A stretch of 64,000 bases of DNA from Batrachochytrium dendrobatidis JAM81 (lineage: Eukaryota; Chytridiomycota; Chytridiomycetes; Rhizophydiales): positions 3,684,532 through 3,748,531 of the forward strand of contig NW_006281099.1 of assembly GCF_000203795.2 (NCBI RefSeq), in the 5' to 3' direction. A program made the position numbers and the translations under genes. Below the pieces are notes generated by a model. The model saw only the letters and a list, made by a program, of their open reading frames with translations, ran no database searches and was not told where the DNA came from. Of the stretch, positions 1-64,000 are shown piece after piece. How positions within the stretch are numbered: the first letter of the stretch is position 1; each line of letters begins with the position of its first letter.

Positions 1-579
1 ATTTTACCCATGAGAATATCAAACTCTGTGGGTTTGGCAAAAACAAGTACGTCTTCTACTGCATGGACCGCTCATAATTCCAAGCAAGCTTCAAAATCAG
101 ATTGTCCGATCCTATCTTCACTAGCATCTGCTAAATTGAAATGCCCATTACGAACATTGACAGATATCCACGCAGTACACCGTTTCAATCAAAACAAAGA
201 GATGCATAAAAAGAATGGATCTGAACGCATTGGCTTGTCTTTATCTAGCAAACATGTTCATGCGTATCCTGTCGGATCGCGGATTGTTAACTGCTATAGC
301 AAATACAGATCCAACTATAGTAATGATACTAAAAGTGCCAGCAATGTTCAAACGGTTGCCGTTATGATTAAAGGTTTGGGGCTAACATCACGACCATCAA
401 CAGCCTTTAAATCAGTGCCGATTTTACAGTTATCGGCTGGTACCTTTCAATCTTTGCCTGATATTATCATTGAAATTGATGATGATAAAAACATAGCTAA
501 ACCTCCAACTTTAGATACCTGTGATGATGATCCTGCTTTGCCCAACCAAAATTCCAGAAAAAGCGTTACTCAATCATAA
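1..579 (+). CDS. Unknown protein, 3' part only
   Basis: The frame is open from the left edge (first in-frame ATG at 10) to a TAA at 577-579, so this is probably the last exon of a gene that begins outside the window. The readable part is at least 189 residues, Ser/Thr/Asn/Lys-rich and looks disordered. Near its C-terminus it has a hydrophobic run followed by acids (LPDIIIEIDDD), which resembles a SUMO-interacting motif. I recognise no domain. The stop codon lies inside a copy of the dispersed terminal-repeat motif (574-606), so the last codons may have been set by a transposon-like insertion. It could be a chance ORF, but 193 open codons in this AT-rich DNA argue for a gene. Confidence 0.4.
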   Translation: MLPMRISNSVGLAKTSTSSTAWTAHNSKQASKSDCPILSSLASAKLKCPLRTLTDIHAVHRFNQNKEMHKKNGSERIGLSLSSKHVHAYPVGSRIVNCYSKYRSNYSNDTKSASNVQTVAVMIKGLGLTSRPSTAFKSVPILQLSAGTFQSLPDIIIEIDDDKNIAKPPTLDTCDDDPALPNQNSRKSVTQS

Positions 580-606
580 CCGCATTTACGCAAAATGTAA
601 CACTTG
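574..606 (+). repeat. Terminal-repeat motif copy, forward
   Basis: A diverged copy of the dispersed motif (CGCATTTACGCAAAATGTAA against GCCGTATTCACGTAAAATGG), followed by ACACT. The DNA just inside it (606-672, with CTTGCAGTGA and then AATGGTTAAATATTCATTGC) matches, in reverse complement, the inner side of the right end of the 20397-20795 element. This marks 574 to about 760 as the left half of an old element of that family. No convincing right end was found; 1250-1290 is a very weak candidate. Confidence 0.6.
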
Positions 607-1343
607 CATTCGTCTTGCAGTGACCATCTATCTGTTTCAGAATGAACAATGGTTAAATATTCATTGCGCTTTCTTACTAGAAATTGACTGCTTTGACAGA
701 CATTCTCGATTCTTGAATAAGCACAATGTTTATTATATGTGCACAGTCACTATGGTTTTGAATTGAAACTGTTTCTTCATTAAAAGTCATACATTGTACG
801 ATCACCAGACTCATTCATTGTCATCTAGATATTGAGTTTGACTGTTTTGATGTCACTAGAAACTCGTATGTCGTGATCTAGTTTGAGAAACCAATGATTG
901 CATGTCTTGGGAATGCAACTATGGTATCATGCCAATCACAAGATGCTTGATTTGTAGAAATTGAGAGTTGAAAAGTAAACAAGGTTTGGTTGAATTAAAC
1001 AGAATCAAGATCATAGCGAGAGTTTATACTAAAACTGGCGATATACTTGTTACACACGAGATTGAATCGAGGGTTGCAGAGCAATTGATGTGTGCATGCT
1101 TAAACTATCAAGAATAAAAATGAAGCAAAGCTAAAGTTGATTGCTCAAACATGTCATGTTTCATGGATGATTGTACAACAGGCTACTGAAGACGACAGGT
1201 TGAAATGGCAATGAATTTTAAACTATTTGAGCAATGCAAACAAGTACACGAGATCCATTGTATCCTGAATGAACAGCAGTTATATTATTAAAAAGAAACG
1301 AATGGAATAAATATGCATTGCATGATTGAGTTTGGTGGATAGT
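607..1343. other. Gene-poor stretch with decayed repeat
   Basis: The first 150 bases are the inner part of the repeat element starting at 574. Bases 690-735 also resemble 41893-41940, near another element of the family. From about 760 to 1343 I see no gene, RNA or clear signal beyond AT-rich upstream sequence of the gene starting at 1344. Confidence 0.5.
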
Positions 1344-2322
1344 ATGAATGGTGTTCAACTGGTGTTTGAATTAATCTCTCAACAGGAGATTCAAATGTCA
1401 ATACATCGATATGCAGTAATCAGATGCATGTATAACCACCAGTCATCAATTACCAATGTATTGCAAGCAAGAGAACCCAGCCCGTCTCAAAGTGCCGTGA
1501 TCGGAGGGAGACTATCTCAAGTATGGCAACACTGTAATCGTCCAGCACTTTCATTGGTGGTAACCGAGCTGTCTCCCACAAATGAGCCAACCCACTCGCC
1601 GGATAGAATCCCCAACATGAAGCTGATTACTCAAGAGTCAGGAGTAGAAACATGTTTGGTAATCATCATATATCAATATTCATATGTTTCCAAGAGTATT
1701 CACTCGACAATAAAATAGGAACTGGTTGGACTATCTGCTCAACGCATTGCTAGTGCCAAGCTAGCTGTATGGCAGTCGATTGACCTACAGTTATGGATAC
1801 GATACACCCGATCAGATGTAAGTATCAGCCATATGGTAGGAATTGTAGCACACATTCTCCAACATTCATTCACTTTAGGGAGTCATACGCAAGTTTAGAC
1901 TATCAATCGATTCAGATACCACATTTCGATCGTGTCTGGCGGTACTCTCACGATTTATGGACATTAAAGCAACTCATGCAACCTCTGCATTGCTGCAACT
2001 ATCTACTCCGCTTCCCTGTATTCATCAACCCTCTTCTTCATCAACTGTTATTTCAGATACTGGTCAAACAGTCCCGTTTGATGCCTATCTACCCATTTCG
2101 TCAACTCAATCCTCATCATCCTTGATGTACCCACTAGACCTACACCATGCTTTATACGATCTGCACAATATTCCTGAAAGTATACTCAAAGAGTGCTGGT
2201 CTAAACTGGCTGGTATGAGCAATCAGCAGTTACGCCAGATTCCATGGCTCAAAAATACTAATATGGATATGTGGGCTAAACGAGTAGAACATGAACTCAG
2301 ACTGGCGACCCTTGATGAATAA
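1344..2322 (+). CDS. REC114-like meiotic recombination protein (tentative)
   Basis: Three exons keep frame: 1344-1658, 1719-1817 and 1879-2322, giving 285 residues. REC114 proteins are cofactors of the SPO11 machine that makes meiotic DNA breaks; they have an N-terminal PH-like fold and a C-terminal helical part. Here the N-terminal half resembles that fold: an early RYAVIR strand, then KLAVWQSIDLQLWIRYTR, then IRKFRLSIDSDTTFRSCL. The last segment recalls the FRVQF...C pattern of animal REC114. A Ser-rich linker (about 180-215) leads to a helical C-terminus around LKECWSKLAGMSNQQLRQ. The identification rests on pattern memory only; a different small PH-like protein is possible. An additional upstream exon cannot be excluded. 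It lies 218 bp upstream of VPS53 on the same strand. Confidence 0.45.
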
Positions 2323-2448
2323 TATTGAACAAGTGGTAAATCGAACCAATGCATAATATATGCATGTTTTTTAAGATCAATTCTAGTCCAAGATAATGGA
2401 TAAAGCTGAATGTGTTATGCTTGGCCGTTTATCATGTATTTTAGCACT

Positions 2449-2482
2449 CAGTATTCTATTCTACTGAATACGGCTGTAATAA
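2449..2482 (-). repeat. Terminal-repeat motif copy, reverse
   Basis: A reverse-oriented copy of the dispersed motif (TATTCTACTGAATACGGCTG), lying 59 bp before the VPS53 start codon. Its inner flank (GTTTATCATGTA and neighbours, 2428-2440) matches the inner flank of the copy at 61066-61099. No forward partner was recognised nearby, so it is probably a solo end or a truncated element, now part of the VPS53 promoter region. Confidence 0.6.
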
Positions 2483-2540
2483 AATCACATTTGACCTCTC
2501 CAAGATAAACTCTATTCAGCAAGATATTCCAAATCAAAAA

Positions 2541-5500
2541 ATGATGACAGACCGCAAGGCAGCTCCAAAGCTGGCCATAGACATAGACATTAATAATAAC
2601 TTGGGTCCATCAGAAAACTCGGCTGCCATATCCACTACAAATCAGCCTAGTCAAGCCCAAACTGATATTGAAACTCGCCATCACGATATCGTTACATTCA
2701 CTGCTGACCTTAGCCGTCACATCTGTCGCATTCTCAACAAAAGTGATGCTCTTGATAGCAGTCAGTTCGACTGTATCCAATACGTAAATCAAATCTTTCC
2801 TGATGAGCAAAGTCTTGTACATGCAGACAAGGTGCTGGAAAAACTGCAGAAGCAGATTCATCATTTAGATAACGAGATGAAAGCTTTGGTGAGGTATCAA
2901 ACCGACGCTAGTCAGCAATCCCGACAAGAGCTGGAGGAAGTTAAACTGGCTATACAGGTAATTTTAACTATTTGGGTATTTCATTGTGGGCTTACTTGAA
3001 TATGTCTTGGAAAATATCGTTTTTGCATTTCATCTCAGTTCTAATTGACATGTATTTTCTATTAGCATCTGGTCGCAAGAATCAAGACTATAAAATCAAA
3101 GGCCACTGAGGCTGAAGATATGGTTCTTGAGATCACTCACGATATCAAATCACTGGACCAGGCTAAGCACAACTTGACTCGCACAATCACCGTATTCAAG
3201 CGACTCCAAATGCTTGGTAATGCCATCAATCTTTTTCCATGCCATATACATGCTACTTTACATTTCATGTCTGACAGATTAGAGTTTTTCATATACATGA
3301 CAGTCAATGCATTGGACCAGCTCAAAGGAGTAGCAAATCGTAAACAGTATCGCGAAACTGCTCATCTTCTTCAGGTATCATTCAAATTTGGAGTCAATCT
3401 AAGGCTTGGATCTTGACCATCAACCCCTACAGAAAAATAACATATTTAAATGTAGATAACCAAACTTCTCATGGACAAGTTCAAGGCATACAAGAATGTT
3501 AAACAGGTCGCTTCAGTATGTGAAACTGGAATCTTGCTTGAAACGGACATTAAACGAACCATCTTTAACGAATTCGAATCTAGGTATATGTACAAGCATG
3601 TTTTGATTTGTAGAATCATTTTTTTAACATTGTTGGGATATTTTCATCAAGCTTTGCTGGTGGGACGTTTAAAATGCAAGTACAGGTTCTCAATGATGCA
3701 TGTCTTGTCATTGATACTTTTGGTTCTGATTCTCGGTAAGATGTTTAATTGAATGGATTTATTTGATTTCATTCTGTGTATCTAACTTTGAATTTGATCA
3801 AGGACTCAACTTATTGACTGGTACTGTGAGGCTCAATTAAAAGATTACCGCGGTATATTTCGCTCAAACCCAGAGGTTAGTTTATTGGTACTGAAACCTA
3901 TCATGCTGAACTCTGTGCATTGATCATTGTACATTTACCATCAAAAACTAAGCTGGTGTAATCTATTTAGGTGGCTGGATTGAATGATATATCACGCCGG
4001 TATGCGTGGTTGAAGCGTGCACTCAAAACACATGATGATCAGCATGCAAATCTATTTATACCAGAATGGGGAGTGGCTGAATGCTTTACAGTAAAGTTTT
4101 GCAGCGACACTTGCAAAGACTTGGCCGATGTGTTGGCCAAATCGGATAAAGATGACACTTTGGATACGGTGATGATGTTGCAGGCGCTACAAACCACAAT
4201 GGAGTTTGAGAGTAAATTGGATAAGCGATTCACGCATAAAGTAAGCGGTTGATGGGTTTTGAGCCTGTATTACTATTGTATTGGTATTTTGTAGACATGA
4301 AGACTAAAAAGTAGATTTGATGGGTTAGAGCTATACCGAGGCGATTCGTAATGAAAATGAACTTGCGCCTTGTACATCCAAGTTTTACAAAATCATAGCA
4401 GTTTGTTTTGAACCGTATCTCTGGCATTATATTGACTTGGAAGACAAGTAAGTGCTTATGTTTTAATGGTTAAAGTATAGTTTTTATTTTTTGGGAGTTG
4501 CAGATATTACTTTTTGTTTACACAAGTGATTCTAAACAATGGTCAATGTTAATATCAGATTACTTTCAGAAAAGTTTGACGTGTTCAAGTCACAGCCCTT
4601 TATTGCAGACGACGAATTGGTCTTTACATCATCCACTGATTTGTTTTTGGTGTATCGTCAAACACTATTAAACGGAGCTCGTCTATCTACACGTAAACCA
4701 TTTCTAGATCTATGCAAAATGTTTGGCAAGTGGCTAAATAATTACAATGATTTGCTAATGAGCAGACTTCCCAAGTAAGGACGCTTTGTTTCTGCATAGC
4801 CGTATGATTTTCAATTTTAACTATTTTGGGATACCCGGCCGTTTTTTAGAGATGATAGGCGAATTCCTATTGATGATGATTTGCGTAATACGTGTTTGGT
4901 GGTAAACACGGCCGATTACTGTGCTTCTACAACTGCTCAGGTGTGTTGGAAAGTGATAGATGTTGTACATATGGATGCAAATCAATATTGAAAATAGTGG
5001 ACTACTTTTTGCATAGGTGTATCTAACAGTTTCGAGCACTATTTTGATTTTTTAGCTAGAGGAAAAACTTATTGAAAAAATTGATTCAGATATGAAAGGT
5101 TTGCTAAGCCTTTCTGCCGAAAAAGACTCTTTTTTTGGGTAAGTTTTACCAGCCTAGTTTTTGCATGGTTTTGCTTCTGAATCAGATTTTCCCCTAATTT
5201 ATGGTTGCAAATATTGTTTGGTTTGATAATATCTCAGGTGCTCAGCAGCAGCAATTCAATGGTTAGTCAAACTAGTAGAAAATGCAAATGAATCTGCATT
5301 ACAATCCATGACAAGACGCCAATGGAACACACTGTCTTCGGTTGGTGACCAATCTGAGCACATCACCCAGATTGCTGTAACGCTTTCTGCTGCTATTAAA
5401 ATCATTCGCAAGACAATAACTAGTTCCAAGTATTTTCGATCGTTTTGTGACAAATTTGTGGAGTTGAGTAAACCTTTTGACTGCCTTGGAATGAACTGCT

Positions 5501-6124
5501 GTAGGATCAACTAACCTGCGTGGGTGGATTATTGTGTTGTTGATAGCTCGTTCACCAAAAAGTATCTGTCGACAATTTACAAGTGTCGACCACTGTCTGA
5601 AATTGGTGCAGAACAGATGCTGCTTGACACGCATTCATTGAAGAATATCATGATAGAGATGTCGACTCTGGGTGCAGATCCACCAGCACAGGCACCTGCA
5701 GCATATATAAAAATTCTTGGAAGAGGAATTGCAAGCATTGAACAGCTGCTAAAAGTTGTGCTTAGGCCTCAAGATCCACCCGATGCGATTGTCGATACGT
5801 ATAATCTTTTGTATCAAGATTACAACGTGACGAATTTCCAGAAAATTTTGGAACTCAAGGTAAATTGGGATGAATTGGTTCACACATGCTATTCTTTGAA
5901 TTGTATATTGACTATATGATTATTGTAATGATTTAAAAAACACGATTGTATAGGGTCTTCGGAGAGCAGAGATACAGCCAATAATCGAGATGTTTCAAAT
6001 CAAGGTGCCCGCTAAAACAAATGCTATTTCATCACCTTTGCCAGAGCTTACCAAGGCTGCCGTGGGCAACTTTAAACCAGATTTCCGTAAGTTCATGAAC
6101 AACATGAACCTGAAACGTATTTAA
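2541..6124 (+). CDS. VPS53: VPS53, GARP/EARP tethering complex subunit
   Basis: Fourteen exons keep frame and encode 803 residues: 2541-2957, 3066-3216, 3304-3374, 3456-3583, 3652-3735, 3803-3875, 3971-4240, 4329-4447, 4559-4774, 4850-4940, 5056-5138, 5238-5462, 5547-5859, 5954-6124. VPS53 is a rod-like subunit of GARP, which tethers endosome-derived vesicles at the trans-Golgi network. The N-terminal coiled-coil block is strongly family-like (FDCIQYVNQIFPDEQSL, then the LDNEM...VRYQT segment). Later landmarks are VLNDACLV, ISRRYAWLKR and, in the C-terminal half, GAEQMLLDTHSLK and KVVLRPQDPP. Length is near the usual 700-830. It is convergent with the aminotransferase gene, 235 bp apart. Intron density (13) is the highest in the window. 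Confidence 0.96.
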
Positions 6125-6359
6125 TTGAATATAAACTGGAGCTGAGAAATGAAAGTTGCACAAGTTTGAATGAAACAATCAAAAATGCATATTGCTTTTT
6201 ATTAATGCTATGATTGGTAAAGATCAATGTTGGAGTCAAGAGCAGCAACCCAAAGTTGCTAATAATGCATTAGGCGACCTTGGTACTCTATAATTCAAAA
6301 ATAAAGTACAAGACATCCCAAATAGAACAGTAGGTGGTTAGCTATTGTAGTATACAAGT

Positions 6360-8129
6360 TTAATGAGACACCTTCCAAGTCAGCAGACTGAATACCTTGA
6401 CTGCAGACTCCATAGCAGCAATAACCTTGTCTAGGTGTCCATTTTCAGGCTCGGTAGCAGACACGTTCATCTAAATACATTCAAAAAGTCCATGTTCATC
6501 ATACATTACTATAAACAAGGTTTAAATATATGGCAACTTACGTGGCCGATACGGAAATACTTGGTATTGTAGTCAGGATGGAGACCACCAGCAACAACCA
6601 CACCAGCAGCAGTGAAGCATTTGAGGAAATCAGCCGGAGCAACATTCTCAGGGTAATATACTGCCGAAAGCGTATTGGCGGCATATTCACGCTTGACAGG
6701 AACCTACAACCATCCAGTTAGCACGATTGGCAAGATCCAAAACAAAGATCTACAGTCAAGCAGCACTCACAAGCTTCAATCCCATGCGCTCAATAGCAGC
6801 CTTGACCTTGTCAGAGGCATCAATATGCTTTTTAAACCTTAGATCCATGCCTCTATCTACAAGCTGCTTCAAGCTAGTCTCGAGAGCAAGAATGAGTTGC
6901 ACAGGAGGAGTAGCAAAATAAGAAGGTTGGCGGGCCTCATATTTTTGCATAATAGGAATCCATTTGGCAAACGAACCAAAGTAGGTTGTAGGTGCGGCCT
7001 TGCGAGATTTGAATGCAGTCAGAGCTCGTTGACTGACAACCATGAGAGCAAGTCCTGGAGGCACACCAATAGCCTTTTGGCTTGCAGTCATGACCACATC
7101 GAGTCCTATTATAATCATTCCATAAATAAACCAGATTTTCAAGACAGGATGCAAGCATAATGCAGATTACAATGAGCATGTCTTGATATCAGACACTGCA
7201 AAAGTCATGATCGTATGTATTCCTACCCCATTCATCCATGCGGATCTCCTCGGCAGCGACGGAACAAACCCCATCAACAGCAATGAGTGTATTGGGAGAC
7301 ACCTCCTTGACAGCCTGGGCGACCTTTTGAACATTGACCAGCACACCAGTAGATGTATCGACATGGGTGATGGTAATAAGCTTAAACTGGTCGTTTTTGA
7401 GTGCCTGTTTGATCGCATCAATTGAAGGTTGGTCGCCAAACGGAGCAGTCAGTTGGGTGACTTTGGCTCCATACACTTGTAGACACTCTGCAAACCAGTT
7501 GCCGAAAATGCCAGTGTTGATCACTAAAGCCTTTTCACCAGGCTCAATGAGATTCGAAGCCGTCATGTCCCATGTCAAAGTGCCAGATCCAGAAACAATA
7601 ATAGGCTGTCCTGTCTGTATCAGCACAATGTTAGATGGTTGAGTGTAAGCTATTCAAATTCACTTCTGGTTGTATCAGACTTGTACTTACAGGTGACAGA
7701 AAGACCTGGCGAGTGAGCTCAATAGCAGATCCAAAAGCGTTGATAAAGGCAGGATCCACATGAGAGGTAGCAGGAGTGGCCATGGCATCCAGCACATGAG
7801 GATCAAACTCCACAGGACCTTTATATAGAACAGATACGATACAACCAGGAAGCAATGTCAGTTGGTAAATGCGGAATCTCAGGCATACAGTCATGCAATG
7901 AAAGGTCAGATAGGTTCCTACCAGGAATCATGCATAGTTTATGGGACATTGGAGGTAGATAAGATGATAAAGATGCAAGCGGGGGTAATAGAAGCAGTTG
8001 CTTGTAAGAATAAGTAGGTTTCTTGAAGAATTTGTGGTTGGATCGGATGCTAAAGTCGATGCAGTCGGAAACTGAAACTCTTGATTTAGACAGCAGCAAT
8101 TGTAATGCTTTCCGTTTGTTAAAATACAT
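6360..8129 (-). CDS. AGXT: Alanine-glyoxylate / serine-pyruvate aminotransferase
   Basis: Class V PLP aminotransferase that moves the amino group of alanine or serine to glyoxylate or pyruvate. Six exons (minus): 8129-7922, 7818-7691, 7614-7227, 7105-6771, 6703-6542, 6470-6360; 443 residues from the ATG at 8129, or 383 from the ATG at 7949. Landmarks: GPVEFDPHVLDAMATP near the core start, SGSGTLTWD, HVDTSTGVL, and SQKAIGVPPGL with the PLP lysine. The core begins right after the second ATG. The stretch between the two ATGs is rich in Lys, Arg, Ser and Leu and poor in acids, like a mitochondrial presequence. The C-terminus ends KVSH, not a peroxisomal SKL type. Animal AGXT is known for start-site dependent targeting; the same switch here is inference. 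Confidence 0.93.
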
Positions 8130-8595
8130 TTGTAATATTACAGAGTATAGCTCATATATAGATAAATACTGTGCAGATCTGATTGTAGTAACTGAGTTTC
8201 AACAACTTTTTGTAAATGAAGTTTTGATCGTATTCATTGATATAGACCAAGAATGTAAAATACATTAGAAATTAGTCACATTGTCAGTTTATTACAGGCT
8301 TATTCACAAAATGGAGCATCAAAGTCCGAATATATAATAAACAATCTCATAAATACAAAGCGAATGCTCACATCTGTTTCGATGGATTACACACCTTTGA
8401 CATTTTCAACCTCCAACCCAAATACTGGACGACCAGCATGTATAGTTGTATTATTGAGATATGCTGAACTAGATCGCGAACGTATCTGATATTAGAATAG
8501 AATCTCAATAAAAAATAATCCATTTCTAATAATGAATAGTTGACAATTGCTTATTCCAAGACAATCATTACAAGATTAATACAAAAGTGTTTCAT
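8130..8595. other. Spacer between AGXT start and LIPB end
   Basis: AT-rich; no coding signal. 8130-8288 should hold the AGXT promoter. The rest is the body of the MITE-like element at 8289-8616. Confidence 0.5.
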
Positions 8596-8616
8596 TTACA
8601 TCAATATGGCTGTAAT
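8289..8616. mobile_element. MITE-like element with inverted ends, about 330 bp
   Basis: Left end (8289-8320) reads TTACAGGCTTATTCACAAAA, then TGGAGCAT. The right end (8586-8616) is the inverted form, reading on the minus strand ATTACAGCCATATTGATGTA, then AATGAAACACT. The inner side of the right end (8535-8583) matches that of the 20397-20795 element (ATTGCTTATT...AATCA.T.CAAGAT). No transposase is encoded, so it is non-autonomous. The right end overlaps the last codons and stop of LIPB. Confidence 0.65.
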
Positions 8617-9561
8617 ATGATCGTCTACTTCAGGCAATACTTGATATAATGGACTCATGTTCGCTTCAAACAATTTTCCAAACGATTCTATTACAACTGG
8701 CATGACTGTATCCACTGTTACTATTTCTTTGCGTCCCCGAGACATCAGTTCCTGCGAAATGGATGTCATTTTTTTATCGGGAAGTCCGCACGGAACAATA
8801 TGATCAAACCACTTTAGATCTGTGTTGCAATTCAACGCAAATCCATGTGTTGAAATATGATGCGATACATGGATGCCTATATCCGGTTGAAATGATCAAA
8901 ATGAGGCATTCAATAATCTCGCTCGAATATACTCGATCAATCTCAAAATGGCAGGCATTCATTGTTACCTAATGCAGCGATCTTGCGGTTATCAACCCAC
9001 ACACCAGTGTCATGAGTCGTGCCTGCTTTAATGTTGTAGTGACTACATGCATCAATCAAAACCTTTTCTAATCTATCGACGTAGCATCTCACTCCAATCT
9101 AATCATATTAGATACTGCATTAGCCAAGCTACCTAAAACAGCCTTATCAAACAATCGTTTGTAAATTGCAATAAACTTACTTTCATGGTTTTCAAGTTCA
9201 AGATTGGGTATCCAACCAGCTGTCCAGGTCCATGAAAAGTAGTCTGTCCACCTCGTAGTGTCTGAAAATATTCAGCATTCAAGTTTCTTAATCGAGCACC
9301 TTCAGTATCATCTGTCCCTTTAATTCGTCTGCCAGCAGTGAATGTCGGCACATGCTCCAACAGCAGCAGGATATCAATATTGGCTGGATCAGATATGCAT
9401 TTTTTGGTGCGCATCTGTAAAAGATACGATTGCACCTCCATGGCTTTTCTGTAAGAAACTGCATTTCCAAGAAACTTGACAGCTATGGATTTACTCATGT
9501 CAAGGCTTGAGTTGGATAATGAATCTGGTTGAAAAGAAACGGAAACTTTTTGATTCGACAT
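8596..9561 (-). CDS. LIPB: Lipoyl(octanoyl) transferase, mitochondrial
   Basis: Moves the octanoyl group from acyl carrier protein to the lipoyl domains of 2-oxoacid dehydrogenases and glycine cleavage H protein (LipB/LIPT2 family). Three exons (minus): 9561-9181, 9098-8969, 8876-8596; 263 residues. The family motif RGGQTTFHGPGQLVGYPI is intact, the catalytic lysine is in VDNRKIAALGIHV and the catalytic cysteine in IVPCGLPDKK. The N-terminal 30 residues are Ser-rich with few acids and may target mitochondria. The start is 53 bp from the CLP1 start on the other strand, so the two share a promoter. The stop codon (8596-8598) lies inside the right end of a MITE-like element, which therefore supplies the final residues ITAILM. 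Confidence 0.95.
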
Positions 9562-9614
9562 TCGCTGCTCAACAAATTATCCATTAACATTCCCAGACTA
9601 TCTAAAAGCTTGCA
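9562..9614. promoter_or_regulatory. LIPB-CLP1 bidirectional promoter
   Basis: Only 53 bases separate the two divergent start codons, so both 5' leaders and core promoters must overlap each other or the opposite gene. No TATA box is visible. Confidence 0.6.
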
Positions 9615-11687
9615 ATGCCTGATCCTGTGAGTGATACCACAAAAACTTTGAAGCATTCATCAACCCTCAGCTAATCACTAGTCATGTATAGGAACAGGAC
9701 CTTGTTAGTTTGCCTAGAAAATGGCAACTGGAGCCAGAACAGGAGTTTCGGTTTGAAGTCGCTCCTGGATCAAAGTTCAAAGGGACCGTAAAAGTAGGAT
9801 ATCTAGTCTGTACTCTACCAAACATCTTTTAGTTTATACATTATACCTATCTGACTAAGATCCCTCATCTCATGCTACTGAATTTCATACTGACGCTTGC
9901 TTTTATACAATGTAGCTTGTATCTGGTCGAGCAGAGATCTTTGGATCTGAACTCGCTGTGGGTATCGACTATGTTTTTACAGGAAGAAAGCTTGCTGTAT
10001 TCACTTGGCATGGATGCGTTTTAGAGATATCCTTTTTATATACAATTCGACCATAATTCTTTCAGATACAACATTCTGGCTGTGTCTTGACTACTTGTTC
10101 CTTTTCAACGCATGTTATTTCTATTGATCTTGATTACACTGTAGGATTGTTTACTGTAGAATACATTGGATACGAAACGCCCATGCAAAGTTATTTGAAT
10201 GTGCATTTGGCACTTGAAGGAATGCGTGATGCTGCTCAATTAAAAAATGAATCTGGTCCTAGAGTGATTATTGTTGGCCAGGCAGACTCGGGAAAAACTG
10301 CCTTGGCCAAGCTTTTAATCAACTTTGCTGCCAAGCAATCTCGTGCTCCTGTTTTTGTGGATCTCGATCCAAGTCAAGTAAGATATGATTGCTGGCATAA
10401 ATGTCACAAATCTAATTCTGCACATGTTTGCTAATCTATGTTTTCAGGGCACGGTTTCGCTTCCAGGAACACTGAGCGCCATGGTTGTTGGTCGTCCGCT
10501 TGATTGCGAAGAAGAGTTTGGTGCACCATTGACAGTCGCTGGTACCACACCGCTTGTATACTATCATGGTCAAGCTACACCACTTGAAAAAATCTCACTC
10601 TACAATTCAATCGTCAAGAAACTGAGTTTGGTGGTAGACAAAAAACTCGAATCTTCAGAAAGTATGCGAATGCATTTTTATAGAAACACCGTTGATGTTC
10701 AGCATGCTATAAGCTATTTACTATATGCCAATAATATTGTTCAATTTAGACAAAGCTTCTGGGTTAATTGCAGATACACCAAGCCAGTTTGCCGATCCGA
10801 ATGGGTTTGAGCACCTCAATCACACAATCGAGGCATTAAAAGGTAAAATTTGGTATTTTGTTTGGCTTGAATGCAGCACTAATATCTATATAAATCAACT
10901 TGTTTGCTACTAGCCAATGTGATTTTGGTTATTGGGCATGAGAGATTATATAGCGACCTGTTTAGAAAGTACAGTGACAAGCCCGGCATGAATGTAGTTA
11001 AACTCAACAAATCGGGCGGTGTAAGTTATATTTATCATTTGGTTTAGTCTATATCTAACCCTACAACTTGACACTTTTGCAACGTATCTAAACGCCATTC
11101 CATGTTAGGTTGTTACACGAGACAAGGAAATTCGACGCAAAATGCAAATGCAGCGAGTCAAGGAATACTTTTATGGAACGCATAAAACAGAAATGATGCC
11201 ATTTTCACAAACTGTTCCCTTTTCTGAAGTCGTTGTGCGTCGAGTTGGTGAAGGTATCCAATTTGATCATCTAATGCCATAGATTCCACTATTTTTGATT
11301 TGCTTCCAATTGACTTTAATTTCAATATCAATGTTGTGAAATTGCATAGGTATCTTGGCACCATCTTCTGCTTTACCACTTGGTACGGAACGGAAACAAC
11401 AGGATACCAAATACGTAAAAGTTGAGCCTGGAGACATTCTTCTTCATTCAATCCTTGCCCTATCTCAGGCCCCGCTTCCTGGTGTGGTTGGCCCAAGTGG
11501 TCTTCCTACCAAGATCTACACACCAGAGGAAGAATCTCAAACTCTGCTGGAATCGAATGTTGCAGGATTTATTTACATTTCAGAAGTGGAAGATGAGCGT
11601 CGGAAAATGACTGTTCTGGCTCCATCTCCAGGAAAGATTCCCAAGCAGTTTTTGATTATGGGTACATTAAAGTGGATGGATATTTAA
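9615..11687 (+). CDS. CLP1: CLP1, polynucleotide 5'-hydroxyl kinase family, mRNA 3'-end factor
   Basis: CLP1 is a subunit of cleavage factor I for pre-mRNA 3'-end formation and, in animals, an RNA kinase of tRNA splicing. Nine exons: 9615-9626, 9692-9793, 9916-10017, 10066-10377, 10448-10661, 10756-10842, 10914-11020, 11109-11253, 11350-11687; 472 residues. Landmarks: FTWHGC, then the Walker A loop GQADSGKTALAKLL, DLDPSQGTVSLPG, NKSGGVVTRDKEIRRK and VKEYFYG. The P-loop keeps GKT, so ATP binding is likely. The first exon has only four codons. Codons 106-150 (about 10081-10175) form an insertion against human CLP1; no frame-preserving intron could be found there, so I keep it as coding. Confidence 0.93.
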
Positions 11688-11776
11688 GCTGTTTCAGGGC
11701 TCTACATTTTAATCTAGACCAGCAATAGTTCACATCATTCAAAGCAAATAAACTCAAAATTCAGATGTTTATTATC

Positions 11777-13246
11777 TCAATCTTGAAGTGGCAGTCGAGT
11801 GCTAACAACATGACCTTGAACAAACACAGTAACAATGTTTCGGTCATCACCAAGATAGATAAACTTTTCAAAAATGGACATGGCATCGTCATGGGCAAAT
11901 ATGTCCATCCCAGACTCTACCCCCGGAATGGGTGATGCTGTATCGATCAAAAGAGCATCAAAGCTTTTTCCGGGCATAAAGTTGCCGATCGTATGTTCCA
12001 GTGCCATCACTTTGGCACCTCCAAGCGTTGCCAGATAAAACGCTTCAGAAAAGGTTAGTGGCTCGTAGACTGTAGTGTCCACTTCTTTACCACCAGTAGA
12101 GTTGGATTTGACTCGAGCAGCAGCCTCTTCGCGACTATTGACATGAATGACTTTGCTTGCGATAATTGCCTGACGCATGGCATCCATCAGGCTTGAAGAG
12201 TATCCACCGGCAACATCTGTTCCCAGTCCGATTTTGGAATGACCCTCGTTCACCAACCGACGGAGATTAAACACTCCGCTATGAAGACAGAAGTTGGAAC
12301 TTGGACAGTGGGAGATGCCTACTTCTCGAGCCTTGAGCAGATCTCTCTCGTGCTGATTAAGATGCACGCAATGAGCCATAATAGTTTTCGACGTAAACAG
12401 TCCGTGACGGTCGTAGACATCCGAGTATGTCTGACAGTCTGGATGCAGTTCCTTTACCCATTGAATCTCACCAGGAGTCTCGGATAGATGAGACTGGATT
12501 GGCAGGTTGTGTTTGGCAGCAAGAGATCCCAGTTTCTGCATCAAATCGGAAGTGCATGTGGGAACAAACCTTGGTGTAATGACTGGGGTGATCAGAGAGG
12601 ACTTGATGGTATCCTGAATATAACCAACAATCTCCATAGTAGCTTGGAGACTCTCGTCCATGGTCTCGACATAGTAGTCGGGTGAGTTGCGATCCATATT
12701 AACCTTGCCAACAAATGCCCTCTGACCAGCAGTATGAATTACATTCGTAAGAGTTTTGGCTGCATCCAGATGGGTGGTTGCAAAGTAACAAGCGGTGGTC
12801 GTCCCATGTCTAAGTGTCTTGCGTACTACTTTCTGGTAACTGTCCAGTGCATATTCTGGCTGATTGAAGGCAGCTTCTCGAGGAAAAGTGTATTTCTCCA
12901 ACCACTCGAGCAAAGTCAAATCATATCCTGTACCAGTAAACACATACTGTGGTGCATGAATGTGAGTATCGACAAACCCAGGAACTATAAACTGAGTGCT
13001 GCTTAAGCGAGTCACTACTGAACTGTCAAACTGCCATTGCTGCTGGAGGGTACTCAATAAAGCTTCAATGGCTGTTGGGCTATTGATCGTTGTAGATTCC
13101 ACAAAAGCAATAGTGCCGATAGTCGAGACTCCGACTATTGCACAAGGAAGATACTGTAGATTGCTGATACTCAAAGAATGATATAATTGTCCTACAATAA
13201 CCTTTCCAATAGTAATCGCTGGCTCAATTCCTTCAGCATCAATCAT
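11777..13246 (-). CDS. GDA: Guanine deaminase
   Basis: Converts guanine to xanthine and ammonia in purine salvage/catabolism. A single uninterrupted ORF of 489 residues, unusual among its many-exon neighbours. It belongs to the metal-dependent amidohydrolases: PGFVDTHIHAPQY (first metal histidines), the HLSE motif, AHCVHL, SHCPSSNFCL and LGTDVAGGYS (metal/catalytic Asp) are all present and in order. Length is near the family norm of 440-490. Its 3' end converges on CLP1 with 89 bp between; its 5' end faces the chitin synthase across 1.04 kb. Confidence 0.95.
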   Translation of the reverse strand: MIDAEGIEPAITIGKVIVGQLYHSLSISNLQYLPCAIVGVSTIGTIAFVESTTINSPTAIEALLSTLQQQWQFDSSVVTRLSSTQFIVPGFVDTHIHAPQYVFTGTGYDLTLLEWLEKYTFPREAAFNQPEYALDSYQKVVRKTLRHGTTTACYFATTHLDAAKTLTNVIHTAGQRAFVGKVNMDRNSPDYYVETMDESLQATMEIVGYIQDTIKSSLITPVITPRFVPTCTSDLMQKLGSLAAKHNLPIQSHLSETPGEIQWVKELHPDCQTYSDVYDRHGLFTSKTIMAHCVHLNQHERDLLKAREVGISHCPSSNFCLHSGVFNLRRLVNEGHSKIGLGTDVAGGYSSSLMDAMRQAIIASKVIHVNSREEAAARVKSNSTGGKEVDTTVYEPLTFSEAFYLATLGGAKVMALEHTIGNFMPGKSFDALLIDTASPIPGVESGMDIFAHDDAMSIFEKFIYLGDDRNIVTVFVQGHVVSTRLPLQD

Positions 13247-14290
13247 TATACTACTCGATGGCTAAGCTTTTTGTAATCCTTTGCAACTGCTTTGTTCACT
13301 GATGCCAGTCTGGGATTGCTGTGCTTACAATTCTGCGATTTGACAAGATTCTTGACATCAGCTAAAGGGATTGTCCGTAGATACAAGCATTCCTACTACT
13401 CATCAAGATGCAGACTTGAATATCTAACGGATTGACTAGTAGCTGCTTTGGTTCTATCGACTACATTGCCTATTGGTAGTATAAGCCATGATTTACATAT
13501 ATCTAATCGTACCATTAAAAACCTGTGCATACTCCAGCCATCAATAATACAACTATACAAATTCCAGTATATTATCAGTTCGCTTGTATGCGATTTAAAC
13601 TTGCATCGGAGTTTCCTGTGCCACAATGCAAAGCCTTGAAAACTCCGACTTGTGCAATAGCTATTATTACTGTCGAGCGTTGTATAAAGATATCATTGTC
13701 ATTAGTGGCGGAATAGTAAATTACGTAAAATTGCACTACAAGTATAGGGTGCCCGGCAAGTCGTCAAAAACGTGCATTGAAATATCTACTCATTAGGTTT
13801 TACCTCGACTTTCTCCTATTCAGCTAATCATCTGGATAAAGAGTTTAATCATCTTGTACTTTTTAAAAATTGGTTCAAGTAGTTTTAAATTATTCGGCTT
13901 AAAGGTGTGAATTGTCTGTTTACTCTTGAAGCAAATCTATTTAAAATTATCAAGTCTGAACCAGATATTGAATTTTTAAGCGTCGGAATTTAACCTTGCT
14001 ACAAGTGTGCAATTCAGTTCTCAGGCTCGTTGGTAATGTTCACAGTGTTATTATCGACTATGTACTGCAATGGCAACTCATTCATGTTTTATTTCTCACA
14101 ATCCTCTTGTTATAGCCAATTCGTGTGTATCTAGCTTTTAAAAAGTTCAACTCTAGTGAGAACACTCAAAAAGCATATTCAACTTTCAGTATCAACAAAA
14201 ACCCGACTCAGTTATAAACTTCAAATCCCTGTACTAACAATAGTCCATCTAATCCATCCTTGCAGATATTTTTAATTACAATTTTATAAA
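13247..14290. other. Long divergent intergenic region
   Basis: AT-rich, about 1 kb, between the divergent guanine deaminase and chitin synthase genes; it should hold both promoters. I see no tRNA, ORF with family signal, or clear repeat. A partial resemblance to the dispersed end motif near 13725-13750 is too weak to call. Confidence 0.5.
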
Positions 14291-17200
14291 ATGTCGACTC
14301 GGCTTGTTCAAGATCTGACACATTTGAATTCAACAACTGCTGAAGAAATTGCCCAGTATCTACGAGACCAAGCTTCAGCCGGTCAACCGTTTGTTCAAAT
14401 TGGATCTCGTGCACTGCTGGTATTGAATATCCCCCAGTCGCTCGTGTTTGATGAAAAAACATCTAATCTTTATGGTACTGCCGTTACCAATATCAACAAA
14501 AATGTCGAGTCTGTGTCAAATCCTCCACCACACATTTACGATTTGGCTACAAATGCCTTTGTTAATATGATGGGTAAACATACAGATCAAGCCATTGTTC
14601 TTTGGTATGTCACTATGTTGCTGCTGACTGTCTTGTATTGACCAAATGCTTAAAACAAGTTTATTTCACAAGCTTGAACCATTCAACACGTTTTAATCCA
14701 AATTCAATCACTTTTCTGTTTTAATAGTGGGATAGACGGAAATGGAAATTCACAGTGCGGTAAAATGATTTCTAAGCATTTGTGTTCTCTCAGTCTGAAT
14801 GCTACCAAAAAGTCTCGTGTGATTTCTGGCGTAAACAAAATGGAGACTGTGCTCGCAGCATTTGGCAGCGCATCCAATACTTTAAACATTCTTTTGGCGA
14901 GATTTGGTCGATACACTGAGTATCAATACGATGAGCGAGGCAAGATGATTGGCGTGAAGCTTCTTGATTACCTGTTTGACAAGGACCGTGTGGTCAATAT
15001 TCCTACATCTGAGCGCAATTTTGACATTTTTTACTGCCTCTTGGCTGGAGCTACTGAGCAGGAGCGACTTGAATGGAGTTTAACTGACAATAGTTCATTT
15101 ACATACTTGAACCGTGCGGGTCAACTGACAACTGGTCCAACAGCATCCACTCAACGCGACAGATTTGATGAACTTCGTCAACATCTCAAATCATTAGGTA
15201 TTGGAACGCGCACTCAAAGCTTGCTATTTCGCACCATCGTTGCAATACTCCATTTAGGCGAAATCGAGTTTGAAAATACGGACGGTGTAAATGAGGCCTG
15301 CAGAGTTAAAACCAGAGACACTCTCGATATTGTCTCCAATCTTCTTGGTGTGAATTCAGATACGTTCGAATACGCTCTTACAATTAAAACCAAACCTGTT
15401 TTTAATGAAATCTGCACAGTCTTTCTTTCTGCTGCGGATTCTATCATTCAGCGCAACGAAATTGCTACAACATTATACTCTTTGCTTTTTCGCTGGGTTA
15501 TTGAGCACCTGAATACTCGTCTGTGTGTTGAAGAATCTGACATGTGTATTGGCGTCTTGAATTTTGGCACATTTGATTGCGGTCTAGATGAGCATAACGG
15601 GTTCTACACGTTCATGATGAATATAGCCAACGAAAGAGTAGCTACTTACTTGTTTCGTGGATATGCTCATCGATTGTTTGAGCTCTACAACGAAGGACTA
15701 GTAAATATCAATCCAGAGGTTCTCAAACCCACTACAATGTTGACTGCTACAGACTTGGTGTGGTCTCCCGATGCAACCAGTGTGCTGTCGATTTTCAATA
15801 GTGAATCACAAAAACTTGTTGGGAATACGTCTGCATTGGAGTTGAAGACGATTCAGCAAATGCATCAAGTATGCTCAAAGAATTCAATGTATATATCTAG
15901 CGGTCGAAAAGAGTTCAAGATCCAGCATTACATATCTGCCGTATCGTATGATATAACCGGGTTTATCGAGAGCAATAGAGGCATGATTGGGCCCGACGTT
16001 GTTGCTTTATTCAGAGGAAGCGCGGAATTGGAAGTTGCTGCGTCCACCAATCTCTTTGTAAGAAATCTGTTTTCCGAGCAAAATGTAGGCACAGCTTCTC
16101 GTACCGAAGTTATGGCTCCCGGATATCAAAGTGGGATTCCTCAGCGACGTGCATCCACATTAGTTCGTCGCAATACAAAAGCTTTTGCAGTGGCTTCTGA
16201 CTCAAATGGCTCATTGACAACAGCAAATCCCGGTGTAGACGCATCCAATTTGGTTTCGACCGAATATAGCCATCGAAAAAAATCTGGGATAATACCCAAT
16301 GCAGCAGAATCAAAACGAACTTCAAAACCACTTCCAATCCAAACTCTGGACTTGGATGCAGCTTTGACCGAGTTGGAGGAAACGCTAGATGCAACAGAGA
16401 TATGGACAGTATGCTGTGTTGCTCCTAATCGCACGGTTGGACCCGCTGACTGGAAATACATGACTTCTCAAATCAAATCAATGGATATTCCACGACTAGT
16501 TGATATTGCTAAACAGTCCGCTCCATTCGCTCATGCGTATACGTTTAATGAGTTTGTAAAAACGTACCGTACCGTAATTGAGCAGCTTTTATCCAAGTCT
16601 GATATGAAGGATTACACCAACGAAATGCTTTGCAATGCCATTGTAAGTCATATGGCCATGTGCGGTGATCAAGGTATACGACAAGGACCCAACAAGATTT
16701 TTTTAAGCGATAATGTTTGGAAACAGTTTGAACATATTCGTACTACAGGACTACCTATATCTGGTATCAATTCGAAAAATCCTATGTCGCTTGAAGGATA
16801 TATTCAACCAGGATTACCTGAAAAAATTCACGAAAATGGTTTGGATGATGATCGTCTGTCTGAATTTACTTCGGTATCAAGAAACCACCAACGCGCTAGA
16901 TCACCTACATATACTGCGGAGCGATCAAATAGCGACGAAGTTTCATTTGATCTTGGTCCAGATCCACTTCAACGTAGAGAAGTTGCTAAAAAGGGCGATG
17001 GAAACACGGATCCAATTGAAGACGATGATGATGACGACGACGATAAGCCAGGAAAAAGGAAAATGTCTCGTCCTCGATGCCAATGGCTATGCTGTACTTG
17101 GCTGCTAACATGGTGGATTCCCTCTATTTTTCTTTTACTTTGCTGTGGCATGAAACGTCCTGACATTCGCATGGCATGGCGTGAAAAGGTTGCCCTATGC

Positions 17201-20200
17201 ATCATCATTTTTTTGATGTGTTGTGCGCTTTTATTTTTTATTATTGGATTTGGTCGTCTTCTTTGTCCCAAGCAAGAGGTTCTCAGCACATTTGAACTTG
17301 CCTCAAAGTCGTCTACAACAGATCCATGGGTTTATGCCAATGGTCGCGTGTATCAAATTTCTGATGTCCTATCGAATCACTTTAACAGTTACGGAATCCC
17401 CAATTTCCGATTTGCAGGATTTTTAGGTGGTGACGTTTCTCCGCTGTTTTACAAAGGCGGCCAGTTTTCTACCTACTGCCCGGGACTGCCACCACCTCAG
17501 GCTAATTGGGACCCACTTGCAAACCGACCCAAAGCCGATTCAAGCAACTATGCTCATTTAGCCATAGATCCGAAATCCGGCCAACCAAAGCAATATTTGG
17601 AATTTATGAACAAATATGCACGTGCACGATTGGCCTATACTCTCGAATATATTGCAAAGGTGGCCAGCACTGAGCATCGTTTGATTGTTATTCACGATAA
17701 TGTGTATGATGTATCGGGGTACTTTAATGCCGACAGTAGATTTCTTGGACCGCTTGTTGAGCAACTTTTTGGAAATTTTTATGGCAAAGATGCCACTCCC
17801 CAATGGAAACAGATTCAGCAAATCGACCCCAACTCCAACGCATACATCAACTGCATGAATCACATGTTTTATATTGGTACAGTTGACCATCGAAATGACT
17901 TTAAATGTCAGTTTTCAAACTATATGTTGTTGGCGACTTCCATTATTTTGGTGTCGGTTGTTGGGTTTAAATTTTTGGCTGCATTGCGATTTGGTTCAAG
18001 CCGGGATCCAGAATTTCATGACAAATTTGTCATTTGTCAAGTGCCTTGTTACACGGAGGGATCCGACTCGCTATCCAAGACACTTGAATCGTTGGCGGTA
18101 TTACAATACGATGATCGCAGAAAACTGCTGTTTGTTATTGCAGATGGTATATTATTTTCTCTTGTACTGATTTCCATGCTTTCAAGTTGTTAAACTGTTA
18201 TTTTTGATTTCTGTCTAGGTATGATTGTTGGTAGTGGAAATGACAAGCCGACACCCCAAATTGTGTTGGACATTCTTGGGGTTGATCCCAACGCAACAAT
18301 CAATAGTGATTCATTTAGTTTTCAATCACTTGGAGAAGGCGATATGCAGCATAACATGGGCAAGGTATATTCCGGGTTGTATAATGTTCAAGGCCACTCT
18401 GTACCGTTTGTTGTTGTCGTCAAGACTGGCAAGCTGAGTGAACGTCGACGACCAGGCAATAGGTATCCCACAACTGTTTCTGTTTATTTTTTGGAAATGT
18501 AATGATATATCATTTAACATTTTGTTTTATTTTTAAAATAGAGGAAAACGAGATTCTCAAATGATTTTAATGCGCTTCCTATCTCGTGTCCACTTCAATG
18601 CCGAGATGTCCCCTCTGGAGCTTGAGATTTTCCACCACATGAAAAACATAATTGGCGTTCATCCCTCATTTTATGAATACATTCTCATGGTAGATGCCGA
18701 CACAGAAGTATTTCCCGACTCACTGAATAAGCTTGTATCCACTATGATGCATGATTCAAAGATTATGGGTCTATGCGGAGAAACTCTTCTTTCCAACGAA
18801 AAAGACTCATGGATTACAATGATTCAAGTATACGAGTACTTTATCTCTCACCATTTGTCAAAGGCATTTGAATCTTTGTTTGGATCCGTTACTTGTCTTC
18901 CTGGTTGTTTCAGCATGTACCGTATTCGATCCCCAACAAAATCTGTGCCATTGTTGATTGCGCCAGGAATCGTGGAGGATTATTCACTGAACCGCGTCGA
19001 TACCTTGCATGTGAAAAATCTACTTCAGCTTGGTGAAGATAGATATTTGACTACTCTTATGATGAAGCATTTTCCCAATCTAAAACTCTCGTTTAATCCA
19101 GACGCTCAATGCAGAACCAATGCACCGGACAGATGGAAAGTGCTTCTTTCTCAACGTCGTCGGTGGATCAACTCTACAGTGCACAATCTCATTGAACTTT
19201 TATCGCTTGAGCAAATGTGTGGATTCTGCTGTTTCTCAATGCGGTTTGTCGTGTTTTTGGATTTGTTTTCTACTGTAGTCCAACCTGCTGGTGTATTGTA
19301 TATTGCATATCTGGTGTACAGTTTGATCACTTCTCCTGATGTGTTTCCTACCATTTCGATTGTCATGTTGGCCGCAGTTTATGGGTTTCAGGTCATTATT
19401 TTTGTACTAAAACGTCAATGGGCACAAATTGGATGGATGATTGTTGTAAGTTTTGGTTTTTAATATGTATGCTCTATTTTAAACACTTTGCATTTCATTA
19501 ACCCAAATTGTTTGTAGTATATTTTGGCTACACCCGTGTTTGGATTCTATATCCCAATCTATTCGTTTTGGAGATTTGATGACTTTAGTTGGGGTAACAC
19601 TCGAATTGTGCTAGGCGAAAGGGGCGGACATGCAAAAGGTTCAACTAAAGAGGTAACTATTTTAGTTGATATTTCAAACGTGGTAATTCACTGCTATATT
19701 TCAGCTCATGTATTTATTTGATTTTTGAAATGACATACAAATAGTTTGATCCAAAAACTATCCCATTGAAAAAGTGGGCGGATGTCGACTACGATAAGTG
19801 GGATGGTCAATCACAAGTTTCTGGTGGGCTGAGTTCATGCACGGGAGTATATCCTCCATCCAACTCAAACTCGATTAAAAAGTCAAACAGACTGACTCTT
19901 ACAGTTCCAGTTCCAGGGTATTTGAAATATGGTGATGGTGGCATGCTTGGTAGCGCAAGATCTCCACAGTTAAATAGCGCTGGAACGGGCAGTTCTATGC
20001 CGTCAATCAGGGCTGATATCAAGGATCCACTGCTGCCTCAGGGAGAACCGTTAAACCGGCAAATACCGTCTCCATTACCGTTTGCACCACCAGCTCAACA
20101 CGCTCCAAGATATGATCATCAGGCAGGCAACTTGACTGTGCCAACCGACGAGGATATTATTCGTGAACTACGAAATGTGTTGGCTACTGTGGATCTCATG

Positions 20201-20317
20201 GTAGTTACAAAACGCCATGTGCGTGATGATGTTAGCAGACGACTTGGAGTTGATCTTTCATCCAGACGAAGCAATATCAATATGTTTATGGATCAAATTT
20301 TGCACGGAAAGCTCTAG
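14291..20317 (+). CDS. Chitin synthase with myosin-like motor domain (class V/VII type)
   Basis: Polymerises UDP-GlcNAc into chitin at the plasma membrane. Six exons: 14291-14604, 14728-18146, 18219-18462, 18542-19445, 19518-19652, 19745-20317; 1862 residues. Order of parts: myosin-like head (about 1-770), acidic stretch with seven Asp (about 17020), membrane helices, cytochrome-b5-like segment ([17 protein letters not shown]), glycosyltransferase core with [25 protein letters not shown] and the signature QRRRW, more membrane helices, and a C-terminal DEK-C domain ([16 protein letters not shown]...). The head is degenerate: where myosins have GESGAGKT, this one reads [13 protein letters not shown], so ATPase activity is doubtful while the catalytic core looks intact. 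That the head still tethers or targets the enzyme is inference. Confidence 0.96.
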
Positions 20318-20396
20318 AATCAAAGTAGCTGTTGAATTTATATGGAAATGATTAGTAAGGCTGCTAAAATTTTGTAATGACTGATTTCTTGATACT
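20318..20396. other. 3' flank of chitin synthase
   Basis: Short AT-rich 3' region ending at the left end of the next MITE-like element. Confidence 0.4.
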
Positions 20397-20795
20397 TTTA
20401 CAGCCATATTCATGTAAAATGAAACATTAAATAATGGAGTCAAAATGCATAATAAACAGTCAATCTCATGAAATAATGGATATCAATTTTAACTCAATTT
20501 ACTGACAAACTCATTAGTTTGTCAAACTAAGAACGTAAACATCAAGTTTTTAGTTTGGCAATATCTGGATTTCAATACATGAATTTGGGGATCGTATAAT
20601 GCATGGCTATACAAAAAGTGGAGAAGAGGGTAGTTTAATTGTTTGTGCATCATACACTGGTTGGTGTCTTTATTGAAATAATGCAGTCAATGGCTAATAG
20701 AACGATGCAGCGAGTATTTAACCATTGCTTATTGTGAAGCAATCACTGCAAGATAAATAGCAAATGTTCCACTTTACGTGAATAGGGTTGCAAAA
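20397..20795. mobile_element. MITE-like element with inverted ends, about 400 bp
   Basis: Left end (20397-20428): ACAGCCATATTCATGTAAAA, then TGAAACATT. The right end (20764-20795) is inverted: TTCCACTTTACGTGAATAGG. Subterminal DNA is shared with other copies: after the left end, AATAAACAGTCAATCTCATG resembles AATAAACTGCCAGTCTCGTC next to the copy at 31264; before the right end, AACCATTGCTTATTGTGAAG resembles the copies at 574 and 8586. No coding capacity. The outer base pair context (TA before CAG at the left end) suits a Tc1/mariner-pogo type, but a target duplication is not clear on the right. Confidence 0.7.
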
Positions 20796-21180
20796 GGACG
20801 ACTAGATCTGATTGCATCCATGATGGTACTATTATTTGCAAAGCATGTCATGTTTATATTAGGCAATCCATTGCATCAATAGTCTTGATTATTTGTAGTT
20901 TGAGACTCCAGACTTTAATAACACTGGTTTAGCTACCATCGCGCTTGAAAGGGTTAGGTAGATTATTCATTGAAATAGTTTGATATTTAGAATCCAGTCA
21001 ATATAGAAAAGATCTATACAAAGTCATTTAAGCAAATATTTGCTGTTTGGTATGGTCAATCAAAATGATGTCTACTTTTTGCTGGATCACCAAGGTCAAA
21101 TAATACAAATATTCTCATCTTGAACATTACACCATGTATTAGAGCATATACACGTGTCTTGATAACTTCATTTACCGTTT
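20796..21180. other. Intergenic, nothing recognised
   Basis: AT-rich stretch downstream of the MITE-like element and of the bL27m gene end; no gene or RNA seen. Confidence 0.45.
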
Positions 21181-21819
21181 TTATATCAAAGTCAAATCAT
21201 GCAATATGAATTTTCGACGACCAGTTTCAGTCAGCCGCTGGTCTGTTTCAGCCTTTCGTTTAATTTGGTCTGTCTCGGTTAGTGTTTGAATCATCTGCAT
21301 GACATAATCATAGCGTTCCTTATTTGTAAGGGTCATGTAGTGCGATATATCGATTGTATCGGTCAGCCTGCGTTTCATTTCAACTTTAGACGGAAAAGTC
21401 TCTAGTGTGCCATCATTGACCGAGATGTATCGACGCTGAGTGGCCAGATCGTAATGCACAACAACCCGACCTTCAACGAGGGCAAAAATAGTATGGTCGC
21501 GGCCAATACCAACGCCATTGCATGGATGCCATCTAGTTCCTCGTTGACGAAGAATGATGTTTCCGGGGATAACTTTGCTGCCATGAAACCTTTTGAATCC
21601 AAGGTATTTTGGGTTGGATGTGCGAGTGTTTGAGGTTGAACCACCCGATTTCTTTGTTGCATGTCGTACTTGAATAAGATTAGTGTTGGATAAAGTAAGA
21701 GACATTGAGTCTGTGAATCCTAACAGTCTCAAAGGACTCTTGGCAACAAGACTTGATCTCGCAGCGAATATCCCAGATCCAGTCCATGAAGACAGTTGTG
21801 ATAATCCCGATCTGAACAT
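21181..21819 (-). CDS. MRPL27: Mitochondrial ribosomal protein bL27m
   Basis: Large-subunit ribosomal protein of mitochondria whose N-terminus approaches the peptidyl-transferase centre. Intronless, 212 residues from the ATG at 21819 (an earlier in-frame TTG at 21837 was not used). The bL27 core follows a basic, Ser-rich presequence: [14 protein letters not shown] (the cleaved site is typically just before the A-T-K-K start), [28 protein letters not shown] and [18 protein letters not shown]-terminal extension of about 80 residues beyond the bacterial core is normal for fungal MRP7/L27 proteins. Confidence 0.95.
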
Positions 21820-22380
21820 TGCTTTTCTTGGACGCAAAAGAAGAAAATCTTGACAAATAACACATTATAATCACGTGATTTATTTTATCAAAATGTCAGT
21901 CAAGGCTGCGTTTAACTAGCGTATCGCTCTTATCCCGCCAGCAACATGGCAGGCAGTGCTTTGCCCTCGCTCGAGTAGCATTGCGCTCACTCTTTAAACC
22001 AAAATTGTTTTTCAAATCCAAGACATTACAAGTAGATTTCAAGAAAATTATTATTGGATTCCTTATGTTAAGCACCAATATTGAATGGAATAAACCAACT
22101 CTGATATTTGGGTTTCCAGAGGCTCTTTTAGTGTATCACAAAACAATGGCTGTGCGTGATATCGTACGGAATGGATTAAATGATGCTTGGGACGCAACAC
22201 ACATGAACGACATAAATAAACTATTCAAATATTTATTATCCAATATTGTGATTTTATAAGTTTAAAAACCTATATACAAGTGTAGACAGGTTTATCTCGA
22301 AAAGATTCTCAGGCAGCCCAAATCATTTGTATTGGCTACAATTTAATGATGATGCTATTTTTCAATCATTAAAAACAATG
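21820..22380. other. Intergenic between bL27m start and ZIP9 end
   Basis: Holds the bL27m promoter (minus strand reads out of 21820-22000). A 92-codon plus-strand ORF at 21981-22259 shows no family signal, and I treat it as chance. Confidence 0.45.
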
Positions 22381-23833
22381 TTAGTTTGACAGCAGTAAAA
22401 TTGAACACATCAGCAAAATTGGTACCTCGATAGCCAAGATCATTGGAGTGATAAATCCAGCCAATAGCACAATAATCTGTGTTTTGCTTAGAGATTTTTC
22501 TGAATGGTTATAGGATGATCCTTGGGTTTGGTAAATTTCTGGCAAAACGTGGATGGTGGCAACATAAAGAAATGTTCCAGCAGAAAAGAGCAACAGTATA
22601 CCTGTCCACAGTTGTGTACTATAAGGATCTGACAAGTCCGCTTGAAATAGAGCCAGAAATGTAATCATTGCCGAGATTGGAGCAGCAGCAGAGAATATCA
22701 GTAGTTGTTGCCGAATAGCCCGGCGTGAATGTCCTTCCTGAAGCAAATAGGTGCACAGACCGAATGCAGATGGTGCCTTGTGAAGCATGATTGCAGCAAA
22801 AACAATCAATTCAAGTTTATCTGCGCCTATTCAAATTTGTCCGGGATATATAAAATGTTGGTTGGGTATGCATCCATGATATAGTATAGATTGGTGATTT
22901 AATCCCAGATAGTTCGCTAAGTTGGCTAATGAATTGTTCAAGCAAATTTACCCGAAGTAGATGCAGCACCCAGCGCAATACCATCAGCAGCAGCATGAAC
23001 TACTAATCCAATTGTAGCAGATAACTTTTTTGTGGTATAAGAGTGCTGATCTCGTAGATCCGATACGACGATACGCGACGGATGTGAATGGCTCGAAACC
23101 TGATCGACCAAAAACATACATGTAAATCCAAAAAGCAATGATGGACCAATATATTTATGTGGCTGAATGACTTGATGATGGGAGTTGTTGTGAGAATGTT
23201 TAGGATCTGAATCACCAGTTTCCATACCATCATCCAATGCAACCATTGTAGTTGGTACATCATCCCTTACGAGTAAACGACGTTGAAGATGAGCTGTTTA
23301 TAGATTTCCAAATAAACAACGATTAAATAGCATAAAGTAGAATGGATTAGCAGCATATAGAAAAAAAGAAGGCTCGTAGATACTGCAACAACTTTGATAG
23401 GAAACAAATAAAATACAAGATGGTTCAAGACTAAGCAATACATGCCTGTTGAATCTGTAGTTTTAACATTTGAGTTATGCTCGACTGGATTAAACGACTC
23501 GAGAGTATTGGAATAGTCTGAGTGATTTAAATAGTATCGAGGATAGAGATGAGCGGTCTTGAATTCTTTTGATAAATCCGAGCCAAAAGCAAGACTCTTG
23601 ATAGAGGGATGACTAGCACTGAATGCACTGGCAGCAGAGTATAGAGTCTCGGTGCCCTCTGGAATGATGACAACGAGAGAGGTGCCTACCAAAAGACCAG
23701 AGCCAAAGGTGGAGATAAGTCTAAGACGTTCCTGAGAGAGAGACATGGCAAGAGGAAGAAACCCTGCGAGAAAAGAGCCAACAAACATGCAGATAGCCAT
23801 GATCATCAACCAGAGCAACGAGCCAGCACTCAT
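22381..23833 (-). CDS. ZIP-family zinc transporter, ZIP9/SLC39A9 type
   Basis: Imports zinc into the cytosol, usually from Golgi or vesicles in this subfamily. Three exons (minus): 23833-23442, 23265-22952, 22826-22381; 383 residues. Landmarks: an N-terminal helix leading to the SQERLRLISTFGSGLLVGTS segment and VIIPEGTETLY, a cytosolic His-rich loop (DPKHSHNNSHHQ), the metal-site helices VVHAAADGIALGAA and IMLHKAPSAFGL, and LFSAGTFLYVATIHVLPE. The first intron acceptor is chosen as TCGTAAG (exon from 23265) because it keeps frame with a GT donor; an upstream AG at 23281-23290 would need a GC donor. It shares a 159-bp promoter with the recyclin-like gene. Confidence 0.94.
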
Positions 23834-23992
23834 GTTGAACGAGTAAAACGGAGTAAAATAACGAGTAAATAACGAGTAAAACCGAGCAAATAGCCAGATT
23901 TAGCAAGCCTTGAACACGTGACACAGACGCGTTAAATTGAGCGATTCGCAACTCAACTCAACGAGCAACTCAACTCAACTCGACTCAATTCA
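23834..23992. promoter_or_regulatory. ZIP9-recyclin bidirectional promoter with short direct repeats
   Basis: 159 bp between divergent start codons. The ZIP9 side has four to five spaced GAGTAAA units (23837-23886); the recyclin side has a run of ACTCAACTCAA-type units (23949-23990) right up to the ATG. The two runs look like expanded 5-10 bp repeats and may be binding sites or replication slippage. Confidence 0.5.
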
Positions 23993-26900
23993 ATGCCAAA
24001 ACAGAAACCGTCTGAAACCATCAGTTCATTACCTCCTGACTTGCTGGTCAAAATCATCTCACTCCTTCCTGTTTCCAACTTGTCTGTGTTGGCACGAACT
24101 TGTCGTCGCTTCAAAGTCCTCTCTTATAACGACCAGGTTTATATTTATAAACTACATAAACTGCATGCTGCTGCTATCGTATCAAATGCTAATACAGATG
24201 CTGTCCATCCACCATCTTCAGCTGAAGACAGTGATGATTTGGCTGCCAGATTGCGTCAGTTTCCGGGCGGTCAGTTTCTACCCAACACTACTGCCAACTA
24301 TCTTGAAACTGGATCCATGTTTAGTACTGCGTCCGATCCTGTGACGCCCCTGTCTGCCAACACTCCTGTGCTACTGCAGGTCCAAGAGGAAACTACAATA
24401 CCATCCAATACTCCTGTATCTATCACCACTGATGACCCTTTTATCACCACTAGTCCATCTGTTAAAACTAATGCGGACGGTTCGGCGCCAAATCATCGAC
24501 AAATTACCTCTTCTCTACCAGATATGCGCAACTCTTCACTCATTATTGGTGCCGGTGGTTTAAAAGCCGCTTTGGCAAAACAGGCTCAGCAAAAGCAAAA
24601 TAGTGTTGGTTATTCTACTATTGGCCGAAATGCCTTGCACAAACCTACAAATCTATCTCTACCACATCTTCGCTCGTCTGAAAAATCGGCTCGTCTGGTA
24701 TTCAAGCAAATCTATGAAAAACTATCTCCTCTCTACTTTGATTTTCGCGAAAAACAAAAAGACTCGAAACTGTTTTTAGAAAACAAGGACTTGTCTGTCA
24801 TTGGTGCTCTTCTTTGTCAATTGCGTTTGTTTGATCGTGCTGGATTTGTTAGTCACAGCGATGATATCAGCTTCAGTCTTGAAACTACAATCGAATGGTT
24901 CGAGTCCATGGTCATTGGTCAATTCGAGCGTGCTTACGATCGTACAGACACAGCTGAAATGCGTACTGCTGCCACTAGCTTATATAATCTTAATGGTGGT
25001 CTTGCTTGTGTTAATGTCTTCATCTCAAAAAATCAAATTTTTTTTGATCATACATTCAACCCAAGTCTTGTTGCATCAAATCTTCCTGCCACCACAGGTC
25101 CCTCGGTGGGGTACGCTCTTGCAGACGATTTTGCAAAATTCATGGACTACATGCTCAACAACTGCAAAGCTCAGGCTCAGCTTATCTCTTGCATATTTGT
25201 CCCTCAACTCAATACCATGACCCTTTTTGTCAACAAAGTATTTGAAGATTCGATATCAGAGTACATGACTGCTATTCTTGTTGCTGCTAAATCTAGAGAA
25301 AATTTGGCAATTTATCTACATACCTTGGCCACATGTATCTATTCATGCTCACAATTTATTGATTACATTTCAAAAAACGAAACGGGTGTATATGTTGATG
25401 TTGATATGTCAAGAAAGGTCATGCAGGATATTGTTGGTCCCTATGTAAACAAATATATCGACCAAGAAATGGAATATCTAAATAAGCGTTTTAAAACGGA
25501 ATTAAGCAAGTGGGATAATCGAGTAAGTAATACCTCGACTTGCTTTTGTAAAAGACTCGATGGCATGCCGTGAACTTGCATTGATGTTTTTAAATTCTTA
25601 GGTTTCAAGCAATGCTACTGCTGTACCACCTGCAGATACATTTCTCAGCGCAGAACATGTCCAAGAACACAAAAGATTTGTCATGAAAACCATGAAAGCC
25701 ATCATGTTTGCGCCAGTGACGTTAACCATGTCATTGGCACATATGAGTACAGGCGGAAAATTAAAACCTCATCGACAAGCTCTTTTAAACGATGCTGAAC
25801 CGATTGCAAGCGAAATCAGTCCAGTTTCAACTAGCGATCGAACTGGAGTTGCAGCATATCAGCTGGACGAAAGCTCAATCAATTCGTTTGTCTCGTTGGA
25901 ATTGGCATTGCATCTTATGCATGCTAACAAAGAGGCTCTTGGTAGATGTTTAGTTGTGACTGCCTCGACAGATATGAGTAAAATGTAAGACCATGAGTTT
26001 GATGCTTTCAAGTACAACTGACTAATTATAATATGTCAAAACATGTATAATCTTGATCGATCCCTTGATACTAAAGTCGCCCAAATGTTCAAAAAGTATT
26101 TATTGCGTTACTGAAAGCAATTGGTGAACGACATATCAAACTTGCATTTTTAAAGTAGGTTGATGTTTATTTATGATTATATAGTGCTTTATTTCCAAAC
26201 TAATCAAATTCTACTTGATGTTTAAACCACTTTATTTTAGAGCCGTTGAACATATGAGCAAATCCAGTCCAATTGACTCGACTGATAATGACAGAATGGT
26301 GAACATGGACTCGCTTCAATTTTTTGAATTAGTGCACGTTGCAGACTTGATTCAACAAATGGTAGATGTGTACTACAACGAAGACGTGAAGATTTGGATT
26401 GATGAACAGGATTTTCTTTCAGATATTATCGTTGAAAAAAAAGCATTTGAGCGATTGTTAGATGATGGTGTTGCCGGTGGCATGGACAAGGCTATTCAGC
26501 TTCTTGTTAATCAGTGCGAGTTTATTTTGGTGAGCACACAACCCGTAACAGAGTATAATCCTCCCGAAAACGGGCTACTAGATTGCCGACCTACCAAGGC
26601 TTGCGAAAAGGTCATTGAATGTCTGACCACTCATACAAAGCTAATGAATGGAGTTACTGAAAAGAACACTATGGAGGTATTTTTGGGTGAAGTCGGTGTA
26701 CGATTATTTGGGTGAGTTTATTGCTGGGCTGTGGTTTTATGCATTTCGTCATTGGTAATTACTTATTGTCTTTTTACATTGGGTATTGTTTATAGTGTGA
26801 TCATCAAAAATATTCGCCGACTGCAAGTCAGCCAAACCGGTGCCTTGCAATTGATATGGTAAACTAGTATTGCTTTTCATAGTGGTTGCGAAATACTACA

Positions 26901-27204
26901 CTTTGGTTTCAATATAGCCTAATCTCGGTTTTTTAAACACTTTATCTATAGCGATATGAACAGATATTATGAATGGGCGACGAGCATTCGCGTTCCATCT
27001 GTAACCAAACAGTTTGCAGTGCTGAAAGAACTTGGCAATCTATTTCTTGCAGACGGGAGTGACGAGCTACGCAAGATGGTGCATGATGCGCCACGATATC
27101 AGGGAGCATTACGTATTGAGGAGATTTATGAATTGTTACAAAGCCGAACAGATTATAAAAAAATCCAAAAACAAGTCGAGTCAAAAGAATGTATTATCCA
27201 GTAG
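23993..27204 (+). CDS. RCY1: Recyclin-1-like F-box protein with Sec10-type domain
   Basis: Rcy1 proteins recycle SNAREs from endosomes and combine an F-box (binding Skp1) with an exocyst Sec10-like helical rod. Six exons: 23993-25522, 25602-25984, 26077-26154, 26241-26711, 26796-26858, 26952-27204; 925 residues. The F-box lies at residues 11-50 (SSLPPDLLVKIISLLPVSN...CRRF). A disordered Ser/Thr/Pro linker (about 60-200) precedes the rod. The C-terminus ends in CIIQ, a CaaX box, matching the prenylation signal of yeast Rcy1; glutamine at X predicts farnesylation. It could also be annotated as a Sec10/EXOC5 relative, but F-box plus CaaX favours recyclin. Confidence 0.92.
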
Positions 27205-27463
27205 ACTCGGCGTTTATTCAAAGGATTTTTGTTGATTGGAATAAACGTGCACGTTATTGGTGTGATGTTCATTTAAATAGGCTTTAATGTTTGCAATCGG
27301 TATTCCCTAATATCACTGGAGCTTTTCAGAATTCTCGACTTTCCAAACTATCTATTCGACAAATAGTCGCACGAGTAATAAATACAATATATAAAAATCA
27401 AACCCTTGAGCATATATATTTTCACAGACTTTAAACTTGATATATTAAGAATGGCAAGCAGTT

Positions 27464-29366
27464 TTAATACTCGGGAAATATTGGATCGATTTCTTTAGTC
27501 CAGCTTGCCAGTCCGCCCACAATATCAAAGACATTTGTCACACCATTCTCCTTTAGTTTCTGTACTGCCAGTTGCGAATCATTGCCCAATCTGCACACAA
27601 CATAAATAGGAACATCTTCAGTCTTGGTCTCCATTACTACATCATGCCGCAACTTTATAATCGAGTCCAGTTGTCGCTCAAGCTGGCCAAATGAAACATC
27701 TGTTTATATTTAATACAATCAAAATCAAGTCCGTGTTAGCACTGAATATTTCAATCCTACCTTCAATGCAGCACGTTGCTGATAAATGCATAGATCAAGA
27801 CTTACTATGACTTTGTGGGAGCGAGCAAATGTCAAACTGCACCTTTTCGCGCACATCCAAAAGTATATGCGGCTTACCCGCCATCATTACATTCTGATAG
27901 TCCTTGACAGAAATACGGTCCTTTGGACAGGCAACATCAAGATTCAAGGCCTTTTCATTACAAAAATGTCAGCATTTAAACATTTGCATAGTTTTACCAG
28001 TAATAAGCCAAAATAGATATACTTTATCGTGCGGAGAAGCTCCACAAAACTGTACATAATCGATTGGTTTAGTAATGGTTGGATTTGGTCCACAAACGGC
28101 ACATGTAGAACTTTTCCCCCTAAGTTTTACGGTACGAAATGATCCAGAGACCGCATCCAACAGCAGCATTTTTTGCGAATAACTCGTTTGAATTCCTGAA
28201 ATCAATTTGATGACTTCCAACGCTTGCATGCATCCAATAATTCCAGGAACTAATTTTTATCACAATCAGGATGCTTGCCACTATATACGAATTGGGTAAT
28301 ATAAGAAATTTACGATACTAATATTTAGACTTACCGACACCCAAAACTCCACCATCGTTGCAGTTTGAGACCGTTTCTGGTGGTGGTGGAACAGGAAAAA
28401 TACATCGGTAACAAGGTCCGCCTTGATGATTATACACTGTAAGCTAAAACAAAACCATTGTCAAAAATCACCAATTAATTCAAATAGCAATACGTTGGTA
28501 CTTTAATACCTGTCCATCCATTCGCAATGCACTTCCGGACACCAAAGGCTTTCCTAGCAACACACATGCATCGTTGAGAAGATATCGAGTAGCGACATTA
28601 TCAGACCCATCCACCACAACGTCGTATCTATAGCGATCCAATCAACAAAACATAGATTAGAGCCAAACATGAGTGAAAATATAGATTCTTGAAATGCAAC
28701 AGTAAAAACAACCAACCCTGAGACTATTTCAAGAACGTTGGATTGATCAATCAATGTGTTGTATGTAGTGCATTGAACAAGTGAAGATATGCTATTTTGG
28801 CAATTTAAGACGATTAGTTTATCTCGAAAATCAAATTCAAACGGAATGATTTATCCCATAGCGCATCCCCAATACCTGCGGACTGCAGTAGCTGCAGAAT
28901 CGGTTTTTGATGTATTGATTGAAGCCTCAGAGTGGATAATCTGTCGCTGTAAATTGCTTTCTTCTACAAAATCATAATCGACAATGCCCAAATTTCCTAT
29001 AAAAAGCAATTGATAACTGCATTGTAAGAAAATACCAAGACAAGCTGAATGAATGGTCATGCGATTGCTCACCCACTCCGGCTGCAGCAAGATACAGGAT
29101 TGCAGGGGATCCGATCCCACCTGCGCCAATGATAAGAACACTAGAATTGCATAGTTTCTCCTGTCCTATTATATTTTGAAAGTATTAGCTGATGAATGGA
29201 TGCGACTTGCTGAATGAGCTCAAGCAGATAATTCAGAATTGAGCGAAACCTGACCTTGGACGCCAATATCACGAAGGAGCAACTGTCTAGAATACCTTTT
29301 TATTTGCTGGTTACTAAGCCCATGGCTAGTAGTGTATTTGGCAGTAGCTGGCGAGTGATCTGCCAT
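27464..29366 (-). CDS. UBA4: UBA4/MOCS3, adenylyl- and sulfur-transferase for URM1
   Basis: Activates the ubiquitin-like sulfur carrier Urm1 (and MOCS2A where present) for 2-thiolation of U34 in tRNAs. Nine exons (minus): 29366-29250, 29160-29073, 28996-28876, 28791-28717, 28627-28510, 28443-28335, 28249-28023, 27950-27806, 27699-27464; 411 residues. The E1-like domain has [35 protein letters not shown], the [14 protein letters not shown] segment, DVVVDGSDN, and zinc cysteines in CYRC and CAVC. The activating cysteine sits in [11 protein letters not shown]. The C-terminal rhodanese domain keeps its active cysteine in [10 protein letters not shown]. It converges with RCY1, 259 bp apart. Confidence 0.95.
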
Positions 29367-29479
29367 TGGATTACTTTACTAATTGGTTTAGTTGAAAGCC
29401 GAAATCCACAATCAAAATCAGATATAACTCACGTGACTGAATCTATTATTTTCGATGCCAAACATTCAGCACTTGATTA
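29367..29479. promoter_or_regulatory. UBA4-QTRT2 bidirectional promoter
   Basis: 113 bp separate the two divergent ATGs. Both products modify the wobble base of tRNAs (U34 thiolation, G34 queuosine), so a shared promoter could co-express them. No defined motif is recognised. Confidence 0.55.
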
Positions 29480-31300
29480 ATGCATTGGACTGCCATTGAA
29501 TCCACTACGGCGACCAAGGCCCGATGTGGTAGCTTGCGTATCTTTAAACGGGGAGTTCTCGTGAATACTCCATGCACTCTTAACTATACTCGTCAAGGCG
29601 CAATACCTCACATTGTTGACCCATCCACTACATTGCCTGTTACTTCTTCAACTCCAATTGCGCTCAACATTGCACTGGAACATTTTGCTGATTCCGCAGA
29701 AACTACTGAGACCCAGTGCAGCAGATCTCAATCCAGTCATGCCTTTGATGCAGATTTACCAAAGAAACCTCTAGCTAGCGACTCGTCTTTATCTCGTCTT
29801 GGCCTAAATATTCCATCGCATATTTTGGTTGCAACTCCACATGATATGGTTCGACTAACTACTCTGGCACATGGTCGATGGATCACCTCTACTAAAACAA
29901 GTATTTCTATGCTTGCAAATGGAAATATTGAGTTGGGGATAACACCAAAAACATTTATGGAACTTGTTAATTCGATTCAGCCTGATATTGCCATTTGCAT
30001 TGCTGATCCTGGTTTGGTCCTGTATTCTGCCAATTCTGGTGATAAAGCGAATGTATCTGCTGCTATAAATACCAAACGGCAGCGTGTGCAAGCAAATGCA
30101 GACACGATCATTGGCACAAATTCAAGTGCTGGTCAAGATGACGACGCAGCTCACCAAGAAATCCGGAGAAAAAAGCTATTGCGAAAACAATCTGATCGCA
30201 ATCTGACCTTTTTAAAGTCTGTTGCTCAGATTCTTGCAACACCTGATCCAAACAGTGGTTCATACTTTGATTCAGTTACTACTATCTCCACTACACACAA
30301 AACTACAGTAGCCGAATCATCACCTCCTCCATGTCAAGATAGAGTAGCCATGTTTGCCCATCTATGTGGTGGAATAGATCTAGAAGAGCGATTGTTTTAT
30401 TCTACTCAGGTTGCACAGTATTTTATTAACCCTGATGTCACTATAAGTGGTGTTGCAGTCACTTTACCTTCTCAAGAAGTACGCAAAGCATCTGGATGTG
30501 TAATCACGGCTTTTCTTGACGCATCTCTTGGCTCCATACCTTTTCATGTTCCAGTGATTGCACTAGGAGTATCTAGTATACAGGATTTGGTTTCTTGTGT
30601 TGCGTCAGGTGTCGACATGATTGATAATTCTTGGATATATACTCTGACGCAAAAGGGCATAGCTTTGGTTGCTTCCTTTAGATCACAAGTAAATCCTGTT
30701 TCAAAAGACCAATCATTGGATATAGTGGTAGAACACAGTTTATCCAAGACACCTTGCATGCCATCAACTCACATATCTGATGCTACAGATAACATGCCTT
30801 CAAAACAAAATGACTTGGATATTGGACAATCTCATCTCAATGAAGTTCTGATGGATTTATCACCACAAACTGCTTTGAAATCTCAAACTAAACGATCGCG
30901 TATGCAATTCCAACCAGCAGTAGCAGCAGTTGTAGATGCTTTAGTAGCTTCGGAAAGTGTTGATTATGTTCATGAAACGGATGTTCCAGCCATTGCTGTT
31001 ATTGAAAAAGACACCGAGGAACTTGAGTCGATTGCTCGACCACTTTCGCACTTACAGACGGACATGGACCCTATTGATGCTTTATGTGGATGTTGGACTT
31101 GCAAACAACCTTACTCTAAAGCATATATTCGTCATCTTCTTGTGGTGAATGACATGCTAGCCTATGTGTTGCTTATGCACCATAATATGTGGCAATTTGA
31201 ATCGTTTGTTGGAGAAATGCGCGAGTGTGTATCAGATGGATCATTTGAAAAGTATGCAACTCGGTTTTTATCGCCGTATTCACATAAAATGGAACACTAA
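29480..31300 (+). CDS. QTRT2: Queuine tRNA-ribosyltransferase accessory subunit 2
   Basis: Non-catalytic partner of QTRT1; the heterodimer exchanges guanine 34 for queuine in GUN-anticodon tRNAs, using salvaged queuine. Intronless, 606 residues, longer than animal QTRT2 (about 415) through Ser/Thr-rich inserts at about 65-110, 190-280 and 420-510. Landmarks: TLNYTRQGAIPH near the N-terminus, HMEH-free TGT barrel segments, and the zinc site CGCWTCKQPYSKAYIRHLL with the distal histidine in LLMHHNM. The catalytic subunit is not in the window. The last 11 codons and the stop (31265-31300) lie in the dispersed end motif that also begins the large palindrome, and they recur inverted at 41555-41592; the native C-terminus may have been replaced. 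Confidence 0.92.
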   Translation: MHWTAIESTTATKARCGSLRIFKRGVLVNTPCTLNYTRQGAIPHIVDPSTTLPVTSSTPIALNIALEHFADSAETTETQCSRSQSSHAFDADLPKKPLASDSSLSRLGLNIPSHILVATPHDMVRLTTLAHGRWITSTKTSISMLANGNIELGITPKTFMELVNSIQPDIAICIADPGLVLYSANSGDKANVSAAINTKRQRVQANADTIIGTNSSAGQDDDAAHQEIRRKKLLRKQSDRNLTFLKSVAQILATPDPNSGSYFDSVTTISTTHKTTVAESSPPPCQDRVAMFAHLCGGIDLEERLFYSTQVAQYFINPDVTISGVAVTLPSQEVRKASGCVITAFLDASLGSIPFHVPVIALGVSSIQDLVSCVASGVDMIDNSWIYTLTQKGIALVASFRSQVNPVSKDQSLDIVVEHSLSKTPCMPSTHISDATDNMPSKQNDLDIGQSHLNEVLMDLSPQTALKSQTKRSRMQFQPAVAAVVDALVASESVDYVHETDVPAIAVIEKDTEELESIARPLSHLQTDMDPIDALCGCWTCKQPYSKAYIRHLLVVNDMLAYVLLMHHNMWQFESFVGEMRECVSDGSFEKYATRFLSPYSHKMEH

Positions 31301-32432
31301 ATAAAAGAGTAATAAACTGCCAGTCTCGTCAAACGATGGCAGTCAGTTTATTCGACAATAGTTTGCCTTTTAAACTTCCCAGCAACGTTGACTGATATTT
31401 GCTCATGTCTGTATAAAAACTGGACAAATGTTCAGACAACATTCACACATGTTCCAGTAAACCCTATATCCTTGGCATTTGTTTAATCTCCAAGTCATCC
31501 CCTAAATACCGACATACTATTTTAATCCTTGTGTACTGCATTCTGGTTTGGGTCTAAATGCCGACAACTCAAACATTCAATAACCACACTTCAAATCTGG
31601 ACAATAGCATGGATGTCTTCATGACACTGCAAGCCAAACCCCAACACATCAGTCGTGACGTTGAGTACTCCAACCATGTCACAATAGTGTGGTCGAATGT
31701 GAACCAACTACTATGCATTGACTGCACGTTTTGGCTGGCTTGATTTTGCATTTACAAACTCTACTGATCCAGTCACTCATATTTACCAACCAAATCCTGT
31801 GTAGTCGATAGTCGGGATTCTGTTGATTAAAGTTGGTTTCAGTGGCGTCTTGTATGACTGATACAATACCAATGCAGTGTTGTCTGCTTGATATAATATG
31901 ATAAATAACGGTATATTTATTACTAATGTTTCGAGTTGATGTGGCAAATATTGCTTTATGATGGCCGCATTATTATCAGTAATCCTAGTATATGGTTTGT
32001 ATTGACCATCACTACCAAAAAGCATCAACCACGTACTAGTTGTGACAATGCAGCTCGATGCGGTCCATTATTGCAAATATGTTTAGATTACTAAACACAT
32101 CTATTGATGTAGTCATCCGAGTAAACCCAGCGTATTATGCCAAAAACAGCGCATCACCAACCAGTTACTCGACATGTTCGAGTAGATATTGGTGTTGTAG
32201 TTTGGACCGCATTCAAACTCATGTATTTCGTTTAGACCAAAGTTTAATCACACAAAGACCCAATCTGCCAATGGTTCATGTGCGGTAGATACTGATATAG
32301 TTGATTGAGCTGACATTTTACATCTAAGATTGAGTAGTTTGAAATATAATACCAGCCACAAGCTTGGTAATATCACCGAGATGGCATCACAAGTGATCTA
32401 TCAGTATTATTCTACACCCCAACACATTATAC
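31301..32432. repeat. Outer part of left palindrome arm
   Basis: No convincing gene. On the minus strand 31783-32028 there is an 81-codon frame that is conserved in the mirror copy (40828-41073, plus) with a single residue change; it has no family I recognise. The rest is AT-rich. Confidence 0.6.
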
Positions 32433-32932
32433 TCGAATTTACAATACAACTTGTCTAGAATAATACTCCAGTCACTATTGAACTATGTTGACCAACTAAG
32501 CAAGAGTTCATAACTACCCTGATTCCAGTATGCTTTTACAACATATTACCACGTTTAAATGGATCAGGGTTATGATTGTAGTCAAGCTTTGTTAGACAAG
32601 CAAAATGGAGATTCTACTAATGAACATTTGACATTCTAATACCCTGACTAGTAAAATTAAAAGCAATCTTTAAAACCTGCATTGCTTTGTTTTACAGTCT
32701 ATACTATGACGATTGAGTTATTCTGTAATTGTGCTTGAATACACCTACCGAACAATGTTTAAAAGCATGTGTGCTTTATATAATTTTGAAACGGTGGCTA
32801 AATATGATTTACTCGGTCCCATACTGGTTTAGTCGGGTTACCATTTACTGCTGCTGAGTATCCTTGACCATATGCAAGGCTTTGTAACTATCCAAATACA
32901 ATTTTTCAGATTGTTTCAGGTCAAATCTGCAA

Positions 32933-32938
32933 TATAAA
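32933..32938 (+). promoter_or_regulatory. TATA box of unit A
   Basis: TATAAA in AATATAAAAAGCC, 93 bases before the ATG at 33031, conserved in all four units. Confidence 0.55.
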
Positions 32939-33030
32939 AAGCCAAGTTTTTATCCAACTCTTGGACTCATCAAACATTGTCTATTCTATTCTATTCTATT
33001 CCAATCCAATCCAATCTATATCAACCAACT

Positions 33031-33207
33031 ATGCAATTCACTGTCATCGCATTCATCGCGGCACTCGTCGTATCTGTCACTGCTGCTCCTAGTCCATTTG
33101 GTCTCCCAAGACTTTGCAATACAGATTCAGAGTGTGGTTCAGGATTAAAGTGCGTAGTTGAACCAGGCGATGGAATAGGATTTTGCCTCCTTGCCACTAA
33201 TGCCTAA
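33031..33207 (+). CDS. Small secreted cysteine-rich protein, unit A
   Basis: 58 residues. Signal peptide MQFTVIAFIAALVVSVTA, predicted cut before AP. The mature part of about 40 residues has four cysteines spaced C-x5-C-x5-C-x10-C and a GDGIGFC end. The start is the ATG at 33031; upstream in-frame codons use only TTG. The 5' leader holds a run of ATTCT/ATCCA-type pentamers. Function unknown; a secreted peptide made outside the cell is inferred. The pattern C..D.EC..G.KC....G.C recalls small disulfide modules of secreted proteins, but no family is named. Confidence 0.8.
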   Translation: MQFTVIAFIAALVVSVTAAPSPFGLPRLCNTDSECGSGLKCVVEPGDGIGFCLLATNA

Positions 33208-34144
33208 AAGTCTTGGCTATATGCGTGTCAGCATCTGATTTGGAGCTTGTTCAAGTCACACCGACTAGTTTAAACTTGTAAATTTTGAAATGAATAAATC
33301 TCACTTTACGATGATATTTGGTTGATACTGTATATCGTGATTTTGTATACGTTGATCACAAACTGTTGTTCCGAGTCGAGTATGACCTCGTTGTATAACA
33401 ACGGTTCAACCTGTCGAGTCTGATTATTAGCGTATAAAGTATGGATATGCTAATATGCTAATATATGCAAGTTTAAAAACAATCACATACTGCAATGTCT
33501 ATCTGTATATGTACTGATGTCCCAGATTACAATCAACACACTCTGTTTGTAAATAGTCAAACCAAGTAATTACTAAAATGATTTCATTTTGAAACAAATA
33601 CAGCTTTAATAATAGATTTTGATCATACAACTGTTCTATAATTGTTTGTCATTTTTAAGACGCAATAGTCCAAAATAAGCTTTATATTTTGATATTCACA
33701 GTTTCCGACTATTTGCAAACAAAACTTATTGCAAGATCAGCAAGTGTCAATACAATACAACCTTGACTAATCATTTGTATTCATGAGTGACAGACTGGTA
33801 AAAAACCAACCAGTTATTGATTGTAATCTGGGACATCAGTACATATACAGATAGACATTGCAGTATGTGATTGTTTTTAAACTTGCATATATTAGCATAT
33901 TAGCATATCCATACTTTATACGCTAATAATCAGACTCGACAGGTTGAACCGTTGTTATACAACGAGGTCATACTCGACTCGGAACAACAGTTTGTGATCA
34001 ACGTATACAAAATCACGATATACAGTATCAACCAAACATCATCGTAACGTGGGTTTATTCATTTCAAAATTCACAAGTTTAAACTAGTCGGTGTGACTTG
34101 AACAAGCTCCAGATCAGATGCTGACACGCATATAGTCAAGACTT

Positions 34145-34312
34145 TTAGGCATACTCGCATGTTCCAAGGCTGTTATCTATCATTTTACATTTCATGCCTG
34201 GGGGACAGACTCTGTCCTTTCTGCAAATTTTCGGGCGACCAAATGGACCAAGAGGAGTGGCAGTGACAGATACCACGAGTGCTGCGATGAATGCGATGAC
34301 AGTGAATTGCAT
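34145..34312 (-). CDS. Small secreted cysteine-rich protein, unit B
   Basis: 55 residues. The signal peptide is identical to unit A up to the final T in VSVTATP. The mature peptide is the most divergent of the four (basic, RPKICRKDRVCPPGMKC, then C-x9-C), yet keeps all four cysteines. Its promoter, leader and 3' flank are nearly identical to units A, C and D. Function unknown. Confidence 0.8.
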   Translation of the reverse strand: MQFTVIAFIAALVVSVTATPLGPFGRPKICRKDRVCPPGMKCKMIDNSLGTCEYA

Positions 34313-34403
34313 AGTTGGTTGATATAGATTGGATTGGATTGAACTAGGTTGGATTGGAATAGACAATGTTTGATGAGTCCAAGAGTTGGATAAAACCTGG
34401 CTT

Positions 34404-34409
34404 TTTATA
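34404..34409 (-). promoter_or_regulatory. TATA box of unit B
   Basis: TATAAA on the minus strand, 92 bases before the ATG at 34312; same context as in unit A. Confidence 0.5.
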
Positions 34410-35287
34410 TTGCAGATTTGACCTGGAACAATCTGAAAAACCGTATTTGGTATAGCCATAAAGCCTTGCATATGGTCAAGGATACTCAGCAGCAGTAAAT
34501 TGAGCCGGACTAAACCAGTATGGGACCGAGTAAATCATATTTAGCCACTATTTCAAGATTACATAAAATAGACATGCTTCTGAACATTGCTCAGCAGGTG
34601 TATTCAAGCACAATTACAGAATAACTCAATCGTCATAGTATAGACTGTAAAACAAAGCAATGCAAGTTTTAAAGATTGCTTTTAATTTTACTAGTTAGGG
34701 TATTAGAATGCCAAATGTTCATTAGTAGAATCTCCATTTTGCTTGTCTAACAAAGCTTGACTACAATCATAACCCTGATCCATTTAAACGTGGTAATATG
34801 TTGTAAAAGCATACTGGAATCAGGGTAGTTATGAACTCTTGCTTAGTTTGGTCAACATAGTTCAATAACGACTGGAGTATTATTCTAGACAAGTTGTATT
34901 GTAAATTCGAATGTCAGCAATGCAAGTATAATATGTAACAATAGCCAACTCTTATAGAAGAACTATAGTAATCAGGAAACTCAATAATGATGCTTGAGTG
35001 GAAGTCCGCACATCTTCCTTTGCTGACCCTTCACTACTCCAAGTCCCATTACAAAGATTGCACATTATCAATGTCTAACAGCTTTAACAATACTCACATT
35101 GGAATGCTGGCTATATACACTTAGATATACTTGATGAAAATGTGTCAAACCATGACTTTCATGACAACACTGTACAAACTGTACGAGTTTAAAAGATTAT
35201 TGATGGATATTGTCCAATTTGATTGATGGCTGCAATTATTTTGTTGGCTCGAGTTTCATTTTCTTTCCCTCCAAAAAACAACATCAA

Positions 35288-36319
35288 ATGAATATTGAAA
35301 CAACAAAAGCAGCAGCAACACAACTGTTGAATGAATACTACCAAATCAGCACTCAAGCCATACCAACACAGAGAGCCAAGTCTGAATGGCAGGATGACAA
35401 CAAACGAGGTTTCTTCTTGGGCATCATCCAAGAGGGAGAAACCTCACACACCACTCAGTTGCACGACCTGCTGGCTGCCAACCAATTTGCAGAGCAGCAG
35501 CAGTTCTCAACCAAGGTCCAGTTGGCAGACTCAGAGCATCCTCGTACATTCATTGACGAGATGTTTGAGTACTACATACTACCATTCCACAAAGACTACA
35601 ACGATTCATCCAGCTGCCACACTCCAGCCTCTTCAAGGGCACCATCAAGAACCAACTCTGCTGGAAATATAAGCAATGTCCCAAAAGAGAGTGAGCTGTC
35701 TCACAGGGACTTGAAGAATGCCGTCGAGAAAAGAGACGGCGCCTGCTTGTTTTGCTGGGATAAGCTGTCCTTGCAAGGAGCACACATTGGAGTAGCGTAC
35801 AACGAATCCCCAATCCTGTTACGAGCTGGTCTAGCGCAGAAACATCAAATACAGAACGGACTGTTGTTGTGTATCAACTGCCATAGCCGATTTGGTAAAC
35901 TAAGGCAATATGTGGATGTGGTGGATGACAAACTGGTGATCAAAGTGATCAATGAGACGAATGATCCAACAAGCGAGAAGCACATGAATTGGGAATGAGC
36001 TGTTCGAAATTTACGAGCATTGCGCATTGCTAACGAAGAAGACTGGGCTCGGATTGATAATCGACAAGCAGTCGAATCTAATGGCGAGATGGCATTATAC
36101 TTTGTTCTTGACGATCCAACTCTGCAGCCAAACAGAGATGCACTAGAGTTCCACAAGACAGCATGTCTTATTTGGCGTATTGCTGGTGGTGCAGAATCTG
36201 ATGATGAATATTGTCCACATGATGATGACGATGGCTGTACTCCTGTAGATTACCGGAGTAAGAGCATCGAAAAATGGATGGACTCAAGTGCTACCTTGAT
36301 TATTGAAAATGTTCAATAA
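35288..36319 (+). pseudogene. HNH-nuclease-like protein, interrupted by one in-frame TGA
   Basis: From the first in-frame ATG (35288) the frame runs 236 residues to TGA at 35996-35998, then stays open in the same frame for another 106 codons to a TAA at 36317-36319. The first part has an HNH-type zinc/nuclease segment: EKRDGACLFCWDKL, then GAHIGV, then NGLLLCINCHSRFG. It resembles the HNH domain common in fungal expanded proteins of unknown role. The part after TGA (AVRNLRALRIANEEDWARID...) reads like its natural continuation, with an acidic DDDD tail. Either the gene is broken, or it ends at TGA, or the stop is read through. It lies in the palindrome centre and is single copy here. Confidence 0.6.
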
Positions 36320-36985
36320 AATTGTGTATTCATTACAAGAGACTGGTTTCTGTTACAGCAATAGTTGTCATTGTAGTGAGTGTGAATACCAACAGTTGAT
36401 GTTGACACTTGAATTCAAGCAATAATGAAAGCAACTCAAATGTCTCTTTCCATTGCAGTGAGACAGTTTGTCAACCAACAATGTCTCATCAATTGATGAC
36501 ACATTCAGATTCTAGTAATGATGATGTTGCTACCAATGATCGTGGAACTGATAGTGCAGTATTTTTACACTGTGGTGGGACAACTCGGTATCATGTCAAT
36601 CATGTCCACCGTTGTGGAAATCACTTGTTAATCTACTCTGAATGGACAAGTCTCTTTTCCATGTTTAATCAATGTATCTTTATATCTGCTTGAATAAAGC
36701 ACTTGTGATTGTTTCTATTTATTGTTCTGGAATTGTGTTTTTGCTTTCTTTACCCTTTTTTACTCTCCTTCTCCTTCTCAAGATCGGAATTCAATGAATA
36801 GTACTATCTGTATGTTTTCTGGTCTTTATCCTTGTTTCTTTGATAACAGTCTCGATGTCATTGTCACAATTGCTCATTTTCATTTGGGTTGCAATGATTC
36901 CAATTCCGTATGCGTTCAAGATATTCATTGTGGGTATTGATTTCGAAATTCATTGTATAATATTACCCAACACAATAATTTCATG
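36320..36985. other. Centre of palindrome, unassigned
   Basis: About 660 bp between the HNH ORF and the integrase relic. Short ORFs (36409-36693, 36722-36940) have no recognisable family. A pyrimidine-rich run (36735-36785) is the only compositional feature. Confidence 0.4.
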
Positions 36986-37765
36986 TAAATACATTAGTCT
37001 TTTCATGTAGCGGTTCAAGAGTATATTCCACTAACTCGGCAATTTCACGCTTGTTACGACGCTCCGTTTGGATCAATGGCCGTTCTCATACTGGTGTATC
37101 AAATGCACCTGGAAAATCAAGTAATATTTTGTAATTCATAAATGTTGTACCGTTGCTCGAGCTGAACTGCCTTATTGTTTTGTAGTAGATAGGAGTATCC
37201 ATCTCCCGCATATATTTGATAGTCAGATTTGATAAATGTTGGCACATATCCCTTTTGAAAAGCCTTCACTTTCAAGATTCTGACCTTGTCACCAATTCCA
37301 AAATAATCACTGAATCCAGATGCTCTACAGTATACAGAGCTTGGATTTTACAGAGGTATGTTTTCAGGTGTCATTTGTAACTCTATTGACAGCGTGATTG
37401 TAATTATAGACCAAATCATTCAAAGCGACAATGTATATATGTGTGTTTCTGCTTTCCTGATATATGCTGATCAATTGATCAACTGCTCAATAGTCCTGTT
37501 GAATCTCTGTACAATGCCTAGCCTTTTATGGTCACTGACGTCAACAGTAATGTGTCTGACATTCACTGATTTTAATCACTTTTGAAATGTCATGTTCAAG
37601 AACTCTGTTCTGTTGTCGCTTTGAATTAGCATTGGTTGATTTCTATCCAATATGTTAGCCATGGCATCTGTTGTATCGGACTTTCACTTCAACAGACACG
37701 AAAGCCTTTCTACTAAACACATCAACAGCGCAAAACAAGTATATCTAAGTGTATATAGCCAGCAT
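36986..37765 (-). pseudogene. Relic of a retroviral/Polinton-type integrase
   Basis: Reading on the minus strand across frames: AVDVFSRKAFV (first catalytic Asp, about 37700-37728), then QSDNRTEFLN (second Asp, about 37590-37625), then DHKRLGIVQRFNRTIEQL (about 37485-37545) where the usual catalytic Glu of the VERFNRT motif is Gln, then LVYNYNHAVN (about 37395-37425), then a C-terminal SH3-like piece GIGDKVRILKVKAFQKGY (about 37250-37300) and a YNIYELQ end near 37135. At least two TGA stops and two frameshifts separate these pieces, so it cannot make an active enzyme. The combination of DDE core and a VRI..K..F.KGY tail is typical of Polinton/Maverick and related integrases. The left palindrome arm stops a few bases into the same frame. 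Confidence 0.7.
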
Positions 37766-38459
37766 TCCAATGTGAGTATTGTTAAAGCTGTTAGACATTG
37801 ATAATGTGCAATCTTTGTAATGGGACTTGGAGTAGTGAAGGGTCAGCAAAGGAAGATGTGCGGACTTCCACTCAAGCATCATTATTGAGTTTCCTGATTA
37901 CTATAGTTCTTCTATAAGAGTTGGCTATTGTTACATATTATACTTGCATTGCTGACATTCGAATTTACAATACAACTTGTCTAGAATAATACTCCAGTCG
38001 TTATTGAACTATGTTGACCAAACTAAGCAAGAGTTCATAACTACCCTGATTCCAGTATGCTTTTACAACATATTACCACGTTTAAATGGATCAGGGTTAT
38101 GATTGTAGTCAAGCTTTGTTAGACAAGCAAAATGGAGATTCTACTAATGAACATTTGGCATTCTAATACCCTAACTAGTAAAATTAAAAGCAATCTTTAA
38201 AACTTGCATTGCTTTGTTTTACAGTCTATACTATGACGATTGAGTTATTCTGTAATTGTGCTTGAATACACCTGCTGAGCAATGTTCAGAAGCATGTCTA
38301 TTTTATGTAATCTTGAAATAGTGGCTAAATATGATTTACTCGGTCCCATACTGGTTTAGTCGGGTTACCATTTACTGCTGCTGAGTATCCTTGACCATAT
38401 GCAAGGCTTTATGGCTATCCAAATACAATTTTTCAGATTGTTCCAGGTCAAATCTGCAA

Positions 38460-38465
38460 TATAAA
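38460..38465 (+). promoter_or_regulatory. TATA box of unit C
   Basis: TATAAA 112 bases before the ATG at 38577; the extra distance comes from a longer pentamer run in the leader. Confidence 0.5.
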
Positions 38466-38576
38466 AAGCCAGGTTTTATCCAACTCTTGGACTCATCAAA
38501 CATTGTCTATTCCAATCCAACCTAGTTCAATCCAATCCAACCTAGTTCAATCCAATCCAATCTATATCAACCAACT

Positions 38577-38747
38577 ATGCAATTCACTGTCATCGCATTC
38601 ATCGCAGCACTCATCGTATCTGTCACTGCTGCTCCTCTTGGTCCATTTGGTCCCCCAGACTTTTGCAATGATAGCAGCGAGTGTGCTCCAGGATTCAAAT
38701 GCTCAATTGGCCCAGGCGATGGAATAGGATTTTGCCTCCGTATTTAA
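38577..38747 (+). CDS. Small secreted cysteine-rich protein, unit C
   Basis: 56 residues. The signal peptide differs from unit A by one residue (I for V). Mature peptide: LGPFGPPDFCNDSSECAPG, then KC, then GDGIGFCLRI; four cysteines in the A/D spacing. The CDS sits in a frame different from the longest local ORF, which starts at a TTG at 38503. The leader has the longest pentamer run of the four copies. Function unknown. Confidence 0.8.
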   Translation: MQFTVIAFIAALIVSVTAAPLGPFGPPDFCNDSSECAPGFKCSIGPGDGIGFCLRI

Positions 38748-39668
38748 AAGTCTTGGCTATATGCGTGTCAGCATCTGATTTGGAGCTTGTTCAAGTCACA
38801 CCGACTAGTTTAAACTTGTGAATTTTGAAATGAATAAACCCACGTTACGATGATGTTTGGTTGATACTGTATATCGTGATTTTGTATACGTTGATCACAA
38901 ACTGTTGTTCCGAGTCGAGTATGACCTCGTTGTATAACAACGGTTCAACCTGTCGAGTCTGATTATTAGCGTATAAAGTATGGATATACTAATATGCTAA
39001 TATATGCAAGTTTAAAAACAATCACATACTGCAATGTCTATCTGTACTGATGTCCCAGATTACAATCAATAACTGGTTGGTTTTTTACCAGTCTGTCACT
39101 CATGAATACAAATGATTAGTCAAGGTTGTATTGTATTGACACTTGCTGATCTTGCAATAAGTTTTGTTTGCAAATAGTCGGAAACTGTGAATATCAAAAT
39201 ATAAAGCTTATTTTGGACTATTGCGTCTTAAAAATGACAAACAATTATAGAACAGTTGTATGATCAAAATCTATTATTAAACCTGTATTTGTTTCAAAAT
39301 GAAATCATTTTAGTAATTACTTGGTTTGACTATTTACAAACAGAGTGTGTTGATTGTAATCTGGGACATCAGTACATATACAGATAGACATTGCAGTATG
39401 TGATTGTTTTTAAACTTGCATATTAGCATATCCATACTTTATACGCTAATAATCAGACTCGACAGGTTGAACCGTTATTATACAACGAGGTCATACTCGA
39501 CTCGGAACAACAGTTTGTGATCAACGTATACAAAATCACGATATACAGTATCAACCAAATATCATCGTAAAGTGAGATTTATTCATTTCAAAATTTACAA
39601 GTTTAAACTAGTCGGTGTGACTTGAACAAGCTCCAAATCAGATGCTGACACGCATATAGCCAAGACTT

Positions 39669-39839
39669 TTAAATACGGAGGCAAAATCCTATTCCATCGC
39701 CTGGTTCAACTACGCATTTGAATCCTTTGGTACACTCGCTGTTATCATTGCAAAATTTTGGGGGACTAAGTATACCAAGAGGAGCAGCAGTGACAGATAC
39801 GACGAGTGCCGCGATGAATGCGATGACAGTGAATTGCAT
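39669..39839 (-). CDS. Small secreted cysteine-rich protein, unit D
   Basis: 56 residues. Signal peptide identical to unit A. Mature peptide: PPKFCNDNSECTKGFKC, then VVEPGDGIGFCLRI. The C-terminal half equals unit A up to the last residues, and the end LRI equals unit C, a mosaic that suggests gene conversion. Although D is the mirror of A in the palindrome, their mature N-terminal halves differ more than the DNA around them. Function unknown. Confidence 0.8.
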   Translation of the reverse strand: MQFTVIAFIAALVVSVTAAPLGILSPPKFCNDNSECTKGFKCVVEPGDGIGFCLRI

Positions 39840-39916
39840 AGTTGGTTGATATAGATTGGATTGGATTGGAATAGACAATGTTTGATGAGTCCAAGAGTTG
39901 GATAAAAACTTGGCTT

Positions 39917-39922
39917 TTTATA
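39917..39922 (-). promoter_or_regulatory. TATA box of unit D
   Basis: TATAAA on the minus strand, 78 bases before the ATG at 39839; the shortest of the four leaders. Confidence 0.5.
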
Positions 39923-40422
39923 TTGCAGATTTGACCTGAAACAATCTGAAAAATTGTATTTGGATAGTTACAAAGCCTTGCATATGGTCAAGGATACTCA
40001 GCAGCAGTAAATGGTAACCCGACTAAACCAGTATGGGACCGAGTAAATCATATTTAGCCACCGTTTCAAAATTATATAAAGCACACATGCTTTTGAACAT
40101 TGTTCGGTAGGTGTATTCAAGCACAATTACAGAATAACTCAATCGTCATAGTATAGACTGTAAAACAAAGCAATGCAGGTTTTAAAGATTGCTTTTAATT
40201 TTACTAGTCAGGGTATTAGAATGTCAAATGTTCATTAGTAGAATCTCCATTTTGCTTGTCTAACAAAGCTTGACTACAATCATAACCCTGATCCATTTAA
40301 ACGTGGTAATATGTTGTAAAAGCATACTGGAATCAGGGTAGCTGTGGACTCTTGCTTAGTTTGGTCAACATAGTTCAATAACGACTGGAGTATTATTCTA
40401 GACAAGTTGTATTGTAAATTCG

Positions 40423-41554
40423 AGTATAATGTGTTGGGGTGTAGAATAATACTGCTAGATCACTTGTGATGCCATCTCGGTGATATTACCAAGCTTGCGT
40501 CTGGTGTTATATTTCAAACTACTCAATCTTAGATATAAAATGTCAGCTCAATCAACTATATCAGTATCTACCGCACATGAACCATTGGCAGATTGGGTCT
40601 TTGTGTGATTAAACTTTGGTCTAAACGAAATACATGAGTTTGAATGCGGTCCAAACTACAACACCAATATCTACTCGAACATGTCGAGTAACTGGTTGGT
40701 GATGCGCTGTTTTTGGCATAATACGCTGGGTTTACTCGGATGACTACATCGATAGATGTGTTTAGTAATCTAAACATATTTGCAATAATGGACCGCATCG
40801 AGCTGCATTGTCACAACTAGTACGTGGTTGATGCTTTTTGGTAGTGATGGTCAGTACAAACCATATACTAGGATTACTGATAATAATGCGGCCATCATAA
40901 AGCAATATTTGCCACATCAACTCGAAACATTAGTAATAAATATACCGTTATCTATCATATTATATCAAGCAGACAACACTGCATTGGTATTGTATCAGTC
41001 ATACAAGACGCCACTGAAACCAACTTTAATCAACAGAATCCCGACTATCGACTACACAGGATTTGGTTGGTAAATATGAGTGACTGGATCAGTAGAGTTT
41101 GTAAATGCAAAATCAAGCCAGCCAAAACGTGCAGTCAATGCATAGTAGTTGGTTCACATTCGACCACACTATTGTGACATGGTTGGAGTACTCAACGTCA
41201 CGACTGATGTGTTGGGGTTTGGCTTGCAGTGTCATGAAGACATCCATGCTATTGTCCAGATTTGAAGTGTGGTTATTGAATGTTTGAGTTGTCGGCATTT
41301 AGACCCAAACCAGAATGCAGTACACAAGGATTAAAATAGTATGTCGGTATTTAGGGGATGACTTGGAGATTAAACAAATGCCAAGGATATAGGGTTTACT
41401 GGAACATGTGTGAATGTTGTCTGAACATTTGTCCAGTTTTTATACAGACATGAGCAAATATCAGTCAACGTTGCTGGGAAGTTTAAAAGGCAAACTATTG
41501 TCGAATAAACTGACTGCCATCGTTTGACGAGACTGGCAGTTTATTACTCTTTTA
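40423..41554. repeat. Outer part of right palindrome arm
   Basis: Mirror of 31301-32432. Contains the plus-strand copy (40828-41073) of the conserved 81-codon frame beginning LFGSDGQYKPYTRITDNN; stops just upstream in the same frame and the lack of a known domain make a live gene unlikely. Confidence 0.6.
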
Positions 41555-41650
41555 TTTAGTGTTCCATTTTATGTGAATACGGCGATAAAAACTACTAGTG
41601 AAATCTTATTGATTTAATAATTAATATAATAACAAGGCTTTTAATCGCAT

Positions 41651-41724
41651 GGTTCTATGGTGTAGTTGGTTATCACATGTCCTTAACACGGACAAGGTCT
41701 CCAGTTCAATCCTGGATGGAATCA
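41651..41724 (+). tRNA. tRNA-Val (AAC)
   Basis: 74-nt cloverleaf without intron. Acceptor GGTTCTA pairs fully with TGGAATC (two G-U pairs), discriminator A. Anticodon stem TGTCC/GGACA encloses loop TTAACAC, so the anticodon is AAC. T-stem TCCAG/CTGGA encloses TTCAATC. The D-arm GTGTAGTTGGTTATCAC is valine-like and gives a good A box. A TTTT Pol III terminator follows at 41725-41728. It lies 58 bp outside the right end of the palindrome and is not present at the left end. Confidence 0.95.
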
Positions 41725-41809
41725 TTTTAGATTAAATGAATTTTTTATTTCAATGAGATTTAATCCAGGTATTTTATCAGTAATGCAATATGATTGTTGT
41801 GACAAACTG

Positions 41810-42114
41810 CTTTTGTTTCAACCATGAAGCACTATTTTGCAGTGATTGCCTTGTTGAAATAGACAATGATTAGATATTTGTTGTACTTGTTACAGACGGA
41901 CAGTTTCGATAGACATTCCCGATGCCTAGAATTGCACGCTTTGCAAAACCACTTTAAATCGTAGTCAAGAATAGACAGTATGAAGATGCATTGCAATACT
42001 GCAGATTAGTTGGCAAGCAATTAGACTAAAGAGTTGAAAGCACAATCCAGTAAACTGACCAATCATTCCGACTGTTTTAGTATTCCATTTTACGTGAATA
42101 CGGCGGTAAAAACC
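41810..42114. mobile_element. MITE-like element, about 300 bp
   Basis: The right end (42079-42114) is a near-consensus reverse motif (ATTCCATTTTACGTGAATAC, then GGCGGTAAAAACC). The left side is decayed but recognisable: CATGAAGCACTATTTTGCAG, then TGATTGCCTTG, matching the inner left flank of other copies; the exact left border is uncertain. It ends 78 bp before the GPATCH1 start. Confidence 0.55.
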
Positions 42115-42192
42115 GAGAAAACTTGATAGTTTGCAATTTGACATTTCAGAAAGCAAATCAGGATTGATACGTTGGATCGTACTCACAGGATC

Positions 42193-45100
42193 ATGTATAG
42201 CAAAAGTGACTTGCGTCCAAGTAGTGCCAGCGCACATTCTAATCATGCATCTGCTTCATATATTCGACTTGGCACTCAACAGCCAGAAACTGCTGATGAT
42301 GTCAAGGCAAAGGAGCGAAACAAGTACTTGCCAGTGCATCTACAAGAGGCAAGTGTGGTTGATTGGGCTGTAAATCTTACAGTTCAATGGTCGAGTTTTT
42401 TAAAAATAGAATGCTATGAATACTTGCTGCTGTTTGATAAAGGTATTTACCACCAATAGTTATTTTAGGTTAGAGATGAACATGGTCGAAAAAGACTTCA
42501 TGGTGCATTCACTGGTGGCCACTCGGCAGGATATTACAACACTGTCGGATCCAAAGAAGGTACTTGCAAGCCATTTCACTTGCATTCAAGATTCATTTGG
42601 CTTTATTATAAATCTGCATTCATACCAATTCTAATAATCGTGCTGGATTTAGGATGGCAGCCATCACAGTTTATCTCTTCTCGATCTAAACGAGCCGAAA
42701 AGGCCCAGATTACCCCAGAGAGCTTTATGGACGAAGAAGACATGGCCGAGTTTGGAGTAAAATCGGTTGTTGCGATGGATACATACGATGCATCTGGCGC
42801 TGTAGATCGAGATCGGCGGCGCAATATCGTAGCTAAATCATTAGCTGATCAAGATGGTTATGGGTCAGTACACTAGTTGTATCACTTGTTTGTATACAAT
42901 TGTTGGTGAATCGAGGTATTCATCATACAGCTGCCTAATATCAACACGCTCTATTGTAATTCTAGTGCAATCGGGCCTACAGTCGAACGTATCATTCAAG
43001 ATCTAATATTACCTGCTGAATCTTCGATTGGGGACAAACTAATGAGACAAATGGGATGGCGTGAAGGACAAGGCATTGGACCTCGTCGAAAGCGCAAGAT
43101 TATAGGTAGGTTTATTCTGTTATCATCAAGCATTGAAATACATTTAATTTATATTTAAATTGCAATCCTGTTTAAATATTTTGATTTATATTATGCAATA
43201 GATGAGCACGGTGAAGATCTTTATGCAGAGAAATATTTGTTTGCACCAAAGGATACTACAATCAAGTATGCAAAAGCCAAAAAAAATGTGTTTGGAATTG
43301 GATTTAATCCCTATGCGCAAGCTCAGGAGTTTCTACATTCAAAGAATCTCAAAGACTCAGGTATCAAGTATATTTTATCATTAATCATGTGTACGTCTAT
43401 TTGATACGTGGCCCTGATTGACCAATTTTTTGTTGCATAACTATATTACTATTAGCATCTATTGATGGACAAGTCGCCAAAGGATTTGGAGTGGGAATTT
43501 TTGAAGATGACGATGACATTAGCGCATATGATGAACCGTCAAAACCTCTTGCTATGACACTCATTGATGATGATGAGCCAACACAATCTGGATCTTTTGA
43601 GTCGACTAAACCTATAAAGTTGCAGACTGTATACGGACAATCTAGATTAAAACATAGCCAACACATTTCATCCAGATCGTCATTAGAATTAAATACCAAG
43701 CATTATAATGTTCTTGGATTCCATGCTGCCCGGGTTCCTTTGGTTGCACATAAAGCGTAGGTATTTGATTTTTGTAAATAAATTCAATACTGCCTATTGC
43801 GCGGATTTGCTAATCTTTTTGGTTTCAATAGGTTTGTGCCACCTAAACCACCGCATGGTTACATTCCAAAAAACCCTTTTGCCGATCAATTAGCTTTATT
43901 ACAGCCCAGTGGTAGTTCCGGAAAGCATGCTAATTTAACTGCAGATCAAAGAGGCCATATACTAGGCGAGGAGAATTTGAAAGGCCCTGAACGATCTGTA
44001 TTCTCATACATATCGGTCAAAGAGCAGGATCGGCTTCAAGGCATAATTGATCAGACTTCAAAATCAAAAGCCGACTCTGCCAAGCCTGAAAAGGTAGAGT
44101 TATTGAATATTCCCAAAGACGTTGCGTTGGCAGCATTGAAAGGATTCATGCCTTTTGGCAATGATCTTCCCAAGCAAAATCGATATCGTCATTTTTTACA
44201 AGTCAAGGCAGGGCTGGAGTCTGCGTCAACCTTGTTTTCTAATGTGAGTATTTTTCATAGAATATATTGTCAACTACAAGAGTAGATTTTGCTTTATCTT
44301 GAAAATAATTGCATTCAATTGAACCTGCAAACACGCATTTTAACATTTGTATTCATACCATTTTAATGGATGGTATAGACTATATCCGAGTTATCACATG
44401 AATTATTAGAGTTTTCAAAAGCCGCCATGATATATCGGCCATTATCATCGATGATGGCATCCCGTTTCACAAGCGCTGTTGATCAGACTGGTGTAGGGCA
44501 TCACACTGGCAAAGAAGATGTAAGTTGACTTGAACTACTCTGTTTATTTTTGTAGTCAACTCTACCGCTCAATCAAATGCGTTTTTTAGATAAAGGCAGA
44601 TCAACCCATTTCCAAGGTTGTTTATGGCATCAAAACACGAACAATGCAAGAATGGCGACCAGAACGATTGTTATGCAAACGATTTAATGTTCCTATGCCG
44701 CTTTATAACTCTAAACATGATGTTGAAAAAGTTCAAAATACCTCACATAGAGTATTGAGTGACTCACTGATGCGTGATCTTCGTGAGGTGGCCAGTGACC
44801 ATAATACGAGTAAAATGATTGGTACCTCTTCTACAGGATCTGTCAGCACTGTCGCTGTTGAGAACAGCCCAACGCAACTTACAACTACTGCTGAGGCTTC
44901 AAACTTGGAAATAGATGATTTAGAGGTAGCTGAGCGGCCTTCGATGGATATATTCAAGGCGATTTTTGCTGATTCTGATGAAGAAAGTAATTCTGACGAG
45001 GATGACAAAAAAACTGATATTATATTGGCCAGTACTGTACGTAGTTCTACATCTTTGAACCCTATTCAATCCACTGTCCCAATAGACTTGTTTAAGCCAG

Positions 45101-45897
45101 TTTTTCGAAGCAAGAAACAACGCACTTTGGCGAGCAATTCAGATTTTTTGCCAAGTACTCCAGCAGCCACATCAAAAAGTCGCCCAAAAAAATTACCTTT
45201 TACAGATATTTATATGCACGACTTGGATGAGAAATCAGTTGATTCCAGCGACATTCAAAAAAATGGGACTTTATTGCGTGCAGACATGGATTCTCAAAAA
45301 CCTATACAGACTAATTTCCAAGCTTCTGTCAGCGCTCCTGTAGTTGAGCATTCTCAATGTGATTTAAGCTTGTCATCTCTAGAGCCTTCATCATTGGTAC
45401 ACGAATCTCTGCCTAAGCCAGTCTCTTTGGCAATCGCACCCACTTTTTCTACAGCTGTTAATACCGAGACATCTGCTAATTTAATTCAAAATTGTATGGC
45501 AGCATGCTTGGACCAAGAATCTGACTCGAGTTCAGACAATCAAGACGTGTATGGTCCAATGCCTCCTCCTAAAAGTACTGAATCCTGTACATCTGAAATG
45601 GCTCGCATTGAACAAGACGGTGATTGGTCCATGTCTGCCAGTTCAAAGACACGATCTGTTCATAAAAAGTCATCGCATAAAGATAAGTCGAAAAGGAAAA
45701 AGCACAAAAAAGACAAGGATACCAAGTCACATCGTAGCAGCAACAAAAGGAAAGTTCAGGATACGAGCAGTGAGCAAGAGTATGAGCGTGATGGCCAAGA
45801 TTGTTTGCCACCAAACAGCCAACATTGTAGCGATACTGTTTTGAAAAACACTAAGCAAGCTTTTTCAGATAGACCATCTGCTGAAGACTTTATGTAG
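42193..45897 (+). CDS. GPATCH1: GPATCH1, G-patch spliceosomal protein
   Basis: A G-patch protein of the catalytic spliceosome, thought to act with a DEAH helicase. Nine exons: 42193-42348, 42469-42559, 42653-42863, 42966-43105, 43202-43360, 43456-43756, 43832-44243, 44379-44519, 44590-45897; 972 residues. Landmarks: [22 protein letters not shown] (split by intron-free exon 2), [11 protein letters not shown], the G-patch core [30 protein letters not shown], the [17 protein letters not shown] segment, [17 protein letters not shown], and a basic Lys/Ser-rich tail. Intron 1 begins AG|GCAAGT, a GC-AG intron. The MITE-like element at 41810-42114 forms its upstream region. Confidence 0.94.
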
Positions 45898-46241
45898 TAA
45901 TAAAATCTGACTGCATTGTGGATTATACTGAATTGGACAGTTTTGACATCTCGAGTGTAGAATTGCGTTTATATCTTCATTAGATTCAAGGCAATCAAAA
46001 CAAGATGATATTACACGTGACTTTAATTCAAAAACAGTTGGAATTGGCAGACGAAGCGGAGGAAATCTCGAGCAGTCGCCATTACAACCATTTGCTGCCA
46101 TCAAGATTTGTATTTTAACATTTCTAAAGGGTTTTTATACTAGGAACTGACTTGAGATTACTTTTGAAGCGGGACTTGACACATTTTCAGGACTCATCTT
46201 GTCCGGTCATTGTAAGCCTGTAATAAATCACTTCCACTATA
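45898..46241. other. Intergenic, GPATCH1 to CEP135-like
   Basis: 344 bp, AT-rich, holds the 3' region of GPATCH1 and promoter of the next gene; nothing else seen. Confidence 0.4.
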
Positions 46242-49200
46242 ATGACTGGAGCAACCCAACAGCCAGATATATTATCTACCAACATTCCTTCAAACATGAG
46301 CAGTTTACCAATCACAAAAACACCTTCAATTCAACTGCAAACCCTTCATCGACCCACACTATCTATGCAGTCTCGTCCGAAATGGCACTCGGACGATGAC
46401 AAATTTCAAACGCTTTGTCATCGCTTAGCTCAACTCTCTTATCCACATCATTTGGATCCAAGTAGCATGGAGCTAGTTCAGCATCTTCTTTCAGATCTTC
46501 TTCAAACGACAGAGACTGCTAGATCCTTGCAAAATCAACTCGATCTTACTACAAGAGAAGTCCAGGCCACCACAGACCAGATTCAACCCCTACGAAGAGA
46601 GATATCTCGTTTGACGAATGAAAACAATCATTTACATTTGGATTTGATTCGCATGGCCGATGAGAGGGATGCAAGGGCAAAGCGTGCTGCTGATAATATA
46701 AGAAAGGCCGATTCTCAAACTGCCGATCTAAGATTCATGTCTTGTCAGTATCAGGCTCGTGTCGTAGAGGAGCAGCGCAAAGTCGAAGATGCTAGAACCA
46801 AGGTTGAAAGTGTTTTTGGTCGAATTGGACTAACCCAGTCCGCTAAACTTGGCCAAGGTGGTGGAAAAAGCAAAGGCAATGAAACCAAGACTGAAAAAAT
46901 GTTTCAAAGATTACAAAAGATTGATATTGAAACTGGATTGGGTATGGTTTACATCATGTCGGAATGGCTTATACTGTATATCTACGCGATTCATATTGAT
47001 TTTTTTGATTTTGTTAGAGCCATTGGATACTACTACTGTGGCTGCGTTTGCTAGACCCGACCCGGTAATTGGAGACATGGTCCGTCTTGCTGAAGGACAG
47101 ATTTCAGCACTCCAAGAATCAAACAAAGAAATGCAGTCTAAAAATCTTGATTTGGAAAACGAGGTATTCGCCAGTAATGATCCTAACCATGTGTTATAGA
47201 TTACTATAAAATCATGTATACTAGCTTAAATTAACATGAACGACTGCTATTCTATTTAGATTCAAATTACCCGAGAGCAGCTTGCTAAACGAGAGCGAGA
47301 GATTCAAAGACTTGGAGCACAACTTGAAGTGTCTCGTTCACAGCAGTTTGGTGCACCACAAAACATCTCAACAGTCCCGCTTTCCAACACCACAAAAAGC
47401 ACATCTCAATCATCACCGGCTCGCCGTGGCACATCATACACAGCAGGAATAGTAGATATAGAAACGGCCAAAGACCGCATCGAACAACTTGAAATTCAAA
47501 TCGAGTATTTGCAAGAACATATCGACACGCTAGAAAAAGAACTATCTCAAGCTGGGGTTGAACGTGATGTTGTTCAAGCAGCAATCATTAATGAGCGCGA
47601 CCATCTTCGCGAGGATTTAAAAGAAGAACAAGAAAAAACAAAGGGGCTGATGGAAAACTTGACGCAATTGGAGCGAATGGTAAATGAGCTAGATGTATCA
47701 AGAGCTACCACACCGGCAGGAAAATTAGGATCTCAACCGGTTGTAAAGCATTTGAAACAGATTTCAGAGTTGAAAGATACATTGAAAACCACTCAGCAAA
47801 AACTGGATCGTACTACGTCGAGACTAAATACAGTGATTCATGAGAGGCAAAAGTTATCACATCAAATTGAGAGTTTGAAAAAAAATGAAAATAATAATCA
47901 TACAAACTCTGGAGACAAGAAACTTGCTGATACTCACGAAAAAACTCAAAGTTTCAAGTCAAAGCTACCCAAAGCATCTTCTTCTGAAAATGAAAACAGC
48001 AAAGTCAGTGAACTTGAACTCAAACTGATAAATCTTCAAGCCCAACTAGATCAACTCACTTGTGTTCAAGATAAACTTGATACGTCTCAAGAGAAACTAG
48101 ACAAACTGGAAAAGAAATTGTCAGATATTCAACACGACCGCGCGGATGCAGTATCCAAGTTGAGTCTGGTTACAGAAAAACTGGCACACTCTGAACAATT
48201 TTGCTCCAAGATTTTGGATGATCAACGTATAGTTTTGGATGATTTAACCAACACTAAAAGGGAACGAGACGATCTCCTGCAGGCACTAGAAAGTTTTGGA
48301 TCCCAGGTTACAGAATTGCATGATCGTATACAGGCCATCACTGCCGATAGAGACAACATGACTCAGCTTTACACTCAAGTCAATCAGGAGATACAGCGAC
48401 TACGAGCGCACAAGTGCAATAGCGTATCCACACCACGAGTACCATTAATTGAAACTCAGGCGGCTAAATCCGAGTTACAGCATGGCGCAGAATCTGAATC
48501 TCCTGGTGATACCAAGCATGAGGGAAATGGCCCACCTTCTTTGGCAGAATCAACAGCTACCAAGCTTCAGATTGCTCAATTAGAAGCTGAGATTGTCAAA
48601 TTGCAACAGGATCTGGAAGCCACAGTTGTTCGACAAAAGGAAACAGGCGAGGCAGCCACTGAGACTATCTCTCAACTCAAGGTGGAAGTTTCTCGACTCA
48701 AATCATCTCTTGAATCTTCCGAGCAATCCAAATCTCTTCTTGAATCTGAAATGTCGTCACTTCAATTTAAACTTACAGATTTGGGTAATGAGAAAGTAAC
48801 TGCAGTGCAAGACCTTGAGCAAATGCGTGTCCATGTATCTCGGCTTGAAATGGATCATGAAAAAGATCAATTTGTTATACGCGACATTAAATCAAAACTA
48901 TCCCAGACAGAAGCCACGATTACCAGTTTAAACGGACAACTGGAACAGTTACGATTGGAGCGAGTCACAACAGAAAAATTACTAGCTGATCAAATGAAAC
49001 TTATAGCTGATATTGATCAGGAGCGAGACGGGTTTCAAAGTGATTTGGATAAAAAGGCCGAATTGATCATGACATTGACTGGTCAGTTGCATCAGATACG
49101 AAATGATGCTGTGAAGATGACAACAGAACTAGTAGATGCGCGCGAGCAGTTGGATACAACCTTGCAAAATTTGAATCAGCAAGATCGCGAACTAAATAGT

Positions 49201-50928
49201 TTGCAGCGACAGTTGGAGCAAACCGGGCAGGAGAGGGACTATTTTCAAAACATGACACAACGGCATGTAGATGAAGCAAGAAATTTAGGATCTGATTTGG
49301 CTGCTGTTACACGGGAAAATCAGGTGTTGAATGCCGAATTAGTTGAAGCAAGTACTGAGCGTGACCGATACAAGGCCGATGTCACTGAATGTGATCGACA
49401 GCTTCGGTATCTTGATGAGCTTATTCGAGGAAAAGATCAAGAAAAGGACCAACTCATGGTATCTTATCGTAAACTGATTAGCGAGCATGAGCGATTAGAT
49501 ATAGCCATGCAGACAGCGAGTGAAGAAGGCAATCATGTCAAAATGGAGGTGATTATGCGCGATAAGCGTGTCCAACAGCTGCAAAAATCCATGGATGAAA
49601 TGAGTCTTCAGCTCAACCAGTATAAAATTGATTTGGGAGCTTTTGAAAAACAGTGTAATAATATGGGAAGAACATTAGCAACTTCAGAGCGTACAGTGAA
49701 GCATTTGGAAAGTGAGCGAGCGAGGTTGAATCGAGATATTGCTGCTGCAAGAGATTTGACGCATACGTTTGAAAGACAGAGTATGGAAATGCAGGCTCAG
49801 CTTCAAGCTACTACATTGGAGAATGATCGTTTGATGCGCACCATAGAACGGATGAACAGCGAATCTGATGCCCTTGTTAGCAAGATGAGTGCCGAGGTCA
49901 GTCTTTGTTATATTGTATTCGTATATTGACTGATTTGTTTAAATGTCAGTTTACTAATCGATTTCTGAACAATTAAACTAGAAATCTAAAGCAGAGCGTT
50001 TGGAGCAAATTGCTGCAAATGAGCGAACCCACAAAATGCAGATGGAGCGGTCACTTATGGTAAATGATCATTTTTAATAGTTTTGAACATGTTTTTGAAA
50101 TCCACGCAATGCCAAAGCGTTAAATTTTGCTTTCTAGGACATGCATGCTGCTAAAGGTTCTCAGTCCGAAATCGTACAACACACCAATGCCCAACAGCTT
50201 GCTACTATTGCCATGCTTACAAAAGAGGCCACTCAAGCACAGGATGAAATCAAGGTTCTTAAATCGAGGGTCGATAGTCTCGAGAGCCATCTGCGTGAAC
50301 AGAGTGCAGGTATGTTATTTGTCTTTATTATAGCAATATCTTTGAACATTTTTGGATGATTTGATTTAAATGTTAAATATCCATTTTTATTAGCTCTTGC
50401 TGCTTCAGAAAAAGACATTACTTTTTACAAGGAAATGGTAATGGATCTACAGAAACAAGTGGAAGAGAAAAAAGAGCAGTTGCGTGAAATTGTTCAACTA
50501 CGCCAAGAAACCGCTCAGGTATCTAAACTACCACACATGCGTCCTTCATTGAGTGATGCTGTCTGCTTACCAACCACTTGCTAACTGCTTTTTGGAATAT
50601 ATATCATGAATAACGGCAGATTATTACATCGCCTTTAATACAAAAATCAACAGATCCATTTGATCAGCGTGTGGCTCAAGAGATTCTATCAGCCAAGATT
50701 GCCCAAAGCAAGTATGAGAAACAGATAGCACGACGAGCGATGCAGCATGAAGCGTCAGAACTTGATCGTAGGCTTGGAGAATCAACTCTACCGACAATCA
50801 TTGACCCGAGTATTTCATCTGTAGAATCCTCGGGTAATCTTAGCTCATTGACTAGAGATACTAGTGATGAGGCGGATAGTTTAGAAGCGGATGGTAGAGT
50901 TGCACTTTTTAAAAAACTTGATGTTTAA
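46242..50928 (+). CDS. CEP135-like centriole/basal body coiled-coil protein
   Basis: CEP135/Bld10 proteins link the centriole cartwheel to microtubules. Seven exons: 46242-46941, 47018-47163, 47260-49896, 49982-50059, 50138-50309, 50394-50518, 50620-50928; 1388 residues. The conserved N-terminus is present (FQTLCHRLAQLSYPHHL, EISRLTNENNHLHLDLIRM, ADLRFMSCQYQ, then DPVIGDMVRLAEGQISALQE). Nearly all the rest is heptad coiled coil rich in Glu, Gln, Leu. The C-terminal third has the CEP135/TSGA10 block DLAAVTRENQVLNAELVEAS. This fits an organism with flagellated zoospores. Other long coiled-coil proteins could be confused with the middle part, but the N-terminus is specific. Confidence 0.87.
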
Positions 50929-51459
50929 AAGGGACTTTTTAAACGATTGATTAATCAAGATTGTATCTGTGAATTGTATCAGTGCTTGCATCTGCATGGA
51001 AACCAAGCACAAATGCCTTTGGAGCAGTAATAGACTCTCCACGAACATCGCGCAACAAGACAGACGAGTTTACTCGAACACCGACCAACAATCAGTCGCG
51101 AATCAATAATATTGTATTAATGGACGCAGCTACGCAGGTAAACTTTGATTAAAATATGCTATAAAAGTAGATCAAGACAGCCAACTTACATGGTTTTGGT
51201 TATGACATTACAGTTGGAAAGACAATCCCGATCTAGTTGAATGAATTTAAACCTGAATAATAATATGAATGGACTCGACAGATGAAACTTGTTTAGCATA
51301 CAATAAAATAATCCGTCTTTTGGGTTGCTGAAATCCTCCCTCTATATAGCCAAATGTCGAGTCGTTTGACTTTTCCCTTTACAGCTGGCGACAAAGGGTG
51401 ACGAACGGCCGTTGAAGGATTCACTCACTAGCAACAACGAATACTGTACTCATCGCACT
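50929..51459. other. Intergenic, upstream of V-ATPase subunit c
   Basis: 531 bp with the promoter of the next gene. Short inverted or direct matches only; no ORF with a recognisable family and no RNA seen. Confidence 0.4.
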
Positions 51460-52354
51460 ATGGCTTCTACAGGAAACGTCACTATGCAACTAGCACTTCC
51501 TCCTTTGGGCGGAGAAGCCTGTCCGTATTTTGCCCCTTTCTTGGGCCTTGCTGGAGCTGCCAGTGCCATGATGCTTTCAGCTGCTGGAGCTGCTTTTGGA
51601 ACTGCAAAGTCTGGGATTGGAATTGCTGGCATTGGCCAAGTGAAGCCTGACCTGTATGTATTTTCATCCTGACTGGCTTTACTGAGCAGGAGATTACTGC
51701 AGTAACACTGGTGATGACTACATCACCCTTGTTAACACCATTGCAGTGTCCAGCTTCAATCCTGCTGTCTTGGGAGTCGCATGTGTTACCAGTAATCCAC
51801 ACCACAAATACTAACAGTTCTGTTGCTATCATGTATTCAATATAAATGCTCGGCTCATGATATTATCTGCCATCTACTGTGCGCGACTTGAACGACTCTT
51901 GGATGAATGTTTCAATACCATTTGGAAATCCTTTCGATAATAGCATGATGAAATCGCTGATTCCCATTATTATGGCTGGTAAGCTACCAGTTGGGTTGGT
52001 TTTTACAATACTTTTAAACTTATATCCTTCTATCATTGCAATCATATAGGTATCATTGGCGTATATGGTCTTGTAGTTTCTGTTTTGATTGCAAACAACA
52101 TGGACCCTACCAAACCCTACTCTCTTTTTGCTGGATTTGTTCATCTTGGTGCTGGTCTTTCTACTGGATTTTCCGGTATTGGTGCTGGTTACGCGATTGG
52201 ACTCGTTGGTGATGCAGGCGTTAGATCTTATTTGTATCAATCGAGGATGTTTGTGGGTATGGTTCTAGTGCTCATTTTTGCAGAGGTTCTAGGTTTGTAT
52301 GGGTTGATCGTTAGTCTGATTTTAAATACAAAAGCGTCGGGAACATGCACTTGA
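51460..52354 (+). CDS. VMA3: V-type ATPase proteolipid subunit c
   Basis: Forms the proton-carrying ring of the vacuolar ATPase. Three exons: 51460-51653, 51944-51978, 52050-52354; 177 residues with four membrane helices. Exon 1 holds helix 1 and 2 ([20 protein letters not shown], then the [13 protein letters not shown] loop and KPDL). The tiny 35-nt exon 2 gives [12 protein letters not shown]. Exon 3 gives [11 protein letters not shown], the [20 protein letters not shown] segment and the proton-binding glutamate in [12 protein letters not shown]. Length is slightly above the usual 160 because of both ends. The first intron, 290 nt, is the longest of this gene. Subunit c' (Vma11 type) is an alternative name. 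Confidence 0.94.
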
Positions 52355-52482
52355 AAGCAGTCAATTTATTCTTGAATTGCTTTGCCGAGAATAAACCCTT
52401 TCACTCAATCACTTGTTTTAAACTATTTTTAATCATTGCCATGTCGGTAATTATACTTTACATGACTTACACCATTATGAGT

Positions 52483-54969
52483 TTATTCGGTCGTATCCTC
52501 ATTGATACCTCCATTCTCTCCTGCCTCTGTTCTAGTTGGTAATGGCGGCTGTTCAGCTCCAAGAGACATGACAAGACGCATCACTGTGGTTTTTTCCTCT
52601 TGGATATCCAGTGTTTTGGTATCAGCCTCATCATTACCATCTCCAAGATTATCAGCATACTCTATAAATGTATCAGTATAGTTGAATCCATTCATCCAAA
52701 CAGTATGCTGAATCAACCACTCACCTTTCAGAATATTCTGTATGGATTCAATATCCACTTCACCGCCAAATACAATCTCTCGAACTTCGTAACTCTCCTC
52801 GCAAGCATATGCCAAAATCAGTGCAATCAATTGCAAGGTAAACAATCCTCCACCAAGTCGGTCCAAATACGCCATGGCATCATCTTGGACCATCATATCT
52901 CCATCCTCTTCCAACTCATCTTTGGCACGTTGACGTCGCTCAGCAATATGTGCATCAACTGTTTTGACTAGTGCCGTGTACGTTTGATACAAAGCCATAA
53001 ACTTTCTTGTCTTTTCAAAGTCAGACTCGATGAGTTTAAAAAGAAGTCGGTCACGGAGATCGTCTCTTTTTATCGATCTAAACAGTGATGCAATAATGGA
53101 TATTATATGCTCTAAAAAAAGTTAAAGCATATGAAGACACTTGGAAAACTATATTCATGATTGCAGTAAAGCATTGGTAAACATACCTTCATCTTCGCGT
53201 CGAGAATAGTCTTCGTACATTTTCTTGTATTTTTTGGCACCCTTTTCCATAAAGATTTTAAACAGAGTTTTGAGACCAAAGGCTTCGATTAGATGTGTGG
53301 ATGCAACAATCGACGCATGTTCAGATGGGTTGTCTTGATCAGTATTATCCTCCTTCAATGTAGCATCGGCATCCAAAGGAATATCACGGAGCAACAAGTG
53401 ATCAATAACCTTGACAGCCCTCATGCGTGACATTTTCCCGTTCTTGATCATAATTAACATGAGCTCAATGCCTTCAGACTTCAAAAAGTCCATCTTTCCC
53501 TTGAAAAGATCCAGACACAGACACAGGGTGTCAAATACGTTTTCCATGAATTCAATTTCGTCTGAATCGGCAGGATCCTTACGACGGTAAGGAGAGATTA
53601 CACGAAGAAGAGTGTCCATGCCAGTCAAGGCTATTACGCGACAGCGATTGGCTTGACTTGTCTGCAAAAGAATGGTAAGGATCTCAGAGGCATACTGGCG
53701 AATGGAGTCAAATGCAGTCTTTTGTGATATGCGAGCCAAAAGCCAGGGAAGAATATTGGTGGAAGTGACGACCTTTTCAGAAAGCTGTGGATCAATAGCT
53801 ACAAAGTTTTCGATTACACCTGTAATTAAATGTAAGAAAGGGTTGATTAGAGTTGCCAAATTGCGTGTATAAACACCAAGTCTCAATAGAACCAATTATT
53901 ATCACACCAACGTACTAAGTGTGTTGAAGATGCCTTGTTTGTCATCGGTACGACTCTCATCCAATCTATTCAAATTCTGCACAAGCAAGGGAAATGCATC
54001 ATGCTCCACCTATTTCAATCCCAAACCATGCATTAGTCAAGAACCTTGCTGGAATAGACTCGACAACCGCGATTAGAAAACTAAAATACACTTTACAGCA
54101 AGATGAAACGTACCAATGCATGAACCAGCATTTCCATGCCTTCCTCTCCACTGCCAGACGTTTTTCCAGCCAAATCTTCATCGGTGAGCTCATCAATCAA
54201 TTCCAAAGCTGCAATGGCAATATCGGTGTTTTCATGCGACACCAGAGCCAAAATGGACTGATGTGTTCCCAGATCCAGCATCGCAGGATAGAGTTCTGGA
54301 ACAGAACTAATAGTAGTCATGGTCTTGATTTCTTCTACAAGATCTGCTTCGGAATCCAAATACTTGAGTGGATCGTCTGCATGCTTGATACGCTGTGACT
54401 GGTTTTTTGAAATGGATTTTTCAAATCTGAGCAGAATGCGTTTGAGGAGGGCCAGATCTATCACTGATGGAAGCTGATCAATACACAACATGTTGATGAG
54501 TCTGGACTGTGGCTAATAGGCACTGACAGGTTGACATGTATAATGTAGATGAATTCAATAGCAATACCTCTTGTCCGGCATCGACGAGATCCTGCAATCT
54601 TTTGTGTTGCTGTTGCGCAGTGTCCGCTCTGTCATCATCCAGATGCGAGGTGGACGCAGAAGCACTGCTGGCTGAGATGGTCTTTCTTGACGATCCATTT
54701 CCAGTACCCCAGCGAGTATGAAACTCTTCGTCAGTGGATTCTCTGATTTCAACATGATTGTCATGATGGCCGGTTTTAGCTCGTTTTGCCATGGACGATG
54801 CAGTCATAGACGAACCATTGCTTGTCGGTTGTTTTCGTTTATCGGATTGTCCGACAGCGCTACTTGAAGTCTAACAGAATCAACAGCAATAATGAACACA
54901 AGCATGCATTGATTACGTTGATAATTGACACTTGTTCATGCACACCTTAAAAACCTCGTCAATATCCAT
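52483..54969 (-). CDS. CTNNBL1: Beta-catenin-like protein 1, spliceosome associated
   Basis: Armadillo-like helical repeat protein bound to the CDC5L/Prp19 complex. Six exons (minus): 54969-54946, 54870-54568, 54473-54114, 54009-53916, 53819-53187, 53111-52483; 680 residues. The first exon encodes only MDIDEVFK. A disordered Ser-rich N-terminus with basic KRAKTGHH leads into repeats. Landmarks: KHADDPLKYLDSEADL, ELYPAMLDLGTHQSIL, LIDELTDEDL, VEHDAFPLLVQNLNRLDE, VVTSTNILPWLLARI, and GIELMLIMIKNGKMSRMRAV. For exon 3 the acceptor GATCAG was preferred; a second in-frame acceptor (CTATTAG) would add about 13 residues. It diverges from the MFS gene with 178 bp between starts. Confidence 0.95.
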
Positions 54970-55147
54970 AACGAACTGTCAAGATTATTAGAAACTGAAG
55001 GTTGAATCGCACTGAGGATGATTCCAACTGCAATCCTTGAGTGTTGAAAGGTTGATTTATTCTTCCAAACCGAAACACTTGGTTTTGCAACGAGATATTC
55101 AACTCGTATTTTGCAAGGATTTCTTGGAATATTTGCAATAGTTTAGC
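54970..55147. promoter_or_regulatory. CTNNBL1-MFS bidirectional promoter
   Basis: 178 bp between divergent start codons; no TATA box or repeated motif stands out. Confidence 0.5.
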
Positions 55148-57135
55148 ATGAGTGTGACTGAGCAATCTTCGCTCTTGTCATCGACTCGCTTGGATTCTGC
55201 ATTTCTACAGAATCCATCCGAAACCATCGAGTCTCGGTCTTTGTTGGATCAATTATTAAATGATATTGGATACGGCAAGTATCAGAACATGTTGCTGTTT
55301 TTTGTAAGTCTTTATCGTGCAATCCATCATCAGTTGATGTTGTCAGTATTGGAATCATGTTGACAACTCTTTCATAAAGTGCGGACTTGGATGGATGACA
55401 GATTGCATGTGGTTACAAGGTTGTTGTTGTTATGATTTGTTTTCAAATCTGTCGTGATTGACTGCTAATATTGATGTTCTAGCAATTGTGTTGGTCTTGC
55501 CTCAAGTGCAAAAAGCTTATGGTTTGAATGCTGCAACTGCAGGAATTATGCTGTCGTGTACATTCCTCGGAATGTTGATTGGTAAGATTATTATAAATAA
55601 TTGACTCAATCATCAACTATTATGCTCAGTGCAATGTCTTGTCTGTGTGATAGGTGCGTTGATATGGGGTGAAGTGAGCGACAGATATGGCCGAAAATGG
55701 CCATTTGCCAATATGCTTTTTGTAACAATACTTTGCGGCTTGCTGTCCTTTACAGCAACCACTGATTTTCCTTTGCTCTGTCTTGCCATCACTGGTGTCG
55801 GTATTGGCGTCGGTGGTCATACCGCCGTGGATTCTTGCATGTTTTTAGAATTCTGCCCTTCTAGTATGCATCATCGAATGATGCTGTTGACTGTGTTTTT
55901 CTCATTTGGAACCATGTTTTCTGCTGCCGTCACCTTGTTGGTCGTTGTAATGTTTCAGAATTATGAGTTTTTATCGGTTTTCGAGCCTTGGAGAGTAATT
56001 TTAGGTGTCGTAACTATTGGATCGTTGATCATTCAGGTGGTTTATTGCTTGACTTGCAGTTTAGTTATCATCGCGTGGCCATGACTACTCGTGGATTTCT
56101 AGATCAATGTAAACTGGATACTTGTTAATTATCAATGTTTTGAAATCCTAATAGGTGTGCCGACATACCTTTATTACACTTCAAGAAACTCCAAAGTTTC
56201 TTTTAGAAAAGGGGCATAAAGATAAACTATATCAAGTGCTGAACCATCTTATCAAGCAAAATAACTCACTACATGTGCCCATTTCCTTGCAGGATATTGA
56301 TCAACTCATCCTGACACGAGAAGAATCCAATCCTACTCATTCTACTATAGTGGGTAGTCACGCATATGTTTCCACTGAATCAGACACCGAAATCATCGAG
56401 GAACAACATTCAACTGTGGGAATTCGACACATTTCCAGACTCGATTCCCCATCCATGTTTGATACATACCGTATACGAACGACACTGCTTCTTGGAGCCA
56501 TTTGGATCCTAATTAGTTTAGGGTTTACCATGTTCAATGCGTTTATACCTGCTTTTATGGAGGGCAAACATCCCGACTTGAACCAAATGGTATCTACTAC
56601 TGAACCACTCAAATCAGAAATACAGATCTATATCGATTGTATGGTGTACGCGAGTTCATCCATTCCAGCTGTAGTCATTGCTTTATATCTAGTCTCGTCT
56701 CCTATTTTTCAAATGCGCGGAACACTAGCCATGTCGTGTATGGTATCTGCAGGTGCCTTGTGTCTATTTATATATGTTCAAGGACACCATGCATCAGTGC
56801 TTTTATCTAGCTCATTGATCAATATAGCATCAGCTGTTGTCTATGGTGTGCTGTACGCATTTACCCCAGCTGTCTATCCTACAAGTATCCGCGCTAGAGT
56901 GACTGGTTTATTTAATGCTCTAGGAAGAATGTAAGTACAATGATTCAAATTATATCAAAGCTTTGGGTTTAGCCGCTTAACTCGTTTTTGTAGTATTGGA
57001 ATTATTGCACCAGTGCTTTCGGGTGCGTTTCTGTCCATGGAGTTTGATATTCCAATATATGTGTGTGCAGCAGCAATATTCCTGGCGGCTCTATGTGCCA
57101 TCTTGCTTCCTTTTGAAAAAGATGCAACTGCCTGA
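55148..57135 (+). CDS. MFS transporter, SV2/sugar-porter-like
   Basis: Twelve-helix secondary carrier, substrate unknown. Six exons: 55148-55303, 55380-55419, 55483-55581, 55654-56036, 56155-56930, 56994-57135; 531 residues. The MFS signature between helices 2 and 3 is intact (GEVSDRYGRKWPF), and helix 5 to 6 ends with LQETPKFLLEKGH, the sugar/SV2-type PESPRFLL position. A long cytosolic loop (about 270-320) follows, and the C-terminal half has YPTSIRARVTGLFNALGR. The N-terminus has EQSSLL, an acidic dileucine signal that could send it to endosome or vacuole. Similar proteins are annotated as SVOP or niacin/organic ion carriers; I cannot pick between them. Confidence 0.88.
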
Positions 57136-57533
57136 TATCCATGGTTTTTGATACAATAAATATCATGTTGAAATACAAGCCAAGCCTCTTTAGAGTATTC
57201 TGGAAAGTGTAAATCTTGCAATCTAGGAAATAGTGCGTTAACCCGTCATGCTTCGAGTCGCAATATCTTGCTAAATTGACTACTACCAATCAAGTGCTCA
57301 AAAGTAAAAAAATTGATATATCCATTGCACTTTTAGTACTAAACTATTTTTGTATTCACTCTTTGAATGAGCAATGCTCAGCATTAGCTCGGTTAAAATG
57401 GCTTGACTAGTTATACTATAACGCTGCATATACTCTATGAATCCAGATTGGCTTAAAAAAGATGGGTTTAATTCAATACAGCCATACGCAAATACCAAAC
57501 CTTGATGTCAAGACAAATATCCAACAGTTTCCA
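57136..57533. other. Convergent 3' ends, MFS and gamma-SNAP
   Basis: About 400 bp of AT-rich DNA between two convergent genes; no feature beyond the 3' regions. Confidence 0.4.
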
Positions 57534-59088
57534 TCAAAGGAATCCTTCTTCCTCAACTTCATCTTGTAGATTACGGAGATCTTGAGCACCAGACGCGTGT
57601 TCGTTATTGTTTCCTTCATTGGACGCAAAGTGACCACCTTGAGGAGCAGCTTGACTGAGATCAGTCACGACGTTTTTGAAAAGTTTTCCAACATCGTTGT
57701 CCAAGAACCGAATGGCAGGAGATCGCTGCATGCCTTCAAAAATCCCAGTATCTCCCGTTTGACATGCTGTCAGTAGATCCTGTGTAACCTGGCCTTCCTC
57801 AGTTTGCTCAAACCTATTATTCCTGTATGTTTCAACGCCATATAGGGTCAACTAGTTAAACATCTCGGCTGTCTTATAGCATCCAGTATATTCTGAAACT
57901 TACTTTTGCAAAGACATTTCATATTGCCGCTGTGCAGCAGATTGATCACCCTTTGAAAGAAATAGAATCACATTGGTGAGTGCTTGACGGTTATATAGCG
58001 GCTGGTTGTCTATCTTAAGATATGCGCTTTCCAGTCGGATGGAAAGTGCAATAGCCTGATCAAGCCTGTATACACGATATCAGTCCATCACAAACAATAC
58101 AAGTTAAATTGCGCAATATCAAGACAAGTGATTGACAAGTGATCTTGGACACATCAAAAATAGGTTAAATGAAAAACCTACTTGGAGGATCGTAGACAAA
58201 ATCCAATGGCACGTTTGAACGTATCCACACCGAATCTAAGTCGATCTTCCTCTTCATACAATGTACACGACTCGGTATAGTACTCGATTGCCTTGCTTGC
58301 ATCCACCGTTTCAAACGCCCTAACATAGTGAATCACCACAACCAAAAGCTTAATATCAAAATAAAATAGGCTTTCATAGTACACATACATGGTAGAGGCA
58401 CACACAGTGAATCAGTGATCAAGCTTACTTGGCAGCCTTTTCAAGCATCTCGCCTGCTCGATCTGGAGACCCTTGCACAAGAAAATATTGACTAGCTTGC
58501 TGGTACACTGTGCCAGCTCGTTGAGGATCATTCATGTTCTGAGAAAGGACATTGGCAGCAGTTTCCAAAGCCTTGGCAGCAAGAAACATTCTACATTTGA
58601 ATTGAGTTTAGTGTTCCATTGAGGGTCTTGCCCTTGACAGTCGTATTCACGTAACATGAAACACTACATAGAGACTCTTGAAAATCTATGCTTACGAGTT
58701 TAGATTGCGATGGCATTCTGCAGCCTGTTGAAGAGCCTCTGCAGCCCTTGCGTACTGTCGGTCGTTTCTGTAGAGGTTGGCTAGTAAGAGTTGAATAGAA
58801 TGAGTTAGTTGAAATGCTCACTAGTCTGCTTGATCATCAAACAGGTCTTGGACTCATGCATGACAGTCCATATTGTAAACCACTGCAACCAAGCCATGCA
58901 GTCATATATACAAATTGGTCTGCTGGACATCAACTGATGTCAACATGCTATGACAGATGCGAGTACAACACACCAGCCTGTTCAAAGCTGTTTAGGGCAT
59001 CGTCATAGTCAGGTTTAGCCTTTCCAAAGAAGGAAGTCTTTGTTAGAGCCTTTGCTCCATCCTTCATCAAATCATCAGCCTCTCCCAT
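57534..59088 (-). CDS. NAPG: Gamma-SNAP, NSF attachment protein
   Basis: Adapter that helps NSF take apart SNARE complexes after membrane fusion. Six exons (minus): 59088-58974, 58780-58696, 58590-58429, 58319-58182, 58065-57904, 57822-57534; 316 residues, the family length. TPR-like helical repeats run through most of it: ARAAEALQQAAECHRNLN, MFLAAKALETAANVL, SPDRAGEMLEKAAKAFE, KAIEYYTESCTLYEEEDRLR, then DNQPLYNRQALTNVI and the C-terminal SPAIRFLDNDVGKLF. The last segment and the RFG..TFKRA part favour gamma over alpha-SNAP. Intron 2 (58591-58695) contains a foldback relic of the dispersed repeat motif. Confidence 0.92.
58599..58666. repeat. Repeat-motif foldback inside a gamma-SNAP intron
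   Basis: Reads AGTGTTCCATTGAG, a short spacer, then GACAGTCGTATTCACGTAAC and ATGAAACACT. The forward motif is complete; the reverse one keeps only its inner 11 bases. This nearly fills a 105-nt intron, and both splice sites lie just outside it, so it may be the remnant of an insertion tolerated, or turned into an intron. Confidence 0.6.
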
Positions 59089-59224
59089 GGTTGTGTTGGG
59101 TTGGACAAGGGATAAACTTTTAGATTCTCAATGTATTGGCAGCAGTTTGATCTTGAATCCACACTGATCTCGACTCTTTTACATCTTCATCATTCCAATC
59201 CTAGTCGATATAAACTACTTGTTT

Positions 59225-60543
59225 TTATTGACTAACCGAAAAATATTGGTACAGAGCGACTGCTGCAGCAACAAAAACAGGAATAATCACGTATGTCATA
59301 GGAAAAGATCTGTCATGTATGCATATCAGAGCAGTTATAAAAAGATAAAGTTTATGGATCGAGGAGAGCAGAGCAGTCGGTAGAAATGGCAAGTTCCAAT
59401 ACCAAGATCGTCACAAAGTCGTGCCGAAAAAGTCCAACATAGCAAGTTAAACCCAACGCATTGCGAATTTAAAATAAGAATATAAAAGAGTACAAAGTTA
59501 GATCGGGTTTGGTGCGCCAGTGAGCCATGAAAGCCATCTTGGAAATCGAAACCAAAACAAGAGTAGGTGCAGTGGAATTGGGAGTAAAATCAAGATTTAG
59601 AAATTGATTCATGAGCGATTTGGGAATAAAAATGAACATCAATTGTTGCAACACTATGGGGAATTGCATAATATCGTACCCTTGAGGTTGAGCAGCAGAA
59701 GATGTAGTTTCTTTCTTGGGCATCTGGGCTGCAGTGGTAGCAGATTTTAAAGTGGCAGATGCTTCCTAGTTGTACATTCAAATAAAACAGTTTAAAACGA
59801 ATTCAATAATAAACATGCACGAGATTTATAAGCAGCGGTTAGTAGCCATATAGCTCCATGTGTAAGAGGATCAGACAATTTCATGTGCACTTCAAATGTC
59901 AGCAGACACTGGTAAATTCTTACAGAAACGATTAGATCGCCAAGGTACATTTCTTTAAGAAGATCGCGGGCATCATCGGAATGACCAATTTCGTCAAAGG
60001 CTTCAGTAGCATCAAGTCCTTGTTTGCAGAACAGTTGGTGCATGAATAGTATGCAAAAGTGCACAAGTTTATCAGCGACAATAGTAGCAAGAAATTGAAG
60101 AATCAGGTATGGGTATTAGCATTCAGACAACACAGGCACGAATTCAGACGCAACCATTTAGACAGATGACAGCAATGTAACAGCTTTAGAGGCAGCCAAT
60201 TGCAAATCCAATGCAAAAGCGTCAACATACCTGCTTGCTCGATAAGGACCTCTTCACCGCCTGGATGCTAAAAGGTGATTATCAAAGAATGTATAATTGT
60301 AAATAAACGAACCGTACACAATGGCATACTATACATTGCATCACAATATAGAGTGCAGATCAATGGTATGCATGATTAGATGATTCAAGAATAGTGCCAA
60401 GGAAATGGTCAATGCGTTCAAGCGAATCTTACATCATCCAAGAACTTTGAGCAGTCGTACACTTTACCCTGAATGACCATCCATAGGTTACCTCGGGTGT
60501 TATGCTCCTTGACCTCTTCAATCGTAAAGGTTTTTCCTGTCAT
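59225..60543 (-). CDS. Cytochrome b5, tail-anchored
   Basis: Electron carrier on the ER membrane (or outer mitochondrial membrane) for desaturases and P450-linked reactions. Five exons (minus): 60543-60433, 60267-60231, 60018-59924, 59765-59680, 59309-59225; 137 residues. The heme-binding fold is complete: TFTIEEVKEHN, WMVIQGKVYDCSKFLDD, the first heme histidine in HPGGEEVL, and the second in EIGHSDDARDLL. A linker rich in Ala/Thr/Gln leads to a single C-terminal membrane helix (TYVIIPVFVAAAVALYQYF) with a short polar tail. Introns are large for this window (up to 370 nt). A copy of the dispersed repeat motif begins six bases upstream of the start codon. Confidence 0.94.
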
Positions 60544-60548
60544 ACTTG

Positions 60549-61099
60549 TTTTACAGTTGTATTCACGTAAATGGAATACTTTTTTATATTTGTCTTGCAA
60601 CAACTGCGTTTATTTTCCAAAATAAAAAATGACCAAATATATCTGCTGTGCTCATCAACTACTTTTTTACAGCCGTATTCACGTAAAATAAAATATTTGT
60701 TTTTGTCATTGAAGACGTTGGCTTTATACAAAAAAGGAATATCTGGAAAGACCATGGCATTGAAGAGGCTCTGTTGTATTCTAATATCAGATACATTCGC
60801 GCTCTAGTTCAACATATCTCAATAATGCAACAATTGTTTCCATGCCGGTCATGTCATGTTCACTTGAAATGCTTGGTCCGGAAAAAAGGAAAGTTGGAGG
60901 TTGAACCAATGTCAAGAGTGTGGAATGTATTGAAACAGAGATGTGAGCATTTGCACTGTATTCTTGTACAAGAATGAGCAGAGACCAGTCAACTAATGAG
61001 TTTATAAAACAATACTACCCAATAAGATTGACACCAAGCATGACTGTTTATCATGTAGTTTAGGTTAGTGTTTCATTTTACGTGAATACGCCTGTAATA
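60549..61099. mobile_element. MITE-like element(s), nested ends
   Basis: Two forward ends (60549-60580, with ACAGTTGTATTCACGTAAAT; and 60664-60698, with ACAGCCGTATTCACGTAAAA) face one reverse end (61066-61099, TTTCATTTTACGTGAATACG). Either a 436-bp element (60664-61099) next to a solo end or a 551-bp element with an inner insertion fits. The inner flank of the reverse end matches that of the copy at 2449. No coding capacity. The left end forms the 5' leader/promoter of cytochrome b5. Confidence 0.65.
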
Positions 61100-61845
61100 C
61101 ACAGCAACCATTGTATAATACAGACTATAATTTTAAACGTGTCCTTTTTCCTCTTTTGGCATAGTCGTACATTGCCGACTGCAAAGTTTGAAACCATATT
61201 CACTCATTGTAATCCAAATATTAGGATTGACTGTCGACATGCTCGATACAATTCGTATACGTTCGCGTTCAAGAAAACAGAGTGCATATCTTAGTGTTTA
61301 GTAAATTGTACAATCATTTCATGAAACTGGCCGTTTATGCACTTGGTATTTTTATTTAATGGTAAGCTTGGTTTTCACGTGAGTTTTAGTTTAGGGTCTG
61401 CACTGCAATTTTACAATACTGGCAGCTGGCAGACAATTTCTAAACCGCCTGTGGCTATACTATGCAGTAGGAGCGGGCCGACCACTTCCGCATTGAGTTT
61501 CAGTTGTTGGAATCGACTGGATTAGCAAGTCAGTAACTGACAAGATACTCTCGACCCAACCAAAATAGCCTTTTTAAATAAGCGTGATAAAATAGTGTAT
61601 ATGGACTAGTTACAAGCCAGTCTTTGAATTTAACCGCATTCCCTTTGCAGCAACAATCGGATCCGTCAATGGTCTACAATGGCTTTATAACCAGCGAGGC
61701 TTCACAACGACACGTGGGTTCTCGATAAATTCAAGCGTGGCTGAACGAATAAGCGGTAAACCGCTATATCCTTCATTGATTAGCCACCATTGCTAGACTA
61801 CCAATTGTAACCTGCCTCAATATATTGGATTACATCAGTTTAACA
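61100..61845. other. Intergenic, upstream of DENND11-like gene
   Basis: About 745 bp. Should contain the promoter of the next gene. ORFs of 60-70 codons at 61082-61294 and 61337-61525 show no family signal and are treated as chance. Confidence 0.4.
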
Positions 61846-64000
61846 ATGGCTTCTGCAGCCAATTATCAACAGAAACTAGTAGATGAATACATGTCAGACA
61901 GCGACTCCAACATTGCAGACATTGATGCAATAGCACACGAAATTGCAGAAGCAGCGCAAGTTCAGTCACAGTCTGGGTTACTGCAACAGCCTCATCAACC
62001 TTTAAACCACAGCGATGAAAACGTTTATGTTTGCAAGGATAAGACTGTATTGAACTACACTGAGCCATGCACATCAAGCAGTGTTATTACAACCACCGAT
62101 AACAATCCCTATATTACACCCGAGCACGATCGTTCGGGTAGTCAACACCAGTTGCAAAATCCATGGTATCCGTTTAGTCTATCGCTTCCTGCCCTATCGC
62201 CTTACACTCAAGAGGCCAATGGTAATACTCCACACCGAAGGTTACGACAGACAGCCAAGTATCATTCTCTTTCATCACTTGCCGCATTCGATCACCCATC
62301 TGGCAAAAGTACAGCCCATTCACTAAAAAACCTTAACCTGCAACGCCGGCTTCAGAATTGGCTGCCTCATGTAGTATTCAGTGGTGACCCTGAAAATTCT
62401 TCTGGAGTACGAATGAATAACCCTGTGGATCCATCGTTTGCCATGGCGGGTTTTACAACTGCCGCCAAAAGTTTTACCACTAGTCCAAGAGCCAATCCTA
62501 CTACCGCAAAGAGTACAGCCACTACCATTTCATTGCCATCCAACTCTGATACTACAGATTCTCGAACTGTTTCATTTGAGTCATCTCAGCATTCCATGTC
62601 GAATCAACCTTGTATGAGTATGCCTGTAGAGAGTCTGTTTTCAATGGAATCTCGTCGCCGGTCGATTCAGCTCATTCCATCGTTAGTATATATGCACCGC
62701 ACTTGATACAGACTCGATCGTATATTGTCATTATGGTTCTGTTGCCACACACTAACTTGTATATACAAATATAGACACGATAATCTTGTCAAGGAATCCG
62801 CTGGAACAGACAATCGATACAATGTCACGATGGATGCCATCTTTGTGGTGAGTAAACTGAAACTGTTTTGCGTAGTTGGTTGCACTCGCATCTGACTCGC
62901 TGATTACGCCACTCGGCTTGTTCACTTAATGCACTAATTTAAATCCTTTAAATTAACAATTCAATATTTTCATCTCTAGGCACACTTTAATACTCTCAAG
63001 GGCAATGTTATCGAGTATCAATTTCCTGCAGGTATGTGTGCTGCTCTTTATCCCAAGTCATTTGTATTGACGTCTGATAAACTATGCCTGTGTGATATTC
63101 TTTAATACAAGTACTAAATCCATTCGAAAATCCTTTGTTTCTAGTGGCCAACATAGCTGGTGTTGAGTATAAATCAATTCCAAGTGGTGCACATGCCATT
63201 GCTCGCGATGTCATTTATTTTACTTGCGGACTTGATAGATTTGGCATTGCAGCATTGGAAAACTTGGCATTAGGAACATCAGATGCAAGCAATAACAATG
63301 AGCGAGGTGCTCGCATTAAAGCCGTGGGAATTGTGGTTTCAAACAACGCTTCATTGTTTACCCATCTGCCCTTTCTACAACAGCAAGCTGCGCGGTTTGT
63401 TCGCAATCAAGGATCTCTAGATGATCTGATTGCTTATTTTATTAAACATCAACAGAACCCCTTTCCCTATAGGAATATGATTGAATCTTTCAGCTTGGAA
63501 AATTTCAAGATTGGACATCCAGCATCTCACTTGCCTGCAATGGTGTCGTTGTTCAAAGTCAAGATTTTTGTGCTGTGGAAATACGCATTGTTGCAAAAGC
63601 GGATTCTGTTTTACGGACAACCTCCTGTACAGCAGTCCTGCCATAATGTGGTCTGCACTACGTTGCTAACAAGCCATTCAGTTCCTGCCGGTTTCAAGGT
63701 TAAATCAAACCCTTTACATTTTATCAGCGTGGCTGATATTGACGCAGTTTCGTTTTTTGATTCATTTATTGCGTGCACGACAGAAACTATTTTTGGTACC
63801 AAACCTGTGCTGTTTGATGCGTTTGTGGAGGATACCAAGATCAATCCTGTGCGTGTAATGGGGGCCAAAAACACTCGGCCAGACGAAGGTCGTTTGGCGA
63901 CTACCAATGATGCAGACGTGTTGCGTTATGCTTCACTTAAAAAGGCAATCAGTCAAGGTTGCAGTGATCATATTTTTTTAGACGGACTAATGTCACCTAG
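61846..64000 (+). CDS. DENND11/LCHN-like DENN-family protein (3' end outside window)
   Basis: DENN proteins act on Rab GTPases as exchange factors; the LCHN/AVL9-related branch is linked to vesicle traffic. Four exons are visible: 61846-62681, 62775-62847, 62980-63031, 63145-64000 (open at the edge); about 605 residues so far. A long disordered N-terminal part (about 1-280, Ser/Thr/Pro-rich) precedes the uDENN-like start AHFNTLKGNVIEYQFPA, then GVEYKSIPSGAHAIARDVIYF, RGARIKAVGIVVSN, and the core helix KIFVLWKYALLQKRILFYG. The open frame has no stop through base 64000. Start chosen at the first ATG after several TTG codons. Confidence 0.85.

What the first reader, a model, noticed from the sequence alone, without database searches (positions are those of the whole stretch)
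31264..41592. Nested palindrome of 10.3 kb carrying four copies of a secreted-peptide unit
Arms of about 3.86 kb are inverted copies around a 2.6-kb centre, and each arm contains its own inverted pair of 1.1-kb units. The order + - + - with D mirroring A and C mirroring B means at least two successive inverted duplications. Outer borders coincide with a dispersed terminal-repeat motif, and the centre holds an HNH ORF and an integrase relic. This may be a previously undescribed mobile or amplifying unit that carries effector-like genes. Large palindromes are prone to cruciform formation, gene conversion and copy-number change.
Basis: seen in the sequence. Interest (0 to 1): 0.88.

Follow-up and report, generated by a model that had tools for sequence, protein, structure and literature searches.

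The report
Palindrome of hypervariable secreted peptide genes
In a frog-killing chytrid fungus, a mirror-image stretch of DNA carries four copies of a small secreted-peptide gene whose surroundings are kept nearly identical while the part encoding the secreted peptide differs sharply, which suggests that mirrored gene pairs help to generate peptide variety.

Summary
The palindrome is real: 31264-35133 mirrors 37736-41592 (95.9%), each arm holding an inverted pair of peptide genes. The organism is Batrachochytrium dendrobatidis, judged from named protein matches. Outer borders fall in a dispersed transposon-like terminal repeat; a second palindrome about 2.5 Mb away has the same pair and a border in the same motif. 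I do not think it is a mobile unit: extents differ, no target-site duplication beyond TA is visible, and the centre is a truncated copy of a ~5-kb element. The main result: 71 of 99 arm mismatches fall in the 222 aligned sites encoding mature peptide (32%, against 0.8% in the other 3607). The pattern recurs in three of four other inverted pairs; the fourth (L009) shows the reverse. Eighteen genes share a conserved signal peptide, four invariant cysteines and a hypervariable mature part. Mosaics in the window and in proteins from other assemblies point to short-tract gene conversion between inverted copies. The HNH family at the centre has a comparable variable cassette. No reads or other strains' DNA were available.

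The parts
31264..35133 (+). left palindrome arm
   Evidence: inner and outer limits re-read
37736..41592 (-). right palindrome arm (inverted copy of the left)
31271..31310 (+). terminal-repeat motif of a dispersed Tc1/mariner-like short element at the outer left border (class inferred from CAG-type ends and TA)
41546..41585 (-). mirrored terminal-repeat motif at the outer right border
33031..33207 (+). peptide gene A, 58 aa
34145..34312 (-). peptide gene B, 55 aa
38577..38747 (+). peptide gene C, 56 aa
39669..39839 (-). peptide gene D, 56 aa
33088..33207 (+). mature-coding part of A: arm mismatches run 33091-33204
34145..34255 (-). mature-coding part of B: dense arm mismatches 34148-34236
35129..37780 (+). 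centre: truncated copy of a dispersed ~5-kb element with inverted ends; its right 45 nt (37736-37780) is also copied inverted at 35089-35133
35288..35998 (+). HNH_2 reading frame, shorter than the 368-378-codon open copies elsewhere
35993..36058 (+). position of the variable cassette of the HNH family
29480..31300 (+). QTRT2-like gene (Pfam TGT); its last 37 nt lie inside the left arm
41650..41725 (+). tRNA-Val (aac), flank of the right arm

Best explanation
A two-step inverted duplication of a small secreted cysteine-rich peptide gene, later remodelled by short-tract gene conversion between inverted copies. Shown: the nested palindrome; near-identity of arms outside the mature-peptide coding parts; strong divergence inside them; a switch of the closest relative within one mature part; a 5-nt overlap (ACTTG) at the inner left junction. 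Inferred: a first inversion made the convergent gene pair shared with other loci; a later template switch or fold-back inside the HNH element copied the whole pair outward to the transposon end beside QTRT2. Since then conversion has kept promoters, signal peptides and 3' regions alike, while the mature parts are kept different by selection for new peptides and by poor pairing of diverged DNA, and are sometimes exchanged in patches. The likely role is diversification of a secreted peptide that acts outside the fungal cell; what it acts on is unknown.
For: Arms: 99 mismatches in 3829 aligned sites, 71 in 222 mature-coding sites, 28 in the other 3607 (hypergeometric P 1.2e-69, which treats sites as independent); no window of 111 bp away from the two coding sequences has 8 or more. 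Same direction in J (12 of 23 mismatches in 101 of 3406 sites), L011 (35 of 66 in 111 of 912) and L012 (36 of 82 in 111 of 959). Four-way site patterns: AD|BC 28, AB|CD 7, AC|BD 1; all seven AB|CD sites lie in the mature part of the gene. Where A and C differ, D follows A at 22 of 23 upstream, 2 of 2 signal and 15 of 15 downstream sites, but follows C at 19 of 28 mature sites, A at 8, neither at 1. Database proteins of the species: P0004 follows J2 except for a J1-like stretch at residues 21-26; P0003 is Y-like with an X-like end. Codon model: omega 1.37 for the mature part, 1.98 without the cysteines, 0.41 for the signal part; likelihood-ratio P 0.0036, 0.0005, 0.036. Silent differences at unchanged mature codons are raised in pairs with flanks under 3% apart (26 of 279 codons in 14 non-independent pairs), which selection alone would not give.
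Against: L009: the pair is identical in the mature part (0 of 108) and differs elsewhere (31 of 846). In L013 against L014 and L015 other patches of 14-22% lie in non-coding DNA, so islands are not confined to mature parts. The two HNH palindromes looked at as controls also carry islands. Three mature-part comparisons (J pair, C/D, Y/Y) have 26 changed residues and no silent change in 77 unchanged codons, which fits plain positive selection. Recombination can bias omega. P0003 has one residue (37) found in neither parent. No population data; expression was not examined.
Confidence: 0.6

Rival explanations
1. Cassette import: the variable block itself moves. A ~110-bp mature-coding block is replaced by conversion from another locus, with signal peptide and 3' region as homology, and the flanks are alike simply because the duplications are recent.
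For: A/D flanks differ at 2 of 675 sites while the mature parts differ at 27 of 111. L013 against L014: most 100-bp bins over 4 kb are 0-10% apart, the mature part about 37% against L015. HNH cassettes look like discrete alleles shared between loci whose neighbouring ORF differs by 9%.
Against: For window A, B, C and L013 the nearest mature relative in this genome is still 15-38% away, so no donor is visible except C/D-like exchange. Within-locus conversion of flanks is needed as well for L011 (0 of 350 downstream) beside 29 of 318 upstream.
Confidence: 0.25
2. Recent inverted duplication followed by very fast positive selection on the mature part, with no conversion.
For: omega above 1 in the mature part; no silent change at 77 unchanged codons in three close mature comparisons.
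Against: Raised silent divergence at unchanged codons, 26 of 279; topology switch and D mosaic; mosaic proteins in other assemblies.
Confidence: 0.1
3. A mobile composite bounded by transposon ends that carries the peptide genes.
For: Borders of two palindromes lie in the same terminal motif.
Against: No target-site duplication beyond TA; different content and extents; no transposase found in the arms (ORF list; only the ORFs named were profiled).
Confidence: 0.06
4. Assembly artefact from fold-back reads.
For: Mirror-image structure in a long-contig assembly; no reads were available.
Against: Arms of palindromes in this genome range from 71% to 99% identity; a fold-back read would copy both arms alike, mature parts included. 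The QTRT2 protein that ends inside the arm is present, as a single sequence, on 7 database contigs, the longest 4,539,083 bp against 4,429,270 for this one; that supports the left border only.
Confidence: 0.04

Closest known systems
Sex-chromosome palindromes with arm-to-arm gene conversion (mammals; willow, PMC7023750, passages seen)
   Same: Large inverted arms carrying gene pairs, sequence kept alike apparently by intrachromosomal conversion.
   Different: Here the arms are 3.9 kb, on a contig not known to be a sex chromosome, and the coding part that matters is the part that is NOT kept alike.
Conotoxin-type hypervariable secreted peptides (PMC3823881, abstract and outline seen)
   Same: Conserved signal peptide, hypervariable inter-cysteine loops, conserved cysteines with position-specific codons.
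   Different: No sequence relationship was tested or is claimed; 4 cysteines, fungal, no propeptide seen; inverted-pair arrangement.
Tc1/mariner-type short elements (MITEs; class from recall)
   Same: TA next to short inverted ends at the outer border; complete short copies in the window.
   Different: The palindrome as a whole shows no sign of having inserted as such an element.
Secreted protein families of Batrachochytrium (PMC9926174, passages; PMC12204190, abstract, one section and passages)
   Same: Secreted, multi-copy, in a repeat-rich genome.
   Different: In the passages seen the named families are M36, CBM18, crinklers and others; whether this peptide family sits in one of the numbered tribes could not be checked (supplements not held).

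Membership tests
Palindrome maintained by arm-to-arm conversion | large inverted arms of high identity | tested here: met
   95.9% overall; 99.2% outside mature-coding sites (28 of 3607 differ)
Palindrome maintained by arm-to-arm conversion | direct evidence of conversion between arms (against orthologous arms or pedigrees) | tested here: inconclusive
   Site patterns and mosaics support exchange; no orthologous DNA from other strains was available
Conotoxin-like hypervariable secreted peptides (as a way of working, not a homology) | conserved signal peptide, hypervariable mature part | tested here: met
Conotoxin-like hypervariable secreted peptides (as a way of working, not a homology) | position-specific cysteine codons | tested here: met
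   18 of 18, 16 of 18, 14 of 18, 18 of 18; no test against codon usage was run
Conotoxin-like hypervariable secreted peptides (as a way of working, not a homology) | known fold or sequence family | tested here: not met
   Pfam and NCBIfam matches of member A below cut-off; PDB profile search best E 0.023, to zinc-finger proteins; model pLDDT 69, no PDB fold match at E 0.001 or better, best 0.86
Tc1/mariner-type insertion (whole palindrome) | inverted terminal repeats | tested here: met
Tc1/mariner-type insertion (whole palindrome) | TA target-site duplication | tested here: inconclusive
   TA present at both borders but inside the mirrored sequence, so uninformative
Tc1/mariner-type insertion (whole palindrome) | same bounded unit at several sites | tested here: not met

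The most novel reading that the evidence does not exclude
Inverted gene pairs in this chytrid work as diversity generators: conversion between mirrored copies keeps regulatory and targeting parts uniform while short coding cassettes (mature peptide; a 66-bp block of an HNH protein) are kept or swapped as discrete variants. Two unrelated families would then share one genomic device, comparable in logic to cassette systems for antigenic variation but built from palindromes.
Probability: 0.35. Interest if true: 0.82.

Novelty: new variant of a known kind. Interest (0 to 1): 0.64.

Why it matters
It would tie genome architecture (palindromes) directly to rapid change of secreted peptides in a fungus blamed for amphibian declines, and would give a test case for how conversion and selection together make sharp borders between uniform and variable parts of a gene. 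My searches of the open-access library found no description of it; subscription papers and supplements were not searched.

Tried and rejected
Mobile composite: rejected as the main reading (see rivals). E-element terminus as the inner junction: first suspected from the constant left end; rejected because other copies continue past that point with a shared sequence, so the window copy is cut there with a 5-nt overlap. Which arm is the older: left open; the fold-back geometry and the completeness of the outer motif point in opposite directions. Integrase relic: no Pfam support. Rfam: no match in the window. First protein search with a single peptide found nothing; the 18-sequence profile found 4 proteins, all of this species among those listed; distant relatives elsewhere cannot be excluded, as the search needs shared 5-residue words. 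HNH palindromes L019 and L022 were meant as plain controls and turned out to have islands of their own; L019 also has a second cluster of mismatches at E 35226-35362 and L022 a small one at 35791-35811. Fold search: no significant match. The fixed-omega runs assume that the model string fixes omega at 1; the output did not print it.
Full report
Identity of the source. The window is G000:C1:3684532-3748531 of a 23.49-Mb, 33-contig genome. A profile of the peptides found four database proteins, all named Batrachochytrium dendrobatidis in the columns shown, so I take it as that amphibian-infecting chytrid fungus; the assembly itself is unnamed.

The observation. Arms 31264-35133 and 37736-41592 are inverted copies (95.9%), with a 2.6-kb centre and a smaller inverted pair in each arm. 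The four genes encode peptides of 55-58 residues with a signal-peptide-like start and four cysteines.

Where the arms differ. The mismatches are not spread out. Of 99 in 3829 aligned sites, 71 lie in the 222 sites encoding the mature parts. For A/D they run from 33091 to 33204, that is from codon 21 to the stop, with none in the signal-coding part; for B/C the dense run is 34148-34236, with four more at 34258-34276, two of them in the signal part. No 111-bp window clear of the two coding sequences holds 8 or more. The indels lie partly elsewhere (69 gap columns).

The family. A six-frame search of the genome gave 18 genes, a lower bound. Twelve of the 18 sit in six inverted pairs: A/B and C/D in the window, J, L009, L011 and L012; five pairs are convergent, L009 is divergent. 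Invariant in all 18: four cysteines and nine other positions, seven of them at or before residue 18. Diversity in 15-bp bins is near zero in signal and 3' parts and 0.09-0.67 in the mature part within the window group, the C21 group and the C3/C12/C23 group, although the 5' leader at -75 to -30 is raised as well. Cysteine codons are position-specific: TGC 18 of 18, TGT 16 of 18, TGC 14 of 18, TGC 18 of 18.

Selection and silent change. Omega is 1.37 for the mature part (1.98 without cysteines) and 0.41 for the signal part, each different from 1 by likelihood ratio (P 0.0036, 0.0005, 0.036), with the caveat of recombination. Three close mature comparisons (J1/J2, C/D, L011Y/L012Y) have 26 changed residues and no silent change in 77 unchanged codons, as positive selection would give; but among the 14 pairs whose flanks differ by under 3%, 26 of 279 unchanged codons carry silent differences. 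A/D flanks differ at 2 of 675 sites, their mature parts at 27 of 111. So the mature parts are older than their flanks look.

Exchange between copies. Among A, B, C and D, 28 informative sites pair A with D and B with C; seven pair A with B and C with D, all within 33121-33204. D follows A outside the mature part (39 of 40 informative sites) and mostly C inside it (19 of 28). In proteins from other assemblies, P0004 looks like J2 with a J1 patch and P0003 like Y with an X end, while P0002 and P0005 equal X and the single-copy C31 gene. These are few sequences, and two of the four show no change.

Counter-example and controls. The L009 pair is identical in the mature part and differs elsewhere, as expected if conversion sometimes covers the mature part too. 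L013 differs from L014 and L015 in the mature part (about 37% against L015) but also in some non-coding patches. The HNH palindromes L019 and L022, meant as controls, have an island of their own: in both, a dense run of mismatches at element coordinates 35993-36058, while the ORF on either side differs by 0-1%. Across nine copies (36 pairs) this cassette is either 0-4% different (4 pairs) or 36-48% different (32 pairs), and is shared between loci whose neighbouring ORF differs by about 9% (window with L019p, L019m with L022p). So the phenomenon is not special to the peptides; I read that as one mechanism acting on two families, but it may also mean that patchy conversion leaves islands for reasons other than selection on peptides.

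Origin of the palindrome. The centre is a truncated copy of a dispersed element; two longer copies (L017, L018) have inverted ends about 5 kb apart. The last 45 nt of that copy (37736-37780) are repeated inverted at 35089-35133, and the join to the element's left part shares ACTTG with both partners (read). This fits a template switch or fold-back priming with a 5-nt overlap. The outer ends lie at the tip of a dispersed terminal repeat; a second palindrome (J, arms 3413 columns at 99.2%, spacer 290 bp) has its border about 30 nt inside the same motif. The repeat tip may be a preferred site of breakage or switching (inference). Flanks show no direct repeat.

Literature. Listings only were seen; for PMC12204190 the abstract, section 6 and passages, for PMC9926174 passages, for PMC3823881 abstract and outline, for PMC7023750 passages. 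'Palindrom' does not occur in the main text of PMC12204190 or PMC9926174.

Verdict. A real nested palindrome, not shown to be mobile; the striking feature is near-uniform arms with sharply bounded variable coding parts, best explained by conversion between inverted copies plus selection on the mature peptide.

Noticed in passing
window 35993-36058; L019, L022, L017, L018, L020, L021: 66-bp coding cassette of the HNH_2 family that is either nearly identical or 36-48% different between copies, independent of the surrounding ORF.
   Followed up: partly
L019 773-9901; L022 2676-6469; L023 2676-4700; L024 3299-4058: Four of 11 fetched loci of the HNH element hold inverted dimers, 71-98% alike, so inverted duplication seems frequent in this genome.
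   Followed up: partly
window 29480-31300: The last 37 nt of the QTRT2-like ORF lie in the palindrome arm, mostly in the transposon-like end, so the protein's last residues come from it; the same protein is on 7 database contigs.
   Followed up: partly
window 20391-20790, 60660-61095, 58607-58670, 42076-42113: Further copies or pieces of the short terminal-repeat element in the window.
   Followed up: no
L013, L014, L015, L016: Single peptide genes on three contigs lie in multi-kb segmental duplications, 97-98% alike over 3-8 kb where aligned.
   Followed up: no
L008+L041, J 3000-4350: The arm of the second palindrome holds what looks like a decayed reverse-transcriptase stretch (by eye, not tested).
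   Followed up: no
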